A stretch of 54,781 nucleotides of DNA. Origin: Candidatus Aminicenantota bacterium. Its GTDB lineage: Bacteria > Acidobacteriota > Aminicenantia > Aminicenantales > Saccharicenantaceae. Within the stretch, counting starts at the first letter, position 1, and every line of letters starts with the position of its first letter. Below, in pieces: positions 1-54,781 of this stretch. Location: assembly GCA_016867635.1 (NCBI GenBank), contig VGJC01000004.1, positions 1 through 54,781 on the forward strand, written 5' to 3'. Below the pieces are notes generated by a model. That model did no database searches. It worked only from the letters and a program-made list of their open reading frames with translations, and was not told the origin of the DNA. The translations under genes and the position numbers were made by a program.

Positions 1-2
1 AT

Positions 3-428
3 TTCCGCAAGGCCCTGGAGATCGCCCCGAACGACCTGGAGGCCCTTCTCGGGATCGAAAGATGCTACGAGCGCCTGAGCGACGGTCCGAAGGCGGCCGA
101 GGCCCGCCGGACGATCGGGACCCTTCTGTCGCCCGCCATTGTGGAACTCGATCCAAAACCCATCGAAAAGGGGGGGGCGAGAACGGTCGAGCTCGTCCTC
201 GACGGCCGGCCGCGGGCCTTGCGGATCGAATTCGAGTCCCCCGGAGCCGGGGCCCGTCCCTTGGTCGCCGTGGTCTTCAACGGCCGTGTCGTCCGGGAGG
301 GGTTCCTGGAAGAGGGCGCCCTGGCCTTCCCGGCGTCGCCCCGGGTGGGACCGAATTCCATCGAGATCGCCGCCGTCGGGGAGGCCCTCAGTCCGCTCAG
401 GATCGTTCTGAGCGAGGTCTCCCGCTAG
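3..428 (+). CDS. C-terminal part of a TPR-like repeat protein, 5' truncated by window edge
   Basis: Frame 3 is open from the window start (FRKALEIAPNDLEALLGIERCYERLSDGPKAAEARR...) to the stop at 428; TPR-like helix pattern then a beta-rich tail. Confidence 0.6.
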   Translation, partial: FRKALEIAPNDLEALLGIERCYERLSDGPKAAEARRTIGTLLSPAIVELDPKPIEKGGARTVELVLDGRPRALRIEFESPGAGARPLVAVVFNGRVVREGFLEEGALAFPASPRVGPNSIEIAAVGEALSPLRIVLSEVSR

Positions 429-515
429 ACGAACCTGGTTTTATTCATATTATTGAAAATAAATTTGATAGGCGCGCAATTCGAAGGTCTTCAAAGCGCC
501 CCGCCGGGGAAGTGC

Positions 516-545
516 TTGACAATCCTCAAGGCAGGCGCATATCAT
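516..545 (+). promoter_or_regulatory. Sigma-70-type promoter TTGACA-18-TATCAT upstream of the 568 CDS
   Basis: TTGACA at 516-521, TATCAT at 540-545, RBS AAGGAGG before ATG 568. Confidence 0.6.
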
Positions 546-567
546 TAAGGCGGCTAAGGAGGCGTCT

Positions 568-1356
568 ATGAACAAAGATGCCAAAGTATCTCTTGGAGGA
601 GCGGTCTGTCTGGCCCTGATCCTCATTCTGTCCCCGCCGGCGGCGGTCTCCCAGACGCCCGCCAAGGGGAACCTGATCGGCTTCGTTTTCGAGGGGGACG
701 GATCGACCCCTGTTCCGGGGGCGGTCGTCTTCATCAAGAACGTGACCACGGGGAGCGTTGAGGAGAGCTCCGTCTCCGACGCTCTGGGCATTTTCAAGGC
801 CGAAGGTCTCGAGGCCGGGCTCTACGCCCTCGGCGTGAGCTCCGAACGGGGCCGCTACAATTCGCAGGATTTCTTCGGCGTCAAGCCCGGCGAGACCGCC
901 AAGATCTCGATCGCCCTCAGCCCGTATGAGACGGAGGCCGTCGCCGCGGCCGCCGCGGCCGTCATCCAGGAGCAGAGGGACAAGGGAGAAGCGTTCATCG
1001 GGCGCGTCTCCCGATACCTTGCCCAGACCAAACAAGTGGAGGTCGAGATAGAGATCGGCTTGCTTCAGTCGACGGACCGGCTCCACATCAAGGGCGACGT
1101 CACGGATCACTACTTGGACGTCCGGGGCCTCACGGCCTACGGCGCCAAGGCCAAGCGCGTCCTGTCGGGCCAGACGGCCCTGCTCGCCTCGTCGAAGGCC
1201 TGCGTGCCCGGAGATTTCGTCTACGTCGTCTGCGCGCGGGGCATCCCGCCCTTCTTCCTCGCTCCCCTCGGTGTCGCCGCCATCGTGGCCGGGGCCGTCC
1301 CCTTGAGCGCGATCTACAAGGAAGAAGAGATCTCCACGTTCACGATCAAGAAATAG
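568..1356 (+). CDS. Secreted protein with carboxypeptidase-regulatory-like (Ig-like) domain and C-terminal hydrophobic segment
   Basis: Signal peptide; GFVFEGDGSTPVPGAVVFIKNVTTG...GIFKAEGLEAGLYAL is typical of CarboxypepD_reg domains. Confidence 0.7.
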   Translation: MNKDAKVSLGGAVCLALILILSPPAAVSQTPAKGNLIGFVFEGDGSTPVPGAVVFIKNVTTGSVEESSVSDALGIFKAEGLEAGLYALGVSSERGRYNSQDFFGVKPGETAKISIALSPYETEAVAAAAAAVIQEQRDKGEAFIGRVSRYLAQTKQVEVEIEIGLLQSTDRLHIKGDVTDHYLDVRGLTAYGAKAKRVLSGQTALLASSKACVPGDFVYVVCARGIPPFFLAPLGVAAIVAGAVPLSAIYKEEEISTFTIKK

Positions 1357-1403
1357 CCGGGCCGCGTCCCGCTCCTCGGCCCGCTCCTGATTGGGCTCCC
1401 GAA

Positions 1404-2579
1404 GTGCGTTCCTCCGACGTCAACCGTCTTCTCGTGCTCGCTTCCCGCCTCGACCCCGGGCCGGAAGCGCTCCGTGAAACGGCGGCTATCCTCGGCCGCG
1501 GACCGGATTGGGACCGGCTTCGCGCCCGGGCGAACGAAGAAGGCGCGCTTCCGCTGCTCTATCGCAACCTCCAGGCGTCCGGGGACGCCGTGCCCGCGGC
1601 GGCCCTGGACGGGCTGCGGGCCGGATACCTCTTGAATCTGGCCCGCAATTCCCGGATCTACAGGGGCCTCGAGCCGTTCCTGGAGGCCGTCCGAAGGCAG
1701 GACCTCAGAGCCGCCCTGACCAAGGGCAGCCGGCTGGCCCTGACCCTCTATCCCGACATCGCCCTCCGGCCGTTCTGGGACGTGGACGTCGTCGTCCACC
1801 CCGCGGATTGGCCGGCCGTGAGAACGGTTATCGCGGAGCTCGGTTACCTGGAAGCCTCGGGCGACGCCCGTCTTTTCGACCCCGAAGACGCGACCCTCCA
1901 TTGGGCGTATTCCCCCTACTTCAAAAAGGACGGGATCTTCCTGGAGATCCACTTCAATTTTCCGGGCCTTCACTTCCCGCGGCCGACGCCCGAGGACGTG
2001 TGGACGTCGACCCGGCGAGCGCCCGTCGGGCAGACCGAGGCTCTCGTCCTTTCGCCCGAGCACGAGTTCTGCCATCTCTGCCTCCACGCCCAACAGCATT
2101 CCTATCATAAGCTCCTCTGGCTGACGGATATCGCCGAGCTGGCCGTGCAGGAAGGACTGGATTGGGACCGGATCCGGGCGGTCTGTCGCGCGTCCGGGAC
2201 CGGCGCGCCCGTGTTCCACGCCCTCCGCCTGGTCAACGCGCTCTGGCCGGGGACCTTGCCGGGCGGCCTCATCGATGGGTTCCGGCCTGGCCCCGGGCCG
2301 CGGGCCGGGCTTCGTTTCCTCTGGCCCGAGAGAGCCGTGGCCGGACGGACCTTGTCGTTCGCCTGGCCCTATTACATGCCTTCCCTGTTTTCCCTGTGGG
2401 AGCGCAAGGACCCCGTATTGGCCTGGCGCACCCTGTCGGGAATTCTCTTTCCTCCCCGGGCCTGGATGGCCCAATTCCCCGACGCGACAGGACGCTTCCC
2501 GGGCGTTTACGGCCGCTATGCCGGGCGGATCTTCCGGCCTCTATTCATGACCGTCAAGCGGATGGTGACCAAAATATGA
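1404..2579 (+). CDS. Nucleotidyltransferase family protein (NTP_transf_5-like)
   Basis: Motif DVDVVVHPADW and overall PF14907-like architecture; GTG start. Confidence 0.75.
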   Translation: MRSSDVNRLLVLASRLDPGPEALRETAAILGRGPDWDRLRARANEEGALPLLYRNLQASGDAVPAAALDGLRAGYLLNLARNSRIYRGLEPFLEAVRRQDLRAALTKGSRLALTLYPDIALRPFWDVDVVVHPADWPAVRTVIAELGYLEASGDARLFDPEDATLHWAYSPYFKKDGIFLEIHFNFPGLHFPRPTPEDVWTSTRRAPVGQTEALVLSPEHEFCHLCLHAQQHSYHKLLWLTDIAELAVQEGLDWDRIRAVCRASGTGAPVFHALRLVNALWPGTLPGGLIDGFRPGPGPRAGLRFLWPERAVAGRTLSFAWPYYMPSLFSLWERKDPVLAWRTLSGILFPPRAWMAQFPDATGRFPGVYGRYAGRIFRPLFMTVKRMVTKI

Positions 2580-3418
2580 GCGGCGCGCCGGCGGTCCTGG
2601 CCGAGAGCCTCGTCAAGAGGTATCCGGTCCTCGGGGGGGTCCGGGATATCGTCCGCCGTCCCTTCCGGAAGCGGACGACAACGGCCCTGGACGGCTTGAG
2701 CCTTCAGGTCGGCCGGGGCCGCGCCTTCTGCCTCCTCGGTCCGAACGGGGCGGGGAAGACGACGTTGATCAAGGTCCTGACGACGCTCGTGCTTCCGGAC
2801 GGGGGCCGGGCGCTCGTCAACGGGCATGACGTCGTCCGGCGGCCCGGCCTCGTCAAAGACACCGTCGGCTACGCCATCAACGACGAGAGAAGCTTCTACT
2901 GGCGGCTGACCGGGCGCCAGAACCTGGAGTTTTTCGGGGCCCTGGTCGGGCTCCGCGGGCCCGGCCGGGATGCCAAGATCTCCGAGGTCCTGCGGCTGAC
3001 CGGGCTCGAGGCGGCCGCGGGCCTGAGATTCAACGCGTATTCCACGGGCATGCGACAGATGCTGGCTTTCGCCCGGGCCCTGCTGACCGACGCCGACCTT
3101 CTCTTCGTCGACGAGCCGACCCGCTCGCTCGATCCCCTGGCGGCCGACAAGGTCCGAACCTTTCTGCGGCGGGAGCTCGTGGACCGCAGGGGGAAGACGG
3201 TGTTTTGGGCGACCCACGATCTGGCCGAGGCCGCTTCCATGGCCCACGAGATCGCGGTCATCGACCGCGGCCGGGTCCGGCTCCAGGGGTCCCCGTCCGC
3301 CTTGGCGGGGGGGGCCGCAGGCACGCTGCGGGAGGTTTACGAAAGCGCCCTGGCCGCGGGACGCGGGGCGGACGAGGAAAGGAAGGCCCCGGTCCCGGAG
3401 CAAGGGGGCGGGCCGTGA
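2576..3418 (+). CDS. ABC transporter ATP-binding protein
   Basis: Walker A GPNGAGKTT, Walker B LLFVDEPT, H-loop ATHD; ATG overlaps upstream stop (ATGA). Confidence 0.9.
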   Translation: MSGAPAVLAESLVKRYPVLGGVRDIVRRPFRKRTTTALDGLSLQVGRGRAFCLLGPNGAGKTTLIKVLTTLVLPDGGRALVNGHDVVRRPGLVKDTVGYAINDERSFYWRLTGRQNLEFFGALVGLRGPGRDAKISEVLRLTGLEAAAGLRFNAYSTGMRQMLAFARALLTDADLLFVDEPTRSLDPLAADKVRTFLRRELVDRRGKTVFWATHDLAEAASMAHEIAVIDRGRVRLQGSPSALAGGAAGTLREVYESALAAGRGADEERKAPVPEQGGGP

Positions 3419-4245
3419 GCGGCGCGCGCAGGGCAGCCCGGTTCGCGGGAAAGCTCCTGGCCTTCCTCCGCCGGGACTTCCTCGAGGCCCTGACCTACAG
3501 GTTCACGTTCGTTTCCTCGCTCTTCGGCATCTTCCTGTCCTCGGCGACGTTCTATTTCGTCTCCCGGCTCGTCCCTCCGGGCGCGCCTTCGCTCGAGCCC
3601 TTCGGCGGCGACTTCTTCGCCTTCGCCGTCGTGGGCGTCGCTTTCTCGAGCCTGCTCGGCATCTTCCAGGAAGGCCTGCCCTCGGTCATCCGCGGGGCCC
3701 AGGTCACCGGGACGCTCGAAGCGCTCCTCGTGACCCGGACCTCCGTTCCCACGGTCCTTCTGGGATCGTCGCTGTATTCCCTTCTCTTCCAGGTGCTCCG
3801 GACCGGCCTCCACATCGGCTTGGCCGTGGCCGTCTTCGGCCTCGAGCTCGGGCGGGTCAACGTCCCGGGCCTTCTCTCCGTTCTCTTTCTGACGGCCCTC
3901 TGTTTTCTCAGCATCGGCGTCCTGTCGGCCAGCTTCATTCTCGTCTATAAGTCGGGCAACCCTTTCGGTTGGATCTTCGGCGGCGTCTCCGGGCTGCTCG
4001 GCGGGGTCGTTTTTCCGGTCTCTCTCCTTCCGGACTGGATCCGCTGGGTGTCGGCCCTGCTGCCTGTCACTCACGCGCTCAACGGGACGAGGAAGAGCCT
4101 GCTGGCCTCGGCGGCCTTGGCCGACATCCTGCCTTCGATCGCCGCGCTGGCGATGTTCGACGCCGTTCTGCTGCCCCTCAGCCTGATCGCGTTCCGGCTG
4201 GCCCTGCGCAAGGCCAAGAAAGACGGGACGCTGACCCACTACTGA
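3415..4245 (+). CDS. ABC-2 type transporter permease
   Basis: Multiple TM segments; GTG start overlapping the ATPase stop; ABC-2 permease-like C-terminus. Confidence 0.85.
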   Translation: MSGARRAARFAGKLLAFLRRDFLEALTYRFTFVSSLFGIFLSSATFYFVSRLVPPGAPSLEPFGGDFFAFAVVGVAFSSLLGIFQEGLPSVIRGAQVTGTLEALLVTRTSVPTVLLGSSLYSLLFQVLRTGLHIGLAVAVFGLELGRVNVPGLLSVLFLTALCFLSIGVLSASFILVYKSGNPFGWIFGGVSGLLGGVVFPVSLLPDWIRWVSALLPVTHALNGTRKSLLASAALADILPSIAALAMFDAVLLPLSLIAFRLALRKAKKDGTLTHY

Positions 4246-4379
4246 TCCCGCCCTCCTTTCCGGCCCTTTCGATCCCCACCCTTTTCTGTCGCCGGCGAAG
4301 TCCGCCGTGAGGCGGAGCCGGGCGCCGCCTCCTGTTCTCTTGAGCGTGATTCTGCTAACATGGAGACGGACTTTTCGAC

Positions 4380-4949
4380 ATGGCTAAAATAAATTCCCTG
4401 CTGACCGTCGCGGCCGTTCTCCTCTTCGTGCCCGCCCGGGGCGTCGAATTGGGCCCCGAGGTCCGGGCCAAGGCCGAAAAGGTCCAGGCCGCGCTCCGGA
4501 CGATCGAGACGGAGGCGCGAAGGATGAGCCCGGGTCAGAGGTCCATGACCTTCAGCGAAGCGGAGTTCAACGCCTGGATCGCGTTCCGCCTGGACGAGGA
4601 GAAAGAGCCCTACGTCAAGAGCGCCGAATTCAAGCTGCTGGCGGACGACAAGGTCGAAGGGCGGATCCTGCTAGTTCTGGGCCGGAGCCCGGCCGGCGGG
4701 CTTCTCTCCGAGCGCCAGGACCTCGTCTTCTCGGCCGGGTTCGAGGCCCGCGAAGGCCGCATCAGGATCGGCTTGGACAGCCTGTTCCTCGGCACCCAGA
4801 AGCTGTCCCCTTCGGTCATCGACCTCATCATCGGCGTCGTCTCCAGGCTTCAGGGAGCCGAGCCGACCAGCATTCGGGACTGGTACGACCTTCCCCCGGG
4901 CGTGGAGAAGCTGCGGACGCAGCCGGGCCGCCTCGTCGTGATCTATTGA
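4380..4949 (+). CDS. Hypothetical secreted protein
   Basis: Full-length ORF with signal peptide-like N-terminus and RBS; no family recognised. Confidence 0.6.
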   Translation: MAKINSLLTVAAVLLFVPARGVELGPEVRAKAEKVQAALRTIETEARRMSPGQRSMTFSEAEFNAWIAFRLDEEKEPYVKSAEFKLLADDKVEGRILLVLGRSPAGGLLSERQDLVFSAGFEAREGRIRIGLDSLFLGTQKLSPSVIDLIIGVVSRLQGAEPTSIRDWYDLPPGVEKLRTQPGRLVVIY

Positions 4950-4971
4950 CAGCGGCAGGAGAGAGAACGGA

Positions 4972-5538
4972 ATGATCCGGGTCATCAGCGGCATCTACAA
5001 GGGCCGGCGGCTGAAGCTCGTGCCCAGCCTTTCGGTCCGGCCCATGCAGGACAAGGTCAAGGGGGCCCTGTTCAGCATCGTCCGGGACCGCCTCAAGGGC
5101 AGCGTCTGCCTCGACGGCTTCGCCGGCACGGGTTCTGTGGGGCTCGAGGCCCTCAGCCGGGGCGCGGAAAGGGTCGTCTTCGTCGACGAGTTCTTCCCGG
5201 CCGTCAAGGTCATCCGGGCCAACGTCGCCAAGTGCGAAGCCGAGGACAAGGCCGTCGTCCTGCACCGGGAGTTCAACCGGGCGGCGATCGACCTGGCCAA
5301 GAAGAACGTCCGGTTCGATCTCGTCTTCCTGGACCCCCCCTACAAGCTCCTCGAGGAGAGGAACCCTCTCAGGGTCCTTCGCAAAAGGGAGCTCCTCAAG
5401 CCGGGCGGGCTCATCGTCCTGCGCCATTATTACCGGGTCAAGCCGGCCGAGGGGGACTTCAAGCTCCGGCGCCGGGTGACCCTCGGCGACGACGTCCTGT
5501 CCTTTTACGGCGGGGAAGAGAACGAAGAGGAACTATGA
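4972..5538 (+). CDS. rsmD: 16S rRNA (guanine(966)-N(2))-methyltransferase
   Basis: [54 protein letters not shown] motifs. Confidence 0.92.
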
Positions 5539-6407
5539 AGATAAAGAAAACGAAGGCCACCCCTTTATGGACCGAAGCCCCCCTGGTCGAAGAACGGGAG
5601 ATCTTTTCCGACCTGGCCGTCAAGAAAGGCAGCTCTCTTTTCCTGGGCCGCTACTCCATGAAGGAGGTCCTGGCGGTCCTCGACAAGAGAAGCTTCTTCA
5701 AGGAAGCCCGCAAGCGGTTCCTCTGGCCTCTGGCCTTCGAGCTCGACTCGTCGGAGTATCCCCTCCAAAGACTGCAGATCTTCCTCCGGGAAGCGAAGCC
5801 CGAGAACACGATCGTCGACATCAAGCTCAAGGAAGCCGAGTTCGTCCCGAAAGGCGCCCTGGAAGGCCTGCCGCCCATGCCGCCCCAAAAGGCTCTGGCT
5901 TTCGAATGGCTGACCCTCCAGAACCCGGTCCTGAAGTTCTCCGAGCACTTCACGCCCCTGCCGGGCCAGGCCCTTCCCGGCCTGAGCCTGGGCCCGAAAG
6001 TCCTCCATCTTTTCATGTACGTGGGCCGGGTCGCCCGCAAGGACTGTCTGCTGGCCTTCCCGGCCTATTTCCACAACGCCCTGCTCTTCTCGCGCTATTT
6101 CCGGTTCTGGAATCCGGGCAAGGAAGGGGAGGTCCTGGCCATCCGCGGCCTGTTCAGCCACTCGCCTCTCAAGCAGCTGGCCTGGGTCGTCCATCTGAAC
6201 TGCCTGAAAAAGGGGGACGGAACCCCCTACGAGTGGACGGCCGAGGAGCAGGTCCTGCCCTTGAGCCGGGCCCTCAAGGCGTATTTCGACTCGCGGGAGT
6301 ACCGGGACGCGGTCAAAACGGCCCGGAAGAACCAGGTGTTCACCGTGGACTGGGCGGAATTCGAACAGAAGTCCAAAGACATCCCGGCGCTTTGCGGCGG
6401 CCTTTGA
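5535..6407 (+). CDS. Conserved-looking hypothetical protein, translationally coupled to rsmD
   Basis: ATGA overlap with the rsmD stop; 290-aa ORF, no motif recognised. Confidence 0.65.
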
Positions 6408-6414
6408 AATCTGC

Positions 6415-6420
6415 TATAAT
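6415..6420 (+). promoter_or_regulatory. -10 box TATAAT of the rpmE promoter
   Basis: TTTGCG-18-TATAAT just before rpmE; RBS AAGGAG; the -35 lies inside the end of the upstream CDS. Confidence 0.55.
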
Positions 6421-6442
6421 CCCCGCTCAAGGAGATCGACCC

Positions 6443-6763
6443 ATGAAGAAAGACGTCCATCCCCAATACCAGGAATGCGTCGTGACCTGCGCCTGCGGGA
6501 GCACCTTCAAGACCCGCTCCACGAAGAAGGAGATCCGGGTCGAGATCTGCTCCCAGTGCCATCCCTTCTTCACCGGAAAACAGAAGTTCATCGACAGCGC
6601 GGGACGAGTCGAGAAGTTCAAGAAGAAATTCGGCGACGCCGAGGACATCAAGCGCGCCAAGGCCGCCGCGAAGGCCAAGCCCGCCAAAGCGGCCAAGCCT
6701 GTCAAGGCCGCCAAGACCGCGAAAGCCAAGAAGAGCCTCAAGACGCCCAAAAAATCCGCCTGA
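6443..6763 (+). CDS. rpmE: 50S ribosomal protein L31 with Lys/Ala-rich C-terminal extension
   Basis: [27 protein letters not shown]...[17 protein letters not shown]; zinc-type Cys pattern. Confidence 0.93.
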
Positions 6764-7845
6764 TGATCCGGGAACTGCAGGCGATCGAGGACAAATACCG
6801 CCGCCTGACGCTCTCGCTCGCCGACCCCGCCCTGGCCTCCGCCCCCCAGAAGATCCGCGAGCTGGCCAAGGAACGGTCCGAGCTGGAGCCCGTCGTCCGC
6901 AAGTTCGAGGATTACAAGAGAGCCCGCAAGGACCTGGCCGATGTCCGGCAGCTCGTCTCCGACCCCGGGATCGAACCCGACCTCCGCGGGATGGCCGAGA
7001 CCGAGGCCGAGAAGCTCGAGCAGCGGGAGCGGGCCCTCGAGTCCGAGCTGCGCACCATGCTCCTGCCCAAGGACCCCTACGACGACAAGAACGTCATCCT
7101 CGAGATCCGGGCCGGGGCCGGCGGGGACGAGGCCTCGCTCTTCGCCCAGGACCTGTTCCGCATGTACTCCCGGTTCGCCGAGAACAAGGGCTGGAAGTTC
7201 GAGGTCTTGGACACCAGCACCTCGCCCATCGGCGGGCTCAAGGAGGCCATCGGGAACATCCGGGGCAAGGGGGCCTATTCGATCCTGAAGTACGAGAGCG
7301 GCGTTCATCGCGTCCAGAGGGTCCCGAGGACGGAGGCCTCAGGGCGCATCCACACCTCGACCGCCACGGTGGCCGTCCTTCCGGAAGCCGACGACATCGA
7401 CGTCAAGCTCGATCCCAAGGACCTCAAGATCGAGGCCTTCGGCTCTTCGGGACCGGGCGGGCAGAGCGTCAACCGGAACTACACGGCCATCCGGGTCACG
7501 CACAAGCCCTCGGGCCTGGTCGTCTCCTGCCAGGACGAGAAATCCCAGCACCGGAACAAGGAAAAGGCGCTCCGGGTCCTGCGCTCCCGGCTCATGGATA
7601 TCGCCCAGAGGGAGCAGCATGACGCCATCGCCCAGAACCGCAGGTCCCAGGTCGGGACGGGGGAGAGGAGCGAGAAGATCCGGACCTACAATTTCCCCCA
7701 ATCCCGGATCACGGACCATCGCTTGAACGAGAACTTTCACAACGTCGAGGCCATCCTGGACGGGGAGATCGACGAGATCCTGGAAAAGCTCATCCGCCAG
7801 GCCCAGGCGCAGGCCCTCGGGAGCGCGTCCGGTGACCCCGGCTAA
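6763..7845 (+). CDS. prfA: Peptide chain release factor 1
   Basis: GSSGPGGQSVNRNYTAIRVTH GGQ motif; RAGAGGDEASLFA; follows rpmE directly (TGATG overlap). Confidence 0.95.
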   Translation: MIRELQAIEDKYRRLTLSLADPALASAPQKIRELAKERSELEPVVRKFEDYKRARKDLADVRQLVSDPGIEPDLRGMAETEAEKLEQRERALESELRTMLLPKDPYDDKNVILEIRAGAGGDEASLFAQDLFRMYSRFAENKGWKFEVLDTSTSPIGGLKEAIGNIRGKGAYSILKYESGVHRVQRVPRTEASGRIHTSTATVAVLPEADDIDVKLDPKDLKIEAFGSSGPGGQSVNRNYTAIRVTHKPSGLVVSCQDEKSQHRNKEKALRVLRSRLMDIAQREQHDAIAQNRRSQVGTGERSEKIRTYNFPQSRITDHRLNENFHNVEAILDGEIDEILEKLIRQAQAQALGSASGDPG

Positions 7846-8701
7846 GCGCCCGGAACCGGGGTCCAAGTCCCTCCTCGATCTCTACCGGCTCGGCGTTTCC
7901 CTCCTCGAGGGCCGCCCCCAGGCCGGCCTCGAAGCCAAAGTCCTGCTGCTCAAAGCCGCCGCTCTCCCCGAGGAGAGATATTTCGCGGCCCCCGACTCTC
8001 CCTGCCCGCCGAGGGCCGAGGCTTCGTTCCTCCGCCTGGTCGAGAAGAGGAGAAGGGGAGTGCCGCTGTCTTACCTGACGGGCGTCAAGGAGTTCTGGTC
8101 CATGCCCTTGAGGGTCTCTCCGTCCGTTCTTGTCCCCCGCCCGGAGACCGAGGTCATCGTCGAGAAGGTCCTCGAGCTTTCCACGCGCGAGAAGGAGACC
8201 ATCTTGGACCTCGGGACGGGGAGCGGCAACATCGCCATCGCCCTGGCCAAGGAATTGCCCCAGGCCCGGGTCGTGGCCGCCGACATCTCGGAGCGGGCCC
8301 TGCGGGTGGCCCGCGGCAACGCCGCCTCCCACAAGGTCAAGCGGGTCGAATTCCTGAAGAGCGACCTGTTCTCGGCCTTCCGGGGCACGGGGGCCCGGTT
8401 CGATTTCATCCTGTCCAACCCGCCCTACGTGTCGCGCGCGGAATGGGACAGCCTGCCCGCCGAGGTCCGGGAGTTCGAGCCGCGCCGGGCCCTGCTGGCC
8501 GGGGATTCCGGACTGGAGATGATCTCGCGCCTGGCGCGCCGGGCCGGCTCGTTCCTGCGGCCCGGCGGCTATCTCATCTTCGAGATCGGGGACGGCCAGC
8601 GGGACCGGGTCCTGTCGCTCTTCGGGCGGCGCTGGACCGAGATCGAGACGGCCTGGGACCTGGCCGGCAAGCCCCGGGTCATCACCGCCCGGCGGGCCTG
8701 A
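7832..8701 (+). CDS. prmC: Release factor glutamine methyltransferase
   Basis: VPRPETE, LDLGTGSGNIAIALA, SNPPYV motifs; rpmE-prfA-prmC context. Confidence 0.93.
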   Translation: MTPAKRPEPGSKSLLDLYRLGVSLLEGRPQAGLEAKVLLLKAAALPEERYFAAPDSPCPPRAEASFLRLVEKRRRGVPLSYLTGVKEFWSMPLRVSPSVLVPRPETEVIVEKVLELSTREKETILDLGTGSGNIAIALAKELPQARVVAADISERALRVARGNAASHKVKRVEFLKSDLFSAFRGTGARFDFILSNPPYVSRAEWDSLPAEVREFEPRRALLAGDSGLEMISRLARRAGSFLRPGGYLIFEIGDGQRDRVLSLFGRRWTEIETAWDLAGKPRVITARRA

Positions 8702-8722
8702 GCGCCCGGCGCCGGGGCGGCT

Positions 8723-9454
8723 TCAAGAAGCGGGGGCTTTTTCGGGAACCAGGGCCCGGTAATCGTCCAGAGGGGGCAGGATCCGGGTCGTCTCGAAACG
8801 GATCTTCTCCCAGACGGCCAGATCGAGGCCGCAGAAAGCGTCCACGATCCGGGGGTCGAACTGGCTTCCCGCGTGGCCTGTCAACTCCCGCCGGGCGACG
8901 CGGAAGTCACGGGGCGCGCGGTAGGGCCGGTGGGAGGTCACGGCGTCGAGCGTGTCGGCGACGGCGAAGATCCGGGCCTCGAGCGGAATGGTCTCGCCCT
9001 TCAGCCCTCGCGGATAACCCGTGCCGTCGAATCGTTCGTGATGACAGAGGATGATATTCCCCACTTCCGGGACCAGCTTGACGTCGCGGACCAGCCCGTA
9101 ACCCATGGCGGGGTGCCGCTTGATGACCTCCCACTCTTTCGGGGTCAGGGCGCCGGGCTTCTTCAGGATGGAATCCGGGATGGCCATTTTCCCCGAGTCG
9201 TGGAGAAGGGCCCCTTTGCGGATGCTCTCGAGCGCCCGCGGATCGCGGATGCCCAGAGCCTCGGCCAGGACGTGACTGTAGCGGGCCACGGTCTTGGAAT
9301 GGCCGTAGGTCTCGACGTCCCGGAGGTCCAGGGCGGCCATGAAGTTCTCCAGGGTCGAGTCGTAGGCCTCTTCGAGCTCGCGGGACCGGCGGAGATGAAG
9401 GGCCAGCTCCTTCTTGAGCCGTTTCACCTCCAGGCGGAGCGTCTCTTCGCTCAT
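8723..9454 (-). CDS. HD-GYP domain c-di-GMP phosphodiesterase
   Basis: ALLHDSGKMAIPD, HHERFDGTGYPRGLKGE, ARIFAVADTLDAVTSHRPYR motifs. Confidence 0.9.
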   Translation of the reverse strand: MSEETLRLEVKRLKKELALHLRRSRELEEAYDSTLENFMAALDLRDVETYGHSKTVARYSHVLAEALGIRDPRALESIRKGALLHDSGKMAIPDSILKKPGALTPKEWEVIKRHPAMGYGLVRDVKLVPEVGNIILCHHERFDGTGYPRGLKGETIPLEARIFAVADTLDAVTSHRPYRAPRDFRVARRELTGHAGSQFDPRIVDAFCGLDLAVWEKIRFETTRILPPLDDYRALVPEKAPAS

Positions 9455-9490
9455 GCCGCTTTATATACCCTTTTCCTCTCCCTTATTCAA
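9455..9490 (-). promoter_or_regulatory. Promoter TTGAAT-17-TATATA placed for leaderless transcription of the HD-GYP gene
   Basis: Minus strand: TTGAAT (9490-9485), TATATA (9467-9462), ATG at 9454; no Shine-Dalgarno. Confidence 0.45.
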
Positions 9491-9535
9491 GCCGGGCCCC
9501 CGGCAGGGAGCCGGCCCGTAGGCCGATTTCTTCCC

Positions 9536-9565
9536 TTGACAGAGGCCTTCCCGAATGAGCATAAT
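9536..9565 (+). promoter_or_regulatory. Sigma-70-type promoter TTGACA-18-CATAAT
   Basis: TTGACA 9536-9541; CATAAT 9560-9565; RBS AAGGAG at 9581-9586. Confidence 0.55.
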
Positions 9566-9592
9566 ATGTCCGCCAAGGCTAAGGAGCGGTCA

Positions 9593-10852
9593 ATGGAACA
9601 CGACGGCGATTTTATCAGGGAGTCCACCCGGGTCATCGACGAGGTCGAGGGCCAGCTGGACCGGCTTCTCCAGAAGAAATTCGGCGACGTCGACAGGGGC
9701 CTCGAAGAGCTCATCAACAGGGAGAGAGAGGCCGCCCTGCGGCGCAAGGACGAGATCGAGAAGGAATTCCAGAAAGAGCGGGAGGTCCTCGTCGACTACC
9801 GGACCATGGTCCGCGAGTTCGAGGAGGAGCGCGGCCGACTTCTGAGCGAGGCCCGGGAGCGCTTCGACAAGGTCCTCCGCTTCCAGGCGGAGATCGAGAG
9901 CCTCGCGAGATACACGGTCGAGGAGATCAAGAAGGTCAACGAGATCCAGGACCGCCTCGAGGGGCTGAGAACGAAGACCTCGGAAAAGGCGGCCTTCCTC
10001 AAGAACGATCTCCGGGAAAGGTTTGGGATCGTGGCCGAGGTCATGGAGGACGAGCCCAAGCCGCTCGACCTGGACCTCGACCAGGAGCTGGAGAAGCTGA
10101 GAAAGATCAAGGAGCTGCTGGCCGTCGAATCGGCCGCCGCCGATCTCGGCATGACGGCCGGCGAGCCGGCCGCCCGGGACGGCCTGGCCGAGATGGACGC
10201 CGAGACCGGCGACGCCTCCTTCTCGATCCCCGAGATCCAGGACCTCATCGCCGGATCGGCCGCGCCCGAAAGCCCCGGGCCCGACGTCCCGGAACCCCCC
10301 GCGGGAACCGCCCCTCCCGAAACACCCGCCCTGCCGAAAGAAGATGGAGAAGGGACGGAAGGGGCCCTGGCCGCCGAGCTCGAAGCCTGCCGCCGGACGG
10401 AGCCGGCCAACGGAAGCGGCGAGATCCACTATTTCCAGAAAGACCGGACGGTCATCATCGACCCGGAAAAGCTGTTCGAGTCCGCCGACAAGACCCTCGA
10501 GGAAGCCGGGCGGCTCTCGCTCAAGCTCGGGCTGACCGAATCGCCCAAGGACCAGTTCTTCATCAAGCAGGAGCTCATCAACTGGCAGGAGGGGCTGAGA
10601 GGGCTGCTCCTGAGGATCATCAAGATGTGCGAGAAGAGCGCCTGGGGCCTGCCCAGCTTCACTCGGGAGATCCTCGGCACCGACGCCTTGCGGGGCTTCC
10701 TCGAGCGTCTGAGCATGGAGAATTGGAGCAACCCCGAGGAGTTCGCCTCTTTCTCGGCAGCGATAGGGGGGATGAGGAAGGCGTTCCAGGCCCGGATCGA
10801 GCCCCGGATCGCGTACCTTCGGTCCCTGCGGCAGGACCTCGACGCCGAATAG
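9593..10852 (+). CDS. Acidic coiled-coil protein of unknown function
   Basis: MEHDGDFIRESTRVIDEVEGQLDRLLQKKFGDVDRGLEELINREREAALRRKDEIEKEF heptad-rich; start chosen from promoter and RBS position. Confidence 0.7.
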   Translation: MEHDGDFIRESTRVIDEVEGQLDRLLQKKFGDVDRGLEELINREREAALRRKDEIEKEFQKEREVLVDYRTMVREFEEERGRLLSEARERFDKVLRFQAEIESLARYTVEEIKKVNEIQDRLEGLRTKTSEKAAFLKNDLRERFGIVAEVMEDEPKPLDLDLDQELEKLRKIKELLAVESAAADLGMTAGEPAARDGLAEMDAETGDASFSIPEIQDLIAGSAAPESPGPDVPEPPAGTAPPETPALPKEDGEGTEGALAAELEACRRTEPANGSGEIHYFQKDRTVIIDPEKLFESADKTLEEAGRLSLKLGLTESPKDQFFIKQELINWQEGLRGLLLRIIKMCEKSAWGLPSFTREILGTDALRGFLERLSMENWSNPEEFASFSAAIGGMRKAFQARIEPRIAYLRSLRQDLDAE

Positions 10853-10880
10853 CGGGCCGCCCGCCCGCCCGAACCCGCCG

Positions 10881-12893
10881 TCAGGAGAGCGGCAGGCTCC
10901 TTTTCTGGAAATGGGAGAGGTAGTCTTCCAGGCCCCGGATCTCCGAGTCGCCCATCTCGCGGAACCTCAGCCCCGAATAATAGAGCGGCGTTTCGCCCTC
11001 CGCTTTTTCCGAGTAGATGACGTCGCTGCGGATGAGGTTGGCCTTGTCTTCGAGGACCAGGATGGTGTCCAGCGTTTTGGCGGGAGGGAGCCTCGTTTCC
11101 GAAACGATCCGCACTCCTCCCAGGCTGATGTTGACGGTCTTGGCGATCCTGAAACCGCCGTTCTCGCGGAACATGAGGACCGTCGAGGCGGGGGTCCGCT
11201 CGTAACGCCTCTTCTCCCGGAAGGAACGGTCGGGGGCGGGCGGACGGGAAGGCTTCCTGTTCTCGTCCGGCTTGTCCCCAAGATAGCTGCAGACACGGTT
11301 CTTCGTGACCGGGCCGGCCCCCGTCGGCCTCAGATCGGCCCGGCGCTTGCCCTTGGCCTCGGCCAGGGCCAGGTCCGCCTCCCCGGCCAGGCGCTTGAGG
11401 TCGGTCTTGGAGAGGGCGTGATCGCTCGACGTCCTGGGGAACACGGTCACTCCGAAGGACATGGTCAGGTTGTTCCCGGGCTGGAATTCCTGGAACTCGA
11501 AATAGAAGTCCTCGACGTTCTTCCGGATCCGCTCCGTGAGCTGGGCGGACTCGTCCCGGTTCTTGACGCCGGTCAGGAAGAAGAGGAACTCCTCTCCCCC
11601 GTAACGGCAGAGAAGGTCCTCTTCCCGGATGGAGATCTTGAGGATGCCGGCCAGCTCCCGGAGCAGCTTGTTGCCCGCCTCGTGACCGTTCCTGTCGTTG
11701 TAGTTCTTGAACCAGTCCACGTCGCCCATGACCAGGGCCATGAAGCCCTCCTCCCGACGACGCTTGCCCAGGGCGTTGACCCTCTGGAGGACCTTCTCGA
11801 AAAAGGGCTCCGGCCGGAGGAGACCGGTCAGGGCGTCGTACTGGATGAGGTTGAGCTTGGTCATGGCGATGGCCATGTGCTCGCAGAGGCCGCGCAGGAT
11901 CCGCTGGTCCTCCGGGGTGAAGCCGTCGGGACCGGGTCTCGCCGCGACCGTCTTGTTGTAGACCTCGACGACGCCGATGACCGTCCGGTCGTGCATGACG
12001 GGGACGCCCAACAGGCTCTTGAGCGGCGACCTGAGGAACTCCTGGTACCGGCGGCTGAGCCTCCGGTCGAACCCGAGGACGGGGATGTTGACGTCGTGGC
12101 CGAAGCGGGCGACGGAAGCCGCGAAATCCTGGGCGTCGAGGGGGGCGACGTATTTCGAGAATTCCGAATGGGAGAGAAAGGAGCTGTCCCAGACAAGCGG
12201 TTTGAGGTAGCGGCCCAGGGTCTCGTTCTCCTCGACGATGTAGACCGTGGCGCTCGCGGCCTGGACGATGTCCCGGATGTCCGGGACGACGTCGAGGAGG
12301 CTGCTGACATCGTCCGCCCCGTAGATCTTCCGGAGCACGGCTTCGACCCGCAGCCGCTCCTTCTGGGACCCGACGTACTTGGACTCGATGGCGATCCGTT
12401 TCTCGATCTCGCGGAGGAAGCGCGTGTTGAGAAGGCCCTTGATCTCCTGGATCTCCGCGCAGACATCCTGGACCTTGGCTTCCTGCTGTCGGAGGGAGCG
12501 CTTGAGGGCGGCCGCTTCCGCTTTCAGGCGGGCGTGGTCCCAGGCCCGCCCGAGGGCCCTCGCGAAGGACTCTTCCCGGGGGTCTTCCGGGGAGGTCAGG
12601 GCGCCGTCGACGAAAACGCCGGGAGGGAACCCCCCGGCGGCCCGTTCGAGGAGGTCCGGGTCGGCAGCGGTCAAGAGGACGGCTGTCGAGGGCTCGATCC
12701 GCGTTCCCGGGGGATCGGCCAGGACGGCCCCCGCGTCCATCACGGCGACGGCGACAGTCTCTCCCGCGATCTCCCGCCAGGCCTTGCCCTCGGCCGTCTC
12801 CCCGGACGCCGGCCCGAACTTGCGGGCCAGCCGGGCGAGGCGTTCGCCCTCCGAGGAAGATGGATTGATTATCAGGATCCGTTTCTGGGTCAT
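10881..12893 (-). CDS. Diguanylate cyclase: receiver-like N-terminus, GAF, GGDEF, C-terminal PilZ
   Basis: CRYGGEEF with REED I-site 5 aa upstream; PilZ-like RRYERTPASTVLMF...VNISLGGVRI. Confidence 0.88.
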   Translation of the reverse strand: MTQKRILIINPSSSEGERLARLARKFGPASGETAEGKAWREIAGETVAVAVMDAGAVLADPPGTRIEPSTAVLLTAADPDLLERAAGGFPPGVFVDGALTSPEDPREESFARALGRAWDHARLKAEAAALKRSLRQQEAKVQDVCAEIQEIKGLLNTRFLREIEKRIAIESKYVGSQKERLRVEAVLRKIYGADDVSSLLDVVPDIRDIVQAASATVYIVEENETLGRYLKPLVWDSSFLSHSEFSKYVAPLDAQDFAASVARFGHDVNIPVLGFDRRLSRRYQEFLRSPLKSLLGVPVMHDRTVIGVVEVYNKTVAARPGPDGFTPEDQRILRGLCEHMAIAMTKLNLIQYDALTGLLRPEPFFEKVLQRVNALGKRRREEGFMALVMGDVDWFKNYNDRNGHEAGNKLLRELAGILKISIREEDLLCRYGGEEFLFFLTGVKNRDESAQLTERIRKNVEDFYFEFQEFQPGNNLTMSFGVTVFPRTSSDHALSKTDLKRLAGEADLALAEAKGKRRADLRPTGAGPVTKNRVCSYLGDKPDENRKPSRPPAPDRSFREKRRYERTPASTVLMFRENGGFRIAKTVNISLGGVRIVSETRLPPAKTLDTILVLEDKANLIRSDVIYSEKAEGETPLYYSGLRFREMGDSEIRGLEDYLSHFQKRSLPLS

Positions 12894-12981
12894 TGCCCTC
12901 GCCGCCTGACAGTTGAAACCTTGGCCACCTTCAATATACCGATTTTCGGGACCGCGTCAATCTCTTTTTTCGGCCGACTTT

Positions 12982-13011
12982 TTGAATCCGGCTCAGGGGA
13001 TATGGTATATT
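12982..13011 (+). promoter_or_regulatory. Promoter TTGAAT-18-TATATT upstream of hutU
   Basis: TTGAAT 12982-12987; TATATT 13006-13011; RBS AGGAGG before ATG 13031. Confidence 0.55.
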
Positions 13012-13030
13012 TTCCGCCAGGAGGTCGCCC

Positions 13031-14701
13031 ATGGTCCCCAAGAGCACGGATACGATCCCGACGGTCCGGGCCCCCCGAGGGGCACGCCTGCGCACAAAGG
13101 GCTGGTCTCAGGAAGGCGCCCTGCGGATGCTGATGAACAACCTCGATCCCCAGGTCGCGGAGCGCCCCCGCGAGCTGATCGTCTACGGAGGGACCGGCAA
13201 GGCGGCCCGCAACTGGGAGTCTTTCCGGGCCATCGTCGCCAGCCTCAAGACGCTCGAGAACGACGAGACCCTGGTCGTGCAATCCGGCAAACCGGTCGCG
13301 GTCTTCAAGACCCACCCCGAGGCGCCTCGGGTCCTCATCGCCAATGCCCTGATCGTGCCCAAGTGGGCGACATGGGACGAGTTCCGCCGCCTGGAAGCCT
13401 TGGGCCTGACGATGTACGGGCAGATGACGGCCGGGAGCTGGATCTACATCGGGACCCAGGGCATCCTCCAGGGGACGTACGAGACCCTGGCCGAAGCGGC
13501 CCGCCGGCATTTCGGGGGCTCGCTCAGGGGCACCCTGACCCTGACGGCGGGGTTGGGGGGCATGGGCGGCGCCCAGCCCCTGGCCGTGACCATGAACGAC
13601 GGCGTGGCCATCGTCGTCGAGGTCGATGCCCACCGCATCCGGAGGCGGCTGGACACGCGGTACGTCGACCGGATGACCGCCAGCCTCGACGAGGCCCTGG
13701 GCCTGGCCCGCGAAGCCATGAAAAAAGGCCGGCCCCTGTCCATCGCCCTTCTCGGCAACGCCGCCGACGTCGTCCCGGAGTTCGTCCGCCGGGGGGTGAC
13801 GCCGGATATCCTCACCGACCAGACCTCGGCCCACGACGAGCTCAGCGGGTACGTTCCCCACGGCCTGCCCTACGAGGACGCGCTGGCCCTCAGGATAAAG
13901 GACCCGGAAGACTACATCCGCCGCTCCTACGAGTCGATGGCCGTCCACGTCGAGGCCATGCTCGAGCTGCGGAAAAGAGGGGCCCGGGCTTTCGACTACG
14001 GCAACAATATCCGCGGCCAGGCCCAGAAAGCCGGGGTCGCGGACGCCTTCGACATCCCGGGCTTCGTCCCGGAGTATATCCGCCCCCTCTTCTGTCAAGG
14101 CAAGGGGCCGTTCCGCTGGGCGGCGCTTTCGGGAAGGCCGCGGGACATCTACGCCACCGACGAGGCCGTCGTCCGGGAGTTCCCGGAGGACGAAGCCCTG
14201 GCCCGCTGGATCCGCAAGGCCCGGGAGCAGGTCAAGTTCCAGGGGCTGCCGGCGCGCATCTGCTGGCTCGGCTACGGCGAGCGGGCCCGGTTCGGGGCGG
14301 TCATCAACCGTCTCGTGAAGAAGGGGACGATCGGCGCGCCGATCGTCATCGGGCGCGACCATCTCGACACGGGGTCGGTGGCCTCGCCGAACCGGGAGAC
14401 CGAGGGCATGAGGGACGGCTCCGACGCCATCGCCGACTGGCCCGTGCTCAACGCCCTTCTCAACGCCGTCTGCGGCGCGTCGTGGGTCTCCGTCCATCAC
14501 GGCGGGGGAGTGGGCATCGGGCTGTCCATCCACGCCGGCATGGTCATCGTCGCCGACGGGACGCCGGCCACCGGCCGCCGGCTGGAACGCGTCCTGACGG
14601 CGGACCCGGGGCTCGGCGTCGCGCGCCATGCCGACGCCGGCTATCCCGAGGCCGTCGCCTGCGCCAAAGAAAGAGGGATCAGGATTCCGCTGCTGAAATA
14701 A
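13031..14701 (+). CDS. hutU: Urocanate hydratase
   Basis: [48 protein letters not shown] and C-terminal HHGGGVGIG motifs. Confidence 0.95.
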
Positions 14702-14745
14702 CGGCCGTCAAAAGGGAGTGACGCGAAGCGCGGTCTCCGGCGGGG

Positions 14746-14778
14746 CGATGTCAACATCGTTTTCCGGGCGCGCCCGGA
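14746..14778. promoter_or_regulatory. Two adjacent palindromes (CGATGT-CA-ACATCG and TCCGGGCGCGCCCGGA), candidate enhancer-binding-protein sites
   Basis: Perfect inverted repeats at 14746-14759 and 14763-14778, about 60-90 nt upstream of the sigma-54 promoter. Confidence 0.4.
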
Positions 14779-14837
14779 GTCCGCTCGAAAGCCGAGTGGG
14801 ATCAGGCGGTTAGACCGGACTTCCTTTTTTCTCTCTC

Positions 14838-14853
14838 TGGCACGCCGCTTGCT
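14838..14853 (+). promoter_or_regulatory. Sigma-54 (-24/-12) promoter
   Basis: cTGGCACGCCGCTTGCT matches YTGGCACG-N4-TTGCW; GG (14839-40) N10 GC (14851-52); ATG 26 nt downstream with AAAGGAG RBS. Confidence 0.8.
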
Positions 14854-14878
14854 TTAGAGGGAGCGAAAGGAGATCCCA

Positions 14879-15103
14879 ATGAAAAAACTGATCGTCGCGG
14901 TTCTGGCCGGTCTCGTTCTTCTCTCCGCCGTCCTGTTCTTCCCGCCGAGCGTCGCCGCCGAGGAGGTCGGGGGGTGCTTCCAAGAGCATGTGACGTGCCG
15001 GGAGCACGCCCTCAATCTCGACGCGCCCTGGTACCAGGTCACGCTGTTCCTGACGCTCTGCGACCTCGCGCTGGCCAAGTGCATCCTGCACCTGAGCATT
15101 TGA
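14879..15103 (+). CDS. Small secreted protein (74 aa), about 47-aa mature region with four Cys
   Basis: Signal peptide MKKLIVAVLAGLVLLSAVLFFPPSVAA then EEVGGCFQEHVTCREHALNLDAPWYQVTLFLTLCDLALAKCILHLSI; sigma-54 promoter, RBS and terminator bracket it. Confidence 0.8.
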   Translation: MKKLIVAVLAGLVLLSAVLFFPPSVAAEEVGGCFQEHVTCREHALNLDAPWYQVTLFLTLCDLALAKCILHLSI

Positions 15104-15109
15104 GCGGGC

Positions 15110-15145
15110 GGGGGCCCTCGTTTCCGGGGGCCCCCATTTTTTTTC
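15110..15145 (+). terminator. Rho-independent terminator
   Basis: GGGGGCCC-loop-GGGCCCCC followed by ATTTTTTTTC. Confidence 0.85.
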
Positions 15146-15170
15146 AGAACGTGGCAGGGGGATCCAGAAA

Positions 15171-16175
15171 ATGAAACGCACCAAGACAATGTTCGCCGTT
15201 CCGGCCCTGGTCTGCGTCCTGACGTCCTGGGCCGCCGTGTCGCCGGGAGGAGCGCGCCTCGACGGTCCGGTCCCGGGCTTCAAAGCCGTCGAAAGGACCG
15301 CGGCAGGCGAGAGGCCGGACGACGCCGTCCTGGCCCGTCCCGTGGCCCTGGCGTTCGACGGGAAGGAGATCCTCGTCGCCGACGCCCAGGAATGCGCGAT
15401 CAAGGTGTTCGCCGAGGACGGGAGCTTCCTCCGGTCGATCGGCCGCAAAGGCGCCGGCCCCGGGGAGTTCTCGTTCCCGTCGGGGGTTTGCGTGTCCGGC
15501 GGGCGGATCTTCGTCGCGGACAAGTTCAACTTTCGCGTCCAGATCCTCGATCGGGAAGGGAAGCCGGAGGGCGGCTTCCGGCTCGACTTCCCGCCGGACA
15601 AGATCTACGCGCTCGGCGAAGGGACGATCCTGGTCACGAGCAACCCGAGCGGCCGCCCGATCCGGGAGAACATGCTCCGCCTCTTCGACCCCTCGGGAGC
15701 GCTCCTTTGGGAGGGGCTCGCGTCCCGGTCGTTCGGCGATCCGGTCTACGACACCTTCCGCAACATGTTCCTCGTCTGCCCGGACGGTTCGGACGGCTTC
15801 TTCATCGTCTATCGCAGCGAGGAGAGGGCCGTGCTTCGCTTCGGGCCCAAAGGGGATGCCCTCGGAGGGGTCCCGGTGGACGAGCGGTACGCTTTCAAGC
15901 CGGTCCGGCTGCCCTTCAAGGGCCCCACGAAGGTCCTCCTCGGCTTCTGCTGGGCGTCGGCCTTCGACCGGGGGCGCCTCTATCTCCTGGAGCCCGAGGC
16001 GGTCGACGGCCGGGACCTCGGCCCCGGCCGCCGCGTATCGGTCTTCGGCCGCGACGGAAGGATGCAGGCCGTCATCGATCTGCCGCGCCGGATCCACCGA
16101 TTCACGGTCGACGGCGACCGCATCTACGCTCTCGACGAGGAAGGGGAGCTGGGTGTTTTCGAGGTCGCGAGATGA
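15171..16175 (+). CDS. 6-bladed beta-propeller (NHL-like) secreted protein
   Basis: Repeats such as FDGKEILVADAQECAIKVFAEDGSFLRSIGRKGAGPGEFSFPSGVCVSGGRIFVADKFNFRVQILDREG; signal peptide. Confidence 0.8.
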   Translation: MKRTKTMFAVPALVCVLTSWAAVSPGGARLDGPVPGFKAVERTAAGERPDDAVLARPVALAFDGKEILVADAQECAIKVFAEDGSFLRSIGRKGAGPGEFSFPSGVCVSGGRIFVADKFNFRVQILDREGKPEGGFRLDFPPDKIYALGEGTILVTSNPSGRPIRENMLRLFDPSGALLWEGLASRSFGDPVYDTFRNMFLVCPDGSDGFFIVYRSEERAVLRFGPKGDALGGVPVDERYAFKPVRLPFKGPTKVLLGFCWASAFDRGRLYLLEPEAVDGRDLGPGRRVSVFGRDGRMQAVIDLPRRIHRFTVDGDRIYALDEEGELGVFEVAR

Positions 16176-16666
16176 TCCGCCCGGCGCTGGCCTTCCTGCT
16201 CGCCGCGGGGATGGGCGGGGCTTTGCCGGGCCTCGGGCGCGACCGCGACGGGGCCCGGATCTGCGCCTCCCTCGAGGAGGCCGTCCCGACCCCGGGCGGG
16301 GCCGTCCTGCTCGTCTTTTTCTCGACGGGATGCGCGATCTGCTTTGACGAGCTTCTCGAGGCGCGATATGCCGTCGAGCAAAACGGCTGGCCGGTGGCCG
16401 TGGTCGGGGTCCACCTCGGCCCCTACGAGGAGCTGCGCGCTTTCCTCGAAAAATACCGCTGGGACAAACCGGTCGTGTTCGACAGGCGCAAGCTGTTGTT
16501 CCGGAAGTTCAAGGTCGCGGTCGTCCCCGACCTTCTTCTTCTCATCGGGGACGAAGTCGTCCACCGGAGCGACCCCACCAGCGACCACCGTGTCCGACGG
16601 GATGAACTCCGGTTGTGCCTGGAGCGGATCTTCGGGCCCGGATCGGATCGGCCTCAGCTCAGATGA
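16172..16666 (+). CDS. Secreted thioredoxin-fold (TlpA/redoxin-like) protein
   Basis: Signal peptide; VFFSTGCAICFDELLEA CxxC motif and cis-Pro-like VVPDLLLL; ATGA overlap with the propeller gene. Confidence 0.7.
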   Translation: MIRPALAFLLAAGMGGALPGLGRDRDGARICASLEEAVPTPGGAVLLVFFSTGCAICFDELLEARYAVEQNGWPVAVVGVHLGPYEELRAFLEKYRWDKPVVFDRRKLLFRKFKVAVVPDLLLLIGDEVVHRSDPTSDHRVRRDELRLCLERIFGPGSDRPQLR

Positions 16667-17936
16667 CGGTGCCGTCGGGGATGACGGCGCCCTTGGGGAC
16701 GACGATGAGGCCCTCGACGATGACGTGGCTCTCGGCGGTCTCGGAGCGCAGGCCGCCCCGGTTGACGAGCTTGACGCCGTGGCCGACGCGGGCGTTCTTG
16801 TCGATGATGGCGTTGCGGATCTCGCAGTCGCGCCCGATGCCGATGTCGGGGATCCCCGCTGCTCGGCTCTGGGCGAGGTCCTGGGCCGATTCGAAGTAGT
16901 CGGCGCCCATCATCACGGTCCGCTCGAGCGAGGAGTTCTCCCCGATCCGGGAGCGGATGCCGACGATGGACTGCCGGATGCGGGAGCGGTTGACGATGCT
17001 GCCTTCGCAGAGAATGGAGTTCTCGACCTCGGAAGCCAGGATCTTGGAGCCGGGCAGGAATCGGGCGTGGGTGAAGACCGGCCGCTGCTCGTCGTAGAAG
17101 TCGAAGCGGGGCAGGGGCCGGGCCAGGTCCATGTGGGCCTCGAAAAAGCTCGGGATGGTCCCGATGTCCTCCCAGTAGCCGTCGAAGAAGTGGCCGAAGA
17201 CCCGGCGCTCGCGGATGGCGTGGGGGATGACCTCCCGGCCGAAATCCCGGTGCCCCGCGCCGGCCAGGAGGTCCCGCAGGACGCCCTGGTCGAAGAGATA
17301 GACCCCCATGGAGGCCAGATGGGTCCGGCCGCGGGCCGGCGTCTCGAAGCGGTCGAAGACCTCTTCGCCGACCGCCATCCGGGCGATCTCGCCCGGGTCC
17401 TTGGGCTTCTCGGCGAATTCCGTGATCCGCCCCGCCGCGTCGACCTTCATGACCCCGAACTCGGGCGCCTGATCGGCCCCGACCGGGGTCACGGCGATGC
17501 TGATCTCCGCTCCGGTATCCCTGTGGAAGGCGACGAACTTGCGGTAGTCCATGCGATAGAGATGGTCGCCCGACAGGATGAGGATCAGCGCCTTGGGATC
17601 GTCGATGACCGACAGGTTCTGCCGGACCGCGTCGGCCGTCCCCTGGTACCAGTTCCGGCTCTCGAGGGTCTGCTGGGCCGACAGGATGGTGATGAAGTCC
17701 CGGTGGAAGTCGTCGAACCGGTAGGTCGTGAAGATGTGGCGGTGGAGGGAGCGGCTGGCGAACTGGGTCAGGACGAAGATGCTGGAGACGCCCGAGTGGA
17801 TGCAGTTGGAGATCGATATGTCGATGAGCCGGAAGCGCCCGGCCACGGGCACGGCGGGCTTGCTCCGGAACTTGGTCAGCGGGAAAAGGCGCGTGCCCTG
17901 GCCTCCGGCCATGATCAGGCTGACGACGTCTCCCAT
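16659..17936 (-). CDS. glgC: Glucose-1-phosphate adenylyltransferase
   Basis: LIMAGGQGTRLFPLTKFRSKPAVPVAGRFRLIDISISNCIHSG, LSGDHLYRMDY. Confidence 0.93.
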   Translation of the reverse strand: MGDVVSLIMAGGQGTRLFPLTKFRSKPAVPVAGRFRLIDISISNCIHSGVSSIFVLTQFASRSLHRHIFTTYRFDDFHRDFITILSAQQTLESRNWYQGTADAVRQNLSVIDDPKALILILSGDHLYRMDYRKFVAFHRDTGAEISIAVTPVGADQAPEFGVMKVDAAGRITEFAEKPKDPGEIARMAVGEEVFDRFETPARGRTHLASMGVYLFDQGVLRDLLAGAGHRDFGREVIPHAIRERRVFGHFFDGYWEDIGTIPSFFEAHMDLARPLPRFDFYDEQRPVFTHARFLPGSKILASEVENSILCEGSIVNRSRIRQSIVGIRSRIGENSSLERTVMMGADYFESAQDLAQSRAAGIPDIGIGRDCEIRNAIIDKNARVGHGVKLVNRGGLRSETAESHVIVEGLIVVPKGAVIPDGTVI

Positions 17937-17951
17937 GCCCGCATTGTATCA
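17937..17951 (-). promoter_or_regulatory. Extended -10 (TGATACAAT) placed for leaderless glgC transcription
   Basis: Minus strand TACAAT at 17948-17943, 6 nt before ATG 17936; no Shine-Dalgarno. Confidence 0.45.
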
Positions 17952-18029
17952 CGCCCGCGGCTTCGTACGCCATGAGCGGCCCGCTTCCCTGGGCAGGACG
18001 CTCGGGACGTTCCTCTCGCGGGGTGGGAA

Positions 18030-18058
18030 GGGGACATGTACCTCCGGTACGTGTCCCC
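18030..18058. repeat. 13-bp-stem hairpin GGGGACATGTACC-TCC-GGTACGTGTCCCC between divergent glgC and the FAD oxidoreductase gene
   Basis: Inverted repeat, 12 Watson-Crick pairs plus one G.U, 3-nt loop; REP-like. Confidence 0.7.
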
Positions 18059-18067
18059 GCGCCCTCG

Positions 18068-18097
18068 TTGGCGGGCGCGAGGGGTTTCCGGTATGAT
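18068..18097 (+). promoter_or_regulatory. Promoter TTGGCG-18-TATGAT upstream of the FAD oxidoreductase gene
   Basis: -10 ends 7 nt before ATG 18105. Confidence 0.45.
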
Positions 18098-18104
18098 GGG
18101 GCCG

Positions 18105-19617
18105 ATGCACGACGTCATCGTCATCGGGGCCGGGCTCGGCGGGCTGATGTCCGCGGCCAAGCTCGTCCGGGCGGGCCTGCGGGTCGTCGTCCTCGACAAG
18201 AAAGCCCTTCCCGGAGGGACGAGCTACGTCTTCCGGCGCGGAGGGTACGCCTTCCCGATGGGGCCGCTGTCGTTCAGCTTCCCCGGCCGGGTCCGGGAGC
18301 TGCTGGCCGAGGCCGGCATCGGCAGCCCGCCCGAATTCACGAAGAGCCGATTCGCGCTGCGGGCGCCAGGGCTGAGCCTGCTCATGTCCCAGCCCTTGGC
18401 CGGTCTCGAAAGCGAGCTGGCCGCCCGGTTTCCCGAAGAGAAGGCCGGACTCGCGGCTTTCTTCGCGGAGCTCAGGGAGATCAGCGCCGCGGCCGGCGAC
18501 CTCGACCGCTGGCACCCGGGCTTCAGGCTGGTCCCGGGCGCGGGAGGGGAGGCCGTGCCCGACGGCGGGACCGCCGGCGACCGGATGCTCCGGGTGGCCG
18601 AGCTCTCCCGGACGCCGGGCGCGGAGCTGCTCGACCGGCTGGTCCGGGACGAGCGGCTGAGGAACTTCCTGGGCTCCATGGGCACGGGGCGCCCCGTCAT
18701 GTCGCTGCTCAACCTGGGGCTGATGTGGCGCATCATGGCCGAGGAAGGCATCTGGTTCCCTTCCTGCGGCATCCACGGCCTGGCCGACCTTCTTGTCGCC
18801 CGGATCCGGGCCGGGGGAGGAGAGGTCCGCCTCGGTGCGGCCGTCCGCCGGATCCTCGTCCGGAACGGCCGGGCGGCGGGCGTCGTCACCGCGGGCGGCC
18901 GAACCGAGGAGGCCCCCTGGGTCGTTTCGAACGCCGATTACAAGACGACTTTCCTGGAGCTCATCGACGCGGGCGACATTCCCTTCGTCGACCTTTCGCC
19001 CATCCGGGAAACCCCCTACACGGGCTCGGAGCTGTGCGTCTATCTCGGGCTTCGCCCGGACCGCGTCGACCTTTCGGCCCTCGAGACCGAGCACCTGTTC
19101 TTCCGGGCGGAGATCAAGAAAGGGGGGGGCCGTGAACTCGAGGACTTCGACGACCGCGAGATCGAGATCTGTCACTGGTCAAGGAAGGCCCCCGATCTCG
19201 TTCCCTCGGGCCGGGCCGCCCTGGTCCTCAGAGCGGGCTTTCCCTACGGCCGTTTCGCTCCCCTGAGACTGGGAGAAAAAACGCGGCGGGAAGGCTACCG
19301 GGAGCTCAAGGCCCGCCTGGCGGGGCGCCTGGTGCGGACGGCCGAGCGCGCCTGTCCGGGACTTTCCCAAGCCGTCGAAACCATGGAAGCCGCGACGCCC
19401 GTGACCTACCGGGACTGGGGCGGCCGCTATGAGGGCTCCATCGCGGGGTGGACCTGGGGCCCGTCCGGGCCGGACGGGATGGCCCGCAAGCTCCTCGTGC
19501 GGACCGGGGTCGACGGCCTGCTGGCCGTGGGCGCCTACGCCGCGACGGAACTCTTCCTGGGCGGCGTGCCCACTGCTCTCACGACGGGCGGCCTGGCCGC
19601 CGACCTCGTCCTCGGCT

Positions 19618-19625
<8 letters not shown>
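18105..19625 (+). CDS. FAD-dependent phytoene-desaturase-like oxidoreductase
   Basis: N-terminal MHDVIVIGAGLGGLMSAAKLVRAGLRVVVLDKKALPGG dinucleotide-binding motif; GVDGLLAVGAYA C-terminal FAD motif; in-frame alternative ATGs at 18093/18096. Confidence 0.85.
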
Positions 19626-22008
<2,383 letters not shown>

Positions 22009-22156
22009 GGATATGCCTCCTGTCCAGGTATGATGAAACTTAAAAATATTAGATTTCAGCGGGCCTGTCAACCAAAATCGGTTGGGGGGACGGCCAGGCC
22101 GAAAGGCCCTTTCCGGAGGAAGGAGCGATGAGTCCGCGGGACGGGGAATGGCGGGA

Positions 22157-23110
22157 TCAGGATAGGATCCGGAGCAGGCGGTAATCGGCTTCGATGTCGA
22201 TCGTCTTTCGCTCCGGGGCCTCGGAGAAGGGCAGGAACTCGATGGCGCCGTTCTTGAGATGGACGCAGCCGTCCGCGCGCCCCGCTTGGAGGGCCTCGAC
22301 GGCGGCGTGCCCCAGCCGGGCGGCCAGGATCCTGTCGGCGGCCGTCGGGCTTCCCCCCCGCTGGATGTGACCGAGGACGACGATGCGGGTCTCGAGGCCG
22401 GTGGCGCCGGTGATGGCCGCGGCGACGTCCTGGGCGTTGGCCTTGCCCTCGGCCAAAATGACGATCCAGCTGATCTTTCCGAGGGCGTGACCGGCCCGGA
22501 TGTCCTCGAATACGGTCTCCATGGGCAGGTCTTTCTCCGGCAGCAGGACCTCCTCGCAGCCCCCGGCCAGGGCGACCTGCATGGCCAGCCAGCCGGACTT
22601 CCGGCCCATGACCTCGACGACGAAGATCCTTTCCATGCTGGTGGCCGTGTCGCGGATCTTGTCCAGGGCGTCGAGGGCGACATTGAGGGCCGTGTCGCCT
22701 CCCAGGGACTTGTCGACGCCGGGGACGTCGTTGTCGATGGTCGCCGGCACTCCGACGACCCGGAGGCCGTGTTGGGAGGCCAGGACATGGGCCGCCGCGA
22801 GGGAGCCGTTGCCGCCGATGACGACCAGGCCGTCGACGCCGGCCCGGCGGATGTTCGCCGCGGCCTGCTCTTGGAAGCCGCGCTCGTAGAAGCGCTCCGA
22901 GCGGGACGTCTTGAGGATGGTGCCCCCGTGGCCGATGATGTTGGAGACCGAGCGGCGGTCGAGCGGGGTGAAGTCGCCGTCGATCAGCCCCTCGTAGCCT
23001 CGGCGGACGCCGAGGACCTCGAGGCCGGCCGCGGCCGCCGTCCGGACGACGGCCCGGATGGCGGCGTTGACGCCGCCGCAGTCCCGGGTCAGGACGGCGA
23101 TCCTCTTCAC
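22157..23110 (-). CDS. pfkA: 6-phosphofructokinase family protein with atypical nucleotide-binding loop
   Basis: PATIDNDVPGVDKSLGGDTALN, VEVMGRKSGWLAM, LGHIQRGGSPTAADR; GTG start. Confidence 0.88.
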   Translation of the reverse strand: MKRIAVLTRDCGGVNAAIRAVVRTAAAAGLEVLGVRRGYEGLIDGDFTPLDRRSVSNIIGHGGTILKTSRSERFYERGFQEQAAANIRRAGVDGLVVIGGNGSLAAAHVLASQHGLRVVGVPATIDNDVPGVDKSLGGDTALNVALDALDKIRDTATSMERIFVVEVMGRKSGWLAMQVALAGGCEEVLLPEKDLPMETVFEDIRAGHALGKISWIVILAEGKANAQDVAAAITGATGLETRIVVLGHIQRGGSPTAADRILAARLGHAAVEALQAGRADGCVHLKNGAIEFLPFSEAPERKTIDIEADYRLLRILS

Positions 23111-23116
23111 GGCCCG

Positions 23117-23145
23117 ATTATACACCAGTGAGCGGGGGCTCGTAA
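23117..23145 (-). promoter_or_regulatory. -10 TATAAT placed for leaderless pfkA transcription
   Basis: Minus strand TATAAT at 23122-23117, 6 nt before GTG 23110; TTACGA 17 nt upstream. Confidence 0.45.
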
Positions 23146-23164
23146 GGGGATAGCGCGGCGGGCA

Positions 23165-23192
23165 TTGAATTCCGGGCTCGTTCGGATAGAAT
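23165..23192 (+). promoter_or_regulatory. Promoter TTGAAT-16-TAGAAT upstream of the S9 peptidase gene
   Basis: TTGAAT 23165-23170; TAGAAT 23187-23192; RBS GAGGAG before ATG 23222. Confidence 0.5.
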
Positions 23193-23221
23193 AGAGGGGA
23201 TATTTTGACCGAGGAGAGGAC

Positions 23222-25345
23222 ATGAAAAAGATGCTCGTGATCGTGGTCATTCTCGCCGTTGCCCTGGCCTTCGCGGCCTGCCGGAAGGAGGCGGCCAAGC
23301 TGACCTACCCCGAAACGAAGAAGGTCGACCAGGTCGACGATTACTTCGGCACCAAGGTCGCCGACCCCTACCGCTGGCTCGAGGACGACAACGCCGAGGA
23401 CACCAAGGCCTGGGTCGAGGCCCAGAACGCCGTGACCTTCGGCTATCTCGAGAAGATCCCCTATCGGGCCAAGATCAAGGAGCGCCTGACCGAGATCTTC
23501 AACTACCCCCGGTATTCTTCGCCGCGCCGGGTCGGGGACCATTACTTCTTCACCAAGAACGACGGGCTCCAGAACCAGTCGGTCACCTACATCCAGAAGG
23601 GCCTGGACGGGGAGCCCGAGGTGTTCCTCGATCCCAACCAGCTCTCGGCCGACGGCACGGTCCGGGCCTATCTGATGGGCGAGTCCGCGGACAGCCGGTT
23701 CGTCGCCGTCTCGCGCGGCGAGGCCGGCTCCGACTGGTCCGAGATCCGGGTCATGGAGATCGCCACGAAGACCGAGCTTCCGGACCGCGTCCGGTGGGTC
23801 AAGTTCTCGGGGGCGGCCTGGCACGGGGACGGCTTCTACTACAGCGGGTATGACGCGCCGGCGCCGGGCGAGGAGCTCAGCGCCAAGAACGAGTATCAGA
23901 AGATCTTCTATCACAAGCTCGGCGACCCCCAGGAGAAGGACACCCTCGTCTGGGAGGACAAGGAGCACCCCTTGCGCTACGTCAGCGCCGGAACGACAGA
24001 GGACGAGAAATGGCTCTTCCTCATCCTCTCGGAAGGCACCAGCGGTTCGGAGGTCTGGATCAAGGACCTGACGAAGAAGAACGCGAAATTAGGGCTCCTC
24101 GTCAAAGGCTTCGACTACGACAGCTATCCGGTCGAGGTCGTCGACGGGAAGGTCCTGGTCCACACCAACGAGGACGCCCCGAACTTCCGGGTCGTCCTGG
24201 TCGATCCCGGGAAGCCGGCCAAGGAGAACTGGGTGACCGTCATCCCCGAGAAACCCGAGGTCCTCAGCGGGGCCGGGACGGCCGGCGGTTATCTTTTCAG
24301 CAATTATCTCAAGGACGCCAATTCGAAGATCTTCCAGCACCGGCTCGACGGGACGCTGGTCCGGGAGATCGAGCTTCCGGCCCTCGGCTCGGCAGGCGGC
24401 TTCGGCGGCAAGCGCGACGAGGCGACGCTCTTCTACACGTTCACTTCGTTCACCTACCCGCCGACGATCTACAAGTTCGACCCGGCCACGGGTGTCTCCG
24501 AGGTCTTCCGCAAGAGCGAGGTCAAGTTCGATCCCGAGGCCTACGAGACCAAGCAGGTCTTTTACGAAAGCAAGGACGGCACGAGGGTGCCGATGTTCAT
24601 CGTCCACAAGAGGGGCCTTGCGCTTGACGGCAGGAACCCGACTTTTCTCTACGCCTACGGGGGCTTCAACATCAGCATGACGCCCTCCTTCAGCGCCGCC
24701 AACATCATTCTCCTCGAGAACGGCGGCGTCTACGCCATGGCCAACCTGAGGGGCGGGGGCGAATACGGCGAGACCTGGCACAAGGCCGGGATGCTCGAGA
24801 ACAAGCAGAACGTCTTCGACGACTTCATCGCCGCGGCCGAGTATCTTGTCCGCGAGAAGTACACGACGACCGGGCGGCTGGCCATCGCCGGCGGCTCGAA
24901 CGGCGGGCTGCTCGTGGGCGCCGTCATGGCCCAGCGGCCGGAGCTCTTCGGCGTGGCCTTCCCGGCCGTCGGGGTTATGGACATGCTCCGCTACCACAAG
25001 TTCACGGTCGGCTGGGGGTGGGCCGTCGAGTACGGCTCGAGCGCCAACGAGAAGGACTTCGCCTACCTCTACGCCTATTCGCCGCTCCACAACCTGAAGG
25101 GCGGCGTCTGCTATCCGGCGACCATGGTCACGACCGCCGACCACGACGACCGGGTCGTGCCCGCCCACTCGTTCAAGTTCGCGGCCACGCTCCAGGAGGC
25201 GCACGCCTGCGCCAAGCCGGTCCTCATCCGCATCGAAACGCGGTCGGGACACGGCTCGAGCAACCTGAGCAAAGCCATCGAGGACCTGACGGACCAGTGG
25301 TCCTTCATGTTCTTCAATATGGGGATCAAGCCGGTCTACAAATAA
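23222..25345 (+). CDS. Prolyl oligopeptidase family (S9A) lipoprotein
   Basis: DYFGTKVADPYRWLEDD N-terminus; AGGSNGGLL catalytic Ser; HGSS catalytic His; lipobox-like AFAAC. Confidence 0.92.
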   Translation: MKKMLVIVVILAVALAFAACRKEAAKLTYPETKKVDQVDDYFGTKVADPYRWLEDDNAEDTKAWVEAQNAVTFGYLEKIPYRAKIKERLTEIFNYPRYSSPRRVGDHYFFTKNDGLQNQSVTYIQKGLDGEPEVFLDPNQLSADGTVRAYLMGESADSRFVAVSRGEAGSDWSEIRVMEIATKTELPDRVRWVKFSGAAWHGDGFYYSGYDAPAPGEELSAKNEYQKIFYHKLGDPQEKDTLVWEDKEHPLRYVSAGTTEDEKWLFLILSEGTSGSEVWIKDLTKKNAKLGLLVKGFDYDSYPVEVVDGKVLVHTNEDAPNFRVVLVDPGKPAKENWVTVIPEKPEVLSGAGTAGGYLFSNYLKDANSKIFQHRLDGTLVREIELPALGSAGGFGGKRDEATLFYTFTSFTYPPTIYKFDPATGVSEVFRKSEVKFDPEAYETKQVFYESKDGTRVPMFIVHKRGLALDGRNPTFLYAYGGFNISMTPSFSAANIILLENGGVYAMANLRGGGEYGETWHKAGMLENKQNVFDDFIAAAEYLVREKYTTTGRLAIAGGSNGGLLVGAVMAQRPELFGVAFPAVGVMDMLRYHKFTVGWGWAVEYGSSANEKDFAYLYAYSPLHNLKGGVCYPATMVTTADHDDRVVPAHSFKFAATLQEAHACAKPVLIRIETRSGHGSSNLSKAIEDLTDQWSFMFFNMGIKPVYK

Positions 25346-25351
25346 GCAACC

Positions 25352-25412
25352 AAGAAGGGGTCAAATCTCCACTTATTAAAAAAAGTGTAATGTGGAGATT
25401 TGACCCCTTCTT
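25352..25412. repeat. REP-like inverted repeat, 21-bp perfect arms, between convergent genes
   Basis: AAGAAGGGGTCAAATCTCCAC (25352-25372) / GTGGAGATTTGACCCCTTCTT (25392-25412). Confidence 0.9.
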
Positions 25413-25413
25413 T

Positions 25414-26955
25414 TTATCTTTCGGTTAGCGCCTTTTCGAGGAGCCCGCGGTACTTGTCCATGAGCTCCTTGTTGAGGTCGTTGGGGGGCGTCGCGTCGTC
25501 CGGCAGGAACGGCTTGTAGGGCCGCTTCTTGGAATAGTCCTCGAACTCCTTCCTCAGCTTGGCCAGCTCCTCCGGCTTGGTCAGCAGGTCGACGGCCGAG
25601 GCGGCGATGGCCTTGGCCCCGGCGTTGAGGCCCTTCCAGGCCGTCGAACCGTAGAACGAGGCCACGGCCGACCAGTGGTGGCCGATGGCCCCGGGGACGA
25701 GCCCCGGGAAGGTGATGGTCGCGGTGGGGGCGATCAGGGTCACGTCGCCGACGTCGGACGACCCGCCGCCGACGAACATGCCGGTCGGGGCCTGGAGCTC
25801 GTCGACTTTTGAGGGCATCCCTTTCTCTTCGACCCCGAGCTCCTTCTGGAGCGCCTTGGCGAAGGCCTGTTCCTCCTCGGTCCAGGCCGGCATCCCGACG
25901 AGCTCGATGTTCTTCTGGAACAGCTCGGCGGCGGCCTTGTTGGCGTGACGCTGGTGGATGGCGCTGATGACCCGGGTCGAGGCCAGCTCGACGCCCGCGG
26001 CCAGGGCCCCGGCCTTGGCGCAATCGACGACCCGCCGGTACATGTCCTCGAGCCGCTCGTCCGTGTTCCGGACGTAATACCAGACGCTGGCCTTGTCGGG
26101 GACGACGTTGGGGGCCTCGCCGCCCTCGAGGATGACGTAGTGCATGCGGTGGGTGAGGGGCAGGTGCTCGCGCAGGTAGTTCGTGGCCACGTTCATGATC
26201 TCGACGGCGTCGAGGGCGCTGCGCCCGACCCAGGGCGCGCCGGCCGAGTGGGCCGTCTTGCCCTTGAAGGTGAAGATGGTCGAGAACAAGGCGTTGCCGC
26301 CGACGCCGTAGTCCGTGCCGAAGCCGCTCGAGCTGTGGTTGTCGATGACCGCGTCCACACCCTCGAACAGCCCGGCCCGGATCATGTAGGGCCGGCTGGC
26401 GACGATCTCCTCGGCGGGCGAGCCGAAGACCTTGATCGTCCCCTTGAGGGCATGCTTGTCCATGGCCTCCTTGACGGCGATGGCCGCGGCGACGGCGGCC
26501 GTGCACATCGCGTTGTGCCCGCAGCCGTGGCCCGGGGCCCCCTCGACGACCGGATTCTGCTTCGGGACCCGGCCCTTTTGGGACAGCATGGGCAGAGCGT
26601 CATATTCGCCGAGCAAGCCGATGACCGGCTTTCCCGAGCCGTAGGTGGCTACGAAGCAGGTCGGCATCCCGGCCAGGCCGCGCACGACGGTGAACCCGGC
26701 TTCTTCAAGCGTGTCGGCCAGGAGCTTCGCGGAGTCGAACTCCTGGAGCCCGAGCTCGGCGTATTCCCAAATGGTGTCCGAGATCCGGCCGAACTTCTCG
26801 ACCGCCTCGGGCCGGCTGAGCCAGTCGAGGACGAGCTGCTTCTCCTTGGCGACCTTGGCCTTGGCCGCGGCCCCGGAGGCCGGCGCCCCGCCGCTCCCCA
26901 TGAGCAACACGGCCGCCATCAGGGACACGATCTTCAGGGATGTTCGTTTCGCCAT
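25414..26955 (-). CDS. M20-family amidohydrolase (AbgB-like), secreted
   Basis: GLLGEYDALP, GAPGHGCGHNAMC, signal peptide, AGGAGG RBS. Confidence 0.88.
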   Translation of the reverse strand: MAKRTSLKIVSLMAAVLLMGSGGAPASGAAAKAKVAKEKQLVLDWLSRPEAVEKFGRISDTIWEYAELGLQEFDSAKLLADTLEEAGFTVVRGLAGMPTCFVATYGSGKPVIGLLGEYDALPMLSQKGRVPKQNPVVEGAPGHGCGHNAMCTAAVAAAIAVKEAMDKHALKGTIKVFGSPAEEIVASRPYMIRAGLFEGVDAVIDNHSSSGFGTDYGVGGNALFSTIFTFKGKTAHSAGAPWVGRSALDAVEIMNVATNYLREHLPLTHRMHYVILEGGEAPNVVPDKASVWYYVRNTDERLEDMYRRVVDCAKAGALAAGVELASTRVISAIHQRHANKAAAELFQKNIELVGMPAWTEEEQAFAKALQKELGVEEKGMPSKVDELQAPTGMFVGGGSSDVGDVTLIAPTATITFPGLVPGAIGHHWSAVASFYGSTAWKGLNAGAKAIAASAVDLLTKPEELAKLRKEFEDYSKKRPYKPFLPDDATPPNDLNKELMDKYRGLLEKALTER

Positions 26956-27006
26956 TCTTTCCTCCTTCGTCGCAAGGGAGGATTATAAACAAGAAGTGGT
27001 CGACGC

Positions 27007-27065
27007 AGAAGGGGTCAAACCTCTCTTTTTGCAGAAACTGCAAAAAGAGAGGTTTGACCCCTTCT
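27007..27065. repeat. REP-like perfect palindrome, 28-bp stem with 3-nt loop
   Basis: AGAAGGGGTCAAACCTCTCTTTTTGCAG-AAA-CTGCAAAAAGAGAGGTTTGACCCCTTCT. Confidence 0.95.
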
Positions 27066-27073
27066 TGGCCGCC

Positions 27074-27102
27074 TTGCCCGCCCTTTCCCCCTATGGTATA
27101 AA
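27074..27102 (+). promoter_or_regulatory. Promoter TTGCCC-17-TATAAA upstream of gltX
   Basis: TTGCCC 27074-27079; TATAAA 27097-27102. Confidence 0.5.
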
Positions 27103-27176
27103 TACCGCGACGAAAAGCGGCCGCCCCGGCCGGGGAGGGCCGCCAGCCGACCGATCCGCCGACGAGAGAGTTGACC

Positions 27177-28460
27177 ATGGTTCGTGTACGATTCGCTCCC
27201 AGCCCGACCGGCTTCCTCCACATCGGGAGCGCCCGGACGGCCCTCTTCAACTGGCTCCATGCCCGCCACACCGGCGGCCGCTTCCTCCTGCGCGTCGAGG
27301 ACACCGACCTTAAGCGCTCCGAATCGCGCTTCCTCGACGAGATCCTCGAGGACCTTCGCTGGCTGGGCCTCGACTGGGACGAGGAGCCCCTGTTCCAGAG
27401 CCGTCGCTTCGACGTCTACCGGGCCAAGGCCGAGGAGCTCGTCGCCGCCGGCAAGGCCTACCGCGACGGCGACGCCGTGCTCTTCCGCGTCCCGCCCTCC
27501 CGAACCGTCGCCTACGACGACATCGTCCACGGCCGCATCACCGTCGAGACGGAGGCCATCAAGGACCAGGTCCTGATCAAGTCCGATGGCTCGCCGACCT
27601 ACAATTTCTCCTGCGTCGTCGACGACGCCCACATGGGCATCACCCACATCCTCCGGGGGGACGACCACATCAGCAACACGCCGAAGCAGATCCTGTTCTA
27701 CGAGGCCTTCGGCCTCGAGCCGCCGCGCTTCGGCCACATGCCCCTCATCCTCGGCTCCGACGGCTCGAAGCTCTCCAAGCGCCACGGCGGCGTCTCGGTC
27801 GAGGAATACAAGAAAGAGGGCTTCCTGCCCGAGGCCCTGGCCAACTACCTCGTCCTCCTCGGTTGGATGCCGCGCGACGGCCGCGAGGTCGTGCCCCTCG
27901 AAGAGATCGTCCGCCTGTTCGACATCTCCGAAATGAACGACGTCCAGGCCAAGTTCGACCTTCAGAAGCTGCGTTGGATAAACGGCGAGTACATCATGAA
28001 GGCCGAGAACAGCCGCCTCCTGCCGCTCCTCCGGGCCCAGCTCGCTGCGGCCGGTCAGGACTCCGCCGCCGCGACCGACGACCGCCTTTCGAAAGTCCTC
28101 GACCTCTACAAGGTCCGCATCAAGACCCTGAGCGAGTTCCCGGCCATGACCGACCTTTTCTTCCGCGACGATTATGCCCTCGAACCCGAGGGCCTCAAGC
28201 ACCTCGAGAAACCCGAGAGCCGCGAATATCTGGCCGCCCTGGCCGACCGCCTGGCCACTCTCTCGGCCTTCGACCACGCTTCGATCGAGACCGCCTTCCG
28301 GGCCTTCGTCGAGGAGCGCGGCCTCAAGGCCGGCCAGGTCATCCACCCGGCCCGGATGGCCGTCAGCGGCCGGACCAAGGGCGCCGGCCTGTTCGAGATG
28401 ATGGAAGTGCTCGGCCGGGACCGCGTCGTGGAACGCCTGAGGAGAGCCGCCCATGGATGA
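27177..28460 (+). CDS. gltX: Glutamyl-tRNA synthetase
   Basis: [32 protein letters not shown]. Confidence 0.95.
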
Positions 28461-30159
28461 GCCGACCAACCCCAAGCCCAAGTCCAACTTCATCCGCGAC
28501 ATCGTCGACGAGCACCTGAGGACCGGCCGCTTCAGCCGCGTCCACACCCGTTTCCCGCCCGAGCCCAACGGCTACCTCCACATCGGCCACGCCAAGTCCA
28601 TCTGCCTGAACTTCGGGCTGGCCCGCGACTACAACGGCCTGTGCAACCTGCGCATGGACGACACCAATCCCGAGACCGAGGACATCGAGTACGTCAACTC
28701 CATCAAGGAGGATGTCCGCTGGCTGGGCTTCGACTGGGAGGATCGCGAGTACTACGCCTCCGACTATTACGAGAAGCTGTACGAGTTCGCCGTCCAGCTC
28801 ATCAAGCAGGGCGATGCCTATGTCTGCGACCTGAGCGTCGACCAGGTCCGCGAGTATCGCGGCACGGTCACCACGCCCGGCAAGGACAGCCCCTTCCGGA
28901 ACCGCTCTGTTACCGAGAATCTCGACCTCTTCAGCCGCATGCGGGCCGGCGAGTTCCCCGACGGCGCGAAGACCCTGCGGGCCAAGATCGACATGGCCAG
29001 CCCGAACATGCTCCTCCGTGATCCGCTCATGTACCGCATCCGGCGCGAGCACCACTACCGGCGCGGCGACGCCTGGTGCCTCTACCCGACCTACGACTGG
29101 GCCCACGGCCAGAGCGACTCCATCGAGGGCGTCACGCACTCGATCTGCACGCTGGAGTTCGAGGTCCACCGGCCCCTGTACGACTGGTTCCTCGACCGCC
29201 TCGGCGTCCACCATCCCCAGCAGATCGAGTTCGCCCGCCTCAACCTCAGCCACACCGTCCTCAGCAAGCGCCGCCTCCTCGAGCTCGTCGAGGGGGGCTT
29301 TGTCTCGGGCTGGGACGATCCCCGGATGCCGACCATGACGGGGTTCCGGCGCCGCGGCTACACTCCCGAGTCCATCCGCAGCTTCGCCGACATCATCGGC
29401 ATCGCCAGGGACAACAGCATCGTCGACGCCGCCCTCCTCGAGATGTGCGTCCGCGAGCACCTCAACCGGATGGCGCCGCGGGTGATGGCTGTGCTGCGGC
29501 CCCTCAAGGTCGTCATCACGAACTTCCCCGAGGGACGGGTCGAGGAGTTCGAGGCCGTCAACAACCCCGAGGACGCCTCGGCCGGGACGCGCAAGGTCCC
29601 GTTCTCGCGCGAGCTGTGGATCGAGCGCGAGGACTTCATGGAGGACCCGCCGAAGAAGTTCTTCCGGTTGTCCCCCGGCCGCGAGGTCCGGCTGCGCTAC
29701 GCCTACTTCATCAAGTGCGAGGAAGTCGTCAAGGACCCGAAGACCGGCGAGGTCACCGAGCTTCGCTGCACCTACGATCCGGCGACCCGGGGAGGGGACT
29801 CGCCCCCCGACGGGCGCAAGGTCAAGGCCACCCTCCATTGGGTGTCGGCGTCGCACGCCATCGAGGCCGAGGTCCGGCTCTACGAGACGCTGTTCACGGT
29901 CCGCGACCCGATGGACGTCCCCGAGGGGACCGATTGGAAATCGCTACTCAATCCCAAATCGCTCGAGGTCGTCAGGGGCGCCAAGCTCGAACCGGGGCTG
30001 GCTGATGCGCGACCCGAGAGCCGCTGGCAGTTCGAGCGGATGGGATATTATTGCGTCGACCGGCGGGACTCCAAGCCCGGGGCCCTGGTTTTCAACCGGA
30101 CCGTCACCCTGCGCGACGAGTGGGCGAAGCTCGTCAGCTCAGGCCGCGAGAACAAGTAG
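28453..30159 (+). CDS. glnS: Glutaminyl-tRNA synthetase
   Basis: [44 protein letters not shown]; overlaps gltX by 8 bp. Confidence 0.95.
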
Positions 30160-30178
30160 GGCGAGCAGCCTCCTATCC

Positions 30179-30207
30179 TTGCCTTTTAGTTTGGTTTCAG
30201 CTATATT
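30179..30207 (+). promoter_or_regulatory. Promoter TTGCCT-17-TATATT upstream of tRNA-Arg
   Basis: -10 14 nt before the tRNA 5' end. Confidence 0.45.
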
Positions 30208-30220
30208 CGTGGGGCTTTGC

Positions 30221-30297
30221 GTGCCTGTAGCTCAGCTGGATAGAGCGTTGGACTCCGGATCCAAAGGTCGGAGGTTCGAATCCTCTCAGGCACGCCA
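30221..30297 (+). tRNA. tRNA-Arg (anticodon CCG), CCA encoded
   Basis: GTGCCTG/CAGGCAC acceptor stem; anticodon loop CTCCGGA; GGTTCGAATCC T-arm; terminal GCCA. Confidence 0.95.
30280..30297 (+). repeat. 18-nt direct repeat copy 1 (tRNA-Arg 3' end), candidate attachment site
   Basis: ATCCTCTCAGGCACGCCA, identical to 38376-38393. Confidence 0.7.
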
Positions 30298-30390
30298 TTT
30301 CTTGGGACGCCGCGGACCTCATCCCATGTCAATGTTCCACCCAAATTGTTAGTCTTGTGGCAAAATTCGAGGGAGAATGAAGTCCGTGCC

Positions 30391-31365
30391 TCAGGTCCTG
30401 TCCCCGCCGCCGTAGACGCCGATCCTATGGATCAGCTGGTGGCGGCTCTTGACGTCCATTTTGCGGTAGAGGCTGTAGACGTGGCTTTTGACCGTGTGGA
30501 TCGAGATATGGAGCGCGCTCTCGATCTCCTTGTAGCTCTTGCCGTCGATCATGAGCTCGAGGATCTCCATTTCGCGGGCGGAGAGGCCGCGTGCCCGCCC
30601 GATCGCGGGGAGGTCGAATCGCGTTCCCAGGACCTTGCCGAGACTGCCCGCCCAAGGCAGGAAGAAGGCCTTGAGCCAGATGAGGGGCGCGAGATTCGTG
30701 TATAGGCCGAGGAGTTTGGAGAGCGCGAAGGCCCAGAACTCCGCTCCGGCCGGGTTCCAAACGGTCAGGGCCAGGTGCACGGGATAGCGGGCCAGGAACA
30801 GCCAGGCGAAAGCGGCGTCGACCTTCCGCCGTCCCGGATCGTCGGCAATCCAGCGGCTTCCGACAAGCAGCCAGCCGAGCAAAACGATGTCGAGGATGCC
30901 CGGGGGCCAGACAAGGACGAGCCAGAAGGTGTTCTCCGGCCTCGGGGGCGCAAGGGACGGAAAACTCAGGGACAGGAAATACCAGGCCAAAGCCCCGGCG
31001 GCGAAAACCCCCGTCAAGAGAACGATCCATGCAGGCAGGCCCCTGTCCCGGCGCCGGAAAATGAACGCGTAAAGCGAGACGTGGACGCCCAAGACGAGGG
31101 CGGTCAGGACCGGCCATTCGACGAACCTGAACCAAAATGAGAGCCCCGCCAACTGATCCGAGGTCAGATTGCTCTGCCCGTAGGCGCCGAGAAAAGTGAC
31201 CACAGCCAGGGCGTTATAGAAGATCAGGAAGAACCAAAGACCGCCCAGCCGGCTCTGGGCGGAGAGGCGGGACCTTTGGCGGAATTCGACAATGGCCCAG
31301 ACCCCGACGGTCAGGATGAGGACCATGGTCAGGACGTTGAAATGCTTCAAGGCCGGGTATGCCAC
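30391..31365 (-). CDS. Membrane-anchored LuxR-family transcriptional regulator
   Basis: About 7 N-terminal TM helices; C-terminal LSAREMEILELMIDGKSYKEIESALHISIHTVKSHVYSLYRKMDVKSRHQL LuxR HTH; GTG start. Confidence 0.88.
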   Translation of the reverse strand: MAYPALKHFNVLTMVLILTVGVWAIVEFRQRSRLSAQSRLGGLWFFLIFYNALAVVTFLGAYGQSNLTSDQLAGLSFWFRFVEWPVLTALVLGVHVSLYAFIFRRRDRGLPAWIVLLTGVFAAGALAWYFLSLSFPSLAPPRPENTFWLVLVWPPGILDIVLLGWLLVGSRWIADDPGRRKVDAAFAWLFLARYPVHLALTVWNPAGAEFWAFALSKLLGLYTNLAPLIWLKAFFLPWAGSLGKVLGTRFDLPAIGRARGLSAREMEILELMIDGKSYKEIESALHISIHTVKSHVYSLYRKMDVKSRHQLIHRIGVYGGGDRT

Positions 31366-31448
31366 TCCAAGGGAAAGGAATTATAGGCAAACGGGTGCGC
31401 CTGTGGCAAGTGGGCCGCGGACAAAGGGCCGGGCGGCTGCCGAAGGCC

Positions 31449-31497
31449 TCGGGAATCGGTATGATTTCTCGAGATCAGGCGGTTTCCCGATTGCCGG
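31449..31497. repeat. 49-bp intergenic repeat copy 1 (candidate operator)
   Basis: TCGGGAATCGGTATGATTTCTCGAGATCAGGCGGTTTCCCGATTGCCGG; 46/49 identical to 36125-36173. Confidence 0.85.
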
Positions 31498-31552
31498 GGC
31501 TGGCTCCGGGGCGTATGGTACCCTCGAAGAGAATGATAGCCAGGAGAAAACA

Positions 31553-32206
31553 ATGCTTCCAAACGTCCTCTCTCAACTTCAACAGATCGGCACGGGGGCC
31601 GCGTTCATCGTCTTCCCCCTGGTCTTCGTATTCGCTTTTGCCTCTCATCCCCGTCTCCTGAGGCCGCGGCTGCTCCGGCCCGAGGATATCATGCTGCGGG
31701 CGAGGGGGCGCAAGCTCCTGCAACTGGGACATGCCTTGGTCCTTCTCAATACCGCGCTCCTCGTCGTCGCGGCGCTTCACTTCATGAGGATCCTGAGCGC
31801 GGGCCGGGGAGCCTGGGCGGGATTCGTGGGCGCGATTCCTGCGGTCCTGGGCGCTATTATTCTAGCCGCCGACAAAGGGGCCCTGTGCCTGACGATGAGC
31901 GCCCTGGACACGGTCCCCGACGATGAGTTCTCGGCCATGACGCCCGGCCTCCGGGCCATGTTCGCCAAAAAGGGCTGGATGTGGCTCCTCTGGGGGATCG
32001 TGCTCTTGCCGGCCGGTTTTGCCATTCAGGCCGTCGGCCTCCTCCAGGCCCAGGCGCTGCCTTGCTGGGAGAGCATCCTTTTCCTGATCGGGGTGCTGTT
32101 CGTGGGCACGCCGGACGGGCTGGAGATCATCAATCTCGGCGCTTCCCTTCTGATGGCCGCCGCCATGATCCCCTACGGGATCAGGCTCATCGCGGCCACG
32201 TTTTAA
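31553..32206 (+). CDS. Polytopic membrane protein of unknown function
   Basis: Multiple hydrophobic helices; RBS AGGAG upstream. Confidence 0.7.
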   Translation: MLPNVLSQLQQIGTGAAFIVFPLVFVFAFASHPRLLRPRLLRPEDIMLRARGRKLLQLGHALVLLNTALLVVAALHFMRILSAGRGAWAGFVGAIPAVLGAIILAADKGALCLTMSALDTVPDDEFSAMTPGLRAMFAKKGWMWLLWGIVLLPAGFAIQAVGLLQAQALPCWESILFLIGVLFVGTPDGLEIINLGASLLMAAAMIPYGIRLIAATF

Positions 32207-32216
32207 GGAGAATACC

Positions 32217-32768
32217 ATGAACCACAAGCAGAATCGGCGGAGTTTTCTCGCGCAATGCGCGAAATGCGGCGGCGCCTGTTGCGCCCTGCTGGCCTTGAAC
32301 CGGATCTCGCGAGCGAGGCAGACTGCGGTCCCACTAGCCCGGCAAGAGAAGCCCATCGACTTGGCAGCGCTGGCTTATTGCGGGATCCCGCAGGCCTTTT
32401 GCGAGTCAAGGTGCGAGCTCTTCAAGGCCACCCTCGAGAACGATGCCGAGTTGAAGAGAGCCGTCTATGACAAATGGGAAATGAAAAATCGATTCGGCAT
32501 CGAGTTCGAGGCCGATAAGATCTTCTGCTACGGCTGCAAGCCTGGCGACAAGCCCCTGAAGGTGGGGATGGCCGAGTGCGCGGTCAGGACATGCCCCATT
32601 GCCCACGGCATGGAATCCTGCGTTCAATGCGGCAGCCTGGCTTCCTGCGACAAGGCCTTCTGGAAAGAATGGCCGGTTGCTTACGAGCACATCAAGAAGT
32701 TACAGGCCCGATATAGCACCCAGCCGGGAGCGAAAATCTTCGACATTAAAGCGAGGTCATGCCGATGA
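32217..32768 (+). CDS. DUF3795-like Cys-rich protein with RRSFL-type N-terminus
   Basis: CYGCKPGDKPLKVGMAECAVRTCPIAHGMESCVQCGSLASCDK pattern; N-terminus NRRSFLAQCAKCGGACCALLAL. Confidence 0.7.
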   Translation: MNHKQNRRSFLAQCAKCGGACCALLALNRISRARQTAVPLARQEKPIDLAALAYCGIPQAFCESRCELFKATLENDAELKRAVYDKWEMKNRFGIEFEADKIFCYGCKPGDKPLKVGMAECAVRTCPIAHGMESCVQCGSLASCDKAFWKEWPVAYEHIKKLQARYSTQPGAKIFDIKARSCR

Positions 32769-33790
32769 GCTCAGACACCATGAAAGCTATCGTATACACC
32801 GAATTCGGTCCCCCCGACGTCCTCCGACTGCGCGAAGTCGCCAAGCCTGTTCCCGGGAACCACGATGTCCTCGTCCGCGTTCAAGCGGCGACCGTGGGCT
32901 TTGGGGACACGCTGGTCCGCAACTTCGCCGCTGTCTCCCCGCGGAAGTTCCATATGCCGTGGCTGTTCTGGCTCATCGGGAGGCTGAATTTCGGCTTTTG
33001 GAAGCCCCGGATCCACATCCTCGGAAACGAATTCGCTGGGGAGGTCGAAGCCGTCGGCAAGCGGGTCACGCGCTTCAAGAAGGGCGATCAGATCTTCGGC
33101 TATCGTGGGCCCCGCATGGGCGCCTACGCGGAGTACCTCTGTGTCTCTGAGACCGGCATGGTAACCGCCAAGCCGTCGAACATGAGCTATGAGCAGGCCG
33201 CGGCCTGCCCTTATGGGGCCGTTATGGCTCTGGGCCTGCTTCGGAAGCTTCGGCTCCGGACCGGTCAAGCCGTCCTCGTCGTCGGCGCGTCTGGGGGGAT
33301 CGGTCCCGCCGTCGTGCGGCTCGCGAAGTTCCACTTTGGGGCCAACGTGACGGGTGTCTGCGGCGTCGCCCGCCTCGAGTATGTGAGGTCGATGGGCGCG
33401 GACGCGGTCATCGACTACAACCGTGAGGATTTCGCAGACCGCCCTGAAACCTACGACCTGGTCATCGACATTCTGGGCAAAAGCTCTTACGCGCGATGCC
33501 TGCGCGTTCTCCGGCCGCGAGCGCACCTGGTTTACGTAAGCTTCAAGGCTAAGCAACTTCTCCAAATGCTGAGAACGTCCGTCTCCGTCCGGAGGAAAGT
33601 GATCTGCGCCTTGGTCGCCGAGCGGCAGGAAGATTTGATCCTCGTAAGGGAGCTGATGGAGGCAGGTAAGATCCGGCCCGTCGTCGATCGGACCTTTCCT
33701 TTGGAGCAGGTCGCCGAAGCACACCGCTATGCCGAGGGCGGCGCGAAGATGGGCTCGGTCGTCATTTCGCTCGCGCCTGCGGAAGGATAA
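32759..33790 (+). CDS. MDR-superfamily NAD(P)-dependent alcohol dehydrogenase/quinone reductase (paralog 1)
   Basis: GNEFAGEVEAVGKRVTRFKKGDQIFG; VLVVGASGGIGPAVVRLAK. Confidence 0.88.
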   Translation: MPMSSDTMKAIVYTEFGPPDVLRLREVAKPVPGNHDVLVRVQAATVGFGDTLVRNFAAVSPRKFHMPWLFWLIGRLNFGFWKPRIHILGNEFAGEVEAVGKRVTRFKKGDQIFGYRGPRMGAYAEYLCVSETGMVTAKPSNMSYEQAAACPYGAVMALGLLRKLRLRTGQAVLVVGASGGIGPAVVRLAKFHFGANVTGVCGVARLEYVRSMGADAVIDYNREDFADRPETYDLVIDILGKSSYARCLRVLRPRAHLVYVSFKAKQLLQMLRTSVSVRRKVICALVAERQEDLILVRELMEAGKIRPVVDRTFPLEQVAEAHRYAEGGAKMGSVVISLAPAEG

Positions 33791-33800
33791 GGAGACAACT

Positions 33801-35339
33801 ATGAACCGAACGGCCATGAGACATAACGCTTTTGCTTCTCTGGCAATCTTCATAATGCTCTTTTCCGCGTGGCCGCTTCACGCCGCAAACGCTTCGCAAA
33901 GAATCAATAGGCTTATCGAATCGTATTACAAAAGCGGGCAATTCAACGGCACCATTCTGGTCAAGAAAGGCACTGTCATCCTCTACGCGAAGGCGTTTGG
34001 CTTGGCTGATCGGCAATGGAACGTTAAGAACACGCTGGATACAAAATTCTTGATCGGGTCCGTCAGCAAAGCGTACACGGCTTTGATGGTGCTGATCCTG
34101 GCCGGCGAAGGCTTGATCGACCTGAATGCAACCCTCAATACCTATATTCCTCAATATGACGGCCCGGGAAAGAATCAGGTCACGATCCACCAGATGCTGA
34201 CGCATACGTCCGGGATCCCGGATCACGGAGCGATCCCCGATCTTTCCAAAAAGCGGGTCCGCTGGATATACGATTCGGATCAATACCTGGAGTTGGTCAA
34301 GGAAACCTCTTTGAAGTTCGAGCCCGGCACGGGCTTTCAATACAGCGGGATCGCTTACAACTTGCTTGCCATCATGTGCGAGAAGGTGACCCGGAAGGAT
34401 TTTGCCGAGTTACTGAAGCAGAAAATCTTCACTCCTCTCCATATGCGCAATACCACGCTCAACAACAACCTCGCGATCGAATCCAAGCGGGCTTATGGCT
34501 ATGAGTATTACCTGCTGGAAGGGTATAAGCTCCCTTCATATATTTCCATGGATCACTGCAAAGGCAGCGGGGGGATCCTGTCCACCGTCGAAGACATGGC
34601 CAAGTTCAACAACGAGTGCTTCGTGGCTCAAACGCTAACAACAAAATCCCTTTATCAAAGGATGTTCACCCCCCACGTTAAAGACTGGCAGTACTATGGC
34701 TATGGGTGGTGGATCGATACGATCGCGCTGGGCGGCAAGGAAAAAACACTGATCAGTCATGGCGGCTCGACCGACGGATACAAGGCTTACTCGACCAGGA
34801 TCGTGGAAGACCAGACGGATATCATCATTTTGGAGAACGATTATTTCAGGACCGATGTGGGGGTCAAGTGGTGTTACGACATTACCGAAGACATCATCGG
34901 CATTCTGGCGGGCCAGGACGTCCCGGTGGCCAAGAGATCGATCGCCAAGGCCGTCGGGCTGACGATTGGGCAGGCCGGGATCGAGCAGGCCATGGCGCAA
35001 TTATCTCGGCTCAAGAAGAACGATGATTATAGCATCGGCGCGCCGGATTATTTCTATCTCGCTAGGGAACTGGACAATAAACACGGTCTGAAGCAAGCTT
35101 CGATCAGAATATGGGAAGCGGGCTTGGCTGATTTCCCCGACGATTTCGGGCTGAATTACTACTGCGCGGAGACCCTGAGGGGCGTCAACGACGAAAAGGC
35201 CCTCACGCTCTATAATAAATGCGTCAGGCTCTACAACAGCGATGAAAAGAACAAGCGTTACGCCGAGGAATACAAAAAAGCGGTGAGTGCGCTGCGAGGA
35301 AAAGATATCGCTTTTCGAGGAGTCGACGATGTCCGTTAA
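33801..35339 (+). CDS. Serine hydrolase (class C beta-lactamase-like)
   Basis: LIGSVSKAYTALMVL SxxK motif; YSGIAYNLL YxN-type motif; signal peptide. Confidence 0.88.
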   Translation: MNRTAMRHNAFASLAIFIMLFSAWPLHAANASQRINRLIESYYKSGQFNGTILVKKGTVILYAKAFGLADRQWNVKNTLDTKFLIGSVSKAYTALMVLILAGEGLIDLNATLNTYIPQYDGPGKNQVTIHQMLTHTSGIPDHGAIPDLSKKRVRWIYDSDQYLELVKETSLKFEPGTGFQYSGIAYNLLAIMCEKVTRKDFAELLKQKIFTPLHMRNTTLNNNLAIESKRAYGYEYYLLEGYKLPSYISMDHCKGSGGILSTVEDMAKFNNECFVAQTLTTKSLYQRMFTPHVKDWQYYGYGWWIDTIALGGKEKTLISHGGSTDGYKAYSTRIVEDQTDIIILENDYFRTDVGVKWCYDITEDIIGILAGQDVPVAKRSIAKAVGLTIGQAGIEQAMAQLSRLKKNDDYSIGAPDYFYLARELDNKHGLKQASIRIWEAGLADFPDDFGLNYYCAETLRGVNDEKALTLYNKCVRLYNSDEKNKRYAEEYKKAVSALRGKDIAFRGVDDVR

Positions 35340-36120
35340 AGGTTGCCGGTGGCCCTTGGCGGGGTTTATCGCTTGTGTTCTATTCCGGATCATTCCGGTC
35401 CAGGCCATGAGCGCCTCCTTGCCGATTTCGCCCGTCAGGGTCGAGAAGGTCATCTCGTCCAAACTCGGAGAGACGCGGGAGGCCTGGGTGTCGCTGCCCG
35501 ACCGCTATGACGAGACAGGGGACCGCTATCCGGTCATCTATATGCTCGACGGCGAGATCAACTTCAACTCTGGCGTCGACGGGACCAAGGACGGTGGCCG
35601 GGCCGACGCGTTCCTGGATTTCGTCGGCGAGGAGCTGATGGCCCTTGTGGAGAAAAACTATCGGACCGAGCCGTTCCGGGTCCTCTACGGGACGTCCAAT
35701 ACGGGCTTCACGGCCGTCCATGCGCTTTTCCACAACCCCAGGCTGGCCGGCGCCTATGTCGCTGCGAGCGCCACGCTGTCCGTGCCCATTTTTCGCACCA
35801 ATCGGGGGGCCTGGATCCGGGATTTCAAGGGCAGTGACAAGCGGCTTATCCTGTTCATGGGCGAGAACGACCTGCCCACCGTCCTGAGCCAGAATAGCGC
35901 GCTGAAGGAGCAATGTGATCTCCTCGCGCCCACCGGCCTGTCCTGCCGGATGGCCGTCCTGGGAGGCTGCGGACACGTCCCCGGAAACTCCTTGGTCGAA
36001 GGGCTGCGGCTCGTCTTTGAAGGCTGGAAGATCGCGACACCTCTCGGCGAAAAGACGTTCCCTGAAGCGCGCGCCCGGCCCGATGCCGCGGCCCGGCTTA
36101 AAGAACTCAATAAGAAATGA
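35329..36120 (+). CDS. Esterase-type alpha/beta hydrolase
   Basis: YPVIYMLDGEINF; nucleophile-elbow-like YGTSNTGFTAVHALF; signal peptide. Confidence 0.75.
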   Translation: MSVKGCRWPLAGFIACVLFRIIPVQAMSASLPISPVRVEKVISSKLGETREAWVSLPDRYDETGDRYPVIYMLDGEINFNSGVDGTKDGGRADAFLDFVGEELMALVEKNYRTEPFRVLYGTSNTGFTAVHALFHNPRLAGAYVAASATLSVPIFRTNRGAWIRDFKGSDKRLILFMGENDLPTVLSQNSALKEQCDLLAPTGLSCRMAVLGGCGHVPGNSLVEGLRLVFEGWKIATPLGEKTFPEARARPDAAARLKELNKK

Positions 36121-36124
36121 GGCA

Positions 36125-36173
36125 TCGGGAATCGTTATGATTTCTCGAGATCAGGCAGTTCCCCGATTGCCGG
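36125..36173. repeat. 49-bp intergenic repeat copy 2 (candidate operator)
   Basis: TCGGGAATCGTTATGATTTCTCGAGATCAGGCAGTTCCCCGATTGCCGG. Confidence 0.85.
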
Positions 36174-36247
36174 CGGCGGGTCCCGCTGCAGCTTCCGTCT
36201 CCGGTTCTGACGCGGGGGCGGCTGGATAATGGAAAGGATAGAATGAG

Positions 36248-37324
36248 ATGAACACGACCCCAACGACCATGAAAGCGATCGTCTACACCGAATTCGGTCC
36301 CCCCGACGTCCTCCGACTCGAGGATGCGGCCCGGCCCGAGCCCAAGCGCGGAGAGATCCTGGTCCGGGTCTGGGCTTCGAGCGTCAACTTCGGGGACATC
36401 ATGGCCAGAAGCTTCAGGTCCGTGACACCGCGCGGCTTCAACATGCCGTTCCTCTTCTGGTTTGTCGCCAAGATGGCCATGGGCTGGAGGAAGCCGAAGA
36501 GGAGGATCTTGGGGAACGAGTTCGCCGGGGATGTCGAGGCGGTCGGGCGGGACGTCGAGCGCTTCAAGCCGGGCGATCAAGTGTTCGGCTGTGCCAGCGA
36601 CCGCTTCGGCGCCTATGCCGAGTATCTCACGCTGAGCGAGAAGGCCCCGGTGGCGCTCATGCCCGCCAACCTGTCCTACGATGAGGCCGCCGTCATTCCC
36701 TACGGGGCCGTGCATGCCCTCTCGCTCCTGCGCCGGGCCAAGCTCCAGCCGGGGCAGACGATCCTGATCAACGGGGCCAGCGGCGGGATCGGGGCGGCCG
36801 CGGTCCAGATCGCCAAGCATCTTGGGGCCGACGTGACCGCGGTGTGCGGCGGGGCCCGCCTGGACTACGTCCGGGCCCTGGGCGCTGACCGGGCGATCGA
36901 TTACGCCGAGCAGGACTTCACCCGGAGCGGCGAGACCTTCGACGTCGTATTCGATATCCTGGGATTGACTCCGTTTTCGCGCGGCCGGCATTCGCTCGCC
37001 CCCCGCGGCATCATCCTGTACGCCAGCTTCAAGATGCGCCATCTCATGGCAATGGCGCTGACGTCCCGGTCCGGCGGCCGACGGGCGGTCTGCGCCCTCG
37101 CGCCGGGGAGCCTCCAGGACCTGCTCGCGGTCAAGGCGCTGGCGGATGAGGGGAAGCTCAAGGCGATCATCGACAAGCGCTTTCCGATGGAGGAAGCGGC
37201 CGAAGCGCACCGGTATGTCGAGACCGGGCAACGGAAGGGGAGCGTGGTCATAGTGTGCAAAGCGCCGGATGAGGGCCATGGAAGAAACGGATCGCGCGCG
37301 ACGGGACGCCCGCTTTCCGAGTAA
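36248..37324 (+). CDS. MDR-superfamily NAD(P)-dependent alcohol dehydrogenase (paralog 2)
   Basis: GNEFAGDVEAVGRDVERFKPGDQVFG; ILINGASGGIGAAAVQIAKHLGA. Confidence 0.9.
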   Translation: MNTTPTTMKAIVYTEFGPPDVLRLEDAARPEPKRGEILVRVWASSVNFGDIMARSFRSVTPRGFNMPFLFWFVAKMAMGWRKPKRRILGNEFAGDVEAVGRDVERFKPGDQVFGCASDRFGAYAEYLTLSEKAPVALMPANLSYDEAAVIPYGAVHALSLLRRAKLQPGQTILINGASGGIGAAAVQIAKHLGADVTAVCGGARLDYVRALGADRAIDYAEQDFTRSGETFDVVFDILGLTPFSRGRHSLAPRGIILYASFKMRHLMAMALTSRSGGRRAVCALAPGSLQDLLAVKALADEGKLKAIIDKRFPMEEAAEAHRYVETGQRKGSVVIVCKAPDEGHGRNGSRATGRPLSE

Positions 37325-37351
37325 GATGATCAGAATGAAGGAGACGGCATC

Positions 37352-38320
37352 ATGAAAGCCATTGTCTATCGGAAATACGGCTCGCCCGACGTCTTGAATC
37401 TCGAGGACGTCGATAAGCCCGTGCCCAAGGACGACGAGGTCCTGATAGCGGTGCGGGCCGCCGCCCTCAATCGGGGCGATTGGCGGCTTATGAGGGGCAA
37501 GCCGTTCATGGCCCGCATGGCCGGCGGGCTGTTCAAGCCCCGAAAGGCGATCTTGGGCGCGGACGTCGCCGGGCGGATCGAGGCGATCGGCCGGAGCGTC
37601 CGGCGGTTCAAGCCGGGCGACGAGGTCTTCGCCGATATCACGTTCCTCGGCTCCGGCGGCTTCGCCGAATACACAGTGGCCCGCGAGAGCTTGCTGGCTC
37701 TGAAGCCGGCCGGCCTGACCTTCGAGCAGGCGGCCGCCGTGCCCATGGCCGCCGTGACGGCTCTGCAAGGGCTGCGCGACAAGGAGAGGATCCGACCGGG
37801 CCAAAAGGTGCTGATCCACGGCGCATCAGGCGGCGTGGGGACGTTCGCGATCCAGCTCGCCAAGGTTTTCGGAGCCGAGGTCACGGCCGTCTGCGGCCCC
37901 GGGAGCCAGGAGCTGGCCCGATCGCTGGGCGCCGACCGTGTCCTGGACTACACGAGGGAGGATTTCGCAAGAGACGGACGGCGGTATGATCTTATCCTGG
38001 CCGTCAACGGCGATCGTTCGCTGTCGGAGTACAAGCGGGCTTTGGCTCCCGAAGGGATCTATGTCGCCGTCGGGGGCTCCAACAGGCAGATCTTCCAGGC
38101 CATGTTCCTGGGGCCGTTGATGTCGATCGGCCGCCGCAAGAAAATGGGCATCCTCGCGGCGAGGCCGAGCGCATCGGATCTGGATGTCATCAAAGGCTTT
38201 CTGGAAGCCGGGACGATCAGATCCGTCATCGATCGGAGCTTCCCCTTGAGCGAAGGCGCCGAGGCCATGCGCTATCTCGATGCGGGGCACGTCGAGGGCA
38301 AGATCGTCCTGACGATGTGA
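37352..38320 (+). CDS. MDR-superfamily NAD(P)-dependent alcohol dehydrogenase (paralog 3)
   Basis: GADVAGRIEAIGRSVRRFKPGDEVFAD; VLIHGASGGVGTFAIQLAKVFGA. Confidence 0.9.
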   Translation: MKAIVYRKYGSPDVLNLEDVDKPVPKDDEVLIAVRAAALNRGDWRLMRGKPFMARMAGGLFKPRKAILGADVAGRIEAIGRSVRRFKPGDEVFADITFLGSGGFAEYTVARESLLALKPAGLTFEQAAAVPMAAVTALQGLRDKERIRPGQKVLIHGASGGVGTFAIQLAKVFGAEVTAVCGPGSQELARSLGADRVLDYTREDFARDGRRYDLILAVNGDRSLSEYKRALAPEGIYVAVGGSNRQIFQAMFLGPLMSIGRRKKMGILAARPSASDLDVIKGFLEAGTIRSVIDRSFPLSEGAEAMRYLDAGHVEGKIVLTM

Positions 38321-38375
38321 TCGGAGGGCGCGAACCGCGAGGCTCCTTATAATTCGGCGCTCCGCCGTTCTCCGG

Positions 38376-38393
38376 ATCCTCTCAGGCACGCCA
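38376..38393 (+). repeat. 18-nt direct repeat copy 2 of the tRNA-Arg 3' end
   Basis: ATCCTCTCAGGCACGCCA. Confidence 0.7.
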
Positions 38394-38433
38394 CGTTTTC
38401 CGCGCCTCTCTAGCATTCAAATCGTCCCAGCTA

Positions 38434-38664
38434 TCAAGCTTTGCCGAAAAATCCGGCTCGGCCGAGCGCTTCCATAGAGATCCGGTTCGACGGGCCGTCC
38501 CCCCTGGCCGCGCAGACGGCGACCTTATTGTCCGTGGCCCGGACGCTCTCGGCGACGTCTTGATGGGTGAATCCCGGGCAGAGCAGGATGGATTCGATGC
38601 CCTTTTCTCTGAACAGGCGCGTGCTGACGTCCAGGGCTTCGGCCTGGTTCTTTACGACAACCAC
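38434..38664 (-). pseudogene. N-terminally truncated DsrE-family protein (remnant copy)
   Basis: Closely similar to residues 31-104 of the DsrE protein at 45437-45751; the first about 30 aa are missing and replaced by an in-frame stop upstream. Confidence 0.6.
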
Positions 38665-38764
38665 GTCCGGAAAAACGCCGACAGGCCGAGCTCCGGGTTA
38701 TGATGTCTGTTATCACGGGCCAAGATTTAGTGAAGGAATCGATTTGGGAAGGGGGGCGATAGCC

Positions 38765-39661
38765 ATGACCCTCGACCAAGCTGACTGGGCGGCGCTGGAA
38801 GAGATATCCAGAACGGAAACCGAGAGATATGCCGCCTTCCTTCGTGGTCACCCCATCCAGACTATCAGGATCAAGGAAAGGGACGTCGCTTATTGCCTCA
38901 GCGGGACGGGCGAACCGGCGGTGCTGATCTTCGCCGGCGGGTGGGGCGGCCCGGATCTCAGCTACGAGACGATCCTGGCCTTAGAGAACAGGCACCGGGT
39001 GATCGTCATCGACACGGATTCCATAAGCCGGCCTTCCGAACTCGCCGAGGTCGCCGACGGCCTTATGGATAGGCTGGGTATCGACCGGATAGCCCTGGTC
39101 GGCCAATCTCTGGCGGGCATCCTCGGGCAGGTCTATTTCCGGCGCAGGCCCGAGCGAGTGGCCGGTATGGCCCTGGCATTAACGCCGGCGCCGCATGAGA
39201 GAAAAGCCAGGAAATGGGCCCTCGCCCTGATCCAGATCATCCCGCTCTCGCTCTTCAGGCTCCTCCTTTCCCGGTCCCTCAAGCGCCTTTCGCGAACCAC
39301 CAAGCCTATCCCCGGGGATGTCTCGGAACGGCTGGCCTTCAAGGGGGCTCTCGCGACCAGGATTTTCCGGTCCTATGCCACCCGGAGGAAGCTTTTGGGC
39401 GTCCTGAAGTTGGCGTTCGCCCTCAGCGCCGCCGGCGATTACACGCCGGAAGAGCTGGGGAGCTGGCCGGGCAAGCTTCTCGTCATCACCAGCCCGGACG
39501 ATCCCTCTCACAGAGATATCGCCGTTTTCAGTGACGTATTTCCCCGAACCGAGATCGTCAAGTTGCCGGAGGGTTACGGACACATCGCTCCGCAGGTCTT
39601 TCGGGAGGAGTTCTTCACCGCGATCCGGGATTTCCTCGGGACCATCCGAAGCCCGGATTGA
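38765..39661 (+). CDS. Alpha/beta hydrolase
   Basis: RIALVGQSLAGILGQVYFRRRPERVAGMAL nucleophile elbow; LVITSPDD; YGHIAP catalytic His. Confidence 0.82.
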   Translation: MTLDQADWAALEEISRTETERYAAFLRGHPIQTIRIKERDVAYCLSGTGEPAVLIFAGGWGGPDLSYETILALENRHRVIVIDTDSISRPSELAEVADGLMDRLGIDRIALVGQSLAGILGQVYFRRRPERVAGMALALTPAPHERKARKWALALIQIIPLSLFRLLLSRSLKRLSRTTKPIPGDVSERLAFKGALATRIFRSYATRRKLLGVLKLAFALSAAGDYTPEELGSWPGKLLVITSPDDPSHRDIAVFSDVFPRTEIVKLPEGYGHIAPQVFREEFFTAIRDFLGTIRSPD

Positions 39662-39735
39662 GGAGCCAACGATCGATGGCCTGGCCGCGGCCGGCCAAAT
39701 TGAGGAAAGATCGAACGCGAAGGGCTTCTGGTCCA

Positions 39736-39765
39736 TTGACAGTCCCCGGACTGCCCGATTAGAAT
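39736..39765 (+). promoter_or_regulatory. Promoter TTGACA-18-TAGAAT placed for leaderless transcription
   Basis: TTGACA 39736-39741; TAGAAT 39760-39765; ATG at 39772; no Shine-Dalgarno. Confidence 0.6.
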
Positions 39766-39771
39766 CCGATC

Positions 39772-41190
39772 ATGAGAAATCCGTTCCGTAGGCTTAGCGT
39801 CTCTCTGGCCCTGGCGATCCTCGCGGGCTCACTGCCGGCTGCGCGGCTTTCGGCCGGTCCGCTCCTTTTCGACCGCGAAGAGTATGCCGCCCGACGAGCC
39901 CGGCTCATGGACAAGATCCCCGACGGTGTCGCGGTCTTCCTTGGCGCGACCGCCTCCGCGACCGACCGGGCCTTCCGCCAGGGGCACGATTTCGGCTACT
40001 TTACGGGCGTCGAGGTCCCCGACGCCAATCTGGTCATCGACGGCTTGCGCAGGCAGAGCATCCTGTTCTTCACTATCAGCGAGAAAGAGGCCGAAGGCGA
40101 GGGCCTTCCCCCGGAGCTCGTCCGCGATCCCCAGGCGGTCACCGGGGTCGACCGTGCCCTGCCGGCCGAACAGTTCGGGACATTCCTCGCGGGACTCGCC
40201 CAAAGGACGCCCGTCATCTACACGATGTTCAAGCCCGAGGAGCTCGGCCCCGAGAACTCCAACGAGAAATTCAACGTCCTGCAGAGAACGATGACCACGA
40301 ACCCGTGGGACGGCCGCCTGACGCGCGAGCTCCAGTTCGTCCGCGTCCTTCGCGACCGGTTCCCCCAGGTCGAGATCCGCGACTGCTCGCCCCTGGTCTG
40401 GGACCTCCGCAAGGTCAAGACCCCGGCCGAGCTCGACGTCCTCCGGCGCGCCGTCCGGGTCGGCGTCGAGGCCCACAACGAGGTCATCCGCTCGACCCGC
40501 CCGGGGGTGGCCGAAAAGTCCTTGGAAGCGGTCTTCCAGTTCGTCTGCCGCCTGCGAGGGGCCGTCGACATGGCCTATCCGCCCATCCTCATGTCCGGCA
40601 AGAACCACGCCTTCGGTCATTATCACAAGTACGACCGGACGCTCGCCGCCGGCGACTTCATCATCCTCGACGCCGGTCCCGCGGTGGAAGACTACCACGT
40701 CGACATCTCGACGACCTTCCCGGCCTCGGGCAAGTTCACTCCGCGCCAGAAGGAGCTCTACGAGGCGGCCCTGGCCGTGCGCGACGTCTGCCTGGCGACC
40801 TACCGTCCGGGGCTGACCTTTCGGCAGGTCGGCGCCGCGATCGAGGCCATGCTCAAAGCGAAGAAGCTGGAGGCCTACGCCGGGGATTTCCGGGGCGTCA
40901 TCCGCTACGGCGGCTACAACCACATGATCGGCCTGGCCACCCATGACGTCACCGGGACGTTCGCCGGGCCCGACGAGGTCCTCGTGCCCGGCCTTGTCTT
41001 CGCCTGCGACATCCAGCTCTTCCGCCTCGAGGAGGAGATCGGCATCCGGATCGAGGACACGGTGGCCATCACCGGGACGGGCTGCGAGAACCTGTCGGCC
41101 GGCGTGCCCCGGACGGTCGCCGAGATCGAGGCCTTTATGAAAAAGGACGGCCTCCTCCAGCTTTACGACGGCGCGCGCCCGAAGCGTTGA
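39772..41190 (+). CDS. Xaa-Pro aminopeptidase (M24), secreted
   Basis: GHYHKYDRTLAAGDFIILDAGPAVEDYHVDISTTFPASGKFTPRQKELYEA; HMIGLATHDVTG; IEDTVAIT. Confidence 0.9.
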   Translation: MRNPFRRLSVSLALAILAGSLPAARLSAGPLLFDREEYAARRARLMDKIPDGVAVFLGATASATDRAFRQGHDFGYFTGVEVPDANLVIDGLRRQSILFFTISEKEAEGEGLPPELVRDPQAVTGVDRALPAEQFGTFLAGLAQRTPVIYTMFKPEELGPENSNEKFNVLQRTMTTNPWDGRLTRELQFVRVLRDRFPQVEIRDCSPLVWDLRKVKTPAELDVLRRAVRVGVEAHNEVIRSTRPGVAEKSLEAVFQFVCRLRGAVDMAYPPILMSGKNHAFGHYHKYDRTLAAGDFIILDAGPAVEDYHVDISTTFPASGKFTPRQKELYEAALAVRDVCLATYRPGLTFRQVGAAIEAMLKAKKLEAYAGDFRGVIRYGGYNHMIGLATHDVTGTFAGPDEVLVPGLVFACDIQLFRLEEEIGIRIEDTVAITGTGCENLSAGVPRTVAEIEAFMKKDGLLQLYDGARPKR

Positions 41191-41206
41191 AAGATGAGGT
41201 AAGAAT

Positions 41207-43348
41207 ATGAAAAGAAGATCCCTCTTTGTCGTCCTGACAGCTCTCTTCGTTCTCGTCGCCTCCCTGCCGGTTCTCGGCCAGGGCGTGGACTGGTCGACCA
41301 AGCCGCTGCAGTCCGAGCGCGCCCGGTCTTACGACGCGCTCCACTACCTGATCAAGATCCGCCTCGACCTCGACCGGAAAGCCTTCGAGGGCGTGACCAC
41401 CGTCATCGCCACCTCCCTGCGGGAGGGCCTCGAGACCTGTGTCCTCGACGCCGAGGAGTTCACCGTGACCTCCGTCCTCGACGCCGACGGCCGGCCGCTC
41501 GCCTTCGACCAGACGGCGACCGAGCTCGCCGTCCGTCTGGGGCGGCCCTACAAGTTCGGCGAAGAGATGACCTTCACCTGCTTCTATCACGGGCAGGACC
41601 CGAAGATCGGGCTGCGGTTCGCCGCGGAAACCGCCGACAACCCCCGGATCGTCTTTTCCGACTCCTGGCCCACGAACGTCCACCACTGGTTCCCCTGCTT
41701 CGACTACCCGAACGACAAGGTCACCAACGAGATCGTGGCCACGGTCGAGCGCGGGCTCAAAGTCGCCGCCAACGGCCGGCTGGTCGGCGTCTTCGAGGAT
41801 CCGGCGGCCGGCACGGTGACCTATCACTGGTCCCAGGACCAGCCCCACTCGACCTATCTCATCTTCCTGGCGGCCGCGCCTTACGTCGTCGTCCGGGATT
41901 CCTATAAGACCCTCCCGATAAGCTACTGGGTCTATCCGCAGGACGAGGCCAAGGCCGGGCCGACCTACGGCAAGACCCCTAAGATGATGGAGTTCTTCGA
42001 CCGCATCTACGGGTACGATTACCCCTGGCGGAAATACGACCAGATCTCGGTGCCCTCCGGCGGCGGGGCCGAGAGCACCTCGGCCACGGCCATGACCCAC
42101 AGGATCATGGTCGACGAGAGGGGAGAGCCCGACTTCCCGGCCATCGGCATCGTCTCCCACGAGCTGGCCCATCAGTGGTGGGGCAACCTCGTCACCCTCC
42201 GCAGCTGGGCCCACGCCTGGATCAACGAGAGCTTCGGGACCTACTCGGACTACCTCTACCACCGCTTCGAGATGGGCGAGGACGAGGGCGCGCTCAATCT
42301 CCAGAACAAGCTCGACTCCTATCTCCGGGAAGCCAAGACCCGCTACATCCGGCCGATCGTCACCGACCGCTACGAAAAGCCCGGCGACATGTTCGACGCC
42401 CACACCTATCCCAAGGGGGCCCGCGTCATCCATATGCTCCGCTCCCTTCTCGGCGACGAGCCGTTCTTCAAGACGATCAGCCATTTCCTCCATCGCTACG
42501 CGTTCGACGCCGTCGACACCGCCGACTTCATCCGCTCGGTCAAGACCGTTACCGGTCAGAACCTCGACTGGTTCTTCGACCAGTGGCTGTTCAAGCCCGG
42601 CCACCCGGTCTTCGAGGTCAAGAGCGAGTGGGACGCGGACGCCAAGGTCGTCCGGCTCGCGGTGGCCCAGGTCCAAAACCTCTCGAAGGGCGTTCCCGTA
42701 TTCCAGATGCCCGTGGCCATCAAGCTCGTCACGGGCTCCGGGACGGACATCCAAAAGATCTGGGTCGAGAAGCGGGAGGCGACCTTCGAGCTGCCGCTCG
42801 GAGAGCGGCCTCTGCTGGTACGGTTCGACGCGGACAACGTGCTCATCAAAGAGATTACTTTCCCGAAGGGAAGTGACGAGCTTCGCTTTCAGCTCGACAA
42901 CGACGACGTTATCGGCCGGATGGAGGCGGCCGGTGCGCTTGCGTCCTTCAAGGACGATCCGCGAATCGCAAGGGCGCTCGTTTCCAGCCTCCGGGATGAC
43001 CCGTTCTGGGCGGTCCGCAAGGGCGCCCTCGAGGCCCTGGCCAAGATCGGCCCCAAGGACGGCGCGGCCGTCTTCAAGAGAGCCTGCGGGGACAAGGATC
43101 CGCAGGTCCGGGCCGCGGCCCTCGTCGCCCTGGGGGATCTCAAAGACAGGAAGAACCTCGCGTTCTACATGGACCTTTTCCGGAAGGACCCGAGCTACCG
43201 GGTCCAGGCCGAGGCCTTAACGGCCATCGGCAAGACGGGCGATCAATCGGCCGTCCCGTTCCTCAGGCAGGCCGCGACCGTCCCTTCCTACCGGAACATG
43301 GTGGCCCGGGCCGCTGAGAAAGCCCTGGGGCTCATCCAAGATCGATAA
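41207..43348 (+). CDS. M1-family metallopeptidase with C-terminal HEAT-like repeats
   Basis: SHELAHQWWGNLVT...NESFGTY (HExxH-18-E); HEAT-like C-terminus; signal peptide. Confidence 0.92.
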   Translation: MKRRSLFVVLTALFVLVASLPVLGQGVDWSTKPLQSERARSYDALHYLIKIRLDLDRKAFEGVTTVIATSLREGLETCVLDAEEFTVTSVLDADGRPLAFDQTATELAVRLGRPYKFGEEMTFTCFYHGQDPKIGLRFAAETADNPRIVFSDSWPTNVHHWFPCFDYPNDKVTNEIVATVERGLKVAANGRLVGVFEDPAAGTVTYHWSQDQPHSTYLIFLAAAPYVVVRDSYKTLPISYWVYPQDEAKAGPTYGKTPKMMEFFDRIYGYDYPWRKYDQISVPSGGGAESTSATAMTHRIMVDERGEPDFPAIGIVSHELAHQWWGNLVTLRSWAHAWINESFGTYSDYLYHRFEMGEDEGALNLQNKLDSYLREAKTRYIRPIVTDRYEKPGDMFDAHTYPKGARVIHMLRSLLGDEPFFKTISHFLHRYAFDAVDTADFIRSVKTVTGQNLDWFFDQWLFKPGHPVFEVKSEWDADAKVVRLAVAQVQNLSKGVPVFQMPVAIKLVTGSGTDIQKIWVEKREATFELPLGERPLLVRFDADNVLIKEITFPKGSDELRFQLDNDDVIGRMEAAGALASFKDDPRIARALVSSLRDDPFWAVRKGALEALAKIGPKDGAAVFKRACGDKDPQVRAAALVALGDLKDRKNLAFYMDLFRKDPSYRVQAEALTAIGKTGDQSAVPFLRQAATVPSYRNMVARAAEKALGLIQDR

Positions 43349-43380
43349 AAGCGAATGGCCGGAGACGAAAGAGGACCGAA

Positions 43381-44631
43381 ATGAGAACCGAAGCCGCCTT
43401 CTTTCGGTTCCACCTCCGGGTGGGCGCGCGCCTCGCCCTGCGCATCTTGGCCCCTGTCTTGGCCGTCATCCTATTCCTGTTCTATGTCCTGAGGCCCGAA
43501 TTCGTTCTGGCCCTCGCCCGGGCCCTCTATCTCGAGGGCAGCCTGGTCGAATCCGGCCTGGCTGGAACCCTCCTTCTTCTGGCCATGGCCCGTGCGGTCG
43601 TGCCCAGAGTCGCGGCCGGTCATGCCGGATGGGCGCGCTCCCTTCCGGCGAACGGTCGCGCCCTCCGAGCTCTGGAGGTTCTCTCCTCGGTCATCGCGGA
43701 AGCGCCCCTTCTCATGGTGCTGGGGGCTCTGGCCTGGGCCGTCGCGGGTCCGAATCCGGCCAGGGTGGCCGCCCATCTCGGCGGTCTCCTCGTCGGCGCC
43801 GCAGCGGCCGGCCTTCTCTATCTCCAAGGACGCGCTTCTCTGAAGAGCAAGCTCCTTCCGGCGGCCGCGTGTTTTCTCTCCTTTTCGGGGCAGGCCATCC
43901 CTTTGATGGCGGCCGCGGGGAGCCTGATCCTGGCCATGGCGGCGCCGGCCATGGACTCGATCGGCCGAAAGCGGGGTCGTTCCCGGCGCTCTCTGCCCGC
44001 AGCTCGATTTTTCTTTGGGGTGTCGCTCCGGGCCCTGGGCGGACGGGCCGTCCTGGCCTATGTTCCGCCGGCGCTCATCCTGGCCGCCTGCCGGCTGTCT
44101 CTCGTCAACAACGAATTCACGGGGCCCGCGGCCTTGGGGCTTACGCTTTTCGGCCTCACTCTGGGCTTGGCCACATCCATTGGCGCGACAGCCCACGCCC
44201 TGGCCGCGCGGCGGCCCGCTTGGCCCTGGCTCCGTTCGCTTCCCCGGTCGGCCGCCGCGCGGATCGGCTCCGACGCGCTCTTTCTCGGCCTCATCGCCTT
44301 GCCCGTCGTGTTCGGACTGGCCCTCCTCGGCCGCCAGGCCGGGGAAGCCGTGTCCCTCGTCGGCCCCCTGGCCTGGTTCGCGTTCCGCGGCGCCGGCGCC
44401 ATGCGGGTGGATGCGGACAAGCCCTTCGGCGTACTTGGCCGGCTGGTCATCGAGGGAACGATCCTCTCCATGATCGTGGCTGTTGTCCCATGGGGGGCTT
44501 GGCTTCTGGGTGCCGCCGCGCCAGCGGCCTTCTTCTGGTCCAGAAACGCCGAGCGACACCTCAAACCGACCCTGTGGGCCGAGCGTCACCACCTGAGCGC
44601 CGGCGATCCTCTCTCCTGGAGCGCCTCATGA
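43381..44631 (+). CDS. Polytopic membrane protein, probable ABC permease partner
   Basis: Many TM helices; overlaps the downstream ATPase start (ATGA). Confidence 0.7.
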   Translation: MRTEAAFFRFHLRVGARLALRILAPVLAVILFLFYVLRPEFVLALARALYLEGSLVESGLAGTLLLLAMARAVVPRVAAGHAGWARSLPANGRALRALEVLSSVIAEAPLLMVLGALAWAVAGPNPARVAAHLGGLLVGAAAAGLLYLQGRASLKSKLLPAAACFLSFSGQAIPLMAAAGSLILAMAAPAMDSIGRKRGRSRRSLPAARFFFGVSLRALGGRAVLAYVPPALILAACRLSLVNNEFTGPAALGLTLFGLTLGLATSIGATAHALAARRPAWPWLRSLPRSAAARIGSDALFLGLIALPVVFGLALLGRQAGEAVSLVGPLAWFAFRGAGAMRVDADKPFGVLGRLVIEGTILSMIVAVVPWGAWLLGAAAPAAFFWSRNAERHLKPTLWAERHHLSAGDPLSWSAS

Positions 44632-45329
44632 TGGTCTTCGAGAACGTGACCTTCGGCTATGAGCCGGAGAGGGCGGTCATCCGGAAAGCCTGCCTGGAAT
44701 TGTCGCCCGGCCTGACCCTGTTTCTGGGGCCGAACGGATGCGGCAAGAGCACGTTGATGAAGCTGGCCGCCGGCGTCGAACGCCCCGACGAAGGCCGGAT
44801 CCTGGTCGACGGCGCCGACCTCTGGAGGGAGGAAGCCAAGGCCCGACAGCGCTTGGCCTATCTTCCGGAGTTCGCGGACATCACGCCGTACGCGTCGCTC
44901 CGGGATGTCATGCGCCTCGTCTGTCGCCTCCGCAGGCAACCTGTCCAGGCGGGGGACAGGGCCTTGGAAACGTTCGGCCTGGGGGGCGAAGCCGGACGCT
45001 CGATCCGTGAGCTGTCATCGGGTCAGAGGAAGAGAGCCCTTTTCGCGGCGGCCTTCATCGGACATCCGTCCCATGTCTTGCTCGACGAGCCGCTGGACGC
45101 GCTCGACAGGAAGATCGCCGACGATGTGCTGGGTTGGATCCGGGAAAGAATTGCCGACGGAGCCACCCTGGCCGTCGTTTCCCACGCCATCGAGCCGTTC
45201 GCGGAACTGGCCACAGGTGCCCTCACGTTGCGCGAGGGACAGGTCGAACAGTATGGAAAGCTCCCCGGGGCGCCCAAGGACCGCTTTCGTCTTCTCGACT
45301 CCCTGGCCCGCGGAGTGGTCGCGTCCTGA
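44628..45329 (+). CDS. ABC transporter ATP-binding protein
   Basis: LGPNGCGKST, ELSSGQRKRALFAAAFIGHPSHVLLDEPLDALD. Confidence 0.9.
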   Translation: MMVFENVTFGYEPERAVIRKACLELSPGLTLFLGPNGCGKSTLMKLAAGVERPDEGRILVDGADLWREEAKARQRLAYLPEFADITPYASLRDVMRLVCRLRRQPVQAGDRALETFGLGGEAGRSIRELSSGQRKRALFAAAFIGHPSHVLLDEPLDALDRKIADDVLGWIRERIADGATLAVVSHAIEPFAELATGALTLREGQVEQYGKLPGAPKDRFRLLDSLARGVVAS

Positions 45330-45346
45330 TCGCGCCTATCCTGCGC

Positions 45347-45376
45347 CTTCCCCCAGGCCATCAGAGGGGGAAGTTT
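45347..45376 (+). terminator. Possible terminator hairpin
   Basis: CTTCCCCC-11 nt-GGGGGAAG followed by TTT. Confidence 0.4.
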
Positions 45377-45436
45377 CCATCATCACCATCATCGGAGTTC
45401 AAGAAGCGCGTGCCAGAATCCGTGCCGGCCGCCGCC

Positions 45437-45751
45437 TTAGAAGAAGCCGGCTCGCTTCAGGGCTTCCATCGAGATCCGGTTGGAGGGGCCGTCGCCCCTG
45501 GCCACGCAGACCGCGACGTTGTTCTCGGTGGCCCGGACGATCTCGGCGATGTCCTGATGGGTAAATCCCGGGCAGAGGAGAATGGACTCGATCTTTTTCT
45601 CCCGGTACAGGCGCGTGCTGACCTCCAGGGCCTCGGCCTGGCTTTTGACGATGACGACGTCCAATTGACACTTGCCCGTGTCGATGAAGCAGCGGTGCCT
45701 GTCCTTGTCGGCGTCCGGGGCGTGAGCAAGAAAGAGCGTTCTAAAAGCCAT
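45437..45751 (-). CDS. DsrE-family protein
   Basis: DVVIVKSQAEALEVSTRLYREKKIESILLCPGFTHQDIAEIV; AGGAGG RBS. Confidence 0.75.
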   Translation of the reverse strand: MAFRTLFLAHAPDADKDRHRCFIDTGKCQLDVVIVKSQAEALEVSTRLYREKKIESILLCPGFTHQDIAEIVRATENNVAVCVARGDGPSNRISMEALKRAGFF

Positions 45752-45788
45752 GGGTCCGTCCTCCTGAATGAAAATAATCCCGAACGGA

Positions 45789-47483
45789 TCAGCGGGCGTC
45801 GTGGACGACGCGGCCGCCGACCATGGTCAAAAGGACCTCGGTCTTGGCGATCTCTCGGGACGCGATCTCGAAGATGTTCCGGTCGATCATGATCAGGTCC
45901 GCGAGCTTGCCGGGCTCGATGGAACCTTCGTCCTTCTCCCGACGCATGGCGTAGGCGCCGCCCATGGTGTAGGCGTGGACCGCTTCCTCGAGCGTGACCT
46001 GGTGTTGAGGGAGCCAGCCGCCTTCGGGGAAACCGTCGAGGCTCTGGCGGGTCACGGCCACCTGGAGGCCGGGCCAGGGGCTGAGGGTGACGACCGGCCA
46101 GTCGCTGCCGAAGGCCAGCCGCGCGCCCCCGTCGAGGACGGCTTTCCAGGCGAAGGCCCTCTGCTCGCGCTCGGGGCCGACGTTGGCGATCCAGGTGCCC
46201 ATCCACGTAGGGTCGGGATTGGCGTGCAGCGGCTGAAAGCTGGCGAGGACGCCCAGCCGGCCGAACCGCGGGATGTCGCCGGCGGCGATGTCCTCGGCGT
46301 GCTCGATCTTGTTCCGGACATCGGGGTTCCCGGCCGCCCGGGCGGCCTCCTCGTAGGCGTCTAGCGACAGCCGGATGGCCGCGTCCCCGATGGCGTGGGT
46401 CGACACCTGCAGGCCTTTGGCGTTGAAGGCGGCCACCGCTCTCTTGAAGGCCTCCGGCTCCCAGAACAGCTTTCCCCGGTTTCCGCGCTGGTTCTCGTAG
46501 GGATCGAGCATGGCCCCGGTGCCCGAGTCGATGACCCCGTCGAGCATCAGCTTGATCCCGCCGAGCGAGAGCCAGTCGTCGTCGTATCGCGCGCGGGCCT
46601 CCTCATAAGCCAGCCAGTCCTTCTCGGCCGGGCCGGGCGGATCGACCCACATGGACACGGAGAGACGGACCGTCAGATCGCCCTCCCTGCGGATCCGGTC
46701 CAAGAGGTCGAGGGCCTCGAACTCGCCTCCCATCCCGTGCGCGCGGACGACACCCAGCCGGGCAGCCTCGCGCAGGCCTCGGCGCAGGGCCGCGAGCGTC
46801 TGCTCGTCGGTCTGACGGGGGATGTGCTTCGAGACCAAGGCGCCGGCCTCTTCCAGCAGAGCCCCGGTCGGCTCCCCGGCCTCGTCGCGCACGATGGTCC
46901 CGTTCAGGGGGTCTTTGGTGTCGCGGCCGACGCCGGCGACGGCCAGGGCCCGGCTGTTGACCCAGGTCGTGTGGCCGTCGGCGCAGCTCATGACGGCCGG
47001 GCGGTCGGGCACGACCTCGTCGAGGAATTTCTTGTGCGGCATGTCGCCCGGGAACGCGGCGTACATCCAGCCGCGCCCTTGGACCCAGCTCGCCTCGGGG
47101 TTCTCCCGGGCGAACGCCCGGATCCTTTCCTGGATCTCCTCGACCGTCCTGGTCCCGGCCAGGTCGACCTTGGCCAGGCTCGCCGAACCGCTGACGAAAT
47201 GGATATGACTGTCCATGAACCCGGGAAGGACCAGTCTTCCCCCGGCGTCGATGACCAGAGTTTCAGGGGCTTTATGGCGCGAGACGGCCTTCGTCGTTCC
47301 CACCGCGAGAATGCGCCCTTCCCGGACGGCGACGGCTTCGGCCCACGGACGGGCGGCATCCACCGTATAGACGCGGGCATTGAGGATGACGGTGTCGGCC
47401 GCCGGCCGCCCGCCGGAACAGGAGGCCGTCAAAAGGAGGACAATAAAAAGGAAACCCGCGAACCCGGTCGATCTCTTGTTCAT
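45789..47483 (-). CDS. YtcJ-like amidohydrolase lipoprotein
   Basis: LPGFMDSHIHFVSG; VSTHAIGDAAIRLSLDAYE; FGSDWPV; lipobox LLTASCSGG. Confidence 0.9.
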   Translation of the reverse strand: MNKRSTGFAGFLFIVLLLTASCSGGRPAADTVILNARVYTVDAARPWAEAVAVREGRILAVGTTKAVSRHKAPETLVIDAGGRLVLPGFMDSHIHFVSGSASLAKVDLAGTRTVEEIQERIRAFARENPEASWVQGRGWMYAAFPGDMPHKKFLDEVVPDRPAVMSCADGHTTWVNSRALAVAGVGRDTKDPLNGTIVRDEAGEPTGALLEEAGALVSKHIPRQTDEQTLAALRRGLREAARLGVVRAHGMGGEFEALDLLDRIRREGDLTVRLSVSMWVDPPGPAEKDWLAYEEARARYDDDWLSLGGIKLMLDGVIDSGTGAMLDPYENQRGNRGKLFWEPEAFKRAVAAFNAKGLQVSTHAIGDAAIRLSLDAYEEAARAAGNPDVRNKIEHAEDIAAGDIPRFGRLGVLASFQPLHANPDPTWMGTWIANVGPEREQRAFAWKAVLDGGARLAFGSDWPVVTLSPWPGLQVAVTRQSLDGFPEGGWLPQHQVTLEEAVHAYTMGGAYAMRREKDEGSIEPGKLADLIMIDRNIFEIASREIAKTEVLLTMVGGRVVHDAR

Positions 47484-47496
47484 GGTACGTATTATA
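47484..47496 (-). promoter_or_regulatory. -10 TATAAT placed for leaderless transcription of the amidohydrolase gene
   Basis: Minus strand TATAAT at 47496-47491, 7 nt before ATG 47483; no Shine-Dalgarno. Confidence 0.45.
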
Positions 47497-47686
47497 GCCC
47501 ATTCGGGCGTCGCGGCGAATGGGAGCGATGGCTCGCCGGTGGCGGCGCCGGCCGCGTCGCTCTCATCTTGGCCGCCATTTCCTCCCTGACGACCTCTAGG
47601 GCCTGAACGAAGTCCTTGGCCATGATGCGCGCGAAAGCCCCAAAATGTCAACTTTGGTGATATAATGGCCCGCTCGGGAGGACGAC

Positions 47687-48964
47687 ATGAGACAGGCGAC
47701 CGTGGTCCTGGCGATCATCCTGCTGTCGTTATCCGCGGCGGCCGAGCCGGGCGCCGGCCGGTCCGACGCGCCCAAGTCCTATACGCTCGAGGCGGTCATC
47801 GCCGCCGGCCTGGACAACAATCCGGACCTCCAGGCCCGGAGGAGCGCGACCGAGGCCCGGAAAGCGGCCTGGGGAGCGTCCCGCCGATGGGCCAACCCCA
47901 CCCTCGGGCTCGAGGCCGGCAAGGGATACCCGGCGGGGACGGAGGCTTCCGTGGATATCGGAGGGATCGCTCTGAGCCAGGCCCTCGAGAACCCGGTCAA
48001 GAGGAAATACCGGGTGGAAGCCTTCGAGAACGAGTGGCGGGCCGCGGAGCACGATCTCCGGGCCGAGGAGATCGCCTTCATCTCCGGGGTCAAGGTCCTG
48101 TTCGCCCGCATCCTCCATCTCCGCAGGCTGGAGACGATCTCCCGCGCCGACGCGGGATCGCTCGAGTCCATGCTGGCGCTCGTCCGCAGGCGCGTCGAGC
48201 TCGGCGAGAGCCGCGAGCTCGAGGCCCTCAAGATCGAGGTCGAGACGCTCCGCGGACGGAACGACCTCCACCGCGTCCAAGCCGACCTCCATCTGGCCCG
48301 TGAAGAGCTCAACGGCTTCGTCGGCGGGTCCCTGCCCCCGGATTTCGAGCTCGACGGGGAGATGACCTACGAGCCGGGGCTGCTCGACGAGACGGCGCTC
48401 CTGGCCCGCGCGGACGATTCCCATCCCCTGATCCTGACGAGGAGAAGCGAGCTGGCCGCCGCCCGGAGCCGGCTGGGCTACGTCCGTTGGCAGCGGCTCC
48501 CCGATCCCGTGATCTCGGGCTTCACCGGCGACGAGATGGACGGCCGCAAGACGGGCGTCGGGTTGTCGTTCGAGATCCCGCTCTGGGACTTCAAGTCGCG
48601 GGCCGTGGACGAGGCGACGGGGCTGGCCCTGGCCGCCGAAAGCGCCCTGCGGGCCGCGCGGACCTCGGTCGGGCTGGGCGTCCGGGCCCAGGTCAACCGG
48701 ATGAGGCTCACCGCGAGGACCCTCGACCTGTTCCGCGGGGGGCTGATGAAGCAGGCCGAGGAGAGCCTGCGCATCGCCGATGTCAGCTTCCGCCAGGGCG
48801 AGCTGTCGCTGCTCGACTACCTCGACTCCCGGCGGACGCATTATGCCATCCTTCGCGACTATGAGGAGGCGCTCCTGCAATGGCAGGTCGACCGGGCCGA
48901 GCTCGAGAAAGCGTCGGGGGTTCTCGAACCCGGCGACGCGAGCGAAGATCCGAGGGGAGAATGA
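47687..48964 (+). CDS. TolC-family outer membrane efflux protein (CzcC-like)
   Basis: TLEAVIAAGLDNNPDLQARR...ANPTLGLEAGKG; SFRQGELSLLDYLDSRRTHY. Confidence 0.88.
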   Translation: MRQATVVLAIILLSLSAAAEPGAGRSDAPKSYTLEAVIAAGLDNNPDLQARRSATEARKAAWGASRRWANPTLGLEAGKGYPAGTEASVDIGGIALSQALENPVKRKYRVEAFENEWRAAEHDLRAEEIAFISGVKVLFARILHLRRLETISRADAGSLESMLALVRRRVELGESRELEALKIEVETLRGRNDLHRVQADLHLAREELNGFVGGSLPPDFELDGEMTYEPGLLDETALLARADDSHPLILTRRSELAAARSRLGYVRWQRLPDPVISGFTGDEMDGRKTGVGLSFEIPLWDFKSRAVDEATGLALAAESALRAARTSVGLGVRAQVNRMRLTARTLDLFRGGLMKQAEESLRIADVSFRQGELSLLDYLDSRRTHYAILRDYEEALLQWQVDRAELEKASGVLEPGDASEDPRGE

Positions 48965-48968
48965 GCCG

Positions 48969-50189
48969 ATGAAGCATTGGATGATGACCGTCGCATTGAC
49001 CTCCGCCCTCGGTCTCCTGTCCTGCGGGCCGGGGGACCGGCGGACGGCCGCCGCGCCCGGCGACCCCGACCACGAAGGCGAGCACAAGCACGTCCACGTC
49101 GTCGTCCCCATCGAGAGGCAGAAGGAGTGGGGGATCGAGGTCGGCCCGGTCGCCGAGGCCGCCCTGCCGCTCACGACGCGGCTGAACGGCGCGCTCTCGC
49201 TCGACCTGAACCGCACGGCCCACGTCTCGTCCTTGGCGGCGGGCAAGATCGTCTCCGTCGCCACGGACCTCGGCCGCGACGTCCGGCGCGGCCAGCCCCT
49301 GGCCGTCATCAATTCCCCCGAGTTCGCCCGGGACCGCTCCGACTTCCTGCGCGCCCGGTCCCGCTTCAACCTAACCCGCAGGGAGTTCGAGCGCGCCCGC
49401 CTGCTCGTCGAGGAGAAGGCCATCGAGCAAAAGGAGTTCCTGCGCCGGGAGGCGGAGTTCGAGGACGCGTCCACGGAGTTCGGCGTCTTGGGCTCCAAGC
49501 TCCACTCCTACGGCCTGGACCACGCCGAGATCGAGGCCTGGCTCGAGCGGTGCGACGACCTGGACCGGGACGGCTGGCTCTGCGAGCTCGTCGACCCGAA
49601 CCTGACCGTGGTCTCGCCCGTCGACGGCCGGGTCATTTTCCGGGAGGCCGTCGTCGGCGAGCAGATCGGCCCCGACAAGGTCCTGTTCACGGTCTCGGAC
49701 CTGCGGACCCTCTGGGCCCAGTTCGACGCCTACGAAAGCGATCTGCGCTTTCTGCGGACCGGCGGCCGGATCGACATCCGGTCGACGCTCTATCCCGAGC
49801 GCGTCTTCCCGGGGGCCGTCCGTGTCGTCTCCGACGCCGTCGACGAGAAGCTGAGGATGGTCCGGGTCCGGGCCGAGGTGGCCAACACCGAAGGCCTCCT
49901 GAAGCCCAACATGTATGTCACCGGGGAGGCGACGGCCGAAGGCACGGCGAAGGCCCCGGTCGTTCCCTCCGAGGCCGTCCAGAAGCTCGACGGCGGGACG
50001 GTCGTCTTCGTGGCCGAGGACGACGTCACCTTCGCTCCCCGGCACGTCGTCACAGGGGATTCTTCGGGCGGCCTGACCGCCGTGCGCAGCGGACTGGCCG
50101 CCGGCGAACGGATCGTCGTCCGTGGGGCTTTCGCCTTGAAGACCGAGGCGGCCAAGGCCGCCTTCGCCGGCCAAGGCCACGTGCACTGA
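48969..50189 (+). CDS. RND efflux periplasmic adaptor (CzcB/CusB-like), lipoprotein
   Basis: GKIVSVATDLGRDVRRGQPLAVINSPEF; VVSPVDGRVIFREAVVGEQI; His-rich DHEGEHKHVH. Confidence 0.9.
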   Translation: MKHWMMTVALTSALGLLSCGPGDRRTAAAPGDPDHEGEHKHVHVVVPIERQKEWGIEVGPVAEAALPLTTRLNGALSLDLNRTAHVSSLAAGKIVSVATDLGRDVRRGQPLAVINSPEFARDRSDFLRARSRFNLTRREFERARLLVEEKAIEQKEFLRREAEFEDASTEFGVLGSKLHSYGLDHAEIEAWLERCDDLDRDGWLCELVDPNLTVVSPVDGRVIFREAVVGEQIGPDKVLFTVSDLRTLWAQFDAYESDLRFLRTGGRIDIRSTLYPERVFPGAVRVVSDAVDEKLRMVRVRAEVANTEGLLKPNMYVTGEATAEGTAKAPVVPSEAVQKLDGGTVVFVAEDDVTFAPRHVVTGDSSGGLTAVRSGLAAGERIVVRGAFALKTEAAKAAFAGQGHVH

Positions 50190-50195
50190 GGTCCC

Positions 50196-53100
50196 ATGAT
50201 CGCCCGGATCATCCGATTCTCCCTGGAGCACAGGCTGTTCGTCCTGCCCGCGGCCCTGGCGGTCCTGGTCCTCGGCTACCTGGCCTACGAGCGCCTGTCC
50301 ATCGACGTCTTTCCCGACGCCTCGCCGTCCCTCATCCAGGTCTTCACCGAGGCCGACGGCATGGCCCCCGAGGAGGTCGAGCGGCTCGTCTCCTACCCGC
50401 TGGAATCGGCCATGTCGGGGCTTCCCCGGGTGCGGACGATCCGCTCGCTCTCGACCTTCGCCCTGTCCATCGTCAGCGTCTATTTCGAGGACGGGACCGA
50501 CATCTATTGGGCCCGCCAGCTCGTCGCCCAGAGGCTCGTCGAGGCCCGTGAGGAGCTCCCGGCGCAGGCCGGGCATGCCCAGCTCGGCCCCATCGCCACG
50601 GGGTTGGGGCTCGTCTACCTCTACGCTATCGAGGGAGAGGACGCCCCGCTCATGGACGTCCGCACGGCCCAGGACTGGATCGTCCGCTTCGAGCTCAAGG
50701 CCATTCCCGAGGTGACCGAAGTCCTGAGCTTCGGCGGCGACATCAAGCAGTTCCACGTCCTCGTCGACCCCGAGGCCCTCCTCAAGTACGGCCTCGAGAT
50801 CTCCGACGTGGCCGAGACGATCCGGGTCAACAACCAGAATGTCGGCGCGAGCTTCATCACCCGGGGGCCCGAGGAATACGTCGTCAGGAGCGTCGGCCTG
50901 CTCGGCGGCCTGGACGACATGCGGCGGATCGTCGTCGCCTCCGTGGCCGGGACACCCGTCTACCTGAGGGACGTGGCCGACATCCGGGTCCTGCCGGCCG
51001 TCAAGAGGGGAGAGTCGCTGATGAACGGCCGGGGGCCCCGGGTGACCGGCATGGTCCTCAAGCTCTTCGGCGCCAACACGGCCCGGCTCATCGAAAGCAT
51101 CGAGACCCGCGTGGAGGCCATCAACCGGACCCTCCCTTCCGGCATGCGGATCGTGCCCTTCTACAACCAGGCCGCCCTGGTCCGCAAGTGCTTTACGACG
51201 GTCTCGAGCAACCTGATGCTGGGTATCCTGCTCGTCGTGGCGGTGCTGTTCGTGTTCATGGGCGAGCTGCGGACGGCCCTCGTGGCCGTCCTGGCCCTGC
51301 CGTTCTCGATCCTGTTCACGTTCATCGTGATGAACCGGCTCGGGCTGCCGGCCGACCTGATGTCCTTCGGGGGATTGGCCGTGGCCATCGGCCTGCTCGT
51401 CGACGCGGCCATCATCTTCGTCGAGAACGCCCACAGCCGCCTGCAGACGGAGAGCGGCGACCGGGCCTCGGTCATCCTCGACGCCGGCCGGGAAGTGGCC
51501 CGGCCGCTGTTCTTCGCCGTGGTCATCATCGTCCTGGTCTTCCTGCCCATCTTCACCTTGACCGGCGTCGAGGGCATCATGTTCCGGCCGATGGGCATCA
51601 CGGTCTCGACGGCCATGCTGGGCTCGCTTCTTTTCACCCTGGCCGTCGCCCCCGCGATCGCTTTCCTCGTCCTGAAACGGGGCCGCGCCGGCGGGGCGCG
51701 GGAGCCCGTCCTGCTCCGGGCCGTCAAGAAGGCCTACATGCCGTTCTTCGAGACCTGCCGGAAACGGAGGCGGGTTATCTTCGCCGTGACGGCCGCCGTT
51801 TTCGTCGCCGGGCTCGCCCTGTTCCCCTTCCTGGGCCGGGAATACATCCCGACCCTCGAGGAGGGCACGCTCCTCCTCATGGCCACGCTGGACCCGAACA
51901 TCAGCCTCGAGCGGTCGGTGGCCATGGCCACGGAGATGGAGAAGGAGATCCTGGCCGTGCCCGGCGTCGAGGGCGTGCTGACCCAGATCGGGCGGGGCGA
52001 CGTCGGCACCCACGCCCATTTCGTCAATGATATTAAGATGTACGTCCAGGCCGCCGAGGCCCGCTCCGGGCATCGCGAGGCCCTGGCCGAGGAGATCGGC
52101 CGGCGGCTGGAGCGTTTCCCCGGCGTCGCCCTCAACCTGACCCAGCCCATCGCCCACAACCTGGACGAGCTCCTCACCGGGGTCAAGGCCCAGCTGGCGG
52201 TCAAGATCTACGGCGAGGACTTCGATGTGCTCAGGACGGCGGCCGGGGAGATCAAGGACATCCTGTCCTCGGTCCGCGGGGGGCGGGACGTCCAGGTCGA
52301 GCAGTTCACCGGCCAGAACACCATCGGTGTCGTCATCGACCGGGAGGCCGTGGCCCGCCACGGGCTCAACATCCGCGACATCCAGGAAACGGTCGAGGCG
52401 GCCGTCGGCGGCATCACCCTCGGCCAGATCTACGAGGAACAGAGAAGATTCGACATCTTCCTGCGCTACGCCGACGCCCATCGGGGCGACGTCGAGAGCA
52501 TCGGGAACCTGCTCGTCGGGCTGCCCGGCGGCGGCCGGGTCCCGCTGCGGAGCTTGGCCGACATCCGCGAGGAGGCCGGGCCGCGGCAGATCAACCGGGA
52601 GAACAACCGAAGGTTCATCAACGTCCAGGCCAACGTCCGGGGGCGGGACATCGGCCGGTATGTGGCCGAAGCCCGGCGGCTCGTGGAGGAACGGGTGGAG
52701 ACGCCGCCCGGGTACGCCGTCGCCTGGGGCGGACAGTTCGAGCTCCAACAGAAGGCCAACCGCCGCCTGCTCGTGGTCACCCCCTTGACCCTGGCTCTCG
52801 TGGCCTTGCTGCTGTTCGTCGCCTTCTCCTCGTTCCGCGAGGTCCTGATCATCCTCATCAACATTCCCTTGGCCTTGACCGGCGGCATCCTGGCCCTGAA
52901 GCTGAGCGGCGCCTACCTCAGCGTCCCGGCCTCCATCGGTTTCATCGCCATCTTCGGCATCGCCTTGCAGGACGGGCTGGTGCTCATGTCGCATTTCCGG
53001 CATCTGGAGGGGCGGATGAGCTTGGCGGAAGCGGTGTCGCGGGGCGTCGAGGCCCGGATCCGGCCGGTGCTGATGACGACGCTGACGACGATCTTCGGCC

Positions 53101-53279
53101 TCCTGCCGCTTCTCCTGGCCACGGGCGTGGGCGCCGAGATCCAGCGTCCCCTGGCGACCGTGGTCGTCGGCGGGCTGGCGACTTCGACCGTGGTGACGCT
53201 TCTCGTCCTGCCCCTGATCTACGAGACGTTCCGGAGGAAGGGGGAGGGGCCTGACCCGGAGACCCGGCGCTTGGCTTGA
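50196..53279 (+). CDS. CzcA/CusA-family heavy-metal RND transporter
   Basis: YERLSIDVFPDASPSLIQVFTEADGMAPEEVERLVSYPLESAMSGLP; GLLVDAAIIFVENAHSRL; 1027 aa. Confidence 0.93.
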   Translation: MIARIIRFSLEHRLFVLPAALAVLVLGYLAYERLSIDVFPDASPSLIQVFTEADGMAPEEVERLVSYPLESAMSGLPRVRTIRSLSTFALSIVSVYFEDGTDIYWARQLVAQRLVEAREELPAQAGHAQLGPIATGLGLVYLYAIEGEDAPLMDVRTAQDWIVRFELKAIPEVTEVLSFGGDIKQFHVLVDPEALLKYGLEISDVAETIRVNNQNVGASFITRGPEEYVVRSVGLLGGLDDMRRIVVASVAGTPVYLRDVADIRVLPAVKRGESLMNGRGPRVTGMVLKLFGANTARLIESIETRVEAINRTLPSGMRIVPFYNQAALVRKCFTTVSSNLMLGILLVVAVLFVFMGELRTALVAVLALPFSILFTFIVMNRLGLPADLMSFGGLAVAIGLLVDAAIIFVENAHSRLQTESGDRASVILDAGREVARPLFFAVVIIVLVFLPIFTLTGVEGIMFRPMGITVSTAMLGSLLFTLAVAPAIAFLVLKRGRAGGAREPVLLRAVKKAYMPFFETCRKRRRVIFAVTAAVFVAGLALFPFLGREYIPTLEEGTLLLMATLDPNISLERSVAMATEMEKEILAVPGVEGVLTQIGRGDVGTHAHFVNDIKMYVQAAEARSGHREALAEEIGRRLERFPGVALNLTQPIAHNLDELLTGVKAQLAVKIYGEDFDVLRTAAGEIKDILSSVRGGRDVQVEQFTGQNTIGVVIDREAVARHGLNIRDIQETVEAAVGGITLGQIYEEQRRFDIFLRYADAHRGDVESIGNLLVGLPGGGRVPLRSLADIREEAGPRQINRENNRRFINVQANVRGRDIGRYVAEARRLVEERVETPPGYAVAWGGQFELQQKANRRLLVVTPLTLALVALLLFVAFSSFREVLIILINIPLALTGGILALKLSGAYLSVPASIGFIAIFGIALQDGLVLMSHFRHLEGRMSLAEAVSRGVEARIRPVLMTTLTTIFGLLPLLLATGVGAEIQRPLATVVVGGLATSTVVTLLVLPLIYETFRRKGEGPDPETRRLA

Positions 53280-53324
53280 CCTCCATTCCGAGGGCGTGCT
53301 ATGGTCGGCCCGAGGAGGGCCCCC

Positions 53325-54781
53325 ATGAAACGCAGAAAATTCCTTCAATTGGGCGTGTCGGGAGGAGCGCTGGCCGCGGCCGGGACCGTCGCCTGCCGGC
53401 GCGCGGAGCAAGGCACGGCCGCGACCCCTTCGGGGCCGGCGCCGGTCGAACCGTTCGAATTCGAAGGCCTTCCCATCGCCGAGCTCGGCGCCGGCCTGGA
53501 CTCGGGACGGTTCACGGCCCGGTCTCTCACGGATATGTTCCTCGCCCGGATCGATAAGATCGACAAAGCGGGCCCGGCCCTCAACTCGGTCATCGAGGTC
53601 AATCCCGAGGCCCGGGACATCGCCGACGCCTTGGACGCCGAGCGGAAAGCCGGCCGCGTCCGGGGCCCGCTCCACGGCCTGCCCGTTCTGATCAAGGACA
53701 ATATCGCCACTCGCGACCGGATGCAGACGACGGCCGGCTCGCTGGCTCTGGAAGGGTCCGCGCCGCCGGCGGACGCCTTCCTCGTCCGGCGGCTCCGCGA
53801 GTCGGGCGCCGTGCTCCTCGGCAAGACCAACCTCAGCGAATGGGCCAACTTCCGCTCGACGCGCTCGACGAGCGGCTGGAGCGGCCGCGGGGGCCAGACC
53901 CGCAACCCCTACGCCCTGGACCGCAATCCGTGCGGCTCGAGCTCGGGCTCGGGGGCCGCGGCGGCCGCCGGCCTGTGCTTCGCCGCGGTCGGCACCGAGA
54001 CGGACGGCTCGGTCGTCTGCCCGGCGACGACCAACGGGGTCGTCGGCATCAAGCCGACGCTGGGCTTGGTCAGCCGGTCCGGTATCGTGCCCATCGCCCA
54101 CAGCCAGGACACGGCCGGGCCGATGGCCCGGACCGTCGCCGACGCGGCCGCCCTGCTATCGGCCCTGGCCGGCCCCGATCCCGACGATCCGGCGACCCGG
54201 GCCACCGGGGCCCCCGCCCAACCCGATTACACGAAGCTCCTCGACCCGAACGCCCTCCGGGGAGCGCGGATCGGCGTCGTCCGCAAGCTGTTCGGCTTCC
54301 ACGACAAGGTCGACAGGGTCATGGAGGCCCGGCTCGAGGACCTCCGCAAGCTCGGCGCGGTCCTCGTCGATCCCGCCGACTTCGAAAGCGAGGAGAGCAT
54401 CGGCGACTCGGAGTACGAGGTCCTGCTCTACGAATTCAAGGCCGATCTCAACGCTTACCTGGCGTGGTTGGGGCCGTCGGCCCCGGTCCGCAGCCTCGAG
54501 GAGATCATCGACTTCAACGAGCGTCACCGCGACCGGGAGATGCCCTACTTCGGGCAGGAGATCTTCCTGCAGGCCGCGGCCAAGGGCCCGCTGACCGACA
54601 AGGCCTATCTCGACGCGCTGGCCAAGAACCTCCGGGTGACCCGGAAGGAAGGCCTCGACGCCCTGATGGACAAGCATCGGCTCGACGCTCTCTTGGCTCC
54701 GACCGGCGGCCCGGCCTGGACGACGGACCTCGTCAACGGCGATCACTACACGGGCGGCGGGTGCTCGACCTACCCGGCCGT
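53325..54781 (+). CDS. Amidase-signature-family protein with Tat-like signal, 3' truncated by window edge
   Basis: MKRRKFLQLGVSGG; LHGLPVLIKDNIATRDRMQTTAGS; CGSSSGSGAAAAAGL...GTETDGSVVCPA. Confidence 0.92.
   Translation, partial: MKRRKFLQLGVSGGALAAAGTVACRRAEQGTAATPSGPAPVEPFEFEGLPIAELGAGLDSGRFTARSLTDMFLARIDKIDKAGPALNSVIEVNPEARDIADALDAERKAGRVRGPLHGLPVLIKDNIATRDRMQTTAGSLALEGSAPPADAFLVRRLRESGAVLLGKTNLSEWANFRSTRSTSGWSGRGGQTRNPYALDRNPCGSSSGSGAAAAAGLCFAAVGTETDGSVVCPATTNGVVGIKPTLGLVSRSGIVPIAHSQDTAGPMARTVADAAALLSALAGPDPDDPATRATGAPAQPDYTKLLDPNALRGARIGVVRKLFGFHDKVDRVMEARLEDLRKLGAVLVDPADFESEESIGDSEYEVLLYEFKADLNAYLAWLGPSAPVRSLEEIIDFNERHRDREMPYFGQEIFLQAAAKGPLTDKAYLDALAKNLRVTRKEGLDALMDKHRLDALLAPTGGPAWTTDLVNGDHYTGGGCSTYPA

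Follow-up and report, generated by a model that had tools for sequence, protein, structure and literature searches.

An 8.1-kb segment bounded by tRNA-Arg(CCG) 3' ends in a Candidatus Aminicenantota genome: a probable decayed, integrase-less island with a putative regulon

The question raised by this locus is whether the recurrence of a tRNA-Arg 3' end 8.1 kb downstream of the gene itself marks an integrated genomic island, and how a segment lacking an integrase could have been placed there. The window analyzed here is the entire contig C4 (54,781 nt) of a Candidatus Aminicenantota MAG comprising 2.66 Mb in 298 contigs. A sequence-only reading had reported an exact 18-nt repeat of the tRNA-Arg(CCG) 3' end in the same orientation, and ATCCTCTCAGGCACGCCA was indeed found on one strand at both 30280-30297 and 38376-38393. 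The repeat is not attributable to chance, since 0.10 occurrences with up to three mismatches were expected and none of 100 shuffles gave two. The spacing from glnS to tRNA-Arg(CCG) is 61 bp, and ARAGORN called no second tRNA in the window.

The downstream copy exceeds the 18 nt originally reported. It comprises 24 nt that read CTCCGGATCC and then directly TCTCAGGCACGCCA, spanning the anticodon loop to CCA minus 21 nt, and this internal deletion falls between two ATCC repeats. Because the repeated att core spans the anticodon loop to CCA, the attR can be regarded as a tRNA 3' half; both att sites of the segment are present, the right one being short of 21 of 45 nt. The 45-nt core had no exact match among IMG/VR viral contigs. 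A short perfect inverted repeat, CGGCG-CTC-CGCCG, is also present in the right arm, a little 5' of the core. The features of the locus are listed in Table 1.

Table 1. Positions of the features in and around the segment downstream of tRNA-Arg(CCG), in window coordinates
Feature	Position	Strand	Remarks
tRNA-Arg(CCG), intact	30221..30297	+	ARAGORN, alignments; positions 33-77 (30253-30297) form the att core, attL side
Membrane-anchored LuxR-type regulator	30391..31365	-	several hydrophobic stretches in the N-terminal part, GerE HTH domain at the C terminus; 94 bp from tRNA
Operator 1 (putative)	31446..31497		TCGGGAATCGGTATGA-N17-GTTTCCCGAT; between luxR and next gene
Probable membrane protein	31577..32206	+	call of the sequence-only reading; no Pfam family; alternative start 31553
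DUF3795 protein	32217..32768	+	
MDR-type oxidoreductase 1 (MDR1)	32759..33790	+	
Serine beta-lactamase-fold hydrolase	33801..35339	+	PF00144; 84-86% identity to G009 and G007 copies
Putative esterase	35329..36120	+	PF00756
Operator 2 (putative)	36122..36172		upstream of MDR-type oxidoreductase 2
MDR-type oxidoreductase 2 (MDR2)	36248..37324	+	
MDR-type oxidoreductase 3 (MDR3)	37352..38320	+	
Element-side right arm	38348..38369	+	TATAATTCGGCGCTCCGCCGTT; common to att copies of G009 (21/22, 20/22) and G008
Decayed attR (putative)	38370..38393	+	sequence alignment; tRNA positions 33-42 and 64-77

The 8.1-kb segment beside tRNA-Arg harbors eight genes, and the accessory-type gene list given earlier (LuxR, membrane protein, DUF3795, three MDR oxidoreductases, beta-lactamase-like hydrolase, esterase) agrees with the domain annotation, with no Pfam match for the membrane protein. 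No recombinase or transfer gene is among the eight. The lower GC content noticed in places was borne out over the segment as a whole, at 60.9% compared with 66.7% for the remainder of the window; the 8.1-kb stretch of minimum GC in the window (60.7%) overlaps the segment. In addition, the segment genes were set apart from the rest of the window's genes by their codon usage (Mann-Whitney p=1.3e-4), mainly owing to the genes for DUF3795 (z -3.7), MDR1 (-2.4), and the beta-lactamase-like hydrolase (-4.4), and the codon use of two of the eight genes, those for MDR2 and MDR3, is host-like.

The luxR gene was found in five of 94 genomes of the order. It also occurred in five of 396 genomes sampled across the phylum, one of these being an additional, distant homologue (43%). 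The homologues in G002, G007, G009, and G034 share 74-81% identity, and the distribution of the luxR cargo among relatives is patchy, as is typical of islands. A conserved 43-nt dyad, present twice in the segment as operators 1 and 2, also precedes block genes in the other luxR carriers. A search of the 94 genomes with up to three mismatches recovered it in precisely the five luxR-bearing genomes, confined to the blocks, and a control search with the reversed dyad gave zero matches. We infer from this co-occurrence that the dyad is the operator of the LuxR regulator, and the cargo would then resemble a self-contained regulon, composed of a regulator and its own putative operators.

The same block was found at other tRNA-bounded sites. 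In G007, luxR and the genes for DUF3795, the beta-lactamase-like hydrolase, the esterase, and MDR lie in a 12.1-kb interval with tRNA-Arg(UCU) on one side and a copy of its 3' half on the other, and in G002, luxR and the DUF3795 and MDR2 genes are enclosed by two CCG 3'-half copies. An inherited syntenic block was ruled out by this patchy distribution and these differing contexts. The block might nevertheless be an ordinary clustered regulon, with the 18-nt repeat marking some other, older or smaller insertion (for example, of the low-GC part only, or of a neighboring element) whose boundaries coincide with it by chance. The host-like composition of MDR2 and MDR3 would fit this explanation, as would the gene blocks of G009 and G034, which have no tRNA or tRNA half nearby. 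However, the window, G002, and G007 all have luxR at 53-94 bp from the att core or tRNA end, and in each of them the block is followed by a distal att copy, which makes such a coincidence improbable.

The organization of the tRNA-Arg(CCG) locus in relatives provides further evidence. Other Ca. Aminicenantes genomes of the genus have intact 45-nt 3' halves repeated downstream of tRNA-Arg(CCG) in the same orientation, often in arrays; most begin at tRNA positions 28-36, and they end at position 77 (CCA). Three such halves were found in G002 and two each in G003 and G009, with G004 among the carriers as well, while three to four are located on a G008 contig without the tRNA itself and further single halves on other contigs. 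Among named records, nearly all matches to the tRNA core were from Candidatus Aminicenantes or Acidobacteriota MAGs. The sequences flanking the cores group into families, one of right arms of 75 nt with 81-85% identity among G002, G004, and G008, and a second common to G009, G008, G003, and G006. The terminal 22 nt of this second arm precede the core of the window copy and match G009 at 21 of 22 positions (no other 22-mer of the window exceeds 15/22; local alignment E=8e-7). This identifies the copy as an element-chromosome junction of that arm family. For the left arm, no convincing match was obtained in any relative compared, and DNA similarity between the window and G002 begins only at luxR.

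Sister genomes with an empty site had been proposed as a check on insertion. At the CCG locus of the window this check yielded no such site, as no empty site carrying both window flanks was found among the relatives examined, and gltX, glnS, and tRNA-Arg occur together only in G005. An empty site was available, however, for an element of this kind at tRNA-Arg(UCU). In G010 and G005, tRNA-Pro and tRNA-Arg(UCU) precede a conserved gene for a 576-aa protein, which lies within about 300 bp of the latter tRNA. In G004, an insertion of 7.9 kb separates tRNA-Arg(UCU) from this gene; its far end is a 51-nt 3'-half copy, beyond which the same flank and gene resume. Set side by side, these states reveal a clean insertion accompanied by duplication of the 3' half. 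In G011, tRNA-Arg(UCU) 3'-half copies precede the same 576-aa gene. As to the right flank of the window, its M24-M1 peptidase pair (39772-43348) is conserved in G001, G002, G003, G008, G034, and G041, where it is located elsewhere.

Other intervals of various sizes were observed next to tRNA halves. In G007 (L071, 702-1637), an 866-bp unit lies between two tRNA-Arg(UCU) 3' halves and contains two small ORFs, one encoding DUF5674 and one without identification; this unit is among the smallest. On contig C49 of the window's own genome (L064), tRNA-Thr(CGT) at 3254-3329 is followed about 1.5 kb on by a 3'-half-like copy (~4862-4903), the first part of which matches tRNA-Thr and the end tRNA-Arg(CCG), and the interval holds one large ORF (448 aa) on the opposite strand. 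This interval may represent a further segment of the kind within that genome.

The reported absence of an integrase from the segment was upheld by the gene annotation and by a genome-wide search for integrases and resolvases, which found none on the window contig and hence no tyrosine recombinase there. A resident integrase elsewhere in the genome was also considered and rejected, as only two full-length integrase-family genes and a contig-edge fragment were found; the two genes resemble a conserved pair found across almost all genomes of the genus and are taken, from count and score only, as XerC/XerD-like. We compiled by hand 20 att-bounded segments at two tRNAs in eight genomes, the window segment included, each defined as the DNA between neighboring core copies on one contig. 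Eighteen lack recombinase genes; the two that have them are both large and occur in relatives. Tyrosine recombinases number two in the G009 segment, where the end of one is about 25 bp away from an att copy; the G003 segment has one tyrosine and one serine recombinase. G009 encodes a 461-aa integrase at L043, 16960-18345. In G003, a large serine recombinase gene (L032, 14679-16325) runs antiparallel to tRNA-Arg(CCG) and shares the tRNA's last 12 bases. ORFs conserved beside the att copies of relatives were examined as candidate new recombinases and proved to encode a DEAD-box helicase and radical-SAM/B12 proteins.

With recombinase genes absent here and from most segments, the block could also have arrived by homologous recombination at flanking tRNA and cargo sequences, as a replacement after DNA uptake without any site-specific recombinase. 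We regard this route as quite improbable, given that conserved arms of up to 75 nt beside the cores, together with cores that start at nearly the same point of the anticodon loop, typify site-specific integration and that recombinases are present in two att-bounded segments. A reading of the downstream copy as a lone tRNA pseudogene or accidental remnant, uninformative on the enclosed genes, would suit its short, internally deleted form and its not being called a tRNA by ARAGORN, but this is barely plausible and was rejected, since the copy has no 5' half, shares its anticodon-loop starting point with the copies of relatives, follows 22 nt that form the element arm of G009 and G008, and delimits a gene block that is tRNA-bounded in two other genomes. 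The tRNA remnant that the sequence-only reading had offered as an alternative, from the preceding CTCCGGATCC, thus stands as a description of the copy, which is a tRNA 3' half, and does not contradict integration.

Taken together, the att anatomy, the shared arm, the cargo at other tRNA-bounded sites, and the co-occurrence of operator and regulator suggest that 30298-38393 is very probably a decayed island, mobilizable in cis or trans, that was site-specifically integrated at the tRNA-Arg(CCG) 3' half and carries a putative regulon. Integration at a tRNA 3' end without an integrase, as first proposed, is supported by the homologous att arrays, the common arm, the empty and filled UCU sites, and the block at a different tRNA. 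On the left, the tRNA would have come through the insertion intact; on the right, a second 3' half would have been left, which would afterwards have lost 21 nt by deletion between the ATCC repeats. Because the island encodes no recombinase or transfer gene, we infer that it was moved by the recombinase of another element, which may have been a tyrosine or serine integrase, acting either in trans or, with a neighboring element, in cis. The deleted right core suggests that the island has probably become fixed or can be excised only poorly. The LuxR-type regulator would bind the dyad before its divergent gene and before the oxidoreductase and hydrolase genes.

A hallmark of islands integrated at tRNA genes, the tRNA 3' end repeated directly at the distal boundary, is present here, and the integrase plus transfer or structural genes of an ICE/IME or prophage are absent from the island. 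An integron cassette array would be expected to have an IntI integrase and attC sites, and the window contig is devoid of tyrosine recombinases. CIMEs, which form by decay and tandem accretion (PMC5704250), resemble it in having att sites at both ends and no integration or transfer genes, and relatives of the island likewise occur in tandem at one target gene; in contrast, the right att of the island has a 21-nt deletion, and its mobility and a helper element in the same genome would be hypothetical. The ssrA islands of Dehalococcoides are similar in that multiple tandem islands are bounded by an RNA-gene 3' end with conserved nucleotides beside the repeat, and about half lack an integration module (PMC3146451). 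Their repeat, however, is a 20-bp tmRNA sequence, accompanied by a module with a serine recombinase (PMC3146451). The Aminicenantes repeats are tRNA 3' halves of about 45 nt belonging to several tRNAs; two large segments have tyrosine recombinases, and one of the two also has a serine recombinase. The additive flexible genomic islands of Methylophilaceae also show variable cargo (330 bp-42 kb) at repeated tRNA ends, but belong to another phylum and involve tRNA-Lys and 20-nt repeats (PMC10872708). Tycheposons, as far as they are described in PMC10872708, are likewise cargo-carrying and tRNA-bordered; by that account they encode a tyrosine recombinase, which the island lacks. Nothing specific on islands or integrases of Aminicenantes was found among the literature matches listed, which is weak evidence of absence. 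The general type, tandem islands at RNA 3' ends of which many lack an integrase, is known, and this case is an addition to it from a little-studied phylum.

A broader and rather unlikely proposal is that tRNA genes of Ca. Aminicenantes (Arg-CCG, Arg-UCU, and possibly Thr-CGU) serve as platforms for cassette arrays, in which mostly integrase-less units of about 0.9-16 kb with conserved ends would be joined head-to-tail at 3' halves by helper recombinases in trans, and regulons would switch between isoacceptors. If true, this would amount to integron-like gene capture built on tRNA halves. The presence of the same cargo at two arginine tRNAs raises the question of which recombinase can use both. 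For a phylum without well-studied mobile elements, these results point to a route of accessory-gene gain via tRNA-half-bounded, mostly integrase-less segments, and a regulator that travels with its own operators suggests that an entire control circuit may move as a single unit.
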